DNA from: Clostridia bacterium
GTDB lineage: Bacteria > Bacillota > Clostridia > Oscillospirales > RGIG577
DNA length: 64,000 nucleotides
Direction of reading: 5' to 3'
NCBI GenBank assembly: GCA_017513095.1
Contig: JAFWDJ010000005.1
Span: 1 to 64,000 of the forward strand
Part shown: positions 1 to 64,000 of the stretch, piece by piece
Position numbering within the stretch: the stretch's first letter is position 1
How the letters are laid out: each line of letters opens with the position of its first letter
Program-made: the position numbers and the translations under genes
Notes under the pieces: model-generated
What the model was told of the DNA's origin: nothing
What the model saw: only the letters and a program-made list of their open reading frames with translations
The model's database searches: none

Positions 1-1
1 A

Positions 2-1852
2 CATTACGGCGGCACCGCGGATGAGTGGAGCGCACTGCTTGAAAATGTGGGCCACTCCAACGACGCGCTCACCGGTGCGGATGTATACTGCTTTGACCCG
101 ACGAGCGTCCCCTGCGCGGTTACGAACGGCAATATCTACTTCAATATGAACACCGGCGAGATCGTCGGCGCGGACAATAGCATAACGGCGGCCGAGATAC
201 CCGCCGAGATAAACGGCACGACTGTTGCGTCGATAGGCGGCGACGTGTTCGGGGAATGCGAGTCTCTTGAGTCGATCTCGCTGCCGTCAAGCATTGAGAG
301 CATTGCAGACGGAGCGTTCAAACCCTGCGAGTCACTTAAATCGATAACCGTTGATCCGGCGAATACGTCTTATGCGTCCGACGAGGACGGAATATTGTTC
401 AATAAAAATATGACTGCGCTTGTCGTATATCCGAGAGCTAAGGATGATTCGTCATACACCGTGCCGGATACCGTTACGTCGATAGGCGCCTACGCGTTCG
501 CGGGCAGCAATAATCTTGACTCGATCACGATCTCTGAGAACGTGGCGTCCATAGGCTATAAGGCGTTCGACGGATGCGGGCCTCTTGCGTCGATATCCGT
601 TGATCCGGAGAATGCGGCGTACTCATCCGAGGACGGAGTATTGTTTGATAAGTTAAAGACCGAGCTTATCAGGTATCCGAATGGTAAGACCGATACGGCG
701 TACACGGTACCGGATACCGTTACGGCGATAGAGGATAGTGCGTTCGAGGGATGCGGGGATATTGAGTCGGTGACCGTTCCCGAAGGCGTTCAGACGATAG
801 GCAACAATGCCTTCGCTGGCTGCGGCGATCTTGTACAGATCTCGCTCCCCGCAAGCCTTACGTCGATAGGCGACGCGGCGTTCAACGGCTGCGAAAGTCT
901 CACGACCGTCAACTACGGCGGCACCCGGACGCAGTGGGACACGCTGTTTGAAAATATAGGCACCGGCAACGACTGCCTGACAGATGCGACTATAATCTAT
1001 ACGAATCCGCCGCCGGAAACCTTGGGTGCCGTAAATCTTACCGCGACGGTCGAAGGCAATGCCATCGTGCTTACGTGGGACGCAGTCGACGGCGCGGACG
1101 TGTACAGGATTTATAAGCAGGCGAACGGCACGGCGTGGTCGGCAGTCGTTAAATCGACCGCAGAGCTTTCGTATACCGATACGGAGGTTACGGCGGGCGT
1201 GAAGTACTACTACACGGCGCGCGCGGCGAAGTCGGGCGAAAACTTCGTAAAGAATCCCGATCAGACGACGGTAACCGCAGCGATGCCCGGCGAGCTTGAA
1301 GCGCTTGGCCCCGTAGAGTTTACGGCGACGGCAAGCGGAAAGACCGTCGTGCTCGAATGGACTGCCGTTACGGGCGCGGATTCGTACCGCATCTACCGCG
1401 AGGCGTCCGGCAGCGTCTGGGAAGTGATCGTAAAGAGTACGGACGGGACCTCGTACATCGACGACACCGTTTCGATGGGCGTGAAGTATTACTACACGAT
1501 GCGCGCGGGCAGGTATAATAAGTTCATCAGGAATGAAAATCAGATGAAGACGAGCGTGACCGTTCCCGTAGACCTTCCGTCGGTGCCGATAAAAACGATT
1601 GCATGGAGCGAAAGCGGCGCAGTGCTTACGTGGGATAAGGCCGACGACGCTGAGAGTTACCGCGTATACCGTAAACCCGACAACGGCACCATCATATGGG
1701 ATATCGTCGAATCCAACATAACCGGGACGACGTACACCGATACAAGTTCACTTGCAAGCGGCACGAAATACTACTACAAAGTCCGCGCCGGAGCTGCAGG
1801 CAAGTACCCGAAGGTTACGGGCGAGACCGCGAAGAGCATCCGGATACCGTAA
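2..1852 (+). CDS. BspA-like LRR and FN3 surface protein (5'-truncated)
   Basis: The frame is open from the left edge, so this is the 3' part of a longer gene; an ATG at 47 is internal because codons before it continue the same repeat pattern (a GGT..W segment like the one near 930). The visible protein has about ten LRR_5/BspA-type repeats with the pattern TVTSIGxxAFxGCxxL in the first 300 residues, then three fibronectin type III domains (about residues 335-425, 430-520 and 525-615 of the visible part), each with a WxxVxGAxxYRIYR-like strand and a YYYxxRA strand. Such proteins are secreted or wall-bound adhesins. The visible C-terminus has no LPXTG motif, SLH domain or membrane anchor, so attachment must come from the missing N-terminal part or be non-covalent. 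Family is clear; ligand is unknown. Confidence 0.85.
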   Translation, partial: HYGGTADEWSALLENVGHSNDALTGADVYCFDPTSVPCAVTNGNIYFNMNTGEIVGADNSITAAEIPAEINGTTVASIGGDVFGECESLESISLPSSIESIADGAFKPCESLKSITVDPANTSYASDEDGILFNKNMTALVVYPRAKDDSSYTVPDTVTSIGAYAFAGSNNLDSITISENVASIGYKAFDGCGPLASISVDPENAAYSSEDGVLFDKLKTELIRYPNGKTDTAYTVPDTVTAIEDSAFEGCGDIESVTVPEGVQTIGNNAFAGCGDLVQISLPASLTSIGDAAFNGCESLTTVNYGGTRTQWDTLFENIGTGNDCLTDATIIYTNPPPETLGAVNLTATVEGNAIVLTWDAVDGADVYRIYKQANGTAWSAVVKSTAELSYTDTEVTAGVKYYYTARAAKSGENFVKNPDQTTVTAAMPGELEALGPVEFTATASGKTVVLEWTAVTGADSYRIYREASGSVWEVIVKSTDGTSYIDDTVSMGVKYYYTMRAGRYNKFIRNENQMKTSVTVPVDLPSVPIKTIAWSESGAVLTWDKADDAESYRVYRKPDNGTIIWDIVESNITGTTYTDTSSLASGTKYYYKVRAGAAGKYPKVTGETAKSIRIP

Positions 1853-1861
1853 AAACACAAT

Positions 1862-1900
1862 AACGGCTGTCTGCCGCAAATGCGGCGGACAGCCGTTTTA
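1862..1900 (+). terminator. Rho-independent terminator between convergent genes
   Basis: A 16-bp stem (10 bp perfect, one T-G wobble, then GCCGC/GCGGC) closes on an AAAT loop at 1878-1881 and is followed by TTTTAAT. It ends the surface-protein gene and probably also stops the convergent MFS gene, though the T run on the minus side is poor. Confidence 0.9.
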
Positions 1901-1912
1901 ATATTGCCCGTA

Positions 1913-3388
1913 TCAGGAGTACTTGCCCTCCGGCAGCGCCGATTTATCGGCGTCGGGCAGGGCGCCCGCGCCTTCGCCTCCGGGAAGCTTCTTTTTGTAT
2001 TTATCGTTGTGAACGAATATTATACACAGAACGAGGCCCGCAATCATAAGGATCATCGAGCTTGAGAACGCCACGTGAAAGCCGTGCATCTGCGCGTCTA
2101 TAGGGCCCTGTGCCATCGCGTTATGAGTTGAGATAGAGTAGACCGTTACGAAAATGGCCGTACCGAGCGAGCCCGCCACCTGCCGCAAAGTATTGTTTAT
2201 CGCGGTGGCGTGGGCAAGCACGGCGTTGTCGAGCGAGTTCATGCCCCACGTTGTAAGCGGCATAAGTATGAACGCTATGCCCACGGCGCGAAGCGAGAAC
2301 ATCGTGCAGATCATCGCGACGTGCGACTCCGGCGTGCAGAATATAAAGAATATCGTGCCGACTATCATGCACGCAAAGCCCGCAATGCCAAGCCCGCGCG
2401 GCCCCTTTTTGTCGAGGATCATGCCGCTTACGGGATTCATGGCGGCCATGACCACGGCGGCCGGTACCTGAATGAGCCCCGACTGCGTGGCGGTGTAGCC
2501 GGATACGTTCTGAAGGAATATCGGTATGAGCACGCCCGCGAACAAAAGCGCGGCAAAAACTATCATCGAAAGTATCGTGCCTATTAGAAACGGCACGCTT
2601 TTAAGCGTCGACACGTCGAGAAACGGCTCCGAAAGCTTTTTCTGCCGGCGGAACATTACGACGACACACACAATGCCGACCACCGTGCAAACGAGCACTA
2701 TCGGATTCGTCCAGCCTAAGTTCGATACCGAGCCGAAGGCGTAGAGTATCGAAAAGAAGCCCACGGTCGATAAAAGCAGCGATAATTTATCGAGCGTCGC
2801 TTTCCTTGGAGTCGTCTGATTCTCAAGAAAGAACAGCGCAAGCACAATATCTATCACGGCAATGGGGATTATTGCGGCGAAAATCGAACGCCAGCCCCAC
2901 ATATCTGTCATCCAGCCCGAAAGCGCAGGCCCGACGATGGGCGCAGCCCCCACTATGAGGCCTATTGTACCCATTGCGCCGCCGCGGCGCTCCTTCGGGA
3001 ACATCCAGAGAATCATCGTTGTTACGAGCGGTATGAGTATGCCCGAGCCCACCGACTGCACCACGCGCCCCGCAATTAACACCCAGAAGGCGGGCGATAT
3101 TGCGGCAAGCGCCGTGCCCGCGGCGAAGCATACCATTGAGATGCAGAAGAGAAGCTTTGTCGAAAAGCACGTTATAAGATAGGCCGTAACGGGCACCATT
3201 ATGCCCATCACGAGAAGATACACCGTGGTAAGCCACTGAGCGTCGGCGGCGGTTATGCCGAACGTCGAAATAATGCTGGGAAGCGCCGGCGTCACGATGG
3301 TGGAGCTGAGCGACGACATGAACGTGCCGATTATTACCACGACGAGCGATATGAACATTTTTCTCGACAGTTTAAAATCCTGCGCCAT
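1913..3388 (-). CDS. DHA2-family (EmrB/QacA-like) MFS drug transporter
   Basis: A 491-residue inner-membrane protein with about 14 hydrophobic segments. It has the DHA2 pattern: an early segment (VVVIIGTFMSSLSSTIVTPA) with many small residues, the GxxxGP-type motif (GAAPIVGPALSGW) in TM5, and a basic MFPKERRG loop between TM4 and TM5 matching MFS motif A. Proteins of this family export toxic compounds in exchange for protons. I place the start at the ATG at 3388 (MAQDF), which has GGGGGTG just upstream; an upstream in-frame ATG at 3415 has no such site. It is transcribed alone from a strong promoter. Substrate cannot be inferred, and there is no adjacent MarR or TetR regulator. Confidence 0.85.
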   Translation of the reverse strand: MAQDFKLSRKMFISLVVVIIGTFMSSLSSTIVTPALPSIISTFGITAADAQWLTTVYLLVMGIMVPVTAYLITCFSTKLLFCISMVCFAAGTALAAISPAFWVLIAGRVVQSVGSGILIPLVTTMILWMFPKERRGGAMGTIGLIVGAAPIVGPALSGWMTDMWGWRSIFAAIIPIAVIDIVLALFFLENQTTPRKATLDKLSLLLSTVGFFSILYAFGSVSNLGWTNPIVLVCTVVGIVCVVVMFRRQKKLSEPFLDVSTLKSVPFLIGTILSMIVFAALLFAGVLIPIFLQNVSGYTATQSGLIQVPAAVVMAAMNPVSGMILDKKGPRGLGIAGFACMIVGTIFFIFCTPESHVAMICTMFSLRAVGIAFILMPLTTWGMNSLDNAVLAHATAINNTLRQVAGSLGTAIFVTVYSISTHNAMAQGPIDAQMHGFHVAFSSSMILMIAGLVLCIIFVHNDKYKKKLPGGEGAGALPDADKSALPEGKYS

Positions 3389-3430
3389 GCGACACCCCCG
3401 AAAGCATAAAAGCATTTTTACTGAATTTTC

Positions 3431-3459
3431 AATATAACATTAAGTACGGAATTTGTCAA
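3431..3459 (-). promoter_or_regulatory. Sigma-A promoter of the MFS transporter gene
   Basis: On the minus strand TTGACA (3459-3454), a 17-bp spacer and TATATT (3436-3431), with TGT directly before the -10 box (extended -10). Transcription would start near 3425, leaving a leader of about 37 nt. Confidence 0.8.
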
Positions 3460-3472
3460 TAATTATAAAATT

Positions 3473-3500
3473 AAAACGCGCTCTTTCGGAGCGCGTTTTT
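3473..3500 (-). terminator. Terminator of the sodium symporter gene
   Basis: The CGCGCTC/GAGCGCG stem, lengthened by A-T pairs, lies just after the stop of the minus-strand symporter gene and is followed on that strand by TTTTAATTTT. Confidence 0.85.
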
Positions 3501-3512
3501 TGATGCAAAGGT

Positions 3513-4931
3513 CTATTTGATGATAAGCCCCAATATGCCGGTGGACTGAAGGAACAGAAGAAACATCATTATCGGAGCGACGTATTTTATCATTACGCGG
3601 TAGAGCGCCTTTCGCGTGAACCTGTGGCCGCTTGATTCCACCTCGTCTATTACCCATTTCGGCCCGATTACCCAGCCGATGAGTATGCACGACAGAAGCG
3701 AGACGAACGGCATCATAAAGCTGTTGCTTATATAGTCCATTATGTCGAGAAGCTGTCCCGTCGAGCCGTTCGGGAGCTTTACCTCAAAGTAGAATATACT
3801 GTATCCCAGCACGACAACGGCGGACGCCGCCATGTATATAATCATAAGCACGAGAGTCGTCTTTTTTCGCGTGGACTTGAAAAGCTCCATGCAGTCCGCG
3901 ACGATCGGCTCGAGCACCGAGATGCACGAGGTCAGCGCGGCGAAAGCCGCCATGATGAAGAATACGCCGCCGAGCACGGGTCCCGCGGGCCCCATCGAGG
4001 CGAACACCTTGGGAAGCGAGACGAACATAAGCGACGGACCCACGCTCATGCCCTCGACGCCCGAGAAAACGTATACCGCGGGGACGAGCATCGCGCCCGC
4101 AAGCAGCGCAACGCCCGTGTCGACGATCTCTATCTGGTTTATCGACTTGTTTAAGTTTACGTCGGGCTTAACGTACGAGCCGTACGTTATCATAATGCCC
4201 ATCGAGACGCTTAAAGAGAAGAAAAGCTGGCTCATCGCGTCAAGCAGCACCTGCATGAATTTGCCGGGCGTAAGCCCCTCGAAGTTTGGGGTAAAGTATA
4301 CCAACAGTCCGCCGAGACCCGTTCTTGTAACTCCCGAGTCGTCGGTATGGCTTATCGTGAACACGAAAACCGTTATGCCCACTATCATAACGAGCAGAAC
4401 GGGCATTATTATCTTCGACACCTTTTCTATGCCGCCCTCGACGCCCTTGTAGACGATAAGCGCCGTTAACGCCATGAAAATAAGCGCGAAGAAAACGGGC
4501 GAGACGGGCGACGTTATAAACGAGACGAAGAAGCCGTCGGCCGCCGCGGCCTCGGCCATGCCCGTAACGTAAACGGTGAAATACTTCGTAATCCAGCCGC
4601 CGATAACGGCGTAGTAAGTCATTATCAAGGCAGGCACAAGAAAGGTGAGTATACCCAGGAACTTCCACTTCGGATTTATGGCGGCGTATGCATGAATGGC
4701 GCTTTTCTTCGTTTTTCGGCCTATCGCTATATCGGAGGTTAAAAGCGTGAAGCCGAACGTGAGCACCAAAACGAGATATACGATTATGAAAAGTCCGCCG
4801 CCGTCCTTTGCGGCAAGGTAGGGGAAACGCCACAGGTTTCCCACGCCCACGGCGCTGCCCGCGGCCGCAAGGACGAAGCCGAGCTGCCCCGAAAAGCCGC
4901 CCGAGCCCTTTGTTTTTTTAGGTTTTTCCAT
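3513..4931 (-). CDS. Neurotransmitter:sodium symporter (NSS/SNF) family transporter
   Basis: 472 residues with 11-12 predicted membrane segments. The N-terminus has the NSS signature around GSAVGVGNLWRFPYLAAKDGG (unwound TM1 that binds sodium and the substrate amine). The family, typified by bacterial LeuT, TnaT and MhsT, imports amino acids with sodium. The start at 4931 has GGGTGA upstream and begins with a short lysine-rich cytosolic stretch (MEKPKKTKGSGG). It is monocistronic, with its own promoter and terminator. The substrate is probably a neutral or aromatic amino acid, but that is only an inference from the family. Confidence 0.9.
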   Translation of the reverse strand: MEKPKKTKGSGGFSGQLGFVLAAAGSAVGVGNLWRFPYLAAKDGGGLFIIVYLVLVLTFGFTLLTSDIAIGRKTKKSAIHAYAAINPKWKFLGILTFLVPALIMTYYAVIGGWITKYFTVYVTGMAEAAAADGFFVSFITSPVSPVFFALIFMALTALIVYKGVEGGIEKVSKIIMPVLLVMIVGITVFVFTISHTDDSGVTRTGLGGLLVYFTPNFEGLTPGKFMQVLLDAMSQLFFSLSVSMGIMITYGSYVKPDVNLNKSINQIEIVDTGVALLAGAMLVPAVYVFSGVEGMSVGPSLMFVSLPKVFASMGPAGPVLGGVFFIMAAFAALTSCISVLEPIVADCMELFKSTRKKTTLVLMIIYMAASAVVVLGYSIFYFEVKLPNGSTGQLLDIMDYISNSFMMPFVSLLSCILIGWVIGPKWVIDEVESSGHRFTRKALYRVMIKYVAPIMMFLLFLQSTGILGLIIK

Positions 4932-4994
4932 TTTAAGTTCACCCGCAAAAAATATTTACCCGAATAAACCGCGTTTTTCGGGCAGGCAATAATT

Positions 4995-5022
4995 ATTATA
5001 CTTTATAAGCGCGAATAGTCAA
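4995..5022 (-). promoter_or_regulatory. Promoter of the sodium symporter gene
   Basis: On the minus strand TTGACT (5022-5017), a 16-bp spacer and a perfect TATAAT (5000-4995). The leader of about 57 nt contains a weak CCCGAA/TTCGGG inverted repeat. Confidence 0.75.
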
Positions 5023-5081
5023 GAGTTAAGAGGAAGCGAAAGCCGCGCCGCAAGCCACGGGCGCTCTAAGACGCCCGAAAA

Positions 5082-5118
5082 CAAAAAACGGCGGAGAGTG
5101 AAAGCTCACTCTCCGCCG
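5082..5118 (-). terminator. Terminator of the beta-helix lipoprotein gene
   Basis: A 13-bp perfect stem (CGGCGGAGAGTGA and its complement, 5089-5118) with a 4-nt loop; on the minus strand it is followed by TTTTTTGTTTT. Confidence 0.9.
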
Positions 5119-5126
5119 CGCCTTAT

Positions 5127-7004
5127 TCACTTTGCTTCGCACGTTGAAACGGCGCTGCCGTTTACCGATAAGGTGTAAGTGCCGCCCGACAGATCCTCGG
5201 ATGCAAATACGACGTGGTTCGCGCGCTTTACCGCGTCGAAGGTGAATACCGTATTGCCGTCCGCGTCGGATATCGAAACTTCGTCGCCCGAGCCCACCTC
5301 CGACGAGAGCGTGAATATTACGCTTTTAACGCTGCTGTCGCTTCCCGGACCCTGCGCCATGCGCGAATTGCCCACGGCCAGAAGCGTGCCGCCCGTCATC
5401 GTAAGGCTCGAGTTTACGTCGCCGTAATCTATCGCGCCGTTAGAGCCGTCCTCGCTTGCGTATACGAGCGTCGTGCCGCCGAGGACGTAAATATTGCCGT
5501 TCGAGTCAATGCCGTCGCCGCCCGATTTTATCGTGATATTGCCGCCGTAAATATATACGGCGTATCCGGCGCCGCCCGACTCCGCCGCGCCCGCGCCGTT
5601 GGGGCTCTCGCCGCCGAAGCCCTCGGGCGGCTGACCGCCCGCGCCGTCGGGCATTTCGCCGCTAAATCCTTCGGGCGGCTCGCCGGGGAATCCCTCGGAC
5701 ATTTCGCCAGTGAATCCTTCGGGGGGCTCGCCGAGGGAGCCTTCGGGCCTCTCGCCGCTAAATCCCTCGGACGGCTCACCGGGGAAGCCTTCGGGTCTCT
5801 CGCCGCTAAATCCCTCGGGGGGCTCACCGGGGAAGCCCTCGGGTCTCTCGCCGTCAAATCCCTCGGGCGGCTCACCGGGGAAGCCTTCGGACATTTCGCC
5901 AGTGAATCCTTCGGGGGGCTCACCGGGGGAGCCTTCGGGCATACCGCCGTCGGCATCGCCGCGGCCGGGACGCGCGCCCTGCTCGAAGCTTACGCTGTCC
6001 GCCGTAAGCATTTCGGCGTCCGTGCCTCCGCTGCCTGCGCTCCGGGCACTTGTACCGCCCGCGGCGTTTATGCCGTCGTCAGAGGCGGTTATGTCGATAT
6101 TGCCCGAGTATACGCATACCGTTTCGCCCTCGAAGCCCTCGAGGCTGCTTTTAACGGTGATGCAAAGGTCGTCGTCGCTGCCGCCCTCGGTCCCAATCGT
6201 AAGAGCACTGTCGGCGTGGAACGCGTCGTCGGCCGCCGTTACCGTAAATTCGCCGCGGGTAACGAAAACGTCCGTGTCGCCGTGAACGGCGTCGGCGCCC
6301 GCGTCTATATCGAACGTGCCGCCGTTTATCGTAAGCGTGCCCGATACGGATATAGCGGAACCGCCGCTCGTAATATTAAAGCTGCCCGAGCCTATCGTAA
6401 GCGTGCCCTCGGCGCAGATGCCGTCGTCCGCGCTTATCACCGTAAGGCTTGCGTCCTCTATCGTAAGGTCGTCGTCCGTCTTTATGCCGTTTTTGTTGCT
6501 GCCGTTTACGGTAAGCGCGCCCGTGCCGTTTATCGTAAGGCTGCCGTCGGCGTTTACGGCCGCTTTCGGCTTGCTCTCGTCGCGGTCAGTGTCGGAGAGC
6601 ATGTTTTCTGTGCCCTCTGCAAGCGTTATCGTCACGTTGGTCGTGCCGCCGCCGGCATTTATCGGCGCGCCCTCGCTGTATGTGAGCGTAAGCCCGTTTA
6701 AAATAAGCGTAACGTCGCCCGCGTCCTTTGATACGATAATGCATCCGTCGGAGCATTCTCCCGTGAAGGCGTATGTGCCGGGGGAGCTTATGATGACGCC
6801 CGTGCCTTTTATACTGTCATCGCCGCCCGCGTCGGCGGTAACGCCCGAGTCCGTGAACGTATATGTCACGTCGGCCGTGACGTCGGGGTTTACGTAATTC
6901 GAAGTGCCCGAGCCGGAGCCGCCTGAGCAGCCCGCGAGCATTGAAAGCATGAATGCTGCCGCGAGTATCAGCGCGGCGATTTTTGCCGTGGTCTTATTTT
7001 TCAT
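5127..7004 (-). CDS. Cthe_2159-like beta-helix carbohydrate-binding lipoprotein with PEGF repeats
   Basis: 625 residues. A signal peptide ends in a lipobox (LAGC, Cys26), so it should be a membrane-anchored lipoprotein. Residues about 40-340 and 485-600 are made of short strands of the type GTLTINGGTFDIDAGADAVHG and DDGINAAGG, the pattern of the Cthe_2159/DUF4353 calcium-binding parallel beta-helix family, known to bind acidic polysaccharide and cellulose. Between them (about 355-475) sits a low-complexity run of seven-residue units of the type GE(P/R/M)PEGF, rich in Glu, Pro, Gly and Phe; it interrupts the helix like a spacer or loop. The start at 7004 has AAAGGAGG at ideal distance. No adjacent hydrolase suggests a role beyond binding; I infer adhesion to plant or mucus glycans. 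Confidence 0.8.
   Translation of the reverse strand: MKNKTTAKIAALILAAAFMLSMLAGCSGGSGSGTSNYVNPDVTADVTYTFTDSGVTADAGGDDSIKGTGVIISSPGTYAFTGECSDGCIIVSKDAGDVTLILNGLTLTYSEGAPINAGGGTTNVTITLAEGTENMLSDTDRDESKPKAAVNADGSLTINGTGALTVNGSNKNGIKTDDDLTIEDASLTVISADDGICAEGTLTIGSGSFNITSGGSAISVSGTLTINGGTFDIDAGADAVHGDTDVFVTRGEFTVTAADDAFHADSALTIGTEGGSDDDLCITVKSSLEGFEGETVCVYSGNIDITASDDGINAAGGTSARSAGSGGTDAEMLTADSVSFEQGARPGRGDADGGMPEGSPGEPPEGFTGEMSEGFPGEPPEGFDGERPEGFPGEPPEGFSGERPEGFPGEPSEGFSGERPEGSLGEPPEGFTGEMSEGFPGEPPEGFSGEMPDGAGGQPPEGFGGESPNGAGAAESGGAGYAVYIYGGNITIKSGGDGIDSNGNIYVLGGTTLVYASEDGSNGAIDYGDVNSSLTMTGGTLLAVGNSRMAQGPGSDSSVKSVIFTLSSEVGSGDEVSISDADGNTVFTFDAVKRANHVVFASEDLSGGTYTLSVNGSAVSTCEAK
5590..5960 (-). repeat. 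21-bp coding tandem repeat (GE-x-PEGF heptads)
   Basis: About 15-16 degenerate 21-bp units inside the beta-helix lipoprotein gene, encoding heptads such as GEPPEGF, GERPEGF and GEMSEGF. Longer near-identical blocks recur (for example the segments near 5700 and near 5890), showing recent expansion by slippage or unequal crossing-over. Confidence 0.9.
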
Positions 7005-7332
7005 TGCCTGTGCCTCCTTTTTTGGATTGTGAGTATATGATAAACGCCGATAATGGTAATTTTGTGAAGAAAGCGTGAAAAAGCTGCGAGTATTTTGAAA
7101 ATAATTCGCGCAGAATCATATTGATTTTTTGACATACGGGGCCGTAATTCGACGCGTAATTTGTAAATTGTGACAACGATTGCACAACATAATGTTTCTT
7201 CTTGAATTTTTTTTGATTACGTGGTACAATACATTGATTATAATAAACTGGTATATTTATATGCTTTTAAGAGGACGCCGCGCGGGGCGAAAAAGCCCCG
7301 TGCAAAGGCGGGCGGCCTCTTCGGAGGAATAT
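7005..7332. other. Divergent intergenic region
   Basis: This AT-rich 328-nt gap separates the lipoprotein gene (minus) from the TagA-like gene (plus). I see one good plus-strand promoter at 7202-7230 and the strong ribosome binding site of the lipoprotein gene, but no convincing minus-strand promoter. A TTGACA at 7129 has no -10 box at a usable distance. No ORF here looks real. Confidence 0.6.
7202..7230 (+). promoter_or_regulatory. Promoter upstream of the tagA-like gene
   Basis: TTGAAT (7202-7207), 17-bp spacer, TACAAT (7225-7230) preceded by TGG, i.e. an extended -10. A perfect TATAAT at 7239 has no matching -35 at normal spacing and may be a second weak start. Confidence 0.65.
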
Positions 7333-8058
7333 ATGGAAAAAATAGATGTTCTGGGCGTCAAATTCGATAACGTTACGATGGACGAGGCGATAATGGAGGT
7401 CTTGCGGCTCCTTAAAAACAACGAGACCGACATGGTCGTCACGCCCAATCCCGAGATAGTGCAGCTTTGCTATGAAAACCCCGAGGTAATGGGGGTAATG
7501 AACCGCGCTTCGCTTACCGTGGCCGACGGCATAGGCGTAATTTACGCGGCCAAAATGCTTGGCACGCCCTTAAAGGGGCGCGTACCGGGCTTTGATTTGG
7601 CGTCCAATCTTTTAAGATATATCGAAACGGGCGAATACCGTCTCTTTCTTCTCGGTGCGGCTCCCGGCATAGCCGAAAGGGCTGCAGAGAATATAAAGGC
7701 GAAGTATCCGCGCATAGACATATGCGGAACGAACGACGGATACTTTTCCGACGAGGAGCGCATCGTAAACAAGATAAACGAATCGGGCGCGGACATCTGC
7801 TTCGTATGCCTCGGCGCTCCCAAGCAGGAGATTTTCATGGACCGCCATATAAACGATACGTGCGCCAAAGTGATGATAGGCCTTGGCGGAAGCCTTGACG
7901 TGTTCGCGGGCAACGTAAAGCGCGCGCCCGCGTGGATGTCGCGCATGGGCCTTGAATGGCTCTACCGACTTGTGACGAATCCCAAGAGAATGCGCCGCAT
8001 GATGAAGATACCCGTATTTTTGCGAAACGTATCAAAGTCGAAAAAGACAAAGAGCTAA
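7333..8058 (+). CDS. WecG/TagA/CpsF family glycosyltransferase
   Basis: 241 residues, the usual size of this GT26 family. Visible signatures are TPNPEIVQ near residue 38, VADGIGV near 63 and CLGAPKQE near 158. TagA-type enzymes add N-acetylmannosamine to undecaprenyl-PP-GlcNAc at the inner face of the membrane, starting wall teichoic acid or related glycan synthesis. I chose the ATG at 7333 because GGAGG lies 5 nt upstream and it gives the family length; the longer open frame upstream (from 7180) crosses the promoter and encodes unrelated hydrophobic residues. No other teichoic acid genes are nearby, so the exact glycan is unknown. Confidence 0.85.
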   Translation: MEKIDVLGVKFDNVTMDEAIMEVLRLLKNNETDMVVTPNPEIVQLCYENPEVMGVMNRASLTVADGIGVIYAAKMLGTPLKGRVPGFDLASNLLRYIETGEYRLFLLGAAPGIAERAAENIKAKYPRIDICGTNDGYFSDEERIVNKINESGADICFVCLGAPKQEIFMDRHINDTCAKVMIGLGGSLDVFAGNVKRAPAWMSRMGLEWLYRLVTNPKRMRRMMKIPVFLRNVSKSKKTKS

Positions 8059-8087
8059 AAAGAGCTATGAAAGCGAGGTCGTGAAAA

Positions 8088-8852
8088 ATGGAGCATAAGG
8101 TAACTTTGCTTGCGTATACGCCCGAGCCGCAGAGGATTATTGCGGGGGCGGCCAGGCTGTGCTATTCAAAGAGCGGCGGCGAGGAGCTCATTGAACGCAT
8201 CGACGACGAGAGCGCGGCCGAATTTATAGATATGCTGTCCGATCTGGGGCATCAAAGCCCCATAGAGCACGCCTCGTTTACTTTTCTTATCGAGGGCGTG
8301 TCGCGCAGTCTGCTTGCGCAGATAACGCGCCACCGTATCGCGTCGTTTTCCGTAAGGTCGCAGCGCTACGTTAAAGAGGGACAGTTCGAATACGTAGTGC
8401 CGCCCGAAATTGCCTCCGAGCCGGAGGCTCTCACGATATTTACAAAGTCGATGGAGGACGCGCAGAAAAGCTACAACGCGCTTTCGGATATCCTTGAAAA
8501 AAAGCATTTCGAGACGTTCATCGCGCAGGGTAAGCCCGAGCGCGAGGCGCGCCGCGCCGCGTCGAAAAAGGCCATCGAGGACGCGCGCTTCGTTCTTCCG
8601 AATTCGTGCGAGACGAAGATGATTGTAACGATGAACGCGCGCAGCCTTCACAACTTCTTCAGGCTTCGCTGCTGCAGCCGCGCACAGTGGGAGATACGCG
8701 CCGTGGCCGTGGACATGCTTAAAGAGGTAAAGCGCGTGACACCGACGCTTTTTAAGAACGCCGGCCCCGGATGCGTCTCGGGCGCGTGCAGCGAGGGCAA
8801 AATGACGTGCGGACGCGCCGCAGAGATGCGGGCGTTTTACAGAGGGCTTTAA
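8088..8852 (+). CDS. thyX: FAD-dependent thymidylate synthase ThyX
   Basis: 254 residues. It has the defining ThyX motif RHRxxSxxxxSxR (residues 81-93), and the C-terminal part has the HNFFRLR segment. ThyX makes dTMP from dUMP using methylene-tetrahydrofolate and a reduced flavin (NADPH as electron source), independently of the ThyA type. It is followed after one base by the thymidylate kinase gene, so synthesis of dTMP and its phosphorylation are coupled in one transcript. The C-terminal segment is cysteine-rich (PGCVSGACSEGKMTCGR), seen also in other clostridial ThyX. Confidence 0.95.
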   Translation: MEHKVTLLAYTPEPQRIIAGAARLCYSKSGGEELIERIDDESAAEFIDMLSDLGHQSPIEHASFTFLIEGVSRSLLAQITRHRIASFSVRSQRYVKEGQFEYVVPPEIASEPEALTIFTKSMEDAQKSYNALSDILEKKHFETFIAQGKPEREARRAASKKAIEDARFVLPNSCETKMIVTMNARSLHNFFRLRCCSRAQWEIRAVAVDMLKEVKRVTPTLFKNAGPGCVSGACSEGKMTCGRAAEMRAFYRGL

Positions 8853-8853
8853 T

Positions 8854-9537
8854 ATGGGAAGGCTTATTGTTATAGACGGGCTTGACGCCTCCGGAAAGGA
8901 GACGCAGTGCGCGCTTTTAGAGGAAGCTTTGAAAAAAGCGGGCGAAAACGTAAAAAAGATAAGCTTCCCGAATTACGCAGACCCCTCGAGCGCGCTCGTG
9001 AAAATGTATCTTCGCGGCGAGTTCGGAAGCGACCCCGCGGATGTGAACGCTTTCATGGCGTCCTCATTTTACGCCGTGGACAGATGCGCGTCATATCTTA
9101 AATACTGGAAGGATTTTTATAATTCGGGAGGCGTTGTAATAGCCGACCGATATACCACGTCAAACGCGATACATCAGGGCGCGAAGCTTGAAAAAAGCAG
9201 GCGCGAGGCTTATTTCGACTGGCTTTACGAGTACGAGTTCGAGTATCTTTCGCTCCCGCGCCCCGATCTTGTAATATTTCTCGACGTTCTGCCGGAGGTC
9301 TCGCAGAGGCTCATGGAGGGGCGAAAGAATAAAATCGACAACTCCGAGAGCCGCGACATACACGAGGCCTCGAAAAAATATCTCCTCGACTGCTACGAGA
9401 CGGCGCTTCACGCGGCCGACTATCTCGGCTGGATACGGGTCAACTGCGTCGAAGGGGATAAGCTTAGAAAAATAGAAGATATTTCACAGGAGGTGGTTTC
9501 ACTTGCAGCAGGCAACGAAAAGCAAGGCAATGCTTGA
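8854..9537 (+). CDS. tmk: Thymidylate kinase
   Basis: 227 residues. The P-loop is GLDASGKET (residues 9-17), followed by the dTMP-binding segment and a DRYTTSNAIHQGAK lid-region motif. It phosphorylates dTMP to dTDP. It begins one base after thyX and overlaps the next gene by 35 bp. The sequence is of the longer clostridial type (YFDWLYEYEFEYLSLPRPD) rather than the E. coli type. Confidence 0.92.
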   Translation: MGRLIVIDGLDASGKETQCALLEEALKKAGENVKKISFPNYADPSSALVKMYLRGEFGSDPADVNAFMASSFYAVDRCASYLKYWKDFYNSGGVVIADRYTTSNAIHQGAKLEKSRREAYFDWLYEYEFEYLSLPRPDLVIFLDVLPEVSQRLMEGRKNKIDNSESRDIHEASKKYLLDCYETALHAADYLGWIRVNCVEGDKLRKIEDISQEVVSLAAGNEKQGNA

Positions 9538-10423
9538 CTTTAAAGGAGTCGAGCTTTCCGACAGAGAGACGCTTTTAACTTATCTTACGCCACAAAAATA
9601 CCGCATATGCGATTTTTCGTTTATAAATATGTTCGCATGGCGCGCCGCTTACGGCACCTCGTTTGCGATAGAGGACGAGACCCTCTATATCCGCGTGGGC
9701 GAAACGCCCGAAAAATACGTATTTCTTCCCCCGCTGGGCGGCGACATAAAGCAGGCGATAGGGCGCCTTGTCGATTATACGAAGGAGCAGGGCATTAAAC
9801 TTACGCTCGTATCGGTGCCGAAGGAGCTTAAAGAGACGCTTTCGGCCGTCATGGAAGGCGCATTTGAGTTCACCGAGAACCGCGACGGATACGATTATCT
9901 TTACGAGCGCGATAAGCTTGCATCGTACAGCGGAAAGAAGCTTCACGGAAAGAAAAATCACGTAAACAAATTCCGCGCGACGTATAACTGGCGCGTGGAG
10001 GAGATAACGCGGGACAATATCGAGGATTGCGTTACAATACAGACACAGTGGTGCGCCGAGAATGAGTGCGAGGGCGCTGACGGCAGTTTGGGCGACGAGA
10101 CGTGCGCCGTAAGAACGGTGCTTTCCGCGTATTTCGATCTGCCTGCGCGCGGACTCGTGCTCTATGTCGACGACGAGCCTGCCGCGTTCTCAATAGGCTC
10201 CGCAATAACCGACGACACGTTCGACGTGCACATAGAAAAGGCGCTTGTAAAGTACGACGGCGTTTATTCGATGATATGCATGCAGATGGCCGAAATCTGC
10301 GCCGAGGGCTTTACTTATATAAACCGCGAGGAGGACTTAGGCGACGAGGGCCTAAGAAAATCGAAGCTTTCGTACCGTCCCGCGGAGATCCTTTCAAAGG
10401 ATATCGCGGTGTACAAGCTATGA
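9503..10423 (+). CDS. DUF2156 / phosphatidylglycerol lysyltransferase-domain protein
   Basis: 306 residues, a cytosolic two-lobed GNAT-fold protein of the COG4866 (DUF2156) type. Recognisable segments are SFINMFAWRAAYGTSFA near the start, KKNHVNKFRATY in the middle, and INREEDLGDEGLRKSKLSYRPA at the end, the usual closing motif of this family. It lacks the membrane domain of MprF, so it is not a full lysyl-PG synthase; related proteins transfer aminoacyl groups, but the substrate here is unknown. The start is TTG at 9503 with a perfect AGGAGG nine bases upstream; the alternative ATG at 9530 has a weak site. It overlaps tmk and, by ATGA, the next gene, so translation is coupled. Confidence 0.8.
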   Translation: MQQATKSKAMLDFKGVELSDRETLLTYLTPQKYRICDFSFINMFAWRAAYGTSFAIEDETLYIRVGETPEKYVFLPPLGGDIKQAIGRLVDYTKEQGIKLTLVSVPKELKETLSAVMEGAFEFTENRDGYDYLYERDKLASYSGKKLHGKKNHVNKFRATYNWRVEEITRDNIEDCVTIQTQWCAENECEGADGSLGDETCAVRTVLSAYFDLPARGLVLYVDDEPAAFSIGSAITDDTFDVHIEKALVKYDGVYSMICMQMAEICAEGFTYINREEDLGDEGLRKSKLSYRPAEILSKDIAVYKL

Positions 10424-11445
10424 TCCGCCTGTGGAAGCCCTCCGACGAGGACGCTCTGAAGTCGCTGTGGCGCGATACGTTCGGCGACCCCGACGTCTAC
10501 ATAAACGACGTTATATTTAAATATAAGACGTCGCCCGAAAGCGTGATGATTTCCGAGAAGGACGGCGAGCTTCTGTCGGCTGTCCATATGCCCGAAACGA
10601 CGCTTTCGTTTTGGGGAGAAGCTCTTAAAACGGCCTACGTCATGGGAGTTGCGACGGCGAAGCGCCACCGCGGGCACGCATATATGCGCCCGCTCATGGG
10701 GGCTGCGCTGGGGGAGATGTACGGCCGCGGCACGACGTTCTGCACGCTTATCCCGGCGGAGGACTGGCTTTACGACTATTATTCGGGCTTCGGCTTTTTC
10801 GAGGCGTTTTATCTAAAGAAAAGCGAATTAAGCATAGCCCCGGCCTCTGCGCCCTCCGACAAGGTGTCCGACTGCACGGACGACGGCGCGCTTTATCGGT
10901 TTTACCGCGATTATTATAAGGACGAGCCGTTTTTTTTAAATAAGAGCCGGCGCGATTTTGACGCCGTGCTCACGGACCACCGCCTCGGCGGGGGTCGGGT
11001 GCTCGCGTATAAGGCGGGCGGCGAAATCGAGGGCATATGCTTTTTAATCGACGCGGACGGCTGCCTTGTAAAGGAGCTTTGCGCGAACGACGAAAACGTT
11101 CGCCGCGCGCTTCTTTCGGCGGCGGCAGGACTTTGCGGCACGGACCGCGTGTGGCTCATATCGCGTCCCGGGGGCTCAAAAGAGGGCGTATACCGAAGGG
11201 GAATGATACGCGCGGTAAACGCGCTTTGCACGCTTTCCGTGTACGCGGCGGCGCACAGGGACGAAACGTTCGCCGTTTCGCTTCGCGACGGCGACATCCC
11301 CGAAAACTCGGGCGTATACGAAGTAAAGGACGGCGCGGCGCGAAAGCTTTCAGACGAGCTGGACGAAAACGCGCTTTCTCCCGCGGAGTTTATGCGCCTT
11401 ATGTTAAAGGGCGAAACGTGTTATATGAATTTGATGCTTGACTGA
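10420..11445 (+). CDS. GNAT family N-acetyltransferase
   Basis: 341 residues. The N-terminal GNAT core shows the acetyl-CoA loop VMGVATAKRHRGHAYMRPLM (about residues 70-89) and the YYSGFGF strand-helix (about 115-121); the remainder resembles the second GNAT and SCP2-like parts of the Eis family. The start at 10420 overlaps the previous stop (ATGA); an open frame extends upstream to 10102 but inside the preceding gene. It probably acetylates a small molecule or protein; the target cannot be deduced. Confidence 0.82.
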   Translation: MIRLWKPSDEDALKSLWRDTFGDPDVYINDVIFKYKTSPESVMISEKDGELLSAVHMPETTLSFWGEALKTAYVMGVATAKRHRGHAYMRPLMGAALGEMYGRGTTFCTLIPAEDWLYDYYSGFGFFEAFYLKKSELSIAPASAPSDKVSDCTDDGALYRFYRDYYKDEPFFLNKSRRDFDAVLTDHRLGGGRVLAYKAGGEIEGICFLIDADGCLVKELCANDENVRRALLSAAAGLCGTDRVWLISRPGGSKEGVYRRGMIRAVNALCTLSVYAAAHRDETFAVSLRDGDIPENSGVYEVKDGAARKLSDELDENALSPAEFMRLMLKGETCYMNLMLD

Positions 11446-11453
11446 TTTTTAAT

Positions 11454-12023
11454 ATGGACAAGAAATCTTTGCGTACAAGAATGAAAAAACGCCGTGCCGA
11501 GATACGCGGCATGGACAATATATCGAGGGCGATAAAACGGCGCGTGCTTGCGCTGTCCGAGATGCAGGGCGCGAATACCGTCTTCTGCTACGTATCCTTC
11601 GGAACGGAGACGGCGACGCACGAGCTCATACGTTCGCTTATCCATGAGGGCAAGAGCGTGTGCGTGCCGAAGACGCATCAGAGCGGGCTTATGGACGCCG
11701 TTCTGATAGACGGACTTTCAGAGCTTAAGCCGGGCGATTTTACGGCGCTCGAGCCCGAGGACGGAAAAATTGTCGAAAAAACAGATATTGATATTGTAAT
11801 AATCCCCGCGCTTTGCTATGATAAACTTGGGTATCGTTTGGGATACGGCAAAGGCTTTTACGACAGATATCTTGAAGATTTTAACGGATTAAAGGTGGGG
11901 CTGTGCCCCGACGAATGCCTTGTGCCGGACGCGTACCACGACGCCCACGACGTAAAGGCAGATATAATCGTGACACAAAGCGAGGTAATATATCCGGCGG
12001 AAAAACACGAACGGACATTGTAA
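11454..12023 (+). CDS. 5-formyltetrahydrofolate cyclo-ligase
   Basis: 189 residues, full length. It has the signature GYGKGFYDRYL (about 131-141) and the N-terminal basic segment RTRMKKRRAEI. The enzyme converts 5-formyl-THF to methenyl-THF with ATP, returning stored folate to the one-carbon pool; that fits with folate-using thyX in the same gene run. Start is ATG at 11454, 8 bp after the previous stop; the upstream site is weak, so translation may depend on coupling. Its 3' end contains the terminator of the opposing small gene. Confidence 0.92.
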   Translation: MDKKSLRTRMKKRRAEIRGMDNISRAIKRRVLALSEMQGANTVFCYVSFGTETATHELIRSLIHEGKSVCVPKTHQSGLMDAVLIDGLSELKPGDFTALEPEDGKIVEKTDIDIVIIPALCYDKLGYRLGYGKGFYDRYLEDFNGLKVGLCPDECLVPDAYHDAHDVKADIIVTQSEVIYPAEKHERTL

Positions 12024-12036
12024 AACGCCCGTTCGT
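12001..12036 (-). terminator. Terminator of the small Gly/Cys protein gene, inside the cyclo-ligase 3' end
   Basis: Inverted repeat ACGAACGG (12007-12014) and CCGTTCGT (12029-12036). Read on the minus strand the stem is followed by GTTTTTCC, so it terminates the minus-strand small gene while lying across the last codons and stop of the plus-strand gene. Confidence 0.65.
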
Positions 12037-12054
12037 GCATATGTGCCAAAGCTT

Positions 12055-12183
12055 TCAGCAGCGTTCGTTTTCGCCGCCCATAAGCGCGAAAACTATGATG
12101 AGTACGGCTATGATGAGCCATACGTTCTCGCCGCCTAAAAAGCCCATGCAGCCGCCGCCGCACGAGTTGCCGCAGTTATCCAT
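12055..12183 (-). CDS. Small Gly/Cys-rich single-pass membrane protein (42 aa)
   Basis: A 42-residue frame, MDNCGNSCGGGCMGFLGGE followed by a hydrophobic segment (VWLIIAVLIIVFALM) and a short GGENERC tail. A good GAGGTGA ribosome site lies 6 nt before the ATG. This layout (Gly/Cys-rich head, one transmembrane helix) is common among tiny clostridial proteins resembling the YjcZ group, some made during sporulation. It sits alone on the minus strand between plus-strand genes and has its own terminator and a sigma-K-like promoter. Function is unknown. Confidence 0.75.
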   Translation of the reverse strand: MDNCGNSCGGGCMGFLGGENVWLIIAVLIIVFALMGGENERC

Positions 12184-12211
12184 TTTCTCACCTCGTTTTT
12201 GTAGGGTGGTA

Positions 12212-12239
12212 TATCATATGCAGACCGCGCCCGCTTGGT
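12212..12239 (-). promoter_or_regulatory. Possible sigma-K/sigma-E type promoter
   Basis: Upstream of the 42-residue gene, the minus strand reads AC, 17 bases, then CATATGATA (12220-12212), matching the sigma-K consensus AC-N17-CATAnnnTA; the -10 also fits sigma-E. The -35 is only two bases, so chance matches are easy; the evidence is suggestive only. Confidence 0.4.
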
Positions 12240-12253
12240 GAGCGGGCGGTCTA
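12223..12253. other. Stem-loop upstream of mltG
   Basis: AGACC..GCCCGCT and AGCGGGCGGTCT form a 12-bp stem with a 2-nt bulge and a TGGTG loop, ending just before the mltG ribosome site. There is no T run, so it is not a simple terminator. It overlaps the putative sigma-K -35 region. Confidence 0.5.
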
Positions 12254-12265
12254 CGGAGGAAAGCA

Positions 12266-14071
12266 ATGAGCGATCAGAATAAAGAATATCCGAGAGACGG
12301 CACGCCCAGGCGGCCGAGAAACGAATATTATCCCAAAGCTCAGACGGGCAGCGTTAAGCGCCCGAGAAATGAATATTATCCCGCGCCCACGGGCACGACG
12401 AATATAAGGCCGAGAAACGAAAGCGGAATGCCTCAAAGGCCGAAAACGGCCTCGTCTGCCGCGCCCGCGAAAAAGAGCGCGCAGAGCACGAAAAAGAAGG
12501 CTTCATGGACCGACGCGTTTAAGGGCGCGGGCTCAAAAAAGAGCCAAAAAGCCGAAACTAAAGCCGCGCGCACCGCGCAGAGCGCGCCCGCAAGGTCCTA
12601 CGGCACGTCCGGCTACGCGGGACAAAAAAGCACCGTTTCGTCCGCTCCCGCAGGGGCGCAGAAGCAAAAAAAGCCCGCGCCCGCCCCGAAGCGCACAGCG
12701 AGCGCGGCGAGAACGACTCCGCGAAACGCCGCGTCGTCGAGCATAGACAGCTATCTTGACACCTACAACAAAACTTCCGACTGGCTTGACGAGAAAAAGG
12801 AAAGTCAGCGCCGAAAGAAAGAAGAAGCCAAAGCCCAAAAGGAGGCCAAAAAGGCGAGAAAGGCCGAAAGGGCGAAAAGAGAAGCATCGCGCGCTCCCTC
12901 AAAGGAAGGCACTAAAAAGGGCGCGGGCGCGGCCATAGGCAGTCTCGTTCACCGCGGCGGCGAAAAAAAGACTTCACGCGCTGCGGGCGCCGATACAAAA
13001 ACGCGGCGCAAAACGGGCGCCCGCCTCGTTAAGGCGATAGTTTTGAGATCGCTCGTTTACCTTATAATAGCGGGCATAATATCGGCGTTCATCATAAGCG
13101 TTGCGAACGACGCGTTCGCGCTTACGAAGACTGACACCACGGAAGTGGAGGTAAACATACCCGACGGCGCATCGACGAAGTCGATAGCGAAGATACTTCA
13201 CAAGAACAAGCTTATCAAATACGAGTTCGCGTACGTTCTGTACGCGAAGATGACGAAGGAAGACGGCACGGCGAAATTCGGCGACTTTATACTTTCGCAC
13301 GACATGACGTACGACAATATAATGACGACCTTGAAGCGCGGTCCCTTCTCCGAGACGAACCCGAACGACGTTCGCATCCTCATACCCGAGGGCTACGAGT
13401 GCAGTCAGATAATTGACCTGCTCGTAAACAACGGACTCGGTTCGAGAGAAGTATTTGAAGACGTTATAAACAATCACGATTTCGGCTACAACTTCATAGA
13501 CAGAATACCCGCGGACCGTCAGGGCTACCGCCTCGAGGGATACCTCTTCCCCGATACGTACATATTCTCAAAGACCGAGGGCGAGGTTTCGATAATAAGA
13601 AGAATGCTTCTTAACTTCGACCGAAAGATAACGGTAGACCTCTACGACAGGATGAACGAGATAGGCTATTCGCTTGACGATACGATAACGCTCGCCTCGA
13701 TGATCGAGCGCGAGGCCGGCTCCGTTTCGGATATGCCGCTCATTTCGTCAGTATTCCACAACAGACTCAATTCCGACTACAGATACCTCGAATCCGACGC
13801 GACGCTGCAGTTCGTTTTGGGCGAGAGAAAGGACCTTGTGACGTACGAGGATACCGAGCTTGACAACCCGTACAACACGTATCAGTACGCGGGACTGCCG
13901 CCCGGTCCGATAGCGTCTCCCGGTCTTGCGGCGATAAAGGCGGCGCTCTATCCCGAGCAGACGGATTACTTCTACTTCGTTGCCCGCAGCGACGGCACGA
14001 GCATGTTCGCAACGACTTACGAGGAGCATCAGAGGAACGTTACCGTGGCAAGCCGGACGTGGGGAAATTAA
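12266..14071 (+). CDS. mltG: Endolytic transglycosylase MltG with long basic cytosolic tail
   Basis: 601 residues; typical MltG proteins have 340-400. The extra length is an N-terminal cytosolic region of about 255 residues, rich in Lys, Ala and Arg, containing three RPRNE motifs spaced exactly 16 residues apart (16, 32, 48) and a charged coiled-coil-like stretch (about 170-210). One membrane helix follows (about 257-279), then the extracytoplasmic YceG domain. The catalytic region ASMIEREAG carries Glu481 and Glu483, one of which should match E. coli Glu218. MltG cuts nascent glycan strands near the membrane and sets strand length. The start has GGAGG at 12255-12259. Its position just before trmR and trhP matches the yrrL-yrrM-yrrN order of Bacillus. 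Confidence 0.93.
   Translation: MSDQNKEYPRDGTPRRPRNEYYPKAQTGSVKRPRNEYYPAPTGTTNIRPRNESGMPQRPKTASSAAPAKKSAQSTKKKASWTDAFKGAGSKKSQKAETKAARTAQSAPARSYGTSGYAGQKSTVSSAPAGAQKQKKPAPAPKRTASAARTTPRNAASSSIDSYLDTYNKTSDWLDEKKESQRRKKEEAKAQKEAKKARKAERAKREASRAPSKEGTKKGAGAAIGSLVHRGGEKKTSRAAGADTKTRRKTGARLVKAIVLRSLVYLIIAGIISAFIISVANDAFALTKTDTTEVEVNIPDGASTKSIAKILHKNKLIKYEFAYVLYAKMTKEDGTAKFGDFILSHDMTYDNIMTTLKRGPFSETNPNDVRILIPEGYECSQIIDLLVNNGLGSREVFEDVINNHDFGYNFIDRIPADRQGYRLEGYLFPDTYIFSKTEGEVSIIRRMLLNFDRKITVDLYDRMNEIGYSLDDTITLASMIEREAGSVSDMPLISSVFHNRLNSDYRYLESDATLQFVLGERKDLVTYEDTELDNPYNTYQYAGLPPGPIASPGLAAIKAALYPEQTDYFYFVARSDGTSMFATTYEEHQRNVTVASRTWGN
12311..12421 (+). repeat. 48-bp in-frame repeat encoding RPRNEYYP
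   Basis: Three tandem 48-bp units near the 5' end of mltG. Each starts with codons for RPRNE (residues 16-20, 32-36, 48-52); the first two continue YYP. The linkers between differ, so the motif rather than the DNA seems conserved. Confidence 0.8.
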
Positions 14072-14074
14072 GAC

Positions 14075-14728
14075 ATGAACATAACTTACGACTATATAGA
14101 CGAGTATATCTCCTCGCTTTACAGCGGGGAGAATACCCTGATAAACGAAATAACCGAATTTGCGAGAGAGCGTCATATACCTGTGGTGTGTGACGCTGCC
14201 GCTTTACTGTTAAGATTTTTATGCGCCCGCGAGAGACCGCGGCGCATACTTGAGGTCGGCACGGCAGTGGGCTGCTCGGCGCTCATTATGTATTACGCCT
14301 CGGGCAGCGACCCGAAAATAGTGACGATAGAGCGAAACGAGGATATGGCGGACATCGCAAAGCGGAATATCGCGCGCGCGGGGCTTTCGGCGCGCATAGA
14401 AATAATAATCGCCGACGCGCACGAGGCGCTGTCAGCGCAGACCGGTGAGTTCGACTTTATATTCATGGACGCGGCGAAGGGACAGTATTTAAGCTTTCTT
14501 CCCGACGTTCTTAGGCTTTTGTCGCCGGACGGGCTTCTTGTCTGCGACAACGTGCTCATTCGCGGCATGGTGGCAAACGATGAGCTCGTGCCGCACCGCC
14601 ATAAGACGATGACCGTGAATATGCGCGCGTTCATAGATGCGATAAAGAGCGATCCCGCGCTTGATTTCACGCTTTTGTCGGTAGGCGACGGGGTGCTTTT
14701 ATGCCAGAAAAAGAAGGTGAAGCCATGA
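14075..14728 (+). CDS. trmR: TrmR-like tRNA 5-hydroxyuridine methyltransferase (O-methyltransferase family 3)
   Basis: 217 residues, class I SAM-methyltransferase fold: SAM-binding ILEVGTAVGCS (about 54-64), acidic strand VTIERNEDMA, and the metal/catalytic segment FIFMDAAKGQY (about 127-137) followed by CDNVLIRG. This is the YrrM type; in Bacillus YrrM (TrmR) methylates 5-hydroxyuridine at tRNA position 34 to 5-methoxyuridine. The next gene overlaps by ATGA and is of the U32 type that makes 5-hydroxyuridine, which supports TrmR over a catechol methyltransferase. Assignment rests on synteny plus family; direct proof is lacking. Confidence 0.8.
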   Translation: MNITYDYIDEYISSLYSGENTLINEITEFARERHIPVVCDAAALLLRFLCARERPRRILEVGTAVGCSALIMYYASGSDPKIVTIERNEDMADIAKRNIARAGLSARIEIIIADAHEALSAQTGEFDFIFMDAAKGQYLSFLPDVLRLLSPDGLLVCDNVLIRGMVANDELVPHRHKTMTVNMRAFIDAIKSDPALDFTLLSVGDGVLLCQKKKVKP

Positions 14729-15954
14729 AAACAAAAAAACCGGAGCTTTTGGCTCCCGCGGGCAGCTTTGAAAAGCTCAAAGCGGCCATAAGATACGGCG
14801 CGGACGCCGTATACGTGGGCGGCACGGATTTCGGCCTTCGGGCCGCGTCGAAGAATTTTTCCGACACGGAATTAAAAGAAGCCATAGATTACTGTCACGA
14901 GCGCCAAAAAAAGCTCTACGTCACCGTAAATATCATAGCGAGAAACTACGACATAGACAGGCTTCCCGCCTATCTTTCGCTTTTAAATGAGATAAAGCCC
15001 GACGCGCTCATAATAGCCGATATCGGCGTTATGGAGCTTGCGAAAAAATTCGCGCCCGACGTGCCGATACACATAAGCACGCAGGCGAACGCGACGAATT
15101 ATCTGTCGGTGTCGCGGTATCACGCTCTCGGCGCGTCGCGCGTAATACTCGCAAGGGAGCTTTCGCTTTCCGAGATAAAGACGATACGCGAAAAATGCCC
15201 GCCCGAGCTTGAGCTTGAGGCGTTCGTTCACGGCGCGATGTGCATTTCGTATTCGGGAAGGTGCCATCTGTCGAATTATATGGCCGCCCGCGACGGCAAT
15301 CACGGCGAATGCGCCCAGCCGTGCAGGTGGAAGTATTTCCTTATGGAGGAGAAGCGCCCCGGCGAGTATTTTGAGGTGTTCGAGGACGAGGGCGGCGCGT
15401 TTATCCTGAATTCCAAGGATTTGAACATGATAGAGCATATACCCGAGCTTGTCGAAGCGGGCATATCGAGCTTTAAAATAGAGGGCAGAGTTAAGACCGA
15501 ATATTACGTCGCGACGGTCACTAATGCATACCGTCAGGCGATAGACGCATACTGCGAAAACCCCGAAGGATACGTTTTCGATGAAAATCTGCTCGCGGAG
15601 GTCTGCAAGGTGAGCCACAGGGCGTATCACACGGGCTTCTTCTTCGGCCATCCGAAGGAGAGCGGCCAGGTGTACGAGTCAAGCTCGTATATACGCGAAT
15701 ATGAGGTCGCGGCCGTAGTTGAGGAGGACTCGCCCGGCGGCGCGCTCGTAAAATGCACTCAGCGCAACCGATTTATTAAAGGCGACCGCCTTGAGATACT
15801 GACGCCCGGACGAACGGGCGACGACTTCGTTGTCAGTGAGATGTACGACGGTGACGGCGCGGCGATAGAGAGCGCGCCCCATCCGACGATGGAGCTTCGC
15901 CTTCGCATTCCGTTCGGCGTGAAGGCGGGCGACATGTTAAGAAGACGGAAATGA
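14725..15954 (+). CDS. trhP: U32 peptidase-family protein, probable tRNA hydroxylation protein TrhP
   Basis: 409 residues. The U32 signature is clear (EAFVHGAMCISYSGRCHLSN, near residue 170), followed by further cysteines in GECAQPCRW that likely bind an iron-sulfur cluster. Despite the name, TrhP proteins hydroxylate wobble uridine 34 of tRNA with prephenate as oxygen-transfer partner; Bacillus has two copies (YrrN, YrrO) beside YrrM. Here there is only one. The ATG at 14725 overlaps the trmR stop and has GAAGGTGA before it; the in-frame ATG at 14701 lies inside trmR. Confidence 0.82.
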   Translation: MKTKKPELLAPAGSFEKLKAAIRYGADAVYVGGTDFGLRAASKNFSDTELKEAIDYCHERQKKLYVTVNIIARNYDIDRLPAYLSLLNEIKPDALIIADIGVMELAKKFAPDVPIHISTQANATNYLSVSRYHALGASRVILARELSLSEIKTIREKCPPELELEAFVHGAMCISYSGRCHLSNYMAARDGNHGECAQPCRWKYFLMEEKRPGEYFEVFEDEGGAFILNSKDLNMIEHIPELVEAGISSFKIEGRVKTEYYVATVTNAYRQAIDAYCENPEGYVFDENLLAEVCKVSHRAYHTGFFFGHPKESGQVYESSSYIREYEVAAVVEEDSPGGALVKCTQRNRFIKGDRLEILTPGRTGDDFVVSEMYDGDGAAIESAPHPTMELRLRIPFGVKAGDMLRRRK

Positions 15955-15984
15955 TTCGGACGCATAGACAAATGGGGGATTACC

Positions 15985-17253
15985 GTGGCTGACGTTATAG
16001 AGACCTTCGGCCGATACGTGCAAAAGCAGATACCGAAGCGCCCGAATTACGCGGGAGGACTTTTGCTTACGGCGTACAGGGCGTACGGATTTGCGCTTAA
16101 GACTTTCCCCGAAAAGAGACTTACCGACGCGAAACAATATCTGGCCGCCGAATGCATGGACTGCATCGTGCGGCCGCTTGCGCATCCCGGGGATCAGGTG
16201 CTCACGAGCATGTTCATGCCGTGCGAGGCTTTTTTTGCGGCTGGCCTTCTTCCGATGTGCGCGGAGCAGTATTCCACCTACGCGAACGGCGCGGGCGCGG
16301 AGCACGCCTTTATCGAGGCGGCAGAGAACGCCGGTATTGCCGAAACATTCTGCTCGTACCACAAAACGGTGACGGGCGCGGCGATAAGCGGCGTACTGCC
16401 AAAGCCCGCGGCGATAGTTAATACGTCGCTTGCGTGCGACGCGAATAATTTAACGTTCAGGAAAGCGGCCGAGCTTACGGGCGCGCCGCAGTTTTATATA
16501 GACGTGCCGTATATGCCGTGCGAGGACGCCGTTGACTACGTTGCGGATCAGCTGCGGGACATGACGCGCCGGCTTTACGACGTCACGGGTAGAAAAACTG
16601 ACGAGGCGATGCTTCGTTCGCTCGTCCAAAACTCCCGAAAAACTATGGCCATAATGAGGGACATTATCGGCCTTAAACGCGACAGATACGTTCCGACGGA
16701 CCTTACGAGCGAGCTTTACGAGGCGCTTTTATGGCACAACGCGATGGGACTGCCGAAGGCTTTAAAATATGCCGAAAAGCTTCGCGCCGATCTTTTAAAA
16801 AGCCGCGAAAAGCCGGGACGAAAGATACTCTGGATGCATACGAACCCGTTCTATCAGAAAACGGTGCAGGATATCTTCAACTGGAAGCGCGACCCGTGGA
16901 TCGCGCTTACGGAGCTTTCGTATGACAATCTCGTCGAGATGGACGAAAAAGACCCGTATCGGGCGATGGCGGCGCGGGCGGTATATAATTACTATAACGG
17001 CCCCGTCTCACGCCGCGCCGAGCGCGCCGCGGAAGTGGCGTACGAAACGGGCGCCGACGGCGTGATACTCTTCTGCCACTGGGGCTGCAAGGAGACGTGC
17101 GGCGCGAGCACCGTCATAGAAAAGACTGTCTCGGACGCGGGGCTGCCCGTGCTCGTTTTAAACGGCGACGGCGTTGACCGACGAAACAGCTCCGACGGGC
17201 AGATGAAGACGAGGATAGGCGCGTTTCTTGAGATGCTGGAGGGACGCCGATGA
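15985..17253 (+). CDS. 2-hydroxyacyl-CoA dehydratase / double-cubane-cluster family protein
   Basis: 422 residues, HgdB/BcrC-like (COG1775). Cysteines in conserved-looking positions include MPCEAFF (near 75), SLACDAN (near 151), PYMPCED (near 175) and HWGCKETCG (near 370), suitable for an iron-sulfur cluster. Family members either dehydrate 2-hydroxyacyl-CoA, reduce aromatic acyl-CoA, or, in the double-cubane-cluster proteins, reduce small molecules; all need electrons from an ATP-driven activator. The next gene, overlapping by ATGA, encodes that activator. No CoA-transferase or amino-acid fermentation genes are nearby, so the substrate is open. Start is GTG at 15985 after a GGGGG-containing site. 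Confidence 0.8.
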   Translation: MADVIETFGRYVQKQIPKRPNYAGGLLLTAYRAYGFALKTFPEKRLTDAKQYLAAECMDCIVRPLAHPGDQVLTSMFMPCEAFFAAGLLPMCAEQYSTYANGAGAEHAFIEAAENAGIAETFCSYHKTVTGAAISGVLPKPAAIVNTSLACDANNLTFRKAAELTGAPQFYIDVPYMPCEDAVDYVADQLRDMTRRLYDVTGRKTDEAMLRSLVQNSRKTMAIMRDIIGLKRDRYVPTDLTSELYEALLWHNAMGLPKALKYAEKLRADLLKSREKPGRKILWMHTNPFYQKTVQDIFNWKRDPWIALTELSYDNLVEMDEKDPYRAMAARAVYNYYNGPVSRRAERAAEVAYETGADGVILFCHWGCKETCGASTVIEKTVSDAGLPVLVLNGDGVDRRNSSDGQMKTRIGAFLEMLEGRR

Positions 17254-18941
17254 TATATACAACGTGCAAATACGTGCCCGAGGAACTTTTTTCGGGCTTC
17301 GGCGAGAAGGTGTGCCGCCTTGACCCGAACCCCGTTTCGTTCTCGTGCGCGGACGGATGCTCACATCCCAATCTCTGCGGCTTTGCAAAGGCCGTGATAG
17401 AAGAGGTGAAGGCGCAGGATATAAAGACGCTTATATTTACTGACTGCTGCGACGCCATGCGCCGCACCTTCGACGTGCTTCTTTGCGACGGTATACCGTT
17501 TCTTTATCTTCTGCCGCTGCCGCATAAGACGGGCACGGCGGAAACATCGTTTTTCGCCGCAGACCTAAAAAAACTCGCGGACGCGTATGCCGAATATTCA
17601 GGGAAGTCGTTTTCATGGGAGAGGGCATACGCGGCCTGCTTTGAAAACGTCGAAAAAGCGGACGGAAGCGATAAATACGTAAGCGTTCTCGGTGCGCACG
17701 GCGGAAAAATGCTCATAGACCGGGTAAGGGCGGCACTGCCGACGGTTTCGGTCCGCGACGAGACGTGCTCAAGCGACAGATTTTTCAAAAAATCGGCTTT
17801 CGGCGAAGCGCCGAAGGACGAGCGCGCCTTCTTTTTATGGTATGCGCGCCTTATACTTTCGGGCCTTACGCCGTGCATGAGAATGTACGACGTAAAGGAG
17901 CGCGGCGGCCTCTTTGACGAAGAGAGACAGAAAAGAAGAACGGGGATAATTTATCACACGATGAAATTCTGCGATTATTACGGATTTGAATATTCGGACA
18001 TAAAGGGACGCGCGCGCGTTCCCGTGCTGAAAATCGAGACGGACACGACGCCGCAGTCGTCGGGACAGCTTAAAACGCGCATCGAGGCGTTCGGCGAGAC
18101 GCTCGGCGTGAAAAAATACGCGGACGCGCCCGCGTCCGCTGAAATTGACGCTCTCTACGTCGCGGGCGTCGATTCGGGCTCCGCAAGCACCGACGCTGTC
18201 ATCATGGACAAAGACCGTAAAATAGTCGGAAGCACGGTCATACCTACGGGTATGTCGGCCTCGAAAAGCGCGGCGGAGGCGTTATCTTTGGCGCTTTTTG
18301 CGGCGGGACTCGGACGAGAACGCCTCGCCGCGGTCGTTGCGACGGGATACGGCAGGGAAGCCGTTGATACGAACAGGCAGACGGTCACGGAGATTACGTG
18401 CCACGCTCTGGGCGCGCACTTTTTATTCCCGAACGCGCGTACCGTTATTGATATAGGCGGCCAGGATTCAAAAATCATACGCATCGACCGCGAGGGGAAC
18501 GTACTCGGTTTTGTCATGAACGACAAGTGCGCCGCCGGAACGGGGCGCTTTCTTGAAATGCAGGCGCGCGCGCTCGGCCTTTCGATAGACGAGATGAGCC
18601 TTATGGGCCTTTCGTGGAAAAACGACGTGCGCATATCAAATATGTGCACCGTATTCGCGGAATCCGAGGTCGTAAGCCTCGTCGCGAAGGATACGCCTGT
18701 ATCCGATATAATCCACGGCCTCAACGTATCCGTGGCGGAGAAGACGGCAAGTCTCGTCGCGCGCGGCGGGGGCGGGCCGGGATACGCGATGACGGGCGGA
18801 GTCGCAAAAAATTCCGGCGTCGTGAAATGCCTTTCGGAGAAGCTCGGCGCACCCGTAATGACCTCGCCCCGGTCGCAGCTTTGCGGCGCCGTCGGGGCCG
18901 CGCTCATCGCGCTTTCGTCTCTTGAAAAATCGAACGTTTAA
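17250..18941 (+). CDS. Dehydratase-like domain fused to BadF/HgdC-type ATPase activator
   Basis: 563 residues with two parts. Residues 1 to about 300 resemble a shortened HgdA/HgdB-type subunit with several cysteines (SCADGC..LC near 31-44, TDCC near 65, LTPCMRM near 208). Residues about 307-563 form an ASKHA ATPase: GVDSGSASTDAVIMD phosphate loop, VVATGYGRE, IDIGGQDSKI and the cluster-binding NDKCAAGTGRFLE motif, with a second Cys in SNMCTVFAESEV. This activator couples ATP hydrolysis to a low-potential electron transfer into its partner, encoded just upstream. Activators are often separate proteins of about 260 residues; here a subunit-like domain is joined to it. Confidence 0.82.
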   Translation: MIYTTCKYVPEELFSGFGEKVCRLDPNPVSFSCADGCSHPNLCGFAKAVIEEVKAQDIKTLIFTDCCDAMRRTFDVLLCDGIPFLYLLPLPHKTGTAETSFFAADLKKLADAYAEYSGKSFSWERAYAACFENVEKADGSDKYVSVLGAHGGKMLIDRVRAALPTVSVRDETCSSDRFFKKSAFGEAPKDERAFFLWYARLILSGLTPCMRMYDVKERGGLFDEERQKRRTGIIYHTMKFCDYYGFEYSDIKGRARVPVLKIETDTTPQSSGQLKTRIEAFGETLGVKKYADAPASAEIDALYVAGVDSGSASTDAVIMDKDRKIVGSTVIPTGMSASKSAAEALSLALFAAGLGRERLAAVVATGYGREAVDTNRQTVTEITCHALGAHFLFPNARTVIDIGGQDSKIIRIDREGNVLGFVMNDKCAAGTGRFLEMQARALGLSIDEMSLMGLSWKNDVRISNMCTVFAESEVVSLVAKDTPVSDIIHGLNVSVAEKTASLVARGGGGPGYAMTGGVAKNSGVVKCLSEKLGAPVMTSPRSQLCGAVGAALIALSSLEKSNV

Positions 18942-18946
18942 AATCG

Positions 18947-18975
18947 TTGACATTGACACGGCCAAGCGTTATAAT
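18947..18975 (+). promoter_or_regulatory. Consensus sigma-A promoter of alaS
   Basis: TTGACA (18947-18952), exactly 17 bp, TATAAT (18970-18975): a perfect consensus. It starts six bases after the stop of the previous gene. The leader is only about 33 nt, too short for a T-box. Confidence 0.9.
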
Positions 18976-19014
18976 AAATGTTTGGAAAATGATAAAAATA
19001 TAAGGAGTTTTTTT

Positions 19015-21666
19015 ATGGAACACATGGGGCTTAACGAAATAAGAGAAAAGTTTCTTTCATTTTTCGAAAGCAAGGATCATTTAAGGCTCAAGAGCTTTCC
19101 GCTCGTGCCGATAAACGACAAATCGCTGCTTTTGATAAATTCGGGCATGGCGCCCTTAAAGCCGTATTTTACCGGCGAAAAAACGCCTCCCTCGAAGCGC
19201 GTAACGACTTGCCAGAAGTGCATACGCACGCCCGATATCGAGCGCGTGGGCAAAACGGCGCGCCACGGCACGTTTTTCGAGATGCTGGGCGACTTTTCGT
19301 TCGGCGACTACTTTAAAAACGAGATAATTCCGTGGGCGTGGGAGTTCTGCATAGACGTTATGAAGCTGCCCGAGGAAAAGCTCTATGTCACCGTATATGA
19401 GAACGACGACGAGGCGTTCGAGCTTTGGAACAAAAAGATTGGCCTCCCCGAGGACCGCATCGTGCGCCTCGGCAAGGACGACAACTTCTGGGAGATAGGC
19501 ATGGGCCCGTGCGGACCGTGCTCCGAGATATATTTCGACCGCGGCGAGGAGAACGGCTGCGGCAAGCCCGACTGCAAGCCCGGCTGCGACTGCGACCGCT
19601 TCGTTGAATTCTGGAACCTCGTGTTCACTCAGTTCGACTCCGACGGCGCGGGCAATTACGCGCGCCTTGAGCATCCGAATATCGACACCGGCATGGGCCT
19701 TGAGCGCATGGCCTGCATAGTACAGGGCGTTGACAACCTCTTCGAGGTTGACACTATCCGCCGCGTTATAGACCACGTTGCCCGCCTTGCACATACCGAG
19801 TATAAGAAGGACCCCGTAAAGGATATGTCCATCCGCGTTATCACCGACCACATAAGAAGCGTGACGTTTTTAGTCAGCGACGGCGTTCTTGCCTCGAACG
19901 AGGGACGCGGATACGTGCTTCGCAAGCTTTTAAGGCGCGCCGCAAGACACGGCAAGCTCTTAAAGATAGAGGGCGCCTTCCTCTCCGAGCTTTGCGAGAC
20001 CGTAATACAGGAGTCGGGCGCGGCTTATCCCGAGCTTATAGAGAAGCGCGCCTTCATAAAGAAGGTAATAAGCATGGAGGAGCAGCGCTTCATCGAAACG
20101 ATAGACTCCGGCATGGCGCTGCTCGATTCGATGATAGAAGAAATGCAAAAGAGTGCGGACCCCAAAAAGAAGCACATCTTCTCGGGCGACACGGCGTTCA
20201 AGCTCTACGATACCTACGGCTTCCCGCTTGACCTTACGCGCGAGATACTTGAGGAAAAGGGCATCGTCGTTGACGAGGTAAGATTCGACGAGCTTATGAC
20301 GAAGCAGCGCGAGATGGGACGCGCGAACCGCGCGGCGATGGACGACGTGAGCTGGAGCGCAAATTCCATGTCTGATATCGGCGAGGATATAGATTTCAAG
20401 TTCGTGGGCTACGAGACGTTCGCCTCGGATGCCAAGGTAGCCGTAATGATGAAGGACGGCCAGAAGGTCGACGTGGCTCAGGAGGGCGACAGCATTCTTC
20501 TGGTGCTCGACACCACCCCGTTCTACGCTGAGGGCGGCGGCCAGGTAGGCGACGTGGGCATAATCCATGCGCCCAACGGCGTACTCACCGTTCGCGACAC
20601 GAAGAAGACGGCCTTCGGCGTACACGTTCACATCTGCTCCGTAAGCGAGGGCACCGTATTCAAGGACGATACCGTTCGCGCCATCGTCGATAAGGAGATA
20701 CGCTTAAAGACGATGCGCAATCACTCCGTGACCCATATAATGCAGAAGGCGTTAAAGGAGACGCTGGGCGACCATATCACCCAGTCGGGCTCGTATGTCG
20801 ACCAGCACCGCACGCGCTTTGACTTTACGCATTTTTCGCCCGTTACGAGAGAAGAGCTTGAAAAGGTCGAGCGCCGCGTAAATGAGATAATCATGGAGGG
20901 CCTTAACATCACGTTCTCGTATATGGGCATAGATGAGGCGAGGGCGATGGGCGCAACGGCCGATTTCGGCGAGAAGTACGGCGATGTTGTACGCGTTGTC
21001 AACATGGGCGATTATACCATTGACCTCTGCGGCGGCACACACCTTGACAATACGGCAAAGATAGGTCTTTTCAAGATAGTATCCGAGGCCTCCGTTGCGG
21101 CGGGCACGAGAAGAATCGAGGCCGTTACCGGCACGAACGTGCTCGAGTTCTTACAGAAGGCCGAGCGCGAAATAGAAGAAGTTTCGCATCTTTTAAAGAC
21201 TACGCCTCAGGACCTCGCTCAGAGGGCGCAGCAGATAGTTTCTGAGATGAAGGACAACTCGAAGATAATAGAGAAGCTTTCGTCGCGCATTGCGAATATG
21301 CAGATCGTCGATATGCTCAACGTATCGAAGGACGTAAAGGGATTAAGCGTAGTTGCGGCAAAGCTTGACGATATAGACATGGAGACGATGCGCATGATGG
21401 GCGACGCCGCGAAGGAGCGCGTTCCCGCAGGCGTAGCCGTTATCTCGACGGTGAAGGACGGCAAAATAAACTTCCTCTGCGTATGCGGCAAGGACGCCGT
21501 TAAGCGCGGCGCGCACGCGGGCAAGATAATAAAGGCCGTGGCTTCCATCTGCGGCGGCGGAGGCGGCGGACGCCCCGACAGCGCTACCGCGGGCGGCAAG
21601 GACGCATCAAAGCTTGAGGAAGCGCTTGAGGCCGTAAATAATATCGTTTCGGATATGGTAAAATAA
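19015..21666 (+). CDS. alaS: Alanyl-tRNA synthetase
   Basis: 883 residues, full length. Class II catalytic core at the N-terminus (LRLKSFPLVPINDKSLLLIN, motif 2 region RVTTCQKCIRTPDIERVG), editing domain with HSVTHIMQ and CGGTH metal-binding motifs (about residues 570-685), and a C-terminal Gly-rich DHHA1 domain (CGGGGGGRPDSATAGGKD). It charges tRNA-Ala and clears mischarged Ser and Gly. An inserted cysteine-rich loop (CGKPDCKPGCDCDRF, near 182-196) is likely zinc-binding, as in other clostridial enzymes. The ATG at 19015 is preceded by AAGGAG; the open frame from 18922 crosses the promoter. Confidence 0.97.
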   Translation: MEHMGLNEIREKFLSFFESKDHLRLKSFPLVPINDKSLLLINSGMAPLKPYFTGEKTPPSKRVTTCQKCIRTPDIERVGKTARHGTFFEMLGDFSFGDYFKNEIIPWAWEFCIDVMKLPEEKLYVTVYENDDEAFELWNKKIGLPEDRIVRLGKDDNFWEIGMGPCGPCSEIYFDRGEENGCGKPDCKPGCDCDRFVEFWNLVFTQFDSDGAGNYARLEHPNIDTGMGLERMACIVQGVDNLFEVDTIRRVIDHVARLAHTEYKKDPVKDMSIRVITDHIRSVTFLVSDGVLASNEGRGYVLRKLLRRAARHGKLLKIEGAFLSELCETVIQESGAAYPELIEKRAFIKKVISMEEQRFIETIDSGMALLDSMIEEMQKSADPKKKHIFSGDTAFKLYDTYGFPLDLTREILEEKGIVVDEVRFDELMTKQREMGRANRAAMDDVSWSANSMSDIGEDIDFKFVGYETFASDAKVAVMMKDGQKVDVAQEGDSILLVLDTTPFYAEGGGQVGDVGIIHAPNGVLTVRDTKKTAFGVHVHICSVSEGTVFKDDTVRAIVDKEIRLKTMRNHSVTHIMQKALKETLGDHITQSGSYVDQHRTRFDFTHFSPVTREELEKVERRVNEIIMEGLNITFSYMGIDEARAMGATADFGEKYGDVVRVVNMGDYTIDLCGGTHLDNTAKIGLFKIVSEASVAAGTRRIEAVTGTNVLEFLQKAEREIEEVSHLLKTTPQDLAQRAQQIVSEMKDNSKIIEKLSSRIANMQIVDMLNVSKDVKGLSVVAAKLDDIDMETMRMMGDAAKERVPAGVAVISTVKDGKINFLCVCGKDAVKRGAHAGKIIKAVASICGGGGGGRPDSATAGGKDASKLEEALEAVNNIVSDMVK

Positions 21667-21700
21667 AAAATATATTTAATATAACAAAGGAGGTTTTCCC

Positions 21701-22045
21701 ATGAACGACTGCTTATTCTGCAAAATAATCGCAGGCGAGATACCTTCAAAGAAGATATACGAGGACGAAAAATGCTACGCTTTTTACGACATATCGCCTC
21801 AGGCGCCCGTGCATTTTCTCGTGATACCGAAAACGCACATTAAGGACGCGAACGCTCTAAGTGCCGAGAACGCCGACGTTGTGGCTCACGCGTACGTAAA
21901 GATCGCCGAGATCGCGAAGTCCCTGGGGATTGCCGAGGGCGGCTACCGCATCGTGAACAACTGCGGGAAAAACGGCCAGCAGACCGTGCCTCATCTTCAT
22001 TTTCACGTGCTGGGAGGACGCATGATGACGTGGCCTCCGGGCTGA
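21701..22045 (+). CDS. HIT family nucleotide hydrolase (HinT-like)
   Basis: 114 residues. The histidine triad HLHFH is at 98-102, with an N-terminal C4-x2-C7 pair typical of zinc-binding Hint proteins. Such enzymes hydrolyse AMP-lysine and other aminoacyl-adenylates or phosphoramidates, a fitting neighbour for alaS 35 bp upstream. AAAGGAGG lies at ideal distance from the ATG. Confidence 0.93.
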   Translation: MNDCLFCKIIAGEIPSKKIYEDEKCYAFYDISPQAPVHFLVIPKTHIKDANALSAENADVVAHAYVKIAEIAKSLGIAEGGYRIVNNCGKNGQQTVPHLHFHVLGGRMMTWPPG

Positions 22046-22089
22046 TACGTGGATAAAAACAAACGCTTCAAGGGAGAGGACTTTTTACA

Positions 22090-23298
22090 ATGAGCGAACT
22101 TAAACCGAATGAAGGCAAAAAAGCCGTGGTCGAGGTCGACGGAGTCAATTATCTTCGCCTGCCCATAAGAACGCACGTAATAACCGATAAGGACAAAATA
22201 GAGGACGTGGCCGTAAAGTACGCGAAGGAGCACGCAAGAGAGGGCGATATATTCTTCGTTTCCGAAAAGGCCGTGGCCTGCACTCAGCGAAGGGCGATAC
22301 CCTTAGAGGAGATAAAGCCGAGAAAGCTTGCCCGCTTTTTAACGAAATTCGTCTATAAATCGCCGTTCGGCATCGGACTCGGCATGCCCGAGACGATGGA
22401 AATGGCGCTTCGCGAATGCGGCGTGCCGCGCATACTCTTTGCGGCGGGCGTAAGCGCAATAGGCAAGCTTTTCAGACAGCGCGGCTGGTTCTACAAGATC
22501 GCGGGCTATAAGGCAGAGTCGATAGACGGCCCCACGCCCAACACGCTGCCGCCCTACAACAGATACGTCGTACTCGGCCCCGCAGAGCCGGACGAGGTGG
22601 CGAAAAGCATATCGAAGGAGTTAGGCATTCAGGCGTGCGTAGTCGACATAAACGATCTGGCGGGACGAATCCTTGGCGCGTCGCACGCGAGCATGAACCG
22701 CGACAGGCTTGTAAAGATATTAAAGGACAATCCGCTGGGACAGAGCGCGCAGCAGACGCCCATGGGCCTTATAAGAAAGGTAAATAAGGAGGACGTCGAG
22801 TCGATAGAGGCCGCATTCAAGGCGGCAAGAGAGGCGACCGAGGACGCGATAGCGTCGATGCCCACGGCTACCGACGCCGCGAAGGCCGCAATGGCTAAGG
22901 CCGCTGCGGAAGCGGCTCCCAACGTTGAAAAGCCGGTCGAAGAAGCCGTAACGAAGACGGCGACCGAAACGGCCGAGGCCGTAAAGGACGCGCATATGGC
23001 GGCGGCGCAGGCCGTAGAATATGCGGCCGAGAACGCGAAGGCCGACTTGGAGGACGCAATGCCCACGGCTACCGAGGCCGTAAAGGACGCGATGGCGAAG
23101 GCCGCCGCGGAGGCGGCTCCGAAGATCGCGGAGTCGGCCGAAGCCGTTAAGGAGGGCGCGGCCGAGGCTGTCGAGGCCGTAAAAGAGAACGCGGCCGAAG
23201 CCGCAGAAGCCGTAAGCGAGGCCGCGTCGGACGCAATGCCCACGGCCACCGAGGCCGCAAAGGACGCCATTGACGAAGCCTCGAAAATCAGCGAATGA
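22090..23298 (+). CDS. CofE-like (F420:glutamate ligase domain) protein with alanine-rich repeat tail
   Basis: 402 residues. Residues 1 to about 240 match the coenzyme F420-0:gamma-glutamyl ligase fold as kept in many Firmicutes without F420: LPIRTHVITDKDKI, GDIFFVSEKAVACTQ and the closing DINDLAGRILGAS segment are visible. Residues about 243-402 are a charged, Ala-rich amphipathic tail with three copies of MPTAT(D/E)A(A/V)K, giving an LEA/apolipoprotein-like look. With no F420 genes in the window, the ligase probably acts on another substrate; the tail may bind membrane or other surfaces. RBS is GGGAGAGG. Confidence 0.72.
   Translation: MSELKPNEGKKAVVEVDGVNYLRLPIRTHVITDKDKIEDVAVKYAKEHAREGDIFFVSEKAVACTQRRAIPLEEIKPRKLARFLTKFVYKSPFGIGLGMPETMEMALRECGVPRILFAAGVSAIGKLFRQRGWFYKIAGYKAESIDGPTPNTLPPYNRYVVLGPAEPDEVAKSISKELGIQACVVDINDLAGRILGASHASMNRDRLVKILKDNPLGQSAQQTPMGLIRKVNKEDVESIEAAFKAAREATEDAIASMPTATDAAKAAMAKAAAEAAPNVEKPVEEAVTKTATETAEAVKDAHMAAAQAVEYAAENAKADLEDAMPTATEAVKDAMAKAAAEAAPKIAESAEAVKEGAAEAVEAVKENAAEAAEAVSEAASDAMPTATEAAKDAIDEASKISE
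22858..23280 (+). repeat. Repeats in the alanine-rich tail of the CofE-like protein
   Basis: Three copies of a unit starting with the codons for MPTAT at 22858, 23059 and 23236. The first two continue as AMAKAAAEAAP almost identically at the DNA level; the third is cut short by the end of the gene. The intervening segments are Ala/Glu/Lys rich. Confidence 0.8.
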
Positions 23299-23322
23299 TA
23301 AGCCGGATATCCGGCGGAAAAG

Positions 23323-23356
23323 AGCAGACCGAAGGTTGTTTTTCGGTCTGCTTTTG
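23323..23356 (+). terminator. Terminator after the CofE-like gene
   Basis: An 11-bp perfect stem AGCAGACCGAA/TTCGGTCTGCT with a loop at 23334-23341 and a short T run. A 14-bp palindrome (GCCGGATATCCGGC, 23302-23315) lies between the stop and the stem. Confidence 0.85.
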
Positions 23357-23431
23357 TGTATTGAAACGCCCTCGCGCCGCGTGATATACTTGATGAAAAC
23401 GAGACGGACGGGGCTTTTAGGAGGATACAAA

Positions 23432-24034
23432 ATGACGGAAAAAGAGAAAATGATTTCGAAACAGTGGTTCGATAATTCCGACCCGTGGCTTGCAAGGCAA
23501 AGAGCGATCGCGGACAGCACGACGATAAAGTATAACAACACGCCTGCGGAGGATACGGATACGAGAAACAGCCTTCTTTCGGGCCTTCTCGGCCATATCG
23601 GGCGAAACTGCAGTATCGCCTCGGGCGTAAAATTCGACTACGGCTGCAATACGTACATCGGAGACGACGTTGTCGTAAATTTCAACGTCGTATTTCTCGA
23701 CTGCGGCGAGATACACATAGGAGACCGCGTGCTCATCGGCCCGGGCTGTTCGCTTCTTACTCCCATTCATCCGACGCTGCCCGAAGAACGCTGCTTTCGC
23801 ACCGCGGCGGACGGACACAAGTATCTTATGCTGCTTGCAAAGCCCGTTACACTCGAGGACGACGTATGGCTCGGCGGGAACGTTACGGTCATGCCGGGCG
23901 TCACAGTGGGGCGAGGCTCGATAATCGGCGCGGGAAGCGTAGTGACGAAGGACGTCCCGCCCGACTGTATCGCCGCGGGCAATCCCTGCCGCGTCATCCG
24001 AAAAATCACCCCGGAGGACACGATGTATAGGTAA
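23432..24034 (+). CDS. Maltose/galactoside O-acetyltransferase family protein (left-handed beta-helix)
   Basis: 200 residues, hexapeptide-repeat acyltransferase of the Maa/LacA type. The N-terminal mac domain (KEKMISKQWFDNSDPWLARQR) is followed by hexapeptide coils, the catalytic-histidine loop LLTPIHP (near residue 115) and the closing GAGSVVTKDVPPDCIAAGNP. It transfers acetyl from acetyl-CoA to a sugar hydroxyl. The start at 23432 has AGGAGG 7 nt upstream; the open frame from 23270 runs through the preceding gene and its terminator. Transcribed separately from the CofE-like gene. Confidence 0.92.
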   Translation: MTEKEKMISKQWFDNSDPWLARQRAIADSTTIKYNNTPAEDTDTRNSLLSGLLGHIGRNCSIASGVKFDYGCNTYIGDDVVVNFNVVFLDCGEIHIGDRVLIGPGCSLLTPIHPTLPEERCFRTAADGHKYLMLLAKPVTLEDDVWLGGNVTVMPGVTVGRGSIIGAGSVVTKDVPPDCIAAGNPCRVIRKITPEDTMYR

Positions 24035-24049
24035 AAAGCCGCCGTAATA

Positions 24050-24131
24050 AAGGGGACTTGGGGACAGCACGTAAAAAAGCCTTCCCCTTCGAGGGGAAGG
24101 TGGCCGCTGTGCGGCCGGATGAGGTGGATTT
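24050..24131 (+). repeat. Short hairpin element, possibly a dispersed repeat
   Basis: After AGGGGACTTGGGGACAGCAC come two hairpins: CCTTCCCCT-TCG-AGGGGAAGG (24080-24100) and GGCCGC-TGT-GCGGCC (24102-24116), then GGATGAGGTGG and a T run. This type of sequence recurs in intergenic gaps of many gut Clostridia genomes, to my recollection; only one copy is present here. It may also act as the terminator of the acetyltransferase gene. Confidence 0.55.
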
Positions 24132-24237
24132 TTTAACATATTATTCACTTGTTTTCGCGCACTGTATTATATAATATAAGGGATATACAATTTTTTCATG
24201 CCGCGCACTAAAATTTATTGTGCTTTCGACATGTATG

Positions 24238-24246
24238 TGGTATAAT
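24238..24246 (+). promoter_or_regulatory. Extended -10 promoter of the ruvCAB run
   Basis: TGG directly followed by a perfect TATAAT (24241-24246); the -35 box at 17 bp is poor (TTGTGC). Starts about 32 nt before ruvC. No SOS (LexA) box is visible here. Confidence 0.65.
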
Positions 24247-24284
24247 AAATTATTATATTATTTATTTTAAGGTGCGTAGCAGCA

Positions 24285-24767
24285 ATGATAATACTCGGCA
24301 TCGATCCCGGGCTTGCCACGGTGGGATACGGCATAATCGAATACAGGGGCAATTCGTTTACGACGCTCGATTACGGCGCGATACTTACTCCGGCGCATAC
24401 CGAGTTCGACAGGCGGCTCATATCGATAAACGAGCAGCTTATAAGGCTTATCACTATGTTCAAGCCCGACGCGGCCGCGGTTGAGGAGCTGTTTTTCAAC
24501 AAGAACATAAAAACGGCGATAAGTGTGGCCCAGGCCAGGGGCGCGATAATACTCACCTGCGCCCAAAGCGGCGTGCCGACGTTTGAATATACGCCGCTTC
24601 AGGTGAAGCAGGCCGTGGTGGGCTACGGACGCGCCGATAAGAACCAGGTGCAGCAGATGACGAAGATTCTTTTGAATCTTTCCGCCGTGCCGAAGCCCGA
24701 CGATACCGCCGACGCGCTTGCCATAGCCATATGCCACGCGCACAGCAACAATTCCGTAATGAGGTGA
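24285..24767 (+). CDS. ruvC: Holliday junction endonuclease RuvC
   Basis: 160 residues. The first catalytic aspartate is in [12 protein letters not shown] (Asp7); the others are Glu in AAAVEELFF (about 66) and the [13 protein letters not shown] segment near the C-terminus. It cuts Holliday junctions at the end of recombination, working with RuvAB encoded directly downstream (3-bp gap to ruvA). Confidence 0.97.
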
Positions 24768-24770
24768 GCC

Positions 24771-25367
24771 ATGTTTTATTATCTTAACGGCACGCTTGAA
24801 ATAATAGACGATACGCGCGTAGTCGTTGACTGCGGCGGCGTGGGGTATCTCGTTTATACGGGGCTTCACACGAGAAAGCAGCTTAAATCCGGCGAGAAAA
24901 CGAAGCTTTATACATACGCCTCGATAGGCGAGGATAAATTCGACATATACGGCTTTCTTACAAGGGAGGAGCTCGATTTGTTCTGCGCGCTTTTAGACGT
25001 TTCGGGCGTCGGCGCAAAGAGCGCGGCAAGCCTTTTGTCCATGTCTCCCGATACGGTGATACGCGCGATAATCGCGGGCGACCAGAAAACGATACAAAAG
25101 GCGCAGGGCATAGGCGCAAAGGCCTCGCAGAGGATCATACTGGAGCTTAAAGGCAAATTCAAGGGCTACTCGTTCGCAGACTCGGGCGAGGGAGAGCTTG
25201 CGACGCCCGCGTTTTCGCAGGGCAGCCGCTTCGAGGAGGCGCGCGACGCTCTTACGGCGCTCGGCTTCGGAATGCAGCAGGCGGAGGCTGTGCTTTCCCG
25301 CATGGATACCGAGTCCATGCCCATTGAGGAGATAATAAAGAGAAGTCTTAAAGATTTGATGAGATAA
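24771..25367 (+). CDS. ruvA: Holliday junction branch migration protein RuvA
   Basis: 198 residues. OB-fold N-terminal domain (LNGTLEIIDDTRVVVDCGGVGY), tandem helix-hairpin-helix motifs (LLDVSGVGAKSAASLL and AQGIGAKASQRIILELKGK), and a C-terminal UBA-like domain that binds RuvB. It holds the four-way junction for the RuvB motors. Confidence 0.96.
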   Translation: MFYYLNGTLEIIDDTRVVVDCGGVGYLVYTGLHTRKQLKSGEKTKLYTYASIGEDKFDIYGFLTREELDLFCALLDVSGVGAKSAASLLSMSPDTVIRAIIAGDQKTIQKAQGIGAKASQRIILELKGKFKGYSFADSGEGELATPAFSQGSRFEEARDALTALGFGMQQAEAVLSRMDTESMPIEEIIKRSLKDLMR

Positions 25368-25381
25368 AGGAGAGTTAAGTC

Positions 25382-26434
25382 TTGAACGGTGACAATGATG
25401 CAAGGCTTATGACCGAAAATTTAACGTCCTTCGACGCGGATATAGAAACGTCGCTTCGTCCCCGGACTATGGACGAGTATATCGGACAACAGAAGGCCAA
25501 GGAGCGGCTGTCCATCGCGATAAAAGCCGCAAAGGGCAGAGGCGAAGGCATTGACCACGTGCTGCTTTACGGTCCGCCGGGACTCGGCAAAACGACGCTC
25601 GCGGGCGTTATCGCAAACGAAATGGGCGTAAACCTTAGGGTCACGAGCGGCCCCGCCATAGAAAAGCCGGGCGATCTCGCGGCGCTGCTTACTAACCTTT
25701 CCGAGCACGACATTCTGTTCATCGACGAGATACACAGACTGAGCCGCAGCGTGGAGGAGATACTATACCCCGCGATGGAGGACTGCGCGCTCGACATAAT
25801 CATAGGCAAAGGCCCGTCGGCGCGCTCGATACGTCTCGATTTAAAGCCGTTCACGCTTATTGGCGCGACTACGCGCGCGGGACAGATAACCTCGCCGCTT
25901 CGCGACCGCTTCGGCATAATACTGCGCCTTGAGATGTATACGGACAGCGAGCTTTTAAATATAGTCATGCGCTCGGCGCGCATACTCGGCGTTGAAGCAG
26001 AGAAGGACGGCGCTCTTGAGATCGCGCGCCGTTCGAGAGGCACGCCGCGTATAGCGAACAGGCTTTTAAAGAACGTGCGCGACTTCGCGCAGGTGCGCGC
26101 GGACGGCGTTATCACGAAAGACGTTGCGGACAGCGCGCTTTCAATGCTCGAGGTTGACGCTTTGGGCCTTGACCGCATAGACAGGCGCATGCTTTCGACG
26201 ATAATCAACGTGTTCGGCGGAGGACCCGTGGGACTTGATACGCTGGGCGCGACGATAGGCGAGGACTCGAACACCATAGAGGACGTCTACGAGCCGTATC
26301 TTATGCAGATAGGCTTTTTGGGACGCACGCCGAGAGGGCGCGTCGTGACCCCGCTTGCGTATAAGCATCTGGGGCTTCGTGCGCCGGAGGACAAAAACGA
26401 CAGCGGCGATCAGATAAAGATGGATCTGCCGTAA
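25382..26434 (+). CDS. ruvB: Holliday junction DNA helicase RuvB
   Basis: 350 residues. AAA+ motor with Walker [12 protein letters not shown], Walker [14 protein letters not shown], sensor GATTRAGQI and the winged-helix end [13 protein letters not shown]. It drives branch migration with RuvA. The start is TTG at 25382 with AAAGGAGA upstream; inner ATG codons (25408) would trim 9 residues. Confidence 0.96.
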
Positions 26435-26470
26435 AATACAGCGAAAACTATTATTACTTAGGAGGACGAT

Positions 26471-27823
26471 ATGGGTAAATACTTTGGTACTGACGGAATA
26501 CGCGGCATTGCGAACACCGATCTTACGTGCGAGCTTGCGTTTAAAACGGGCAAGGCGGCGGCGCTCGTGCTTTCCGAGGCCTGCTCTCACAAGCCCACGA
26601 TACTCATAGGAAAGGATACGCGCATATCGTCGGATATGCTCGAGGCGGCCATGACGGCGGGATTCTGCTCCGTGGGAGCAAGCGTAATATCCTTAGGCGT
26701 TATCCCCACTCCGGCGGTGGCGTATTTCGTAAAGAAGCTTTCGGCGGACGCGGGCGTCGTTATATCGGCCTCGCATAATTCCATGGAGTACAACGGCATA
26801 AAGCTCTTCAACTCCGAGGGACGAAAGCTCTCCGACGAGATAGAGGGCAAAATTGAGGCCATACTCGACGACAAGGCGTTTAAATTCCCCGAGGTGTCGG
26901 GCGGCGAGATAGGCCGCGTGAGCGTATACGAAAGCGCGAAGAAGGAATACGTCGATTTTCTCATGACGGCTGCGGACGGCGACCTTTCGGGCATGAAGAT
27001 AGCCGTTGACTGCGCTAACGGAAGCTCGTCGGGCACGGCGAAGGCACTGTTCGAGCGCCTCGGTGCGGACGCTTACGTTTTCTGCAATACGCCCGACGGC
27101 ACGAATATTAACGACAAGTGCGGCTCCACGCATCTTGAGGGTCTTAAAAAGACCGTAAAAGAGGGCGGCTATCAGGTGGGCGTGGCCTTCGACGGCGACG
27201 CGGACCGCGTTTTGATGGTAGACGAGAACGGCGAGGAGATAGACGGCGACAAGATCATCGCGGGCCTTGCGCTCGATATGAAGAAAAACGGCACCTTAAA
27301 GGGCAACGCCGCAGTCGTGACCATTATGACCAACATGGGCTTTTTTAAGCGCATGGAGGAGGCGGGCATTACGACCGTCAAAACGAAAGTGGGCGACAGA
27401 TACGTCATCGAGGGCATGCTCGAGGGCGGCTACAACATAGGCGGCGAACAGTCGGGTCATATCATACTTTCCGACTACAACACCACCGGCGACGGCGAGC
27501 TTTCCGCGATAAGATGGCTTCTTACGATGAAGAAGAACGGTCTTAAGGCGTCCGAGCTTGCGGCCGTTATGAAAAAGTTCCCTCAGACGATAAAGAACGT
27601 GCGCGTGACTCCCGAGGGCAAAAAGGCAATAGATACCGACGCCGATATTCAGGCCGTTATCAGGAGGGCCAACGACGAGCTCGGCAATTCGGGACGCACC
27701 GTCGTTCGCGCGTCGGGCACCGAGGCGCTTATCCGCGTAATGCTCGAGGGCGAGGACGTTGCCATGATAGAACGGCTCGCTTCGGATATCGCGGACGCGA
27801 TAAAGAATAAATACGGCGCGTAA
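26471..27823 (+). CDS. glmM: Phosphoglucosamine mutase
   Basis: 450 residues, complete. The phosphorylated active-site serine is in ISASHN (Ser101); the metal loop is DGDADRV (about 240-246), and the sugar loop is GGEQSGH. It converts glucosamine-6-P to glucosamine-1-P for UDP-GlcNAc and peptidoglycan. AGGAGG precedes the ATG. It follows ruvB by 36 bp and is probably cotranscribed. Confidence 0.97.
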   Translation: MGKYFGTDGIRGIANTDLTCELAFKTGKAAALVLSEACSHKPTILIGKDTRISSDMLEAAMTAGFCSVGASVISLGVIPTPAVAYFVKKLSADAGVVISASHNSMEYNGIKLFNSEGRKLSDEIEGKIEAILDDKAFKFPEVSGGEIGRVSVYESAKKEYVDFLMTAADGDLSGMKIAVDCANGSSSGTAKALFERLGADAYVFCNTPDGTNINDKCGSTHLEGLKKTVKEGGYQVGVAFDGDADRVLMVDENGEEIDGDKIIAGLALDMKKNGTLKGNAAVVTIMTNMGFFKRMEEAGITTVKTKVGDRYVIEGMLEGGYNIGGEQSGHIILSDYNTTGDGELSAIRWLLTMKKNGLKASELAAVMKKFPQTIKNVRVTPEGKKAIDTDADIQAVIRRANDELGNSGRTVVRASGTEALIRVMLEGEDVAMIERLASDIADAIKNKYGA

Positions 27824-27840
27824 ACGGAGAGCGAATCAAG

Positions 27841-28698
27841 ATGTGGTTAGCCGACAAATGGCGCGATTACGAGGTGCTTGACGCCTCCGACGGCGAAAAG
27901 CTGGAGCGCTGGGGCAATATTATACTCATACGTCCCGATCCCACGGCAATCTGGACGAAGGAAAGAGACGAGCGGCTGTGGGGACGCGCGAACGCGCGCT
28001 ACGTCCGCTCGAAAAGCGGCGGCGGCTCGTGGGACAGGTTTGCCGCGGATACGTTTTCGGTGTCCTACGGTGAGCTTTCCTTCCGCTTAAAGCAGTTCGG
28101 CTTTAAGCATACGGGCCTTTTTCCCGAGCAGGCCGTAAACTGGGACTGGTTCATGCCGATAATAAAAAACGCGGGACGCCCCGTTCGGGTATTAAATCTC
28201 TTTGCGTACACGGGCGGCGCCACGATGGCCGCGGCCGCCTCGGGCGCGAGCGTCTGCCACGTCGACGCGGCAAAGGGAATGGTGGCGTGGGCCAAGGACA
28301 ACGCAAAAGCGTGCGGCCTTTCGGACGCGCCGATAAGATATATAGTCGACGACTGTATAAAATTCATAAAGCGCGAGGGACGGCGCGGCTCACGATACGA
28401 CGCCGTTATAATGGACCCGCCCTCGTACGGGCGCGGGCCCGACGGCGAGGTGTTCAAAATCGAGGAAAAGCTCTACGAGCTTTGCGAGCTTTCGTCGCGG
28501 CTCCTTTCGGACGACCCGCTGTTTTTCCTCGTAAACTCGTACACCGCGCAGATAAGCCCTTCGCTTATAGAAAACATTCTTAAGCTTACCGTACTTAAAA
28601 ATCACGGCGGATGCGCCGAGGCTGACGAAATAGGCCTGCCCGTAAAAAGCGCGGACATAGTTCTGCCGTGCGGCATTACGGGACGGGTGAAGTTTTAA
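27841..28698 (+). CDS. Class I SAM-dependent rRNA methyltransferase (RlmI/COG1092-like, no PUA domain)
   Basis: 285 residues. SAM-binding motif VLNLFAYTGGATMAAAASGA (about 112-131), then the acceptor-binding motif IMDPPSYGRGPDG (about 193-205). RlmI-type enzymes methylate cytosine C5 of 23S rRNA, but they usually have an N-terminal PUA domain; here the first 100 residues are a short RlmL/K-like EEHEE-type region. The rRNA site is therefore uncertain. It begins 17 bp after glmM. Confidence 0.85.
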   Translation: MWLADKWRDYEVLDASDGEKLERWGNIILIRPDPTAIWTKERDERLWGRANARYVRSKSGGGSWDRFAADTFSVSYGELSFRLKQFGFKHTGLFPEQAVNWDWFMPIIKNAGRPVRVLNLFAYTGGATMAAAASGASVCHVDAAKGMVAWAKDNAKACGLSDAPIRYIVDDCIKFIKREGRRGSRYDAVIMDPPSYGRGPDGEVFKIEEKLYELCELSSRLLSDDPLFFLVNSYTAQISPSLIENILKLTVLKNHGGCAEADEIGLPVKSADIVLPCGITGRVKF

Positions 28699-28717
28699 AT
28701 AATTTGGAGACTTTATA

Positions 28718-29563
28718 ATGAAACCGTTTATCTCATTTGAGAATCTGAGCTTTAAATATTCGGAAGAGGAGCCCCGGTGGGTGCTTGAAAATATAAACCT
28801 CACGATTGACGACGGCTCGTTCGTCGCCGTGCTGGGACACAACGGAAGCGGCAAATCGACGCTTGCGAAGCACTTGAACGCGATACTTCTGCCCACCGAG
28901 GGCAAGGTATACGTTGACGGCATCGACACGTGCGATGAGGAAAAGCTTTTCGACCTTCGTCAGCGCGTGGGCATGGTGTTTCAGAACCCCGACAATCAGA
29001 TCGTCGCGACGGTCGTGGAGGAGGACGTGGCGTTCGCCCCGGAGAATTTGGGCGTGCCGCCCGCCGAGATACGTGAGCGCGTCGACTGGGCGCTTGAGGC
29101 TGTCAGCATGACGGAATACCGCGAAGCGGCGTCGTATCATCTTTCGGGCGGCCAGAAGCAGCGTATAGCCATAGCGGGCGTGCTTGCAATGAAGCCGAAG
29201 TGCATCGTATTGGACGAGCCCACCGCCATGCTTGACCCGCAGGGACGCAAGGAAGTAATGAAAACGATACGCGAGCTCAACAAAAACGAAGGCATAACCA
29301 TAGTAATGATAACTCATTACATGAACGAGGCGATAATGGCCGACAGAGTCGTAGTTATGGACGAAGGCCATGTCATATTGGACGGCGACCCTTACGAAGT
29401 CTTTTCGCACGTGGATGAGCTTAAATCGGTGGGACTTGACGTTCCCCAGCCGACTGAGCTTATGTACCTGCTTAAAGGCGCGGGCGTCGATATCGAAAAA
29501 ACGGTACTTACGGACGAGGAATGCGCCGAGGTGCTTTACAACCTTTTGGAGGGACAAAGGTGA
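28718..29563 (+). CDS. ecfA1: ECF transporter ATPase EcfA1
   Basis: 281 residues. ABC ATPase with Walker [11 protein letters not shown]-loop [20 protein letters not shown], signature LSGGQKQR and Walker [13 protein letters not shown]. With EcfA2 and EcfT it forms the shared energising module for vitamin and metal uptake. It couples to separate substrate-binding S components, none of which is encoded in this window. Confidence 0.96.
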
Positions 29564-30426
29564 AAATCGAAATACAGAATTTGACACATACGTACGGAGC
29601 GGGCACGCCTTTCGTGAAAAACGCGCTCGACGATGTGAGCATAACAATTGAAGACCACGATTTTATCGGGCTTATAGGCCACACGGGAAGCGGCAAGTCC
29701 ACGCTCGTGCAGCATTTAAACGGCATTTTAAAGCCGACGAGCGGAAGGATACTCATAGACGGGCGCGATATGTGGGACAAAAACACAAACATACGCGAGG
29801 TGCGCTTTAAGATAGGCCTTGTTTTTCAGTATCCCGAGCATCAGCTCTTTGAGGAGACTGTTTACCGCGATATCGCGTTCGGCCCCACGAATATGGGACT
29901 GTCCGAGGAGGAGATACGCGAGCGCGTGCTTTCGGCTATGGAATTCGTAGGACTTGAACAGGACCTTCTTGACAAGTCGCCGTTCGACCTTTCGGGCGGA
30001 CAGAAGCGCCGCGTGGCCATCGCGGGCGTTATCGCCATGCGTCCCGAGGTCCTGGTTCTCGACGAGCCGACGGCAGGCCTTGACCCGAAGGCCCGCGACG
30101 ACCTTTTAAAGCAGATAAAGAAGTATTACAAGGAGAACCGCTCGACGGTCATCATCGTTTCCCACTCGATGGAGGACATGGCTAAGACGGTCGATAAGAT
30201 AATCGTCGTAAAGGGCGGCAAAATAGAGCGTTTCCTCCCCGTGGGCGAGATATTCGCGGACGCGGAGTCTTTAAGCTCGATGAGCCTTGACATTCCGACG
30301 ATAACGAAGGTCTTTAAAAAATTAAAGGACCGCGGCGTGGACATAGAAACGAACGTGTATACGGTAAAATACGCGTATGAGCTTATGCGCTCGCGTCTTT
30401 TGGGGGAGGTAAGACAAGATGCTTAA
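29560..30426 (+). CDS. ecfA2: ECF transporter ATPase EcfA2
   Basis: 288 residues with Walker [11 protein letters not shown]-loop [20 protein letters not shown], signature LSGGQKRR and Walker [13 protein letters not shown]. The GTG at 29560 overlaps the ecfA1 stop (GTGA); an earlier ATG at 29521 would lie inside ecfA1 and give residues unlike the family. Forms a heterodimer with EcfA1. Confidence 0.96.
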
Positions 30427-31240
30427 GGACATCACGTTAGGCCAGTTTTTCCCCGGCACCTCGCCCATACACCGCCTTGACCCGCGTGTAAAGCTTCTGC
30501 TTGCGCTTATATTTATAGTCGTACTGTTCGTTATAAATAACCTGGTCGCATATATAATCATGGGCGTGTTACTCGCGGTCGTGGTAAAAATATCGCAGAT
30601 ACCGCTGGGACTCGTATTGAAAGGCTTAAAACCGATATTCGTAGTCGTTATAATAACGGCGATACTCAACATATTCTACAACACCACGGGCGAGGTCCTG
30701 TGGGAATGGGGCTTTCTTCGCGTAACTACGAACGGCATAATGCTCGGCATATTCATGGCAATAAGAATAGTTTATCTTATAATCGGCGTTGCGATAATAC
30801 TTACGTATACGACGTCGCCGATACTGCTTACCGACGCCGTTGAGAACGTATTTTCGCCTTTCAAGCGCTTCGGCTTCCCCGCGCACGAGATAGCCATGAT
30901 GATGACGATAGCCATAAGATTCATCCCGACGCTCGTTGAGGAGACCGAGAAGATCATAAACGCGCAGAAGGCGCGAGGCGCCGATTTTGAAACGGGCAGC
31001 ATATTAAAGCGCGCAAAGGCGCTCGTGCCCATACTCGTGCCGCTTTTCGTGTCGGCCTTCAAACGTGCCGACGAGCTTGCGATAGCAATGGAATGCCGCT
31101 GCTATCAGGGCGGCGAGAACAGAACTCGCATGAGAGTTTTACAGACTTCGCGCATAGACTATGTGGCCATAGTCATAACGGTGCTCGTATGCGCGGCGCT
31201 CGTGTCCATGAACTTTATGGAATTCGGATGGAGGGCGTAG
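30419..31240 (+). CDS. ecfT: ECF transporter transmembrane protein EcfT
   Basis: 273 residues with several hydrophobic segments and the characteristic NAQKARGADF coupling helix motif (A-R-G) near residue 180, which touches the ATPases. It overlaps ecfA2 by 8 bp after GGGGGAGG. It carries the S component across the membrane. Confidence 0.95.
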   Translation: MLKDITLGQFFPGTSPIHRLDPRVKLLLALIFIVVLFVINNLVAYIIMGVLLAVVVKISQIPLGLVLKGLKPIFVVVIITAILNIFYNTTGEVLWEWGFLRVTTNGIMLGIFMAIRIVYLIIGVAIILTYTTSPILLTDAVENVFSPFKRFGFPAHEIAMMMTIAIRFIPTLVEETEKIINAQKARGADFETGSILKRAKALVPILVPLFVSAFKRADELAIAMECRCYQGGENRTRMRVLQTSRIDYVAIVITVLVCAALVSMNFMEFGWRA

Positions 31241-31244
31241 GGCT

Positions 31245-31994
31245 TTGGATACGCGCAACATTCGTCTGTGGCTTACGTTCGACGGCGCGGCCTATCACGG
31301 CTGGCAGAGCCAGAAGAACGCGCTGGCCGTATCCGACGTCGTGGGCGGCGCGCTCGGCGGGCTTCTCGGCGAAGATATAAAGCTTTACGGCTGCTCGCGC
31401 ACCGACGCGGGCGTGCACGCGCGCGTTTACTGCGCTTCGTTCAATACGGAAAGCAGAATGCCCGCGGACAGACTGCCGTATGCGCTCAATTTCAGGCTGC
31501 CGGGCGATATACGCGCCGTGGGGGCACAGGATATGCCGCCCGACTTTCACGCACAGTATTCGTGCATCGGCAAGGAATACGTATACAGGCTCCACTGGGG
31601 GCAGTTCGACGACCCGTTCTACCGCGGCAGGGTGTATCATTACAGATTCGGCGCGCTTTCAGCGAAGATAATGGACGAGGCGGCGAAGCGCTTTGTCGGC
31701 ACGCACGATTTTTCGTCGTGCATGGCAAAGGGCTCCCAGGCGAAAAGCACCGTAAGGACGATAAAGTATTTCAGCGTAAAAGAGAAAGACAAACTTGTGG
31801 AATTTACGGTATACGCCGACGGCTTTTTATATAACATGGTAAGGATAATGACGGGCACCTTGATCGAGGCGGGGCGCGGAAAGCTTTCGCCCGACGATAT
31901 AAGCGCGATACTCGAGTCGCGCGACAGAAGGCGCGCGGGGCTTACCGTTCCTCCGCACGGGCTTTATCTTACGAAGGTTGATTACCCGTATTGA
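31245..31994 (+). CDS. truA: tRNA pseudouridine synthase A
   Basis: 249 residues; catalytic Asp54 in GCSRTDAGVHA. It converts uridines 38-40 of tRNA anticodon stems to pseudouridine. The start is TTG at 31245, four bases after ecfT, so translation is probably coupled. ecfT-truA adjacency is typical of Firmicutes. Confidence 0.95.
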   Translation: MDTRNIRLWLTFDGAAYHGWQSQKNALAVSDVVGGALGGLLGEDIKLYGCSRTDAGVHARVYCASFNTESRMPADRLPYALNFRLPGDIRAVGAQDMPPDFHAQYSCIGKEYVYRLHWGQFDDPFYRGRVYHYRFGALSAKIMDEAAKRFVGTHDFSSCMAKGSQAKSTVRTIKYFSVKEKDKLVEFTVYADGFLYNMVRIMTGTLIEAGRGKLSPDDISAILESRDRRRAGLTVPPHGLYLTKVDYPY

Positions 31995-32032
31995 GGCGGC
32001 GGCACACACTTTTATTGCAGGTGTTTTAAAAT

Positions 32033-33280
32033 ATGCAGGATGATTTAAGAAGACGAGGCATAATAGACCCGGACGACCCGAGGTATAAAAGAGCGGCAAG
32101 GCCCTCCTTGAGAAAAAAGCGGAACCTGAAGGCCGAAAGGGAGGAGCGCGCCCAAAAAGCCAGGAAAAACAGAAACAGGCTCATAATTTTCGGCATTATT
32201 TTTATAATAATAGTTCTGCTTATACGCTTCGGCGATCTCTTTACGGTGTCGAACATAAAGTATACCTTTGAGAATTTAGGCTCGACGATAAGAGGCGAGG
32301 ATATAAGCACGATAGACTTTACATACGAGCCGGAGAACGAATACGCCATGTACAAGGGCGGTCTTGTCATAGGCTCGAGCGAGGGCGTGCGCATCCGCCG
32401 TCCGAACAAGGGAGACGCCTACGTTGCGACGCGCACGTTCTCGAATATACAGCTTGACACGAACGAACGCTACGTTATAGCGTACGATTATCTCGGTCAG
32501 AGCTTCGTCGTTATTTCGGGAACTGACGCGGAGTCGTCGCAGAACGTGAACGGTACGATACTCGGCGCGCGCCTTTCGCGCGGCAGCGGGTACACGATAC
32601 TATCAAAAATAACGGGTTACCGGGGCGTTATTACCGCCTACGGCAGCAATCATAAGGTTATATACCTTTACTACGTTGCAAAAGACAATATAATCGACGT
32701 GCAGCTTTCCCCGAACAACAGGCGCATGGCGGCCGTATATATCGATACGGAGAGTGAGGGCTTAAAGGGCGGAGTGTCGTTTTTCGACATCTCAAAGGAG
32801 GAGCCCACGGCACGCTATGAAATAGACGGGGAGATACCGCTGTGCGTGGAATACAAAGAGAATAATCTCGTTGCGGTGCTTCATTCGGGCGGCTTTCTTT
32901 TCTTCCGCGCGAACGGCAGGCTTGTGGGCGAGTATTCGTTCGAGGGCGGAATACCGTATTTCGCGGACCTTTCGCAGTCGGGCTATGCCTGCGCTGTCGT
33001 AGGCTCCGAGACGAGCGGTGATGACGGAGAGCTCGTCATCGTCAATAATTCGGGCGTCGTGCGCGGCAAGTATAAGCTCGGCCAGTCGGTAAAGAAGATA
33101 CTTACGAACAACTCGAGCGTATTCCTTTACACGAACGACAATAAGCTGCTTATAGTGGACTGGCGCGGAAACCTCGTTGATACGCTCGTGCTCGACTCGA
33201 ATACGAGAGACGTTATAATGGACGAATCGAACAACATTTACGCCGTTGGCCTTTCAAGAGTAGAAAAAATAACTTATTGA
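32033..33280 (+). CDS. DUF5711-like membrane protein with beta-propeller-like domain
   Basis: 415 residues. A strongly basic cytosolic N-terminus (residues 1-45, RRRGIIDPDDPRYKRAAR..) is followed by one membrane helix (about 47-65: RLIIFGIIFIIIVLLI) and a large extracytoplasmic region of repeated beta strands (for example LAVLHSGGFLFF-type and KLLIVDWRGNLVDTL-type), reminiscent of WD40-like blades. I believe this is the DUF5711 family of Clostridia; function is unknown. It lies between truA and cvpA and is probably cotranscribed with cvpA. Confidence 0.65.
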   Translation: MQDDLRRRGIIDPDDPRYKRAARPSLRKKRNLKAEREERAQKARKNRNRLIIFGIIFIIIVLLIRFGDLFTVSNIKYTFENLGSTIRGEDISTIDFTYEPENEYAMYKGGLVIGSSEGVRIRRPNKGDAYVATRTFSNIQLDTNERYVIAYDYLGQSFVVISGTDAESSQNVNGTILGARLSRGSGYTILSKITGYRGVITAYGSNHKVIYLYYVAKDNIIDVQLSPNNRRMAAVYIDTESEGLKGGVSFFDISKEEPTARYEIDGEIPLCVEYKENNLVAVLHSGGFLFFRANGRLVGEYSFEGGIPYFADLSQSGYACAVVGSETSGDDGELVIVNNSGVVRGKYKLGQSVKKILTNNSSVFLYTNDNKLLIVDWRGNLVDTLVLDSNTRDVIMDESNNIYAVGLSRVEKITY

Positions 33281-33318
33281 TTATACTTTTATATTCTCGA
33301 TATTAAGGAGGGACCTTT

Positions 33319-33990
33319 GTGAACATAGCACTCGACATTATAACTGCGGTCATATTCCTGGGAACGGTAATTGCATCGTGGCGCAGGGGCTTTGTTAGAG
33401 CCGTACTCGGCATTGTCTCGCTCATCGCGGCCTTCGTGGTATCCAAGGCGTATTATCAGACGTTTGCCGCATGGATCGACGAAAAGTTCATGCACAACAA
33501 GGTGACGGAGATGTTAAACGGGCTTGTGTCGTCGAACGAGCAGGCGGAATCCGTAAAGATTTCGTTCGATACGTTCATTGCGAACATAAAATCGCTCGTG
33601 CCGGGGCTTTCACAGACCGTCTCGGACGGCTCCGGAGCGGTCCAGGGCGCCGTCGATACGATAACGGAGCGCATATCGTACTCGTTTTCCGAGGTCGCGG
33701 CCATTATACTCATTTTCCTTGCAGTGCTCGTCGTATGCCGCATAATCATTGCGATAATAGACGCGATATTCAAGCTCCCGGGACTCGGCGCGATAAATCA
33801 CGGACTCGGCCTTATCGTGGGCATAATAAAGGGCGTTTTTTTCGTGTTCCTCTTCTGCATACTCGTGGCGTTCATCGGCATGATGATGGCGGCCTCACCC
33901 GAGCCGCTGATTACGCGGGAAGTAATAAACGAAACGTATATATTTAAGATTTTCTACTACAACAACGTAATTACAAACAGCATGTTTTAA
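33319..33990 (+). CDS. CvpA family membrane protein
   Basis: 223 residues with four hydrophobic segments: VIFLGTVIASWRRGFVRAVL near the start is typical of CvpA/YshB, with more helices at about 18-40, 118-145 and 155-190. CvpA was named for colicin V production in E. coli, but the role in Gram-positive cells is not settled. The GTG at 33319 has AAGGAGGG upstream. Confidence 0.82.
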   Translation: MNIALDIITAVIFLGTVIASWRRGFVRAVLGIVSLIAAFVVSKAYYQTFAAWIDEKFMHNKVTEMLNGLVSSNEQAESVKISFDTFIANIKSLVPGLSQTVSDGSGAVQGAVDTITERISYSFSEVAAIILIFLAVLVVCRIIIAIIDAIFKLPGLGAINHGLGLIVGIIKGVFFVFLFCILVAFIGMMMAASPEPLITREVINETYIFKIFYYNNVITNSMF

Positions 33991-34008
33991 TCGTTTTTTA
34001 ACGATTTT
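33989..34008 (+). terminator. Weak terminator after cvpA
   Basis: AATCGTT and AACGATT form a 7-bp stem with a TTTT loop, starting at the stop codon, followed by TTGTAATTATT. The stem is A-T rich, so read-through into pgsA is likely. Confidence 0.5.
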
Positions 34009-34046
34009 GTAATTATTCCTTATTTATTTTGTTTTATGGTGATGAT

Positions 34047-34616
34047 ATGAAGATACTGAACGTGCCGAACGTACTGACAATCCTCAGAATGGTGATGATA
34101 CCGATTTTCATATATGTTTTCTTCGCTCCGATAGAGCACAGTATGCTCTGGGCGGCTTTCATATATGCTCTTGCGGCCTTCACCGACTTTCTGGACGGCA
34201 GGATTGCGAGAAAATACAATCTCATAACTGATTTCGGAAAGCTTTTCGACCCGCTGGCAGACAAGCTTTTGCAGATTTCGGCCGTTGTGTGTCTTGTTAT
34301 AGCGGGCGTGCTGCCGCTGTGGTTCCTGCTTTTCTATCTCGTAAAGGAGGCGCTTCAGGTAATCGGCGGAAGCATTCTCTACAAAAAAGGATACGTGGTA
34401 AGCTCAAATATTTTCGGTAAAGTGGCCTCTGTGCTGTTTTACGTTGCAACTGCGGCCTTTTTACTGTTTAACATAAACGTTATCTGGAAAAACGTAATAC
34501 TTATCGTAGTTGTGGGCATGGCTGTCGTTGCGTTCGCGGTCTATGCAAAACAGTTCTACGAACAGAAGAAGGAGCTCGACAAAAAGAAGGAGCCCGGCAA
34601 GGAGGACATCGTATGA
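34047..34616 (+). CDS. pgsA: CDP-diacylglycerol-glycerol-3-phosphate 3-phosphatidyltransferase
   Basis: 189 residues, several membrane helices, with the CDP-alcohol phosphotransferase motif DGRIARKYNLITDFGKLFD then PLAD (about 50-72). It makes phosphatidylglycerol-phosphate, first committed step to phosphatidylglycerol. I chose ATG 34047 (MKILNVPN, the family start); a TTG at 34029 adds six residues. The gene overlaps the following Clp gene by ATGA. Confidence 0.93.
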   Translation: MKILNVPNVLTILRMVMIPIFIYVFFAPIEHSMLWAAFIYALAAFTDFLDGRIARKYNLITDFGKLFDPLADKLLQISAVVCLVIAGVLPLWFLLFYLVKEALQVIGGSILYKKGYVVSSNIFGKVASVLFYVATAAFLLFNINVIWKNVILIVVVGMAVVAFAVYAKQFYEQKKELDKKKEPGKEDIV

Positions 34617-36964
34617 CATGTTACAGATGCAAAAAAAATCCCGCCGTCGTCTTTATGACGGTGTTTGAAAACGGGAAACCCGAAAATAAAGGCCTCTGCA
34701 TCAAGTGTGCAAAGGAGCTTAAGATAGGCAATATAGATAAGATACTTGAAAAGATGGGCATGACCGACGAGGATATAGAGAATATGTCGTCGGAGATAGC
34801 CGAATTTATCGGCGACGGCGAGGGAACGGATTTCATATCCAACATCATCGATTCGTTAAGACCCGACGCGAACCCCAAAAACGAGCTTTCGGGAGAGGAC
34901 GATGACGACGACGGAACGGGGATAATCCATTTGACCGGCGACGACGACGTAAAGCTTGGCGGCGGTTTCGGCGGCGGCCGCTCGGAAAACGCAGGCGCGG
35001 GCGGCCATGCGGGAACGCAGCAGAAGGTGAAAAACCCCAAGAGAAAGCATCTTGAGACGTACTGCGTCAATCTCACGGCCCTTGCAAAGGAGGGCAAGCT
35101 TGACAAAATAGTGGGCAGAGAGGCGGAGCTTAAGCGCGTTATTCAGATTTTGAACCGCCGCACGAAGAACAACCCCTGCCTTATAGGCGAGCCGGGCGTA
35201 GGAAAAACGGCTATAGCCGAGGGACTCGCGCAGAGGATAGTCGAGGGCAAGGTGCCGCCTAAGCTCATAGACAAGGAAATATTCCTTTTGGACCTTACGG
35301 CGCTTGTCGTAAAGACGCAGTTCCGCGGCCAGTTCGAGGGGCGCGTAAAGGGACTTATAGACGAGATCAAGGAGAGCAAGAACGTCATCCTCATGATAGA
35401 CGAGGTGCACAACATGGTATCCGCGGGCGACGCCGAGGGCTCCATGAGCGCGGGCAACATATTAAAGCCCGCCCTTTCTCGCGGCGAGGTGCAGATAATC
35501 GGCGCGACAACGTTCAACGAATACCGAAAGCACATAGAGAAGGACGCCGCGCTCGAACGCCGCTTCCAGCCCGTAAAGGTGGGCGAGCCGACGATAGAGC
35601 AGAGCGCCGAGATACTGCGCGGCGTAAGGAAGTATTACGAGGATTTCCACGGCGTGCGCTACTCCGACGACGTTATCCGTCTCGCGGTGGAGCTTTCAGA
35701 GCGTTACGTGACCGACAGGTATCTGCCCGACAAGGCGATCGACCTTATCGACGAGGCCGGGTCTTATGTAAACTTAAACAACGTTCCGCGTCTTGAAATA
35801 GAGATGCTGGAAAACGATCTTGACACATTAAGACGCGAAAAGGACGCGCTTGTAGCCTCCGACGCGCCGACGCAGGACGTTTTCGAGCGCATTGCGACGA
35901 TAAGAAGCGAGGAATGCCGCATCGAGGATAAGATAATGGAGCTCAAAAAGTCGGGCGGCGGCATTGCCGACGTGACTATTGACGACCTCGCGATGGTCAT
36001 CGAGCTGTGGACGGGCATACCGGCAAGCAAGGTGTCGCAGCAGGAATTCAAACGTCTTTCGCGCCTCGGCGACGCGCTTCGTGAGAAGATAGTTGGCCAG
36101 GACGAGGCCATAGACGCGATAGTGTCCGCGATAAAGCGTAACCGCGCGGGCGTCGCCTCGAAGCGAAAGCCCGTTTCGATGATATTTGCGGGCTCCACCG
36201 GCGTGGGCAAGACGGAGCTTGTAAAAACGATTGCGGCACAGCTTTTCGACGGCGTCGATTCGCTCATCCGCCTCGATATGTCCGAATATATGGAGAAGCA
36301 CTCCGTTTCGCGCATCATCGGCTCGCCTCCGGGATACGTGGGCTACGACGAGGCGGGGCAGGTAACGGAGAAGGTGCGCCGCAGACCGTACAGCGTAATA
36401 CTTTTCGACGAGATCGAAAAGGCGCACAAGGACGTCCTTAATATCCTGCTTCAGATACTCGACGACGGCAAGATAACCGACGCGCAGGGCAGGCTCGTGA
36501 ACTTCGAGAATACGATAATTATAATGACGACGAACGCCGGAAGCGAAAAGCGAAGCGCCGTTATGGGCTTCGAGAGCGAAAAGGGCAGTATCGGCAAGAA
36601 TCAGACGATGAAGGCTCTTGAATCCTTCCTGCGGCCGGAGTTCATAAACCGCGTCGACGAGATAATCACCTTCAACCGCCTGACGCGCGAGAACTTCTTA
36701 AGCATCGCGGACATTATGCTCGGCGAATTTGCCGCCGAGCTTTCAAAGAAGCAGATAAAGGTCGAGTTCGAGGACGGCGTAAGGGAGTTCATCTGCGAGC
36801 AGTCGTTCAGCGAAAAGTACGGCGCGCGCAACTTGAGGCGCTTCATCCAAAAGAACATCGAGGATAAGGCCGCGAACCTGCTTATCGAGAATTACGACAG
36901 GAAGCTCGACACGATTGTAATAGGTGTAAAGGACGGCGCAATAGAAGCTCACGTAAAAAATTAA
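34613..36964 (+). CDS. clpE: ClpE-like ATP-dependent Clp protease ATPase subunit
   Basis: 783 residues. The N-terminus is a zinc finger (C3-x2-C6 and C29-x2-C32), as in ClpE, and the usual Clp_N repeats are absent; an acidic/glycine-rich linker of about 60 residues (near 95-155) leads to the first AAA+ domain (Walker A GEPGVGKT, 192-199). A UVR-like middle segment (VFERIATIRSEECRIEDKI) precedes the second AAA+ domain (GSTGVGKT, 527-534). An MGF tripeptide in the second domain sits where ClpP-binding loops do, so it probably feeds ClpP. In Bacillus clpE is CtsR-controlled; no CtsR operator is visible upstream, and the gene is translationally coupled to pgsA instead. Confidence 0.88.
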   Translation: MTCYRCKKNPAVVFMTVFENGKPENKGLCIKCAKELKIGNIDKILEKMGMTDEDIENMSSEIAEFIGDGEGTDFISNIIDSLRPDANPKNELSGEDDDDDGTGIIHLTGDDDVKLGGGFGGGRSENAGAGGHAGTQQKVKNPKRKHLETYCVNLTALAKEGKLDKIVGREAELKRVIQILNRRTKNNPCLIGEPGVGKTAIAEGLAQRIVEGKVPPKLIDKEIFLLDLTALVVKTQFRGQFEGRVKGLIDEIKESKNVILMIDEVHNMVSAGDAEGSMSAGNILKPALSRGEVQIIGATTFNEYRKHIEKDAALERRFQPVKVGEPTIEQSAEILRGVRKYYEDFHGVRYSDDVIRLAVELSERYVTDRYLPDKAIDLIDEAGSYVNLNNVPRLEIEMLENDLDTLRREKDALVASDAPTQDVFERIATIRSEECRIEDKIMELKKSGGGIADVTIDDLAMVIELWTGIPASKVSQQEFKRLSRLGDALREKIVGQDEAIDAIVSAIKRNRAGVASKRKPVSMIFAGSTGVGKTELVKTIAAQLFDGVDSLIRLDMSEYMEKHSVSRIIGSPPGYVGYDEAGQVTEKVRRRPYSVILFDEIEKAHKDVLNILLQILDDGKITDAQGRLVNFENTIIIMTTNAGSEKRSAVMGFESEKGSIGKNQTMKALESFLRPEFINRVDEIITFNRLTRENFLSIADIMLGEFAAELSKKQIKVEFEDGVREFICEQSFSEKYGARNLRRFIQKNIEDKAANLLIENYDRKLDTIVIGVKDGAIEAHVKN

Positions 36965-36982
36965 AAAAATTCGCAATACGAC

Positions 36983-37012
36983 TTGACAAATGCAAATAAA
37001 CGATTGTATAAT
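36983..37012 (+). promoter_or_regulatory. Consensus promoter of the tRNA-Gln gene
   Basis: TTGACA (36983-36988), 18-bp spacer, TATAAT (37007-37012). The tRNA starts 13 bases after the -10 box. Confidence 0.88.
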
Positions 37013-37025
37013 GATAAAGTCGTAA

Positions 37026-37099
37026 AGCGGGATTGTGTAATGGTAGCACGACAGACTCTGACTCTGTTTGTCTGGGTTCGAATCCTAGTCCCGCTGCCA
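37026..37099 (+). tRNA. tRNA-Gln (anticodon CUG)
   Basis: Folds as a full cloverleaf: acceptor AGCGGGA/TCCCGCT, anticodon stem ACAGA/TCTGT with loop CTCTGAC (anticodon CUG, reads CAG), T stem CTGGG/CCTAG with loop TTCGAAT, discriminator G96-equivalent and an encoded CCA. The variable loop is 4 nt. It is transcribed alone from its own promoter to its own terminator. A CUG isoacceptor is normally accompanied by a UUG one, not in this window. Confidence 0.97.
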
Positions 37100-37106
37100 T
37101 ATATAA

Positions 37107-37142
37107 AGCCTCTGAAAACGAAAGTTTTCAGAGGCTTTTTTG
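37107..37142 (+). terminator. Terminator of tRNA-Gln
   Basis: 13-bp perfect stem AGCCTCTGAAAAC with its complement, GAAA tetraloop (37120-37123), then six T. Confidence 0.95.
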
Positions 37143-37275
37143 TTATCCCCGAAAGTCGTTTATCACAATCATCTTGAATCGCGGCGCGAAGCATAATATA
37201 ATTCTAAATATAAGAACAAACAAAACAAAATAATCCGCGGCGCGTCCTTTTTTCGGCGCGCTGTCACAAAAGAAA

Positions 37276-39201
37276 ATGAGATGTCGAAAAATGAACGATG
37301 CATCCCGGTTTACCGCAGCGGCGAATGCCGAATGGTACAAGAAGCTTGATTTTGAAGATAAAAGCGAGAACGAGAACGCGCTTCGCGGTCTTATCGAAGC
37401 GCCCGAGAGCCTTGTTATCTACGATGACGACGGAAACGTCGCATGGAACGTGGCGGAATATTCCTTCGTAAACGAGATGGAGCGCGCGCCAGATTCGGTA
37501 AATCCGAGCCTTTGGCGCAATACGCTCTATAACTCGTACGCGGGACTTTTCGAGGTGTGCGACGGCATTTATCAGGTGCGCGGCTACGATATGGCTAACG
37601 CGACGTTCATACGCACGGACGGCGGCTGGATAGTTTTCGACGTGCTGATGTGCCGCGAGGACATGGCGGCCGCAAAGGCGCTTATGGAGAAGCACTTCGG
37701 CAAGCTTACGGTAAAGGCCGTGCTTTACAGCCACAGCCATATCGACCACTACGGCGGCGTTTTAGGCCTTATAAAACGGGAGGACGCAGCCGACGCGAGC
37801 CTTCCGCTCGACGAACAGATCGCCTCCGGCAAAACGGCGGTGCTTGCGCCCGAGGGCTTTTTAAAGCATGCCGTAAGCGAGAACGTTTTAGCGGGATTTG
37901 CCATGGCACGCCGCGCGCAGTACCAGTACGGCACGCTGCTTTCCGCGGGAGAAAAGGGCAAAATGGCGATAGGCATAGGCCTTGGTCAGGCGGTGGGCCA
38001 TACGGGCCTTATCGCGCCCACCTACGAGGTAAAATCTAACGAGACGATAAACATAGACGGCACCGAAATTTGCTTCCAGCTTACGCCGGGAACGGAGGCG
38101 CCCGCCGAGATGAACGCATACTTCCCGAAGTACCGCGCGCTGTGGCTTGCGGAGAACTGCACGGGAACGATGCACAATCTCTATACGCTGCGCGGCGCCG
38201 AGGTAAGAAACGCGGCGGCGTGGGCTTCGTACATCCTTGAGGCAGAAATGCTTTTCGGTGACGACACGGACGTCGTTTTCCAGAGCCACAACTGGCCGCA
38301 CTGGGGCACGGACAACATAAAAAAATACATGGAGGACACCGCTGCCGTCTATAAATTCATACACGATCAGACGCTCCATTATATAAACTTAGGGTATACT
38401 GCGGCCGAGATATCGCGCACGCTTGAGCTTCCCGAAAAGCTTGCAAAGGTGTGGTACGTGCGCCAGTATTACGGCACGCTGTCGCATAATATAAAGGCCG
38501 TGTATCAGAAGTACATGGGCTGGTACGACGCAAATCCCGTGAATTTAAATCCGCTCAAGCCCGAGGATACGGCGAAAAAGTGGGCGGAGTATCTCGGCGA
38601 CGCGGACGAGGTGTTGAAAAAGGCGCGCGCCGACTATGAAGCGGGCGAATATCAGTGGGTGGCGCAGGTGACGAAGGAGCTTGTTTTTGCCGACCCCAAA
38701 AACCGCGCGGCGCGCGAGCTTTGCGCCGACGCGCTTGAACAGCTCGGCTATCAGGCGGAGAGCGGCATATGGCGAAACGCATATCTTACCGCCGCGCTGG
38801 AGCTTCGCGAGGGCAACAGGGCCCAAAAGACAAGACAGGCCGCAGGCGGCATTGACAACCGCCTCGCTATGACGCCGCAGATGATGCTCGACTTCATAGC
38901 CATATCGACGGACGCGGCGGCGGCACAGTACGACGACCTTACGTTAAATCTTATCGTGACGGATACGGGCGACAAATATTATATTAAGCGCACGGGCGGC
39001 GTTATGCTCGTCTACAACGGCATGACGAGCGGCGACGCCGACTGCACAGTGACGTGCGCAAAGCTTTTGCTTCTCGGCATGATGATAGGCAAAAAAGAGG
39101 CGCTCGAACGCCTCTCGGTCGAGGGCGACAAGACCGTGCCCGCGCGCCTTCTTAGGTACATGACGCCGCTTCGGCAGGATTTCAATATAATCGAGCCCTG
39201 A
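37276..39201 (+). CDS. Alkylsulfatase-like metallo-beta-lactamase-fold hydrolase
   Basis: 641 residues, resembling SdsA1/BDS1-type alkylsulfatases. The metal motif HSHIDH is at 153-158 in the expected MBL position; later segments include MHNLYTLRG, FQSHNWPHWG (a further metal histidine) and YGTLSHNIKAVYQKYMGWYD, typical of the family's dimerisation domain; the C-terminal part (about 520-641) is SCP2-like. Such enzymes release sulfate from long-chain alkyl sulfates. No secretion signal is present, so it would act in the cytosol. The start is uncertain (ATG 37276 or 37291), since neither has a good ribosome site. It stands alone. Confidence 0.85.
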   Translation: MRCRKMNDASRFTAAANAEWYKKLDFEDKSENENALRGLIEAPESLVIYDDDGNVAWNVAEYSFVNEMERAPDSVNPSLWRNTLYNSYAGLFEVCDGIYQVRGYDMANATFIRTDGGWIVFDVLMCREDMAAAKALMEKHFGKLTVKAVLYSHSHIDHYGGVLGLIKREDAADASLPLDEQIASGKTAVLAPEGFLKHAVSENVLAGFAMARRAQYQYGTLLSAGEKGKMAIGIGLGQAVGHTGLIAPTYEVKSNETINIDGTEICFQLTPGTEAPAEMNAYFPKYRALWLAENCTGTMHNLYTLRGAEVRNAAAWASYILEAEMLFGDDTDVVFQSHNWPHWGTDNIKKYMEDTAAVYKFIHDQTLHYINLGYTAAEISRTLELPEKLAKVWYVRQYYGTLSHNIKAVYQKYMGWYDANPVNLNPLKPEDTAKKWAEYLGDADEVLKKARADYEAGEYQWVAQVTKELVFADPKNRAARELCADALEQLGYQAESGIWRNAYLTAALELREGNRAQKTRQAAGGIDNRLAMTPQMMLDFIAISTDAAAAQYDDLTLNLIVTDTGDKYYIKRTGGVMLVYNGMTSGDADCTVTCAKLLLLGMMIGKKEALERLSVEGDKTVPARLLRYMTPLRQDFNIIEP

Positions 39202-39271
39202 CGGGGGGGCGGATAAAACGGTGCGCGGATGCGAAAGCGCATTTTGCGCCGGCTGGGGGTGTATTTGATTT

Positions 39272-41248
39272 ATGCGCAGCTTACGAGCATACTATTCGGC
39301 TCCGATATCGGATTTTCTTCGTCAGCCCAGGGAACAGATACTTGGCATTATCCATTTGAATAACCGTTCTTCCGAAACGACCATACAGCAGAGCAACACG
39401 TGGGAAATTGAGGTGGATATTCTCAAGGAACAGCTCAGCGGCTTTGGCGACGGTCGGATAATATTTGAATACACGATTCCCCGAATGGGCAAGCGCGTGG
39501 ACGCGGTAGTGCTGTTTAAGAACATAGTTTTTCTGCTGGAGTTCAAGTGCGGCGATACGGAGTATCGCGCAAGCACATATGATCAGGTATATGATTACGC
39601 GCTGGACCTTCGCAATTTTCAGAAAGAGAGCCACAGCAGGCTTTTGGTGCCGATAATGGTTTCCACGCATGCGCCGGCCGTTCGAAATAACATTGCGGAG
39701 TGCGACCGGATAATCGAGCCGCTTTCGTGCAACGCAAATAACATAGCCGAAACGCTGCATATGGTTGCGGACATGTACCGCGAACCGGCTTTCGACTATA
39801 CCGCGTGGGAAAATTCGGAGTACCTTCCGACGCCGACAATAGTTGAGGCGGCGCAGGCGCTTTATCGCGGCCATAATGTGCACGAAATAACCCGCAGCGA
39901 TGCCGGCGCGGAGAATCTGACGGTCACGACAGATGAGATTAACCGTATCATTGAGCACAGCAAGGCCAATCACCGCAAAGCTATCTGCTTTGTCACAGGT
40001 GTGCCCGGTGCGGGAAAAACGCTTGTCGGTCTGAATCTTGCCATTCAGCGCTCCAACGCCCAAAGAGGTGAACACGCGGTATTCCTTTCCGGCAACTTTC
40101 CGCTTGTGACGGTGCTTCAGGAGGCCCTCGCCCGCGATAAGGTCGAGCAGGCAAAAAAGTGCGGCAATCGTGTCTCTAAAAAGGATGCTCTGCGAAGCAC
40201 ATCCGCTTTCATTCAGATAATCCATAAATACCGCGATTCCTTCGTTGGAAACGATACTGTTCCGCCGGAACGCATAGCGATATTTGATGAGGCGCAGCGC
40301 GCATGGACGCATGATATGATTGCAAAGTTCATGCTGACCAAGAAGGGGGTTGCCGAATTTAAATACAGCGAGCCGGAGTTTCTTATAAGCACCATGGACC
40401 GTCATAACGACTGGGCGGTAATAGTCTGTCTTGTCGGCGGCGGTCAGGAGATAAACACCGGCGAAGCCGGCCTGCCGGAATGGTTCGATTCGCTGAGACG
40501 GGCGTTCCCCTATTGGGACGTCTACATCACGCCGCAGCTAAATGACGAGGAGTATCGACGCGATCGCGCATGGCGGGACATGATTGGCGGCCTTAACATT
40601 TACGAGCACGAAAAGCTTCACCTTGCAACGTCGGTGCGTTCGTTCAGGACGCCAGATCTCGCCGCCTTTGTAAAGGCAGTCCTCGACGCAGACACAGAGA
40701 GCGCAAAAGAACTTTATCGGCAGATCGCCGACAAATACCCCGTGCACCTGACTCGCAATCTGAATACGGCCAAAAAATGGGTCCGTGAGCAGTGCCGCGG
40801 CACAACGCGCTGCGGACTGCTCGCCAGCAGCGGCGCGATACGCCTGAAGCCCGAGGGCATTTTTGTAAAGAATGAAATTTCCGTTGCCAACTGGTTTTTA
40901 AACGGCAAGGATGACGTACGGTCAAGCTATTATCTTGAGGATGTGGTTTCGGAATTCGATATCCAGGGCCTTGAGCTTGATTTTTCCATAGTTGCATGGG
41001 ATGCGGATTTCCGCTTTAACGGAACGGAGTGGACGTATTACAGCTTCGTCGGCAATCGATGGCAGAACGTTTCTTCCGAGGAACGACGGCTGTATCTTAA
41101 AAACGCATACCGCGTGCTTTTGACGCGCGCCCGTCAGGGTATGATCATATTTATCCCCGAAGGAAGCGATACCGACGCAACGCGCAAACACGAATGGTAT
41201 GATGCGACTTTTAACTACTTAAAATCAATCGGAGTCTCGCAGCTTTAA
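39272..41248 (+). CDS. PD-(D/E)XK nuclease-DUF2075 helicase fusion
   Basis: 658 residues. The N-terminal part has a PD-(D/E)XK core: RVDAVVLFKN with Asp77 and then EFK (Glu90, Lys92) at the right spacing. The C-terminal part is a superfamily 1-like DUF2075 ATPase: Walker A GVPGAGKT (243-250), Walker B IFDEAQ (337-342), and the ending VLLTRARQGMIIFIPEGS motif VI. The middle has a YDQVYDYALDLRNF segment. Similar single-protein nuclease-helicases act against phages or plasmids; some are nucleic-acid maintenance genes. It has no partner gene, methyltransferase or recombinase next to it, lies between two unrelated genes, and has no terminator before it. Its RBS is GGGGGTG. Role is inferred only from its domains. 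Confidence 0.8.
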   Translation: MRSLRAYYSAPISDFLRQPREQILGIIHLNNRSSETTIQQSNTWEIEVDILKEQLSGFGDGRIIFEYTIPRMGKRVDAVVLFKNIVFLLEFKCGDTEYRASTYDQVYDYALDLRNFQKESHSRLLVPIMVSTHAPAVRNNIAECDRIIEPLSCNANNIAETLHMVADMYREPAFDYTAWENSEYLPTPTIVEAAQALYRGHNVHEITRSDAGAENLTVTTDEINRIIEHSKANHRKAICFVTGVPGAGKTLVGLNLAIQRSNAQRGEHAVFLSGNFPLVTVLQEALARDKVEQAKKCGNRVSKKDALRSTSAFIQIIHKYRDSFVGNDTVPPERIAIFDEAQRAWTHDMIAKFMLTKKGVAEFKYSEPEFLISTMDRHNDWAVIVCLVGGGQEINTGEAGLPEWFDSLRRAFPYWDVYITPQLNDEEYRRDRAWRDMIGGLNIYEHEKLHLATSVRSFRTPDLAAFVKAVLDADTESAKELYRQIADKYPVHLTRNLNTAKKWVREQCRGTTRCGLLASSGAIRLKPEGIFVKNEISVANWFLNGKDDVRSSYYLEDVVSEFDIQGLELDFSIVAWDADFRFNGTEWTYYSFVGNRWQNVSSEERRLYLKNAYRVLLTRARQGMIIFIPEGSDTDATRKHEWYDATFNYLKSIGVSQL

Positions 41249-41287
41249 TAAAAGTTAAGGTATGCCATAATGAAAGGAAGGCGTTTT

Positions 41288-43012
41288 ATGAAACACAGCC
41301 TAAAAATAATACTTGCGCTTCTCCTCGCGTTTCTTATGCTTTTTGTGTCCGCCTGCGCGGGCGGCGAAAAAACGGAGCAAAGCGGGGACGAGTCCGCGTC
41401 CGCAGAGGCGCAGACGCCCGAGACGGAGAAGAACGGCGACATAATGATACTGTTTACGAGCGACGTTCACTGCGGCGTGGATCGCGGCTTCGGATACGCG
41501 GGCCTTTATGAAATGAGAAAATCGTTCGAGCGAAAGGGGTACGACGTGCTTCTCGTCGACAACGGCGACGCGATTCAGGGCGAATACATCGGCGTCGCCA
41601 CGAAGGGAGAGGCGATAATAAATCTCATGAACGCGCTCGAATACGACGCCGCGATACCGGGCAATCACGAGTTCGATTACGGCATGGAGCGCTTTTTGGA
41701 GCTTTCGGAAATGACAGAGTTCCCCTACATAAGCTGCAACTTCACCCATAACGGCGAGCTCGTGTTCGAGCCTTACATAATAAAAGAGGCGGCGGGTAAA
41801 AAGATAGCCTTTGTGGGCGTTACGACGCCGCTGACGCTGCAGACCACGCACCCGCGGTATTTTCAGGACGAAAGCGGCGATTACGTATACGGCTTCTGCG
41901 GGGACGAAACGGGCGAGGCCCTTTATAACGCCGTGCAGAGCGCCGCGGACGCCGCGCGCGCCGAGGGCGCCGATTACGTCATCGTATTGGGCCATCTCGG
42001 CATGGAGACGGACGCAAGCCCGTGGACTTACGCCGAGGTCATAGCGAATACGAGCGGGATCGACGCGCTTTTGGACGGGCACAGCCACGATACCGAAAAG
42101 GTCGTTATGAAGAATAAGAACGGTGAAAGCGTTCTGCGCGCCGCCTGCGGCACGAAGCTTGGATTTATAGGCGCGTGCGTGATTTCGCCGGAAAACAACA
42201 CAATAGACCCGCAGCTTTACGGCTGGACGAACGATATAAGCGCGCCGGAGCTTTTGGGTATAGACAACGAGATAGGCGATAAGGTAAGCGCCGCGAAGAG
42301 CGAGCTTAGCGAGATCATGAATCTGGTAGTTGCCCACAGCGCGGTCGAGCTTACGGTAAATTATCCCGATATCACGACGCCCGAGGGCGAACCGATACGC
42401 ATGGTGCGCCGCGCCGAATGCAATATAGGCGACCTCCTGGCCGACGCCTACCGCGACAGAAGCGGAGCCGATATAGCCATAGCGGTCGGGGGGAGCATCC
42501 GCATGTCCATACATGCGGGCGACGTTACGACGAACGATATCATAAACGCGGTTCCCTTCGGAAATCCCATCGGCGTGATAGAGGTCACGGGGCAGCAGCT
42601 TCTCGACGCGCTCGAATGGGGCTGCCGCAGCGCGCCCTCGGAGACGGGAGCGTTCCCTCAGGTATCGGGCATAAGCTTTGAGGTGCACACGTATATCCCG
42701 AGCGGATGCGTATCCGATGAGAACAACATGTTCACGGGAGTTTCGGGCGAACGACGCGTGAAGAACGTTCTGGTGGGCGGAGAGCCGCTCGACCCGGACG
42801 CGGCGTATACGCTCGCGGCCATTGATTACACGCTTTTTGACGACGGCGACGGGTACACGATGTTCGACGGCTGCCGCGTGATAAAGGACGGGATTGAGCT
42901 TGACTATCAGGCGCTCATAGGCTATACGGAGGATACGCTGGGCGGCGTTATCGGAGAAGAATACTCAGACCCCTACGGCGACGACAGGATAATCTTCGTC
43001 GAGGAGCCGTAA
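41288..43012 (+). CDS. 5'-nucleotidase/UshA-like metallophosphatase lipoprotein
   Basis: 574 residues. The signal peptide ends in the lipobox VSAC, so it is membrane-anchored outside the cell. Metallophosphatase motifs follow: FTSDVHCG, DNGDAIQG, PGNHEFDYG and DGHSHDTE, then the C-terminal 5'-nucleotidase domain (about 330-570) with GGSIRMSIHAG. These proteins release nucleosides and phosphate from external nucleotides. The ATG at 41288 has AAAGGAAGG; the earlier ATG at 41270 overlaps that site. There is a shared terminator on its 3' side. Confidence 0.92.
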   Translation: MKHSLKIILALLLAFLMLFVSACAGGEKTEQSGDESASAEAQTPETEKNGDIMILFTSDVHCGVDRGFGYAGLYEMRKSFERKGYDVLLVDNGDAIQGEYIGVATKGEAIINLMNALEYDAAIPGNHEFDYGMERFLELSEMTEFPYISCNFTHNGELVFEPYIIKEAAGKKIAFVGVTTPLTLQTTHPRYFQDESGDYVYGFCGDETGEALYNAVQSAADAARAEGADYVIVLGHLGMETDASPWTYAEVIANTSGIDALLDGHSHDTEKVVMKNKNGESVLRAACGTKLGFIGACVISPENNTIDPQLYGWTNDISAPELLGIDNEIGDKVSAAKSELSEIMNLVVAHSAVELTVNYPDITTPEGEPIRMVRRAECNIGDLLADAYRDRSGADIAIAVGGSIRMSIHAGDVTTNDIINAVPFGNPIGVIEVTGQQLLDALEWGCRSAPSETGAFPQVSGISFEVHTYIPSGCVSDENNMFTGVSGERRVKNVLVGGEPLDPDAAYTLAAIDYTLFDDGDGYTMFDGCRVIKDGIELDYQALIGYTEDTLGGVIGEEYSDPYGDDRIIFVEEP

Positions 43013-43027
43013 GGGAGAGGAAAACAA

Positions 43028-43058
43028 AAAAAACGAGGGGCAATGCCCCTCGTTTTTT
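43028..43058. terminator. Bidirectional terminator between convergent genes
   Basis: ACGAGGGGC and GCCCCTCGT around an AAT loop, with A tracts on the left and T tracts on the right, so it serves both the nucleotidase gene and the minus-strand mutase gene. Confidence 0.93.
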
Positions 43059-43066
43059 AATATAAA

Positions 43067-44263
43067 TTACTTATTTATAAGCCGCTGCATCATCGAGTAG
43101 CCCGGCTCGACAAATACGCCCGAGGCCTTCGCCGTCGTTTCGTTGTAGCGCGGCGCGCCATTTTGTGCCTTTGTCGAATCGTAGAGCATGAACGGCACGG
43201 CGTCGTGCGTATGCGTGCGCACAGACATCGGAGTCGGATGGTCGGGCATGATGAGTATGCGGTGCGGGATGCCCTCGCGGTCAAGGCCGTCCTTTACGAA
43301 GCCGATGACTTCGTTAATCTTTTCGACCGACTTGATCTTATTGTCGAGCTCGCCGCGGTGGCCGCTCTCGTCGGGGGCCTCGATGTGGATATATACGAAG
43401 TCGTCGCCCGATAAAAGCGCCGAAAGCGCGGCCTCGGCCTTGCCCATGAAGTTCGTCTTTATGTTGCCCGTCGCGCCCTCGACGTCTATCGCGCGAAGGC
43501 CCGCCGCCTTGCCTATGCCCTTTATTAAATCGACGGCGGAGATGACCGAGCCGCTTATGCCGAACTTTTCTTTGAACGACGAAAGCTGCGGCTTTTTGCC
43601 CTCGCCCCAGATCCACGCGGAGTTCGCGGGATGAAGACCGCGCTTTACGCGTTCGAGGTTTACGGGATGATTCTTTAAAATCTCGTGCGAACGCTTCATG
43701 ATATCGAGTATCATAGCGTCGTCGGGAAGATAATCCTTGATTTTCTGCCCCGAAATGTCGTGCGGCGGCGTGAGCTTATACTTTTTCGTGTCGTCGTGAA
43801 GGAGCAGTATATGGCGGTAGCTTATGCCCGCGTAGAATTTGCGCGTTTCGTCGCCGAGCGCCTCATCGACGGCGGCGATGAGCTTTGAGGATTCCGCCGT
43901 GGATATCTCGTCGGAGGAGTAGTCGACCATCGTTTTGTCCTCGTAGTTATCCTCATCGGAAAGCGTTACGAGATTCGTGCGGAACGACACGTCATGCTCG
44001 CCCATCGGAACGCCGATGCTCAGCGCCTCGAGCGGCGAACGTCCCGTGTGATATATCCTCGGGTCGTAGCCCATTATCGACAGATTGGCAACGTCGCTGC
44101 CCGCGGGCATGTCGTCGGGTATCGACTTGCACAGTCCTATCTCGCTTACGGGCGCAAGCTTGTCGAAAACGGGAGTTTTCGCGTATTCAAGCACCGTTTT
44201 TCCGCCCAGCGCCTCTATCGGATAATCGGCCATGCCGTCGCCTAACATTACAATATATTTCAT
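43067..44263 (-). CDS. ApgM-type cofactor-independent phosphoglycerate mutase family protein
   Basis: 398 residues, alkaline-phosphatase superfamily, archaeal-type. It opens with LGDGMADYPI (metal-binding Asp), carries the phosphoserine loop AGSDVANLSIMGYDP (near residue 55) and the metal segments HIEAPDESGHRGE (near 290) and MPDHPTPMSVRTHTHD (near 340). These interconvert 2- and 3-phosphoglycerate. Members of this family also sit in threonine operons of some bacteria, where a homoserine-kinase role has been proposed; here it stands head-to-head with the ACT-hom-thrB-lysC run, but a normal GHMP homoserine kinase is present. AAAGGAATG precedes the ATG. Confidence 0.85.
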   Translation of the reverse strand: MKYIVMLGDGMADYPIEALGGKTVLEYAKTPVFDKLAPVSEIGLCKSIPDDMPAGSDVANLSIMGYDPRIYHTGRSPLEALSIGVPMGEHDVSFRTNLVTLSDEDNYEDKTMVDYSSDEISTAESSKLIAAVDEALGDETRKFYAGISYRHILLLHDDTKKYKLTPPHDISGQKIKDYLPDDAMILDIMKRSHEILKNHPVNLERVKRGLHPANSAWIWGEGKKPQLSSFKEKFGISGSVISAVDLIKGIGKAAGLRAIDVEGATGNIKTNFMGKAEAALSALLSGDDFVYIHIEAPDESGHRGELDNKIKSVEKINEVIGFVKDGLDREGIPHRILIMPDHPTPMSVRTHTHDAVPFMLYDSTKAQNGAPRYNETTAKASGVFVEPGYSMMQRLINK

Positions 44264-44294
44264 ATGCAGATCATTCCTTTCGTAGGTAAATTAA

Positions 44295-44303
44295 ATTATA
44301 CCA
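44295..44303 (-). promoter_or_regulatory. Extended -10 promoter of the mutase gene
   Basis: On the minus strand TGG followed by TATAAT (44300-44295); no clear -35. Leader about 25 nt. Confidence 0.6.
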
Positions 44304-44400
44304 CCGAGCCCTCATTATTGCTATATTATGAAAAGCGGCGAAAACGAGAGAATATAAGAGTAAATACGAATAATACAGCGATAAACTCGAATATTAAAAT

Positions 44401-44429
44401 TTGTTAAAATTATTTTGCGGGAGTATATT
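44401..44429 (+). promoter_or_regulatory. Promoter of the ACT-hom-thrB-lysC run
   Basis: TTGTTA (44401-44406), 17-bp spacer, TATATT (44424-44429). The leader to the ACT gene is about 40 nt, too short for a lysine riboswitch or T-box. Confidence 0.6.
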
Positions 44430-44475
44430 ATGTATTGTCTGCGAGAAACATTTGTTTTTTCGGGAGGTACAAAAG

Positions 44476-44925
44476 ATGAGCGATATGCGAGATACGGTAA
44501 GCCATTACATAGTATCTGAAAGCGCGCTTCCGAAGGTTTTAAAAGACGTGGCGAAGCTTAATTCGCTTTTGGAGCGCGGAGAGGTAAAGACCGTGGCGCA
44601 GGGGCTTGAGCTTGTGGGCATAAGCCGAAGCGCCTATTATAAATACAGGGATAAAATAGCGCCCTTCCATGAGATAAGGGGCGGCTCTTCCTTTACGCTT
44701 TACGTGGAATTAAAGGACGAGCCGGGCGTACTGTCGCAGCTTCTGGAGGTCTTCGCGCGCTGCGGCATGAATATCCTCACGATAAGCCAGAACATACCGA
44801 TAAATTCGGTGGCGGGCATTACGATAACGGCGCGCGCTACGGGCGCTCCCGCCGATATATCGGACTTTACGAAGCAGGCGGAGGCCATAAAGGGCCTTAA
44901 AAAGCTTGAGATTTTAGCAGGATAA
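44476..44925 (+). CDS. ACT domain protein (UPF0735/PheB-like) with HTH
   Basis: 149 residues. The N-terminal half has a helix-turn-helix-like segment (VAQGLELVGISRSAYYKYRDK); the C-terminal half is an ACT domain (SFTLYVELKDEPGVLSQLLE, then NILTISQNIPING-like). Family members are thought to be amino-acid-sensing regulators. Its position in front of hom points to control of the threonine/lysine branch. The ATG at 44476 has GGGAGG 8 nt upstream; the frame from 44401 overlaps the promoter. Confidence 0.85.
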   Translation: MSDMRDTVSHYIVSESALPKVLKDVAKLNSLLERGEVKTVAQGLELVGISRSAYYKYRDKIAPFHEIRGGSSFTLYVELKDEPGVLSQLLEVFARCGMNILTISQNIPINSVAGITITARATGAPADISDFTKQAEAIKGLKKLEILAG

Positions 44926-44950
44926 AATATAACTTTGCGGAGGTATTTTA

Positions 44951-46180
44951 ATGATAAATGTTGCTATTTTAGGTTACGGCACGGTAGGCAGCGGCGTTTA
45001 CGAGGTGCTTACGAAGAATGCCGAGAGCATCAAAAAGAAGGCGGGCGACGAAATTCGCGTAAAGTATATACTTGATATACGCGATTTTTCCGACGCGCCG
45101 AACGCCCATCTTTTCACGAAGGACTTTAACGTGATCTTAAACGATCCCGAGGTTTCCATCGTGGCCGAGGTAATAGGCGGCATAAGACCGTCGTACGATT
45201 TTACGAAGGCGGCGCTGCTTGCGGGCAAGAGCGTTGTTACGTCGAATAAGGAGCTTGTCGCAAACAAGGGCTACGAGCTTTTGAAGATCGCGAAGGAAAA
45301 GGGCATAAGCTATCTTTTCGAGGCTTCCGTAGGCGGCGGCATCCCGATAATCCGCCCGATGCACCAGTGCCTTGCGGCAAACGAGATCGAGGAGATCACG
45401 GGCATATTAAACGGCACGACTAACTACATCCTCACGAAGATGATAAACGAGCGTTTAAGCTTTGACGAGGTATTAAAGGACGCGCAGAAGAAGGGCTACG
45501 CCGAGGCGAACCCCGACGCGGACGTTTTGGGCATAGACGCGTGCAGAAAGATTGCCATACTTTCCTCGCTTGCCTTTTCCATGCAGGTTTCTCCCGACAA
45601 GATACATACCGAGGGCATAACAGGCATAAGCCTTACCGACGTTGAATACGCGAAGGCTACGTCGAGCGTTATAAAGCTTCTGGGACGCTCCGTTTTAAAT
45701 TCCGACGGCACCGTATCGGCGATGGTCGCACCGTTTATCATCGCGTCGTCCAATCCGCTTGCGAACGTCGACGACGTTTTCAATGCGATACTCGTAAAGG
45801 GCGACTCCATAGGCGACGTAATGTTCTACGGCCGCGGCGCGGGCAAGCTTCCCACGGCGTCCGCCGTTGTTGCCGATATAATCGACGCGTCGAAGGGCAG
45901 AAGAGACATTTTCTGGGGCGAGGTGGACTACGAGAACGTGCGCGACTTTAACACCTACGAGCACGAGTTCTACGTTCGCACGACCGACGCGAGCGTCGAC
46001 ATGAAGGCGACCGTTTACGGCATCTTCGGCTCCGTAAAGCGCATCGTGCGCGAGGATATGCCGTCCGGCGAATATACCTTCCTTACGAAGTCGTTCACCG
46101 AAGCGCAGATGAAGGAAAACGTAGAAAAGCTTGCCGCTGCGGGCTGCTGCAAGGTCGGCTCCGTGATCCGCGTGCTTTAA
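44951..46180 (+). CDS. hom: Homoserine dehydrogenase
   Basis: 409 residues. NAD(P)-binding LGYGTVGSGVYEVL at the start, SNKELVA and the GILNGTTNYILTKM and YAEANPDADV motifs of the catalytic domain, then a C-terminal ACT domain (FYVRTTDASVDMKATV) for feedback by threonine. Reduces aspartate semialdehyde to homoserine. A GGAGG site precedes the ATG. Confidence 0.97.
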   Translation: MINVAILGYGTVGSGVYEVLTKNAESIKKKAGDEIRVKYILDIRDFSDAPNAHLFTKDFNVILNDPEVSIVAEVIGGIRPSYDFTKAALLAGKSVVTSNKELVANKGYELLKIAKEKGISYLFEASVGGGIPIIRPMHQCLAANEIEEITGILNGTTNYILTKMINERLSFDEVLKDAQKKGYAEANPDADVLGIDACRKIAILSSLAFSMQVSPDKIHTEGITGISLTDVEYAKATSSVIKLLGRSVLNSDGTVSAMVAPFIIASSNPLANVDDVFNAILVKGDSIGDVMFYGRGAGKLPTASAVVADIIDASKGRRDIFWGEVDYENVRDFNTYEHEFYVRTTDASVDMKATVYGIFGSVKRIVREDMPSGEYTFLTKSFTEAQMKENVEKLAAAGCCKVGSVIRVL

Positions 46181-46188
46181 GCGTATAT

Positions 46189-47076
46189 ATGGTACAAATC
46201 AAAGCGGGAGCGACGAGCGCCAACATCGGCCCGGGCTTCGACTGCATCGGAGTCGCCCTGAATCTATATAATACTGTTGAAATAGAGGAGAGCGACGACT
46301 GCGTCGTCATAAGCCAGAACGTAAGGGAGCGCGCCGACGAAAACAATATATTCATAAAGAGCGCGCGCGCCGTATACGATTTGTGCGGGAAGCCGTTTTA
46401 CGGGATAAGCGTAAGGCAGGAAACGAAGATACCGCCCGCGCGCGGGCTCGGCTCAAGCTCGGCATGCATTGCGGCGGCGATCTGCGGCGCGAACGCTATT
46501 TTGGGCGACCCGTTGAAAAAGAGCGACCTTATCGATCTTGCGGCCTCGCTCGAGGGACATCCCGACAATACGACGCCGTGCATCGCGGGGGGCCTTTGCT
46601 TCTGCGTTTACGAGAACGGCCGTGTAAGATACAACAGAATAACGCTCGGACGAAAGCTTCTCTTTTGCGCGCTCGTGCCGGATTTCCGCATGAAGACGAG
46701 CAAATCGCGCCTTTTGATACCGCGCCGCGTAAGCCATGAGGACGCGGCCTACAACGTATCGAGGGCCGCGTATCTCGCCTCGGCGTTCTATGCGCGCGAT
46801 TATGCCGCGCTCGGGTACGCGCTTTCGGACAGGCTTCATCAGCCGTACAGGCTTCCTCATATAGAGGGCGCCGACACCGTTATCGCCGTTTTGAATGAAT
46901 TTTCGCCCTACGGCGTATATTTAAGCGGCGCGGGGCCCACGATAATGGCGGTGGCGGACGCCGAAAACCGCGATTTTGTGAAAAACGTGCGTGCGTCCCT
47001 AAAGGAAAAGGGCATAAACTGGCGTGCGTTAGCGCTCTTTTCGGACGCTCACGGCATCAGAATAACAAATAAGTAA
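46189..47076 (+). CDS. thrB: Homoserine kinase (GHMP family)
   Basis: 295 residues. ATP-binding PPARGLGSSSACIAAAI (about 84-100) and the C-terminal GAGPTIMAVAD motif. It phosphorylates homoserine for threonine synthase (thrC), which is not in this window. Eight bp separate it from hom. Confidence 0.96.
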   Translation: MVQIKAGATSANIGPGFDCIGVALNLYNTVEIEESDDCVVISQNVRERADENNIFIKSARAVYDLCGKPFYGISVRQETKIPPARGLGSSSACIAAAICGANAILGDPLKKSDLIDLAASLEGHPDNTTPCIAGGLCFCVYENGRVRYNRITLGRKLLFCALVPDFRMKTSKSRLLIPRRVSHEDAAYNVSRAAYLASAFYARDYAALGYALSDRLHQPYRLPHIEGADTVIAVLNEFSPYGVYLSGAGPTIMAVADAENRDFVKNVRASLKEKGINWRALALFSDAHGIRITNK

Positions 47077-47105
47077 TCAGTACACGAAAGGGTGTTAAAA
47101 AAGAT

Positions 47106-48314
47106 ATGTTGATAGTAAAAAAATTCGGCGGCTCATCCGTTGCCGACGCTGCGAAGCTCTTCAACGTAGCCGGAATAATATCCGAGGACTACAATAAGGG
47201 CAACAGCGTTGTAGTCGTTGTTTCGGCTCAGGGCGACACGACGGACGACCTCATCGAAAAGGCACAGGAAATAAATCCTAAGGCTTCGAAGCGCGAGATG
47301 GATATGCTGCTCTCGACGGGCGAACAGATCTCAATTTCGCTTCTTGCCATGGCGCTTGAAAAGCTCGGCACTCCCGTTATCTCTCTCACGGGCTGGCAGG
47401 CCGGAATGCACACGAACACCACGTATTCGGCGGCAAGGATAAAGGATATAGACACCGAGCGCATAACGTTTGAGATAGACAAGAAGAAGGTCGTTATAGT
47501 TGCGGGCTTCCAGGGCGTGAACCGCTACGACGATATAACGACGCTCGGACGCGGCGGCTCCGATACGTCGGCGGTGGCTCTGGCGGCGGCTCTGAAGGCC
47601 GACGTATGCCAGATTTACACCGACGTCGACGGCGTATATACGGCGGACCCGCGCATAGTCAAGAACGCGGTAAAGCTTGAGGACGTATCATATGACGAGA
47701 TGCTCGAGCTTGCGAGCCTCGGCGCGAACGTGCTTCACAACCGTTCGGTTGAAATGGCGAAGAAATATAATGTAGAGCTCGAAGTGCTCTCAAGTTTTAA
47801 TAGAGTACCCGGAACAAAAGTTAAGGAGGTTTCTGACGTGGAAAAAATGTTGATAAAGGGTGTCGCTCGCGACAACGACGTTGCACAGATAGCAGTTACG
47901 GGGCTGAAGGATCAGCCGGGCGTAGCGTTCAAGCTGTTTTCGCTTCTTGCAAAGCATAACATCAATGTGGACATAATACTTCAGTCGGCGGGACAGGAGA
48001 ACAACATACAGGAGATAAGCTTCACCGTGACCGAGGGCAATCTTGAAACGGCCCTGAAGGTAATAAAGGACAATCTTGGCGCCATCGGCGGCACCGACGT
48101 GAAGTTCGACAAGAACGTATCGAAGGTATCAATAGTAGGCGCGGGCATGGCAAGCAATCCCGGCGTTGCGGCGAAGATGTTCGAGGCTCTGCAGGACGTT
48201 GGCATAAACATAAAGAGCATATCCACGAGCGAGATAAAGATATCCGTTCTTGTTGAGAGAGGCATGGCAGAGAAGGCCGTTGCCGCAATACACGACAAGT
48301 TCATGCTGCCGTAA
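47106..48314 (+). CDS. lysC: Aspartokinase, alpha subunit (lysC type)
   Basis: 402 residues. The kinase domain starts with VKKFGGSSVAD and contains the GRGGSDTSAVALAAALKA and YTDVDGVYTADPR motifs; two ACT domains fill the C-terminus (from about residue 260). It phosphorylates aspartate, the first step to lysine, threonine and methionine. The length matches the LysC aspartokinase II of Bacillus, which is made with an in-frame beta subunit from an internal start; a strong internal start is present here too. Gap after thrB is 29 bp. Confidence 0.97.
   Translation: MLIVKKFGGSSVADAAKLFNVAGIISEDYNKGNSVVVVVSAQGDTTDDLIEKAQEINPKASKREMDMLLSTGEQISISLLAMALEKLGTPVISLTGWQAGMHTNTTYSAARIKDIDTERITFEIDKKKVVIVAGFQGVNRYDDITTLGRGGSDTSAVALAAALKADVCQIYTDVDGVYTADPRIVKNAVKLEDVSYDEMLELASLGANVLHNRSVEMAKKYNVELEVLSSFNRVPGTKVKEVSDVEKMLIKGVARDNDVAQIAVTGLKDQPGVAFKLFSLLAKHNINVDIILQSAGQENNIQEISFTVTEGNLETALKVIKDNLGAIGGTDVKFDKNVSKVSIVGAGMASNPGVAAKMFEALQDVGINIKSISTSEIKISVLVERGMAEKAVAAIHDKFMLP
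47838..48314 (+). CDS. Internal start of lysC: aspartokinase beta subunit
   Basis: TAAGGAGGT (47822-47830), the complete anti-SD complement, lies 8 nt before an in-frame GTG (47838, residue 245). An ATG follows three codons later. The product would be 158 residues: the two ACT domains without the kinase. In Bacillus subtilis the LysC beta subunit of about 163 residues is made in the same way. The position and strength of the site make this more than chance. Confidence 0.8.
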   Translation: MEKMLIKGVARDNDVAQIAVTGLKDQPGVAFKLFSLLAKHNINVDIILQSAGQENNIQEISFTVTEGNLETALKVIKDNLGAIGGTDVKFDKNVSKVSIVGAGMASNPGVAAKMFEALQDVGINIKSISTSEIKISVLVERGMAEKAVAAIHDKFMLP

Positions 48315-48435
48315 GTTTATTGAGGCCGCCCAAAAAGGGCCGGACCGCCGAAAAAAATAAATAAAAGAAGTGAAAAACATGTGCGGATTTTTTGAAAGAC
48401 AAATATTTCTGCATACCGTTTCAAAACAACTTTTG

Positions 48436-48464
48436 CGCCGTAACCATGAAGGTTACGGCGTTTT
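48436..48464 (+). terminator. Terminator of the hom-thrB-lysC run
   Basis: CGCCGTAACC and GGTTACGGCG with an ATGAA loop, then TTTT; 120 nt after the lysC stop. Confidence 0.8.
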
Positions 48465-48512
48465 CGGCTATTGCCGATTGACTCACTGCCGTATACCGAT
48501 ACGCCCAATCCA

Positions 48513-48544
48513 CCCCAAAAAATCCGCGAGCGTATTTTTTGGGG
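48513..48544. other. A/T-cored hairpin
   Basis: A perfect 11-bp stem (CCCCAAAAAAT and complement) with a 10-nt loop CCGCGAGCGT. The T run is inside the stem, so it is symmetric for both strands; it may be a terminator remnant or a small RNA piece. Confidence 0.5.
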
Positions 48545-48752
48545 ACCCTGAGTTCGCCAATCGACAATTCCGGCCTCTTTTTGGACGCCCTTTTAAAACC
48601 CCCCGCTTTTTCGCAAAAAAACGCATGAAAACTGCCGATTTGGGAATAATTTACTTGCATTTTCCTTTGATAAAGCATAAAATATCTGAAAAGAATCTTT
48701 TTGCGCCGATGAGCGCCGAAGGATCGTCTTTAAAGTGGGGGAGGGTATTTGT

Positions 48753-48908
48753 GTGACTGCCAGGAAGTGGCTTATGCGCATCGCGCTGATTGCGTGTCTC
48801 GGGCTTATCACTTTTCTGTTATCGGTTTTTGCAAGCGGAGATACCTTCAGCGGCATATCAGACAAGGTCCGCACGCAGGAGTATTCGGAAAGCGTCGAAG
48901 CGGCATAA
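48753..48908 (+). CDS. Small single-pass membrane protein (51 aa)
   Basis: A 51-residue frame from GTG: MTARKWLMRIALIACLGLIT begins with a basic end followed by a hydrophobic helix (about 9-27), then a polar tail (SGDTFSGISDKVRTQEYSES). GGGGGAGGG lies 7-8 nt before the start, and a strong terminator follows 20 nt after the stop. Those signals, rather than homology, support it; it could be a secreted peptide or a membrane protein. It stands just before lon. Confidence 0.6.
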   Translation: MTARKWLMRIALIACLGLITFLLSVFASGDTFSGISDKVRTQEYSESVEAA

Positions 48909-48927
48909 AAAATACATAAAAAAAGTC

Positions 48928-48972
48928 ATTGGGAGCGCGAAAAATTATAACCGCGCTCCCAATTATTTTTTA
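48928..48972 (+). terminator. Terminator after the 51-residue gene
   Basis: 12-bp perfect stem ATTGGGAGCGCG/CGCGCTCCCAAT with a 12-nt loop, followed by TATTTTTTATT. It separates the small gene from lon. Confidence 0.9.
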
Positions 48973-49042
48973 TTGTATAAGTCGACATTATATGTTATTA
49001 TTTATTCATGTTCCGCATAGGGACTTACGGAGGATAAATATC

Positions 49043-51475
49043 ATGACAGACAATGAATTGAATATAAATACAGAGAATAACGAAACGACGACGCTGCCGC
49101 TGCTTGCGCTGCGGGGCCTGTGCGTTTTTCCCGCGATGAATATCCACTTCGACGTGGGACGAAAAAAATCCGTCAAGGCGCTTGAAGAGGCGATGGAGCG
49201 CGACCAGCGCATTTTTCTTGTCGCGCAGAAGGATACCGTTACCGACAAGCCCGAGGAGGAGGACCTCTACGAGGTGGGCACCATCGCGAGAATTAAGCAG
49301 ATTGTCAAGGTGCCCGGCGATACGCTGAGAGTCATAGTTGAGGGGCAAAAGCGCGCGCGCAAGGTGAAAATGGTGCGCCGCGAGCCGTATTTTGAGGCCG
49401 AGGTCGACACGTCCGCGCCGCCGGTGCGCGCTGTTTCGCGCATACGCCGCGAGGCGCTCATCCGAAACGCGCAGAACACGTTCATAGATTATTCCGAGCT
49501 TGCGCCGAAGCTCCCCGGCGACCTTATGCTGAAGGTCATAGAGGCGAAAAGCCCCGGCGCGCTTGCCGACGAGATCGCGTCGGGAACGCCGATAAAGCTT
49601 TCCGAAAAGCAGGCCGTCTTGGAGGAGTTCGACGAATACAAGCGCCTTCAAAAGGTCATCTTCACGCTCGAGAACGAAATAAGCATACTCGACGTGGAAA
49701 ACGAGATGCGCGAAAAGATACGTGAGCAGATAGACAAGAACCAGCGCGAATATTATCTTCGCGAGCAGATGAAGGTGATACAGGGCGAGCTGGGCGAGGG
49801 CGAGAACACGTACGAGGAGTCGCTTGAATACAAGGATAAGATTTTAAAGCTCAAGCTTAAAGCGGAGCTTGAGGAGCGCCTTTTAAAGGAAGCCGCACGT
49901 CTTGCGAAGATGCCCTACGGCTCGTCCGAGGGCGCGGTGATACGCACGTATCTCGATACGTGCCTCGAGCTTCCGTGGAACAAGACGACGCGCGAGCGCA
50001 TCGACATAAAGCGCGCGCGAAAGATGCTTGACGCCGATCACTACGGACTTACGAAGGTCAAGGACAGAGTTATAGAATTTATGGCGGTGCGCGCGCTTAC
50101 GCAGGACCAAAGCCCGCAGATACTCTGCCTTGTCGGCCCTCCCGGCGTGGGCAAAACGTCGGTCGGCCGCTCCATCGCATCCGCGATGGGACGAAAGTAC
50201 GCCCGCGTCTCTTTGGGCGGCGTGCGCGACGAGGCCGACATCCGCGGCCACCGAAAGACGTACATAGGCGCTATGCCAGGCCGCATAATAAACGCGCTGA
50301 AGCTTGCGGGCAGCAAAAATCCCGTGATGATACTCGACGAGATAGACAAAATGTCGAGCGACTTCCGCGGCGACCCCGCCTCCGCGATGCTCGAGGTGCT
50401 CGACGGCGAACAGAACGTTGAATTCCGCGACCACTACATAGAGCTGCCGTTCGACCTGTCGAAGGTCATGTTCATAACGACGGCGAACACGCTCGACACG
50501 ATACCGCGCCCGCTTCTCGACCGCATGGAGGTAATAGAGATAACGAGCTATACCGATACGGAGAAACTTAATATCGCGCGCCTTCATCTCATACCGAAGC
50601 AGCTTAAAAAGCACGGACTGACTTCTAAGCAGCTCAAATTCGACGAAGCGGCCGTGTCCGCGATAATCGAGGGCTATACTATGGAATCGGGCGTGAGAAA
50701 TCTGGAACGCGAAATAGCGAAGGTGTGCCGAAAGGCGGCGGCGCTCATCGTTTCAAAGGAAAAGGACTCCGTGCGCGCGACGGCGGATAATATCGCGGAC
50801 TTTCTCGGCCCCGTAAAGGTGATAAAGGAGCGCATTCCGAAGGAGGATCAGGTAGGCGTCGTAAACGGCCTTGCCTGGACGCAGACGGGCGGCGATTTAT
50901 TGTCGGTCGAAGCGAACGTTATGGAGGGCTCCGGCAAGGTGGAACTTACGGGACTTCTGGGCGACGTTATGAAGGAGTCGGCCCACGCCGCGATAAGCTG
51001 CATAAGAAGCCGAATAGAGCTTTTCCCCGCGATACCGCGCGACTTTTACAAGACGAAGGACATACATATTCACTTCCCCGAGGGCGCGATCCCGAAGGAC
51101 GGCCCCTCGGCGGGCATAACGATAGCGTGCGCGCTCATATCGGCGCTGTCGGGCTGCCCCGTGCGCCGCGACGTCGCGATGACGGGCGAGATAACGCTTC
51201 GCGGCCGCGTGCTTCCGATAGGCGGCCTCAAGGAAAAAACGATGGCGGCCTACAAGGCGGGCGTTAAGACCGTGATAATCCCGAAGGACTGCGAAAAAGA
51301 CCTCTCCGAGCTTGAAAGCGTCGTAAGGGAGAATATAGAATTCGTCACGGCATCCGAGATAGACGACGTGATAAAGACGGCGTTCGCCGTGTCGCCGTTT
51401 ACGAAGGGCAAGGATATAAATCTGCCCTTGCAGCACGGCGAGCCGCGCATGAGCGTCGCCGAGATAAGCCAGTAA
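49043..51475 (+). CDS. lon: ATP-dependent protease Lon
   Basis: 810 residues, full length LonA. The N-terminal substrate domain ([13 protein letters not shown]) is followed by a coiled region, the AAA+ module with Walker A GPPGVGKT (365-372), and the protease domain with the catalytic dyad Ser689 (DGPSAG) and Lys732 (LKEKTMAA). It degrades misfolded and regulatory proteins. The ATG at 49043 has ACGGAGGA upstream; an open frame extends to 48929 across the preceding terminator. The promoter region is AT-rich but no box pair is convincing; no CIRCE or CtsR site is seen. Confidence 0.97.
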
Positions 51476-51487
51476 GAGAGGTGCCGC

Positions 51488-52111
51488 ATGAATTTTCATA
51501 AGGTCGAGCTTGTCATGTCGGCGGCGCACAAATCGCAGTTCCCGAAAACCGGCCTTCCGGAGCTTGTTTTCGCGGGACGAAGCAACGTGGGGAAATCCTC
51601 GCTTATAAATAAGGTCTTAAACCGCAAAAACTTCGCCCGAACGTCTTCCTCGCCGGGAAAGACGGCCACGATAAACTACTATCTTCTCGACGGAAAGGTA
51701 TACCTTGTCGATCTGCCGGGCTACGGCTTTGCGAAGGTGTCAAAGGACAAGAAAAAGACGTGGGGCGTCTTCATCGAGGACTACTTCAGGCTTTCAAAAA
51801 ATATCGCGCTCGTGTTCTCGCTCGTGGACATACGCCACGACCCCACGGCCGACGATATGGCGATGGCGGATTTTTTAAAGGCGGCGGGGCTGCCGTTTAT
51901 GATAATCGCAACGAAGGCGGACAAGCTGTCGAAAACGGCGGCCGCCGCGTCGTGCGAAAATATAAGAAAGAAGCTTTCGCTTCCCGACGGCGTGCCGCTC
52001 GTCGCGTTTTCCGCGAAAACGGGCGCGGGATGCGCCGAAATAATTGACGTAATAAATAAATTTGACGATAAAACGGAGGAAAAAGATGCTGTATCCCAAT
52101 CAGACGATTAA
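51488..52111 (+). CDS. engB: Ribosome biogenesis GTPase EngB (YsxC/YihA)
   Basis: 207 residues, small GTPase: G1 GRSNVGKSSLIN, G3 DLPGYGFAKV, G4 TKADKLS and G5 FSAKTG. Needed for 50S subunit assembly. lon-engB adjacency is conserved in Firmicutes. It overlaps lysA by 26 bp. Confidence 0.96.
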   Translation: MNFHKVELVMSAAHKSQFPKTGLPELVFAGRSNVGKSSLINKVLNRKNFARTSSSPGKTATINYYLLDGKVYLVDLPGYGFAKVSKDKKKTWGVFIEDYFRLSKNIALVFSLVDIRHDPTADDMAMADFLKAAGLPFMIIATKADKLSKTAAAASCENIRKKLSLPDGVPLVAFSAKTGAGCAEIIDVINKFDDKTEEKDAVSQSDD

Positions 52112-53378
52112 GGACAACTGCCTCTATATAGGCGGCGCGAATACCGTGGAGCTTGCAAAAGAGTACGGTACGCCGCTTTATGTGATGGATGAGGACATGA
52201 TAAGAGAGACGTGCCGCGAATTCAAGCGCGCGATATACGACGGAGTCGGCGAGAACGGACTTGTGCTCTACGCAAGCAAGGCGTTTTCATGCCGCGCGAT
52301 GTACCGCCTTGTGCGGGAGGAGGGGCTCGGAATAGACGTCGTGTCGGGCGGCGAGCTTTATACGGCGATGAAGGAGAACTTCCCGCCCGAAAAGATATAC
52401 TTCCACGGCAACAACAAGACGGCGGATGAAATAGAGCTTGCGCTCTCATACGGCGTGGGACGCTTCGCCGTGGACAATAAAGAGGAGCTGTTTCTTTTAA
52501 ACGAGCTTTCCGTAAAGCGCGGCGTACGCGCGAAGATATCGTTTCGCATAAAGCCCGGCATAGACGCGCACACGTTCGACGCGGTCATGACGGGGCAGAT
52601 AGACTCTAAATTCGGCGTCGCGCTCGAGAACGGCGAGGCGTTTGAAATAATGAAGACGGCGGCCGCGCTTCCCGGCATCGAGGTAGTGGGCGTTCACTGT
52701 CACATAGGCTCGCAGATATTCACGACGGAGCCGTTCTTCGGCGCGGTCGACGTGATGGTCGACTTTATCGCGCGCCTTCGCCGCGAGCTTTCGATTGATA
52801 TACGCGAGCTTAACTTAGGCGGCGGATACGGCATAAAGTATACCGAGGAGGACAAGCCCATAGCGCCCGCGGAAATGTTCTCGAAGGTGCTTTCGCATCT
52901 TAAAGAAAAGTGCGAAAAAACGGGCGAGCCCGTGCCGCGCGTTTTGATCGAGCCGGGACGCTCCATCGTTGCGGCGGCGGGCGTGACGCTTTACACCGTC
53001 GGCTCCGTAAAAACGATAAAGGACGTGCGCACCTACGTTTCCGTAGACGGCGGCATGACCGACAACCCGCGCTACGCGCTCTACGAATCGCGTTACACGG
53101 CGACTGTCGCGAACCGCGCGTCCGAGCCGCAGAGCGAGACGATAACGCTTGCGGGACGCTGCTGCGAAAGCGGCGACCTCATCGGAAAGGATATGCCGCT
53201 TCAGAAGACTAAGGCGGGCGACATACTCGCCGTATTCTCGACCGGCGCGTACAATTATTCGATGGCGTCTAATTACAACCGCGTGCCGCGCGCCGCGACC
53301 GTATTCGTAAGCGGCGGCAAAAGCCGCGAGGTCATCCGCCGCGAAAGCTACGAGGATATTATAAGAAATGACCTGTAA
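52086..53378 (+). CDS. lysA: Diaminopimelate decarboxylase
   Basis: 430 residues, PLP-dependent fold III. The PLP lysine is in LYASKAFSCRA (near 57), HCHIGSQI and GGGYGIKYT bind substrate and phosphate, and CCESGDLIGKD is the active-site cysteine segment near the end. It makes lysine from meso-diaminopimelate. The ATG at 52086 has GGAGGA and lies inside the 3' end of engB, so translation is coupled. It is away from lysC, and no lysine riboswitch precedes it. Confidence 0.95.
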   Translation: MLYPNQTIKDNCLYIGGANTVELAKEYGTPLYVMDEDMIRETCREFKRAIYDGVGENGLVLYASKAFSCRAMYRLVREEGLGIDVVSGGELYTAMKENFPPEKIYFHGNNKTADEIELALSYGVGRFAVDNKEELFLLNELSVKRGVRAKISFRIKPGIDAHTFDAVMTGQIDSKFGVALENGEAFEIMKTAAALPGIEVVGVHCHIGSQIFTTEPFFGAVDVMVDFIARLRRELSIDIRELNLGGGYGIKYTEEDKPIAPAEMFSKVLSHLKEKCEKTGEPVPRVLIEPGRSIVAAAGVTLYTVGSVKTIKDVRTYVSVDGGMTDNPRYALYESRYTATVANRASEPQSETITLAGRCCESGDLIGKDMPLQKTKAGDILAVFSTGAYNYSMASNYNRVPRAATVFVSGGKSREVIRRESYEDIIRNDL

Positions 53379-53417
53379 TAAGGCTTAAAAAAGCCCGACG
53401 GAAACGTCGGGCTTTTT
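53377..53417 (+). terminator. Terminator of lysA; first copy of a 41-bp duplicated terminator
   Basis: AAAAAAGCCCGACG, GAAA loop and complement, then T6. The 41-bp segment is identical to 58480-58520, including the AATAAGGCTT lead-in. Confidence 0.95.
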
Positions 53418-53436
53418 TGCGTTCGGGGGAGAATGA

Positions 53437-53460
53437 GGGGAAAAAGCATTCTTTTTCCCT
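53437..53460. other. Hairpin in the leader region of the 1617-residue gene
   Basis: GGGAAAAAG and CTTTTTCCC with a CATT loop. Lies 20 nt after the lysA terminator; it may be a further terminator or protect the transcript. Confidence 0.5.
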
Positions 53461-53554
53461 TCCGCGTATTGAATAAGCTTCGGAGGTATGATAAACTAAG
53501 ATTTATAATAGTGCATTATAAACAACGTGTTTTCTAAAGGGATGAGAAAAGTAT

Positions 53555-53602
53555 ACTTTTTCACCAATCTTCGGACGAAAGACGTCCGTATCCGGTGAAA
53601 AG
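53555..53602 (+). promoter_or_regulatory. Structured leader of the 1617-residue surface protein gene
   Basis: An outer stem (TTTTCACC with GGTGAAAA) encloses an inner hairpin (CGGACG, AAAGA loop, CGTCCG) with unpaired AATCTT and TATCC on the two sides. It ends 20 nt before the start codon, just ahead of the ribosome site GAAAGGAAGG. I do not recognise a known riboswitch; the layout suggests a translational control element. A TATAAT at 53504 lacks a partner -35. Confidence 0.45.
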
Positions 53603-53623
53603 AGCGAAGAAAGGAAGGGTTAT

Positions 53624-56600
53624 ATGAAAAAGAAGCTTTTAAGCCTCATCGTGGCGCTGTGTATGGCAGTCACGCTGCTTCCGGCGACGGGCCTTGCGGA
53701 GGCTGTTGCGACCATCGAGGGCACGGTCAACGCGAGCGACTGCCCCGAGGGCGATATCATGCTCACGGACGACACGACGCTCGTTATGGACCGGGATATT
53801 ACGCTTCGCTCCATCCGCGGCAATTACAATCTTACGATAAAGGATAAGGGCGGCCACACGCTTACGATAAGAATGCCCACCGCCGAGAACGTCATCACGG
53901 CGAACCCCTCGGGCCACGCCGTTTCCGTAAAAAGCCTCACCTGCGACGCGAAGCTTGATATCCTGTCGCGCAAGGACGGCTTGAACATCGACGGCGACAT
54001 AAACTTCACGGGCGGCAGCCTCGCCGTAACGTCGAAGGACGGCGACGCCGTATATTCCCGAAACGGCAGCATCTCCCTTACGGGCACGACGATGCTGACG
54101 GCGGGCGGAAGCTCAATAAGCGCGCCCAAGGGCACGGTGAAATATAACGGCTCGTACCTTCTCGCGCAGACGACGGGCCAGAGCGCCTTCTGTATCGTCG
54201 GCCAGACCGTAAATCTTTACGGCGGCACGATAACCGCTTCCTCGACCGCGAACTGCATCGTATCGAACGGCTCGGGCGGCATTACCTTAAAGGGCAAGAT
54301 AACGGCGTCCGCCGGTACCGACTACGGCGCGGTAATAAACGCGCGCGGCAACGGCGGGATACGCATTCTTGACGGCGCGGACATAACGGCCGACGGCGTG
54401 GGCTACGGCCTCTATGCCGGCACGTCCGTAAACATGACGGGCGACGGAACGCTGAACGCGAAGGGCAAAAACAAGAACGCCGTTTACTCCCGTTACGGAA
54501 GCATCACGTTAAAGGGCGACATCACTGCGTCGTCAAAGGAGCAGGCGATCTATGCCCCCGAAGGCGAAATAAACGTGACCGGCTCTCTTAACGCGGAGAA
54601 CAGCAGCATGGACTACTGCTGCATCCGGGCGAGGAACGTGAGTATTCGCGGCGGCAAGGGCGATACCGTTACCGTAAAGGGCGGGGCGGGCGCCATAGTG
54701 GCCGACGGAAATATGAATCTCGCGGGAGCGATCTCCGCCACCGCATCCAACACCGGCTGGAAGAGCAGCGTTATAAGCACCAACAGCGGAGGCAATCTCA
54801 CCGTCGAGGGCGGAACGCTCACGCTGAGCGGCAACGGCTTCGGCATCTCCTCGGACGGTGACGTAAGTATGTCGGGAGACGCCGCGCTGAACATTACCGC
54901 AAGAAAAGGCGTCCTTGCCGACGGCAGCTTTAACAAAAAAAGCACCGGTTCCATGCACATCCACGCGACGACCGGCACGGCACTCGAGGCGGACGGCATA
55001 ATAATTGACGGCGGCTCCGACAATACCGTGGTGAGCGAGGACAGCTACGGTATCATTACGGACGGAGACGTCGCGATCCGCGACTGCATCCTTCACGTGA
55101 CGTCCTTTTTCAACGCCATAAAGGGAGCCTCTCTCGTAACGGAGGGAAATCTTACGGAAGTTTACGCGGAGTCCACCGTTGCGGACGAAAAGGAAATGGG
55201 CACATTTCACAACGACAAGACATTCACCGTGACCGATTCGCACAGCGCCATCTTTATATCCGGCGATATGCGCGCAGATGCGGGCGGGATCACCAGCGGC
55301 CTTTCCAAGTGCTGCTACGGTATCCGGGTCGGCGGAGATCTGTCCGTCGGAGGGCCGCTTCGCGCCCGGATAGAACGTATTGCGGGCTATCCGCAGATCA
55401 GGTACGGACTTGACGTGAAGGGCAACATCACTATCACCGACGAGCTGTTATACTTCGGTGCGAATATGCCGATGCCTAAATATGCGGGGAGAATCTTTAA
55501 AGTGGAGGTCTGGATTGAAGACGGCAAGCTGACAATGAATCCGAATACCACATATAAGGACCTTACAATCAAATGGAAGCCTCCGATCAATCAAGGTATC
55601 CGTCTGACCGTTGAGAAGACGGTCGTGAACGTCGGGGATTGGATACGGGTTAATATAGACGCCCCCGACTGGCAGGATGAGGAGGACGGCAGCACCTGGT
55701 ACATACAAAGCGGACGGCTCCATTTCTGGTGGGAATGCTCGGAAGACGGCCAAAACTGGCAGTTTTACGAACCGGAGGAGACCTACGGCGTTAATATTAT
55801 CCAGACCGCGCAGGACTATGACGCCGGGAAGATCCTTCGGCTTGGTGTCGAGCAATATCTCCATCATGGCGTGATTTATTCCGATATAATTAAGGTCGCA
55901 GGCACCGAACCCCTCACCGGCTCCATCGTCTTCACCTCCGGAGCAAAGCTGGGCGAAAGCTTAACAACGGCACGGCTGGGCATGTTGAAGACAATGGAGG
56001 ATTCCGGCGTCAAGATTCAGTACACGTGGCAATGGTCCGACGACGGAGTGACCGGATGGGGCCATGATTTACCAACGCTGACGGCGTACAGAACCATCAA
56101 CGAATATGATTTAGGTAAATATCTAAGGGTCGTTGCCACGGCGGAGGGCTTTACCGGCGCTGTCGTGTCTCCGGCGAAGTACGTAAGCAAGGTCCCCGCC
56201 AACGACGATAACCTTGCCATGTCGTCACTTACGTACGCCGACGGCGTCATCACCGTCACAAGGGCCTTTACAAATCAGGAGTACGTCGCGACTATGTCCG
56301 CTTCCCCGCCCGGCGAAAACGAGTGGAGCGCCGCCGTATCTCCCGACGCAACGGGCGCGCTTAAGATACCCGTAAGCGGCAGCTATCTTAATCAGTCCGT
56401 TTTCGTCCACACCCGCATAAAGGAGACGGATGCGGCCCTGCCCGGCACCCGTGATAAATACGGCGTCATCTATACGGGAAAGGGCGAGTACCTTGCGGGA
56501 ATTACCCTCAAAAATTCCTCCGGCGCCCCCGTGAGCGCGGAGAAGTCCAAGGTGGGCAGGATAGTTGCCGTAACCGTCGCGCCCATGCCTGAGGACTATC

Positions 56601-58477
56601 CCTATAACAAGTGGAAAGAAGATACAGTGAACTGGTACGTAACCAACAACAAAGACTATCCCGGCGCCGTGGAGCTTTATTCCGACAAGGACTGCACCGT
56701 CCCCCTCCAGCGTGACGGGTACGGCGTTATAATGCCTACCACCCAGTACACAGTATACTATAAGGCGTCGGGCTGGACGCAGGACGTCACCATCGGCGCG
56801 GAAAAGACGATCGGCTATAACAGCGTCGTAAGCGCCCGCATGACGCTGGACGTTTGCAGCGAAAACGACCTGTATATCTTAAAGAGCATGTATTTTGAGG
56901 ACCTCGAAGCCTTCCCCGGCGACGAGATAACCACCGCGTTCGTAACGAAGCCGGAGAAAGCATATCTTGGCGAACTTACGTTCTCGCCCGACAATACCAA
57001 TCCCGCAGGCGAGCTTGAATTTAGCGTTGATACGGCATCGAAGACGCTGACCGTCACCGTCCCCGAGGACGCAGAGACGGGACGCTACGTCTACTACTAC
57101 CTTATAGACGGCGTAAGACCCTATAACGGGACGTTCGTCGTAATAAACGTCCGTGAAAAGACGGCGACCGTAAGCTTCAGCGCGGGCGATCCCGGCGCAC
57201 AGGAGGCCGAGGCCGATATGGCGAGCCTTGCGGAGTCCCAGATGGCGCCGCAAAAGGTGGAGCTCGGCGCGCAGTACATCCTTCCCGAGAACGGCTTTGA
57301 TGCGCCTCCCGGATACGAGTTCGACGGCTGGAGCGAGGGCGACCCCGGCGACGGCATGAACGTGACCGAGGACGTGACCGTTACGGCCCGGTGGAAGGAG
57401 CACGTACACTCGATGATTCATGTAGACGGGTATGATGCCGAATGCACGACGCCCGGCATGATGGAGCACTGGTACTGCGAGACCTGCGGAAAGCTATACG
57501 GCGACGAGAACGGCTTGTATGGCGAATGGGCCGACCCGGCCATGTATATGATCCCCGCTCACGGCCACAATACCGAGGGCGCGGAGTGGGAAAAGCAAAA
57601 CGAGGTCGAGCCCACCTGCACCGAGGACGGCGGCTATGACATGGTGCTCTGCTGCACGATATGCGGCGAGGTAATAAACAGCGTTCACACGACCGTAGCG
57701 TGCCCGGGCAGCCACACCATAGGCGAGGCGGTCATGGAGGACGTTCACGAGGCCACCTGCACCGAGGACGGGTATTATACCGAGGTACACTACTGCGAGG
57801 TATGCGGCGAGGAACAAAGCCGCGAAAAACATACGATAGACATGCTCCCGCACGATCTTGTGCATTATGAGGAAGTGCCCGCTGCCTGCACCGAGGACGG
57901 AAACCCCGAATTCTGGGAGTGCGACTCTTGCGGAGCCTTCTTCTCGGACGAGAACGGCTTAAACGAGATTACGGACCCGCACGACATCGTTTTAGAGGCG
58001 ACGGGCCATGTCTGGGGCAAGCCCTCCTATAAGTGGTCGGCGGACAATTCGAGCGTTACGGCGACCGTCAAATGCACGAACGATCCGAGCCACACCGAGA
58101 GCGAAACGGTTGAAACAAGCTACGAAATAACCGTGCCGCCCACGCTTAAAACGACGGGCACGGGCGTATATACGGCGGAGTTTGAGGGCGCGGCCTTCAC
58201 GACGCAGACGAAGGAGGTCGAGATTCCGAAGATTACGGGTCCCTCCGTTATCGGCGAGGTGACCGGCGCGGGCAAGCTCGGCTATACCATTGAAAAGGCG
58301 CCCGAGGGCGCGATACTCATCGCCGTCCGCTATGACAACGGACGCACGAGCGCGACCCGCGTTATCGCCGCCGAAAACGGCACGGGAACAATTACGCTCG
58401 GCGGAAGCGGCGACAAGTACAAGCTTCTTCTGCTCGACAGCAGCCACCGCCCGCTGTGCGCTGCATGGAAAAACTAA
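53624..58477 (+). CDS. Large beta-helix surface protein with InlB-type and CxxC modules
   Basis: 1617 residues. A signal peptide (LLSLIVALCMAVTLLPATGLA) is followed by a long parallel beta-helix region (about 30-640) of repeated short strands (GSISLTGTTMLTAGG, KGDITASSKEQAIYAPEG), then beta-sandwich units with YTWQWSDDG (about 650-880), further Ig-like stretches, an InlB-type unit (PPGYEFDGWSEGDPG..VTARW, near 1225-1260), and four CxxC modules with the pair at about 1285, 1344, 1391 and 1433, each in CTEDG..CxxCG context, perhaps metal or disulfide linked. It has no LPXTG or SLH anchor. Probably a secreted or wall-associated adhesin or glycan-binding protein; the ligand is unknown. Identical terminators lie on both sides. 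Confidence 0.82.
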   Translation: MKKKLLSLIVALCMAVTLLPATGLAEAVATIEGTVNASDCPEGDIMLTDDTTLVMDRDITLRSIRGNYNLTIKDKGGHTLTIRMPTAENVITANPSGHAVSVKSLTCDAKLDILSRKDGLNIDGDINFTGGSLAVTSKDGDAVYSRNGSISLTGTTMLTAGGSSISAPKGTVKYNGSYLLAQTTGQSAFCIVGQTVNLYGGTITASSTANCIVSNGSGGITLKGKITASAGTDYGAVINARGNGGIRILDGADITADGVGYGLYAGTSVNMTGDGTLNAKGKNKNAVYSRYGSITLKGDITASSKEQAIYAPEGEINVTGSLNAENSSMDYCCIRARNVSIRGGKGDTVTVKGGAGAIVADGNMNLAGAISATASNTGWKSSVISTNSGGNLTVEGGTLTLSGNGFGISSDGDVSMSGDAALNITARKGVLADGSFNKKSTGSMHIHATTGTALEADGIIIDGGSDNTVVSEDSYGIITDGDVAIRDCILHVTSFFNAIKGASLVTEGNLTEVYAESTVADEKEMGTFHNDKTFTVTDSHSAIFISGDMRADAGGITSGLSKCCYGIRVGGDLSVGGPLRARIERIAGYPQIRYGLDVKGNITITDELLYFGANMPMPKYAGRIFKVEVWIEDGKLTMNPNTTYKDLTIKWKPPINQGIRLTVEKTVVNVGDWIRVNIDAPDWQDEEDGSTWYIQSGRLHFWWECSEDGQNWQFYEPEETYGVNIIQTAQDYDAGKILRLGVEQYLHHGVIYSDIIKVAGTEPLTGSIVFTSGAKLGESLTTARLGMLKTMEDSGVKIQYTWQWSDDGVTGWGHDLPTLTAYRTINEYDLGKYLRVVATAEGFTGAVVSPAKYVSKVPANDDNLAMSSLTYADGVITVTRAFTNQEYVATMSASPPGENEWSAAVSPDATGALKIPVSGSYLNQSVFVHTRIKETDAALPGTRDKYGVIYTGKGEYLAGITLKNSSGAPVSAEKSKVGRIVAVTVAPMPEDYPYNKWKEDTVNWYVTNNKDYPGAVELYSDKDCTVPLQRDGYGVIMPTTQYTVYYKASGWTQDVTIGAEKTIGYNSVVSARMTLDVCSENDLYILKSMYFEDLEAFPGDEITTAFVTKPEKAYLGELTFSPDNTNPAGELEFSVDTASKTLTVTVPEDAETGRYVYYYLIDGVRPYNGTFVVINVREKTATVSFSAGDPGAQEAEADMASLAESQMAPQKVELGAQYILPENGFDAPPGYEFDGWSEGDPGDGMNVTEDVTVTARWKEHVHSMIHVDGYDAECTTPGMMEHWYCETCGKLYGDENGLYGEWADPAMYMIPAHGHNTEGAEWEKQNEVEPTCTEDGGYDMVLCCTICGEVINSVHTTVACPGSHTIGEAVMEDVHEATCTEDGYYTEVHYCEVCGEEQSREKHTIDMLPHDLVHYEEVPAACTEDGNPEFWECDSCGAFFSDENGLNEITDPHDIVLEATGHVWGKPSYKWSADNSSVTATVKCTNDPSHTESETVETSYEITVPPTLKTTGTGVYTAEFEGAAFTTQTKEVEIPKITGPSVIGEVTGAGKLGYTIEKAPEGAILIAVRYDNGRTSATRVIAAENGTGTITLGGSGDKYKLLLLDSSHRPLCAAWKN

Positions 58478-58479
58478 AG

Positions 58480-58520
58480 AATAAGGCTTAAAAAAGCCCG
58501 ACGGAAACGTCGGGCTTTTT
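58480..58520 (+). terminator. Terminator of the 1617-residue gene; second copy of the 41-bp duplicated terminator
   Basis: Identical over 41 bp to 53377-53417, starting three bases after the stop codon. Differs only after the T tract. Confidence 0.95.
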
Positions 58521-58585
58521 GTGTTTCCCCCGAAAATCCCCCCCCCTACGGAACGCACAGAGGCTTCGGCGCGTCATAATTTTTA

Positions 58586-58614
58586 TTGAAGTCTTAAAAA
58601 AAGTATGTTATACT
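58586..58614 (+). promoter_or_regulatory. Promoter of the amidase/lectin protein gene
   Basis: TTGAAG (58586-58591), 17-bp spacer, TATACT (58609-58614) with TGT before it (extended -10). Leader about 85 nt, containing CCCCG..CGGGG inverted repeats near 58655-58680. Confidence 0.75.
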
Positions 58615-58705
58615 GTACTATCAATAAAAATATACTATTCTTGCCGCCGTTTGGCCCCGAAAATTCGTAAAACGGGGCTTGTGCGGCCCGAAAAGGGAAA
58701 AAACG

Positions 58706-61700
58706 ATGAAAAAACATGTTAAAAATAGAATAAAAGCCGCGGCAGTTTCGGTGCTGGCGTTTTGCACGCTTCTTTTGAGCGTGCCCGCCGCTCCCGCCGC
58801 GCCGACGGCGCAGGCCCTAAACTGCCACGAGACGGCGCAGCTCTGGTTCGGCGACAGCGAGGCGGCGATGCTTGCCGAGGCGGACGAAAACTCGCCCGAG
58901 GGCGCGGCTTACGCATATTTTTGTGAAAGAGAGAGCGACTTTCCCGGCACGGCATCCCTTGCGGAGGACAGCCGTGCGCAGACGAGCGATAAGGTCGGGC
59001 GCGAGCGCGCCGAGCGCATTCGCGGCATCGAAGATTTCGAAGCGCGCGCGAACGTTGCGATCCTCGACGCCGACGTGACGGCCATGATCGACGGCGAGCG
59101 CACCGTATACCGCGACGACGGATTTGTCGAGCTTTACGTTTACGAATGGACGTTCTACGATTACGACGACCTAAGCGACGGCGCCGGAGGAAGCGACGTC
59201 GCGGGTCACGGCACGCATCACAAGCTCACGCTTGCGCCCGCGGACGCGGGATACGAGATAATCTCCGACGAATACGACGAAAGCGACCTCTACGGCGTAA
59301 ACACCGCAGGCGGCGCGTCCGCGCAAGGCGAAGACGACGCGGCTTCCGATGAATACGTCGGCGAAGAGACGGCCGTGCTTCAAAGCACGAATTATTATGC
59401 GGCCTACGACCCCGACAAGGCCGTCGCCTACGCCGACAAATACGTCTACAACGGCGCGACCTCCTCGGGCAAGCTTTACGAAAACTATTACAACAGCGCG
59501 TACGCCAATTTCAACGACGTCGGCGGCGACTGCGCAAATTACACGTCCCAGTGCATCTACGCGGGCGGAATGCCTCAGGTGAAGGGCGCGGCGTACGGCA
59601 CGGACTGCTGGTTCTACGTTTCGTCGTCGAACAGAAGCGCGACGTGGACGAGCGCCTCGCGCCTCTGCGCGTGGATGGGCGACAACCGCGGCGTTCTCTG
59701 CACGGCGAACAACTCGAATATATATAAGGGAAGCCCGTGCTTCCACAGCAATAAAAGCCACGCTACGATATGCGTGGGCAAGAACAGCGCGGGCACGCAC
59801 GTTATAAATTCGCACAACTACGACCGTTACCACGTCGTATGGAGCTATATAAGCGGCACGGTGTACACAGTCCGGCTTACGCCGCGCGACGATTATAAAC
59901 CGTCGTCGCAGCCTGCGCCGCAGCCCGCTCATACGACGCATACGAAGGGCGCGTTCCAATATTACACGGCGGCGCATCCGCATTACAACTACTATAAATG
60001 CTCCGTATGCGGCGAAATTTTCACCGACGGCACGACGACGAAGGTCTCCTCCTGCACGCAGTGCTATCCGGTGACGGAGACGACGAAAACAGGCTACGCG
60101 GCCGGAGGCACACAGAGTGTGGATATAAACAGAACGCCGTCCTCGGGAAGCAAGATAGGCTCGATCCCCGAGGGCGCACCCTGCACCGTATACCCCGATA
60201 AAACGATAAGCGGCTGGTACTATGTCGAGTACCGCGGTATAAGCGGCTACGCATACAGCGGATTTATTTTGTTCACGCCGCCGCCCCCCTCGGGCGTTTG
60301 GCTGAAAATCGACAAGACCGAGCTTGCCGCGGGCGAAAAGCTTACGTTCACCTACGGCGCGAACAACGTCACGGGCTACGTTATGGGCATCGACCGCGTC
60401 GGGGAGGGCAGGATAGTCACGCCGTCGCTCGGCCTTGAAGCGTCGTACACGCTCGCATTTAACGAGCCGGGCACGTATACGGCATACGTTACGGCGTACA
60501 ATACGGCGGGCAGCACCGAAAGCGCCCGCGTCACGTTTGAGGTCTGCGACCCCGTGCCCGCGGTACCCGTGCCGAAGGCCGACCGCGATATATTTTTCGC
60601 GGGCGAGAGCGTGACGCTGTCGTGGCCCGCCGCCGAAAACGCCGCGAAGTACGAATACGCCGTGGGCGAGTATCCCGCGGAGCTTATATGCGAGTCGCCC
60701 GGACGAAGCGGCGCCGTGGCGGGCTTGAGCGTAAGCTTAAGCGGCCTTTCGTGCGGCGAATATACGGCGTACGTGCGCTCCGTAAACGCCATCGGCACGA
60801 AGAGCGAATACAGCGCCGCGGTGACGTTTACGGTGAGCGAACGGGAGCTTTCGCCCGTGAAAACGGCCGAGGCGAACGGGCGAGTGTACGAGCTATACGA
60901 CTGCGAAACGTCGTGGACGTTCGCGCGGAGATTGTGCGAACAGATGGGAGGCCGCCTTGCGTGCGTGACCGACGAGCGCGAGAACGCGCTTCTTACGGCG
61001 CTTGCCGCCTCGGGCACGAAGGCGAAATACTTCATAGGCGCGTCGAACGTTTCGCCGTCCGATTATAACGAGAAGGGCGGTGCGTACGCGTGGGAGTCGG
61101 GCGAGGCGTTCTCGTACTCCGCGTGGGCCGACGGGGAGCCCTTAAACGTCGGAAGCGGCGTGTGGTGCAGGCATTTTGCGGCTCTGGACGCATCTTCGGG
61201 AAAGTGGCGAAGCGTATACAATACCGATAAGAACGGCTCGGGCTTCATCCTCGAACGCGAGGCCGACGCGAAGCCCGTGAGTATTGCTTCGATGAAATAC
61301 GACGGCGGCGCCGTCACGATACTTTGGAACGCGGCGGACGGCGCGGACGGCTACGCCGTATACCGTAAGGCGGACGGCGGCGAATGGACGTGCATTTGCG
61401 AGCTTGCCGATACGTCGTACACCGACGCGGACGTGACGGCGGGCGGGACGTATACCTACGCCGTGCGCTCCCGCGCGAACGGAAAGTACAGCGAAGGATA
61501 CGATGAGACGGCGCAAAGCGTTGTACTTTACGCGCCCGGCTTTGCGTTTGACGCCGAAACGGGAACGCTTAACGGCGTGACGGACAAGAGCGCAGAAAAG
61601 GTTATAATCCCCGGATTTATGGGAGAGACCCGCGTGACGGCCATAGGCGCGGGCGCGTTTTCGGGCTGCGCGGCGCTTAAAACGGTATTTGTCCCCGAAG

Positions 61701-62089
61701 GCGTGACGCGGATAGACGAAGGCGCGTTTTCGGGCTGCGCATCGCCTTGCGAGGTGTACTACGAGGGCACGAGGGAGCAGTGGGACGCCCTGGGCGGCGA
61801 AATCCCGAAAGGTACAAAGCTTCTTTTAAATGCCCGCGCGGACGCGGCCACGGGCGAGACGGCCGCGTTCGGCCTTGACGGCGAAAAGCTCACCGTTTAC
61901 GGCGACGTTTCTGCGGACGCGCCTGTATACGCCGCAGTGTACGGCGAAAACGGCAGACTTTTATCGGTAAAAATCATCACCGCGCCCGCTGCGGCGGACG
62001 CGGGCGGCGCGGCGCGGATTCTTTGCATATGGACGGACGCGCGCACCCTTGCGCCGAAATGCGGGAGCGTCGAATTTGACTTGACTTGA
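58706..62089 (+). CDS. Secreted amidase-domain protein with SH3, C-type lectin, FN3 and LRR modules
   Basis: 1127 residues. Signal peptide (AAAVSVLAFCTLLLSVPAAPA); then a putative amidase domain (Amidase_6 type) with the catalytic-looking Cys276 in VGGDCANYTSQC and His352 in KSHATICVG. Next a CSVCGE..CTQC pair (about 430-450), a bacterial SH3-like domain (SIPEGAPCTVYPDKTISGWY), two Ig/FN3-like domains, a C-type lectin domain (SWTFARRLCEQMGGRLACVT to YNTDKNGSGFILE, about 725-850), another FN3 domain and one or two LRR_5 repeats with a YYEGTREQWDAL closer. It may cut peptide cross-links or amides in envelope while bound through its lectin part. The ATG at 58706 has AAAAGGGA; an upstream ATG at 58679 is out of the signal-peptide pattern. 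No anchor motif is seen. Confidence 0.85.
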   Translation: MKKHVKNRIKAAAVSVLAFCTLLLSVPAAPAAPTAQALNCHETAQLWFGDSEAAMLAEADENSPEGAAYAYFCERESDFPGTASLAEDSRAQTSDKVGRERAERIRGIEDFEARANVAILDADVTAMIDGERTVYRDDGFVELYVYEWTFYDYDDLSDGAGGSDVAGHGTHHKLTLAPADAGYEIISDEYDESDLYGVNTAGGASAQGEDDAASDEYVGEETAVLQSTNYYAAYDPDKAVAYADKYVYNGATSSGKLYENYYNSAYANFNDVGGDCANYTSQCIYAGGMPQVKGAAYGTDCWFYVSSSNRSATWTSASRLCAWMGDNRGVLCTANNSNIYKGSPCFHSNKSHATICVGKNSAGTHVINSHNYDRYHVVWSYISGTVYTVRLTPRDDYKPSSQPAPQPAHTTHTKGAFQYYTAAHPHYNYYKCSVCGEIFTDGTTTKVSSCTQCYPVTETTKTGYAAGGTQSVDINRTPSSGSKIGSIPEGAPCTVYPDKTISGWYYVEYRGISGYAYSGFILFTPPPPSGVWLKIDKTELAAGEKLTFTYGANNVTGYVMGIDRVGEGRIVTPSLGLEASYTLAFNEPGTYTAYVTAYNTAGSTESARVTFEVCDPVPAVPVPKADRDIFFAGESVTLSWPAAENAAKYEYAVGEYPAELICESPGRSGAVAGLSVSLSGLSCGEYTAYVRSVNAIGTKSEYSAAVTFTVSERELSPVKTAEANGRVYELYDCETSWTFARRLCEQMGGRLACVTDERENALLTALAASGTKAKYFIGASNVSPSDYNEKGGAYAWESGEAFSYSAWADGEPLNVGSGVWCRHFAALDASSGKWRSVYNTDKNGSGFILEREADAKPVSIASMKYDGGAVTILWNAADGADGYAVYRKADGGEWTCICELADTSYTDADVTAGGTYTYAVRSRANGKYSEGYDETAQSVVLYAPGFAFDAETGTLNGVTDKSAEKVIIPGFMGETRVTAIGAGAFSGCAALKTVFVPEGVTRIDEGAFSGCASPCEVYYEGTREQWDALGGEIPKGTKLLLNARADAATGETAAFGLDGEKLTVYGDVSADAPVYAAVYGENGRLLSVKIITAPAAADAGGAARILCIWTDARTLAPKCGSVEFDLT

Positions 62090-62171
62090 GCGCGCAATCC
62101 GCGTTTCTTTAAAGAATGGTAAAAAAGGCCTTTTTCGCACCGAAATAATAAAAAATCCCGCGCGAATTGTA

Positions 62172-62200
62172 TTGTAAAACGCGCGGGGGCATGGTATAAT
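62172..62200 (+). promoter_or_regulatory. Promoter of the last surface protein gene
   Basis: TTGTAA (62172-62177), 17-bp spacer, perfect TATAAT (62195-62200) with TGG before it. Leader about 70 nt. Confidence 0.8.
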
Positions 62201-62275
62201 AAATTGGTTTAATATCTGAACACACAGATTTGTGTACATAGACGCATAAAATTTCCCAAAACGGAGGTAATGACT

Positions 62276-64000
62276 ATGAAAAAACGAGTGCTGTCAGTGA
62301 TTGTGACACTGGCAATGTGCCTCGCGCTGCTGCCGCTCGGCGTAATAACGGCGGGAGCGACCGAGGCCACGACCGAGGCCACGGTAGGCGGGTACACCTT
62401 CGAAGTGGATGAGGACGGAAACTACCTTATCTCGTCCGTCGAAGACTGGAACAATCTGGCCGAAGCCGTTGCGGCGAACAACAACTGCAGCGGGCTTACG
62501 TTTAAGCTCACGACAGACATCGGCTCGGAATCCGCGCCCATCGAGAAGGCGATAGGAAGGCAGACCAGCAGCAGCCGTTCGGACAGGAAGCGTTTTGCCG
62601 GCACGTTCGACGGAGATAATCATACTATCACCGTTGCCCTGAGCTCGGCGGACGATTGGTTTAAATACAACCCGAACTACGTCTCGCCCTTCGCTTATCT
62701 TTCGAACGCGACCATTAAAAACGTACACGTGGTCGGCACGATAACGACGACGGGACAGTTCGCGAGCGGTCTCGTAGGCTCCTCCGGCGCAGGCAAGACC
62801 GACGGCGCCTGCACCGTTGAGCACTGCCAGATAAGCGTTACGATAATCAATAACTACCAGACCAGCGGCTCAACGTACGCAAATCACGGCGGCGTTATAG
62901 CCATTGCCGAGAGCACCGCGACGATAAAGGACACCTGGTTCGACGGTGCGTTTACGGGCATTGACTACTCTCACTCGGGCGGCTTTGTCGGTCTTAATAA
63001 GGGCACGCAAGCCAAACCGACTACTCTTACGAACTGCCTGTTTGACCCCTCTCCCATGCCGGACGGCCTTGACGTTACCGGCGCGTGCGAATTCGTTCAC
63101 GAGAGCGGAGAGAACACGGGATATCACACGCTTGCCGACGACGTTTACTTCGTGAACCATTTCGGCGAGCTTGAGAACGCGCAGGGACGCCACGTCGTTT
63201 CACAGCTTCCGGACGGCTTCACCGGCACTTCCGTTACGGCTGCGGACGGCGGGACGTATTACATCATCACCGGAAGCGAGGCGTGGGCGGCGTTAACCGA
63301 TTTTTTTAATAATCTTCCGGACTACTACTATGCGCTTTCGGAGAACGTGACCGCAGGCAGCGAGGACGACGCCCTTGTGGTACCGGCGGGAGAAACCTTC
63401 ACGCTCGAACTTAACGGCAATACGATAGACCGCGCTCTTACCATGGAGCCCGCAAGATCGGACGGCTTCGTTATCAAGGTATCAGAGAACGCGTTGCTTG
63501 CAATAAACGGCCCCGGCGTCATCACCGGCGGCAACAATACCGGCGACGGCGGCGGCATATACGTTGAAGGCGGCGGCGAGCTCATCTTAAACGACGTTAC
63601 GATTTCCGATAACCTTACGGCGGGCAGCGGCGGCGGCGTGTACGTTTCAAACGGCGGCACGCTCACCGTAAACGGCGTGACCGTTACCGGCAACACCGGC
63701 AAAACGATAGGCGCGGAAGGTATGGGCATATACGTTTCGGAAGGCGGCGCCTTCAACCTTGCGGGCGACGTGACGATAACGAACAACCTCTTCAAGCGCT
63801 ACACCTCGAAGGCGAATAAGAACGTCTATCTCGGAAACGGCGTAAAGATTCACCTTAACGGCAATCTGACCGCTTCGACGCCCATAGGCGTAACGATGGC
63901 GACGCCCGGCGTATTCACCGAAAACCTTTCGAGCAACGCGCATCTCAGCAATTTCGCAAGCGAGGACGCGACCTGCATCAAAGGCTCGGAAAACGGCGAA
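62276..64000 (+). CDS. Secreted beta-helix surface protein (3'-truncated)
   Basis: The frame is open from ATG 62276 (GGAGGT upstream) to the right edge, 575 residues without a stop. A signal peptide (KKRVLSVIVTLAMCLALLPL..TAGA) is followed by a GLUG-like region (FAGTFDGDNHTITVALS; SPFAYLSNATIKNVHVVGTI; ASGLVGSSG; GGFVGLNKG), then a right-handed beta-helix of the type GGNNTGDGGGIYVEGGGELILNDVTISDN. Such proteins are often adhesins or glycan-acting enzymes; the C-terminal part is missing, so the anchor and any catalytic domain cannot be judged. Confidence 0.8.
   Translation, partial: MKKRVLSVIVTLAMCLALLPLGVITAGATEATTEATVGGYTFEVDEDGNYLISSVEDWNNLAEAVAANNNCSGLTFKLTTDIGSESAPIEKAIGRQTSSSRSDRKRFAGTFDGDNHTITVALSSADDWFKYNPNYVSPFAYLSNATIKNVHVVGTITTTGQFASGLVGSSGAGKTDGACTVEHCQISVTIINNYQTSGSTYANHGGVIAIAESTATIKDTWFDGAFTGIDYSHSGGFVGLNKGTQAKPTTLTNCLFDPSPMPDGLDVTGACEFVHESGENTGYHTLADDVYFVNHFGELENAQGRHVVSQLPDGFTGTSVTAADGGTYYIITGSEAWAALTDFFNNLPDYYYALSENVTAGSEDDALVVPAGETFTLELNGNTIDRALTMEPARSDGFVIKVSENALLAINGPGVITGGNNTGDGGGIYVEGGGELILNDVTISDNLTAGSGGGVYVSNGGTLTVNGVTVTGNTGKTIGAEGMGIYVSEGGAFNLAGDVTITNNLFKRYTSKANKNVYLGNGVKIHLNGNLTASTPIGVTMATPGVFTENLSSNAHLSNFASEDATCIKGSENGE

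Follow-up and report, generated by a model that had tools for sequence, protein, structure and literature searches.

Variable segments of bacterial chromosomes are at times bounded by direct repeats; a 2010 study put the flanked fraction at 10-18%, with repeats mostly <30 bp (PMC2884548). The locus that we describe here resembles those segments in being present in one genome, absent at the locus in relatives, and ended by direct repeats. It differs from them in that the repeat makes up an entire intrinsic terminator, the congeners compared are other species without an empty site, and the difference from them amounts to 43 kb. We analyzed the first 64,000 nucleotides of contig JAFWDJ010000005.1 of an uncultured Clostridia bacterium (assembly GCA_017513095.1), and this whole stretch is called the window. 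A 41-bp sequence stands there behind lysA and once more behind the large surface-protein gene that follows. We consider it probable (roughly 60%) that the surface-gene unit was placed behind lysA in a lineage-specific rearrangement and that one terminator hairpin was copied at that time.

The two copies lie in direct orientation with a start-to-start distance of 5103 bp, and 41 of 41 bases are identical, exactly as an earlier note on this DNA had claimed. Each copy folds into a stem of 13-14 bp capped by a GAAA loop, with an A-lead 5′ of the stem and a T-run behind it, and the 41-bp match takes in ten lead-in bases. The fold energies are -22.6 and -21.8 kcal/mol (z about -5.8). Both copies show the stem-loop and T5/T6 of intrinsic (Rho-independent) terminators directly behind two stop codons. 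Copy 1 opens with the last two bases of the lysA stop codon TAA, while copy 2 starts two bases past the surface-gene stop. The T-run is one base longer in copy 1 (six T) than in copy 2 (five T), so the similarity stops there. Both copies are predicted to work as ordinary Rho-independent terminators and to insulate from one another lysA, the surface gene and the gene that follows. The TAATAA at the lysA end is common to the congener G001, and its AATAA makes up the left edge of copy 1, where it is a possible microhomology.

A single giant gene had been proposed between the terminators, and the sole long ORF found there bears this out. The N-terminal part of the 1617-aa protein gives a borderline Cthe_2159 carbohydrate-binding match (25.2 bits, under the cut-off of 25.8), and its C-terminal domain recurs in other surface proteins of the genus. 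A search of 58 relatives gave no full-length homolog. The gene occurs in one copy in its own genome and is missing from both congeners. A phage or plasmid origin of the gene was rejected, the matches being short, confined to the C-terminal third, and limited to two phage records and one plasmid. The leader of the gene is not unusually structured, and an Rfam search of the leader and the repeat gave no match near the gathering threshold.

Table 1. Positions of the genes, terminators and leaders around the 41-bp repeat, numbered from the first base of the window.
Feature	Coordinates	Strand	Basis
lysA (diaminopimelate decarboxylase), 430 aa	52086..53378	+	gene order as in the congeners, whose lysA is 91-93% identical in aa
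TAATAA, lysA end	53376..53381	+	blastn homology ends at 53381
Repeat copy 1, intrinsic terminator of lysA	53377..53417	+	exact match and fold
Stretch between terminator T-run and recognizable leader	53419..53436	+	weakly alignable with paralogous leaders
Surface-gene leader with promoter region	53437..53623	+	paralogous to other surface-gene leaders
1617-aa secreted/surface protein gene	53624..58477	+	one long ORF, N-terminal signal-like segment
Repeat copy 2, intrinsic terminator of the surface gene	58480..58520	+	exact match and fold
Promoter and leader of the next gene	58548..58702	+	conserved in G001 and G002
Next gene, secreted protein of 1128 aa (1136 aa from upstream TTG)	58703..62089	+	Amidase_6, C-type lectin, LRR_5

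Searching the 1.99-Mb genome by pattern (≤3 mismatches in 28 bases), we found the two copies only, plus one weaker and different hairpin as the next-best match, at 3 mismatches in 28. The core 31-mer of the repeat was absent from the 393 other genomes of the order (394 searched). A relaxed 36-base form was absent from genome and viral contig collections, from which records very near this genome may be missing. About 20 genome sites have the form AAAAGCC...GGCTTTT, and their stems are all different apart from the repeat pair. We also surveyed 99 oriented terminator-like hairpins in 460 kb of the genome. Exact stretches common to two hairpins usually span 5-8 bases with a peak at 6. The maximum between unrelated hairpins, the dispersed palindrome family aside, is 14 bases versus 39-41 for the repeat pair, whose 41 bases are trimmed to 39 by the 48-base windows of the survey. 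All genome-wide statements refer to pattern searches plus sampled stretches, about 690 kb in all and partly congener DNA.

Dinucleotide shuffles of the window produced zero 41-base matches, and these shuffles, together with the hairpin-sharing survey, rule out a chance origin of the match. With two copies only, a common terminator reused genome-wide is ruled out as well; the earlier note had named recurrence of the segment at many terminators as a counter-case, and neither this genome nor the 393 others of the order provide it. The two-copy count and the 14-base maximum elsewhere thus point to a copying event rather than to coincidence or a common terminator. A literature search on duplicated or identical terminators returned nothing.

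We compared the locus with two congeners, G001 and G002, giving three species of the family, all drafts, with one genome per species. lysA is the last gene of the conserved block aspartokinase-lon-engB-lysA, which is collinear in both congeners, and synteny breaks exactly at the lysA stop codon. On the 3′ side of lysA, the congeners have 12-26 bases without a terminator, then a gene that encodes a secreted protein of 383 aa and has a terminator of its own, and after it a TPP-enzyme gene. Neither the 41-bp terminator nor the 1617-aa gene was found behind lysA in the two congeners. A fixed lysA-surface gene order with both terminators in distant relatives, which had been put forward as evidence that would count against an event, is thus seen in neither congener. 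The distance from lysA to the TPP-enzyme gene is 43.1 kb in this genome versus about 1.2 kb in the congeners. The lineage-specific DNA covers 53.4-96.5 kb of the contig, with copy 2 at 58.5 kb and no third copy, and collinearity returns 123 bp ahead of the TPP-enzyme gene. The right part of the 43 kb carries genes with about 70-83% nucleotide matches at several other places in the congeners. Therefore, at least that part is rearranged native DNA, and for it a foreign island spanning the whole 43 kb is ruled out. An intermediate (lysA with one terminator, or a lost first unit) was found in none of the genomes examined. The duplication or insertion event suggested earlier is supported as an event, since both counter-cases fail and the break falls at the lysA stop. 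A clean 5.1-kb insertion did not hold up, because the difference is 43.1 kb and no relative has lysA with one terminator.

A break at a gene 3′ end raises the question of site-specific integration, with the 41 bp as attL/attR and an integrase that has since been lost. The repeat begins in the stop codon and runs onward from it like many att duplications, and elsewhere in this genome an apparent tRNA 3′ end is duplicated together with a terminator 275 bp apart. However, no integrase family was detected in the tested proteins, and copy 2 lies just 5.1 kb off, well short of where the 43-kb difference ends. The would-be attB is also absent from the congeners' lysA ends, and the sequence is missing from the 393 other genomes of the order. 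We regard such an integration as improbable. Still less credence goes to an assembly artefact, in which the contig was misjoined at the repeat or two strains were merged. The assembly is incomplete (45 contigs) and the synteny break coincides with the repeat, but reads and final k-mers are usually longer than 41 bp, and the contig is uninterrupted over 108.6 kb. Moreover, the promoter and the 1136-aa gene 3′ of copy 2 match the congeners, where they also stand behind a surface gene.

The orthologs of that 1136-aa gene occupy other genome places in G001 and G002. In both congeners a surface gene and a terminator precede the ortholog, the hairpin sequences there are unlike copy 2, and the promoter region is conserved from 58548 onward. 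We rejected the 1617-aa gene as the ortholog of the congeners' surface gene ahead of the 1136-aa gene, the C-terminal domain being of another type. The sequence TAAAGAATA behind the surface-gene stop is common to the G002 gene that precedes the 1136-aa ortholog. Judged from these alignments, copy 2 appears to sit where the congeners have a terminator of other sequence, and the 1617-aa gene, or most of it, would be new there.

Terminators turn over quickly enough among these genomes to bear on the age of the match. The hairpin of this genome differs from that of the congeners at three positions: after aspartokinase, after the TPP-enzyme gene, and before the 1136-aa gene. Since terminators at the same gene differ among congeners, the 41/41 match points to copying after the species split. 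Behind the 383-aa gene, the terminators of G001 and G002 differ in one loop base and their flanks are unlike, which indicates that a stem alone can remain alike for as long as the G001/G002 split. Three closely related surface genes of this contig are followed by three different terminators, although their coding sequences are nearly identical at the 3′ end. From these few cases, the copying is best read as postdating the separation of the three species.

The same data bear on gene conversion between neighbors, which could have made two unrelated terminators identical without a 5.1-kb insertion or deletion. The repeat is the terminator only and ends at its functional limits, from the A-lead to the T-run, as expected from conversion or selection. 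Conversion nevertheless requires prior similarity, and unrelated terminators share at most about 14 exact bases. Orthologous terminators diverge between the congeners, and those of neighboring surface genes along this contig show no homogenization. Because unrelated terminators offer almost no starting homology, we hold gene conversion alone to be unlikely. A one-off gene conversion would give the same picture.

Behind copy 1, the 1617-aa gene has a leader with paralogs among the surface-gene leaders of two other contigs, at C20:99.0-99.3 kb and C35:44.9-45.1 kb, which also start directly behind the terminator of an unrelated gene. Aligning the three leaders, we find that the similarity reaches the T-run of the upstream gene's terminator and not its hairpin; the three upstream genes look unrelated to one another. 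This limit of similarity suggests that surface-gene units begin right behind the terminator of a resident gene, and at these three loci, a number that carries no statistic, the units of this genome do tend to start there. In a fourth locus (C1), the junction with a terminator falls elsewhere in the leader. A wider generalization seems to us quite doubtful, namely that surface-gene modules are usually exchanged at terminators and that the 41-bp pair represents the most recent exchange of this kind, still revertible by excision. If true, leader-gene units joined at T-runs could be added or removed without breaking the transcription of neighbors.

Returning to the rearrangement that we favor, a unit of leader, surface gene and terminator would have moved directly behind lysA. 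This could have happened in two ways. In a tandem [leader-gene-terminator] array, joining at the shared AATAA may have removed the first gene, which would have left the terminator of the first unit behind lysA. Alternatively, one unit may have been inserted at a terminator and duplicated it. The joining probably went through short homologies, namely AATAA at the left edge and the T-run at the right. On either side AATA(A) has a native appearance: the lysA end of G001 reads TAATAA and G002 has TAAAGAATA. Together with the T-run, this left edge fits microhomology joining. Both AATAA and the T-run are brief, A+T-rich homologies that might have arisen by chance. A short edge that looks native is present at both copies, either of which could be the original.

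The earlier note had also raised a switchable or mobile cassette, in which the surface gene is excised as a circle by recombination at the two 41-bp repeats and can be put back. Perfect direct repeats do enclose a single surface gene together with its leader, a deletion between them would keep lysA and the downstream promoter intact, the surface gene is missing from both congeners, and direct-repeat-flanked variable segments are common in bacteria (PMC2884548). Against this, no recombinase gene lies between the repeats, where the 1617-aa gene fills the space, and no recombinase/integrase family was detected in the thirteen proteins scanned, which come mostly from the 43 kb and cover less than the full set of its small ORFs. 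There is one copy of the surface gene, no other copy of the repeat and no empty site among the sequences found; the congener locus is not lysA followed by one terminator, and a 41-bp homology across 5.1 kb is a weak recombination substrate. With positive evidence for a switch thus lacking, we grade it as possible in principle and improbable. Excision via the 41 bp across 5.1 kb is possible in principle and probably rare and unregulated. By analogy, loss of the gene in some cells would be unsurprising, but ordinary and not the work of a dedicated switch.

The repeat marks how a gut-type Clostridia lineage reshuffles its repertoire of large surface proteins. Past the lysA stop of a conserved biosynthesis operon, the chromosome differs even among species within one genus. 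Module exchange at terminators, if it were general, would explain how surface genes are gained without disturbing their neighbors. As it stands, the locus is a single case of a known kind of variability.

Three further systems invite comparison. As in the att-type duplications left by integrating islands, the direct repeat starts from the stop codon and includes the terminator. Unlike in those islands, no integrase was found, the congeners carry no attB, and the repeat lies inside the lineage-specific region; repeats do not stand at both ends of the inserted DNA, which spans 53.4-96.5 kb with copy 2 at 58.5 kb. REP or palindromic unit families are similar in that hairpins are copied between intergenic places. 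This genome has a dispersed palindrome family of its own (GCCGTAACC-loop-GGTTACGGC, 17 copies), and the 41-bp element, being of different sequence, was rejected as a member. It further differs from REP families in having two copies only, which are the terminators of adjacent genes. An IS200-type transposase, with one apparently complete copy in this genome and none in the congeners, was rejected as the copier of the hairpin, its flanks having neither the 41-mer nor the palindrome. Integron cassettes share with the locus a palindromic element after the gene and the same element before it. The GTTRRRY core of attC, read by eye, is absent from both strands of the 41 bp. In contrast to the integron cassettes, the element here is an ordinary terminator with an A-lead, a GNRA loop and a T-run, and the gene that it follows has its own leader.

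The lysA gene is followed by a 43-kb stretch that extends to the TPP-enzyme gene and is missing from the congeners at the lysA/TPP-enzyme gene position. Portions of this stretch match several other sites in the congener genomes, and therefore the 3′ side of lysA is a rearrangement point.

A second pair of duplicated terminators (L231; about 49 bp, 96% identical) was observed on two other contigs of this genome, C20 and C35. Paralogous surface genes lie close to both copies, the coding sequences upstream differ between the two contigs, and on C20 an additional gene intervenes between the surface gene and the terminator. On C20, the 3′ end of an apparent tRNA gene is also duplicated together with its terminator, the second copy lying about 275 bp downstream (L096). 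The duplication resembles an att scar that a lost integrated element may have left.

Coordinates of the features described in this genome (C16, the contig carrying the window, C20, C31 and C35 are contigs; L079 and L086 are sampled stretches)
Feature	Location	Positions
Stretch from lysA to TPP-enzyme gene	window to C16	window 53379 to C16:96523
Second terminator pair (L231)	C20	104167-104222
	C35	48909-48965
tRNA-end duplication (L096)	C20	161640-162060
BspA-type surface genes	window	1-1852
	L079	325-2274; 2609-8179
Three-domain protein	L086	8592-11126
Candidate CRISPR-Cas locus (L090)	C20	41660-50510
CRISPR array of L090	C20	~48326-48830
IS200-type transposase gene (L258)	C31	21178-21534
Palindrome copies (further copies exist)	window	48421-48475
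	C20	75314-75367; 85271-85324
	C35	52230-52283

One contig carries several BspA-type leucine-rich-repeat surface genes. Near their 3′ ends, genes up to 70 kb apart have identical stretches of 64-139 bp in common, and such exact identity argues for recent exchange among them. Elsewhere, an 844-aa protein combines microbial PARG, ADP-ribosylglycohydrolase and NADAR domains in a single chain.

We also noticed a candidate type III CRISPR-Cas locus, with several cas-like ORFs assigned by eye and a CRISPR array. Direct repeats of about 160 bp lie at both sides and take in a terminator as well as the region where the adjoining genes start, as if the locus had been recently acquired or duplicated.

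A single, apparently complete IS200-type transposase gene is present in this genome and has no copy in either congener. Searching for its connection to the 41-bp terminator repeat behind lysA or to a dispersed palindrome family, we found none. This family, GCCGTAACC-loop-GGTTACGGC with a variable loop, includes the hairpin 3′ of the aspartokinase gene. A pattern search gave 17 copies in this genome, two in congener G001 and none in congener G002; the reversed control pattern gave no matches. The family looks like a REP-type element expanded in the lineage.
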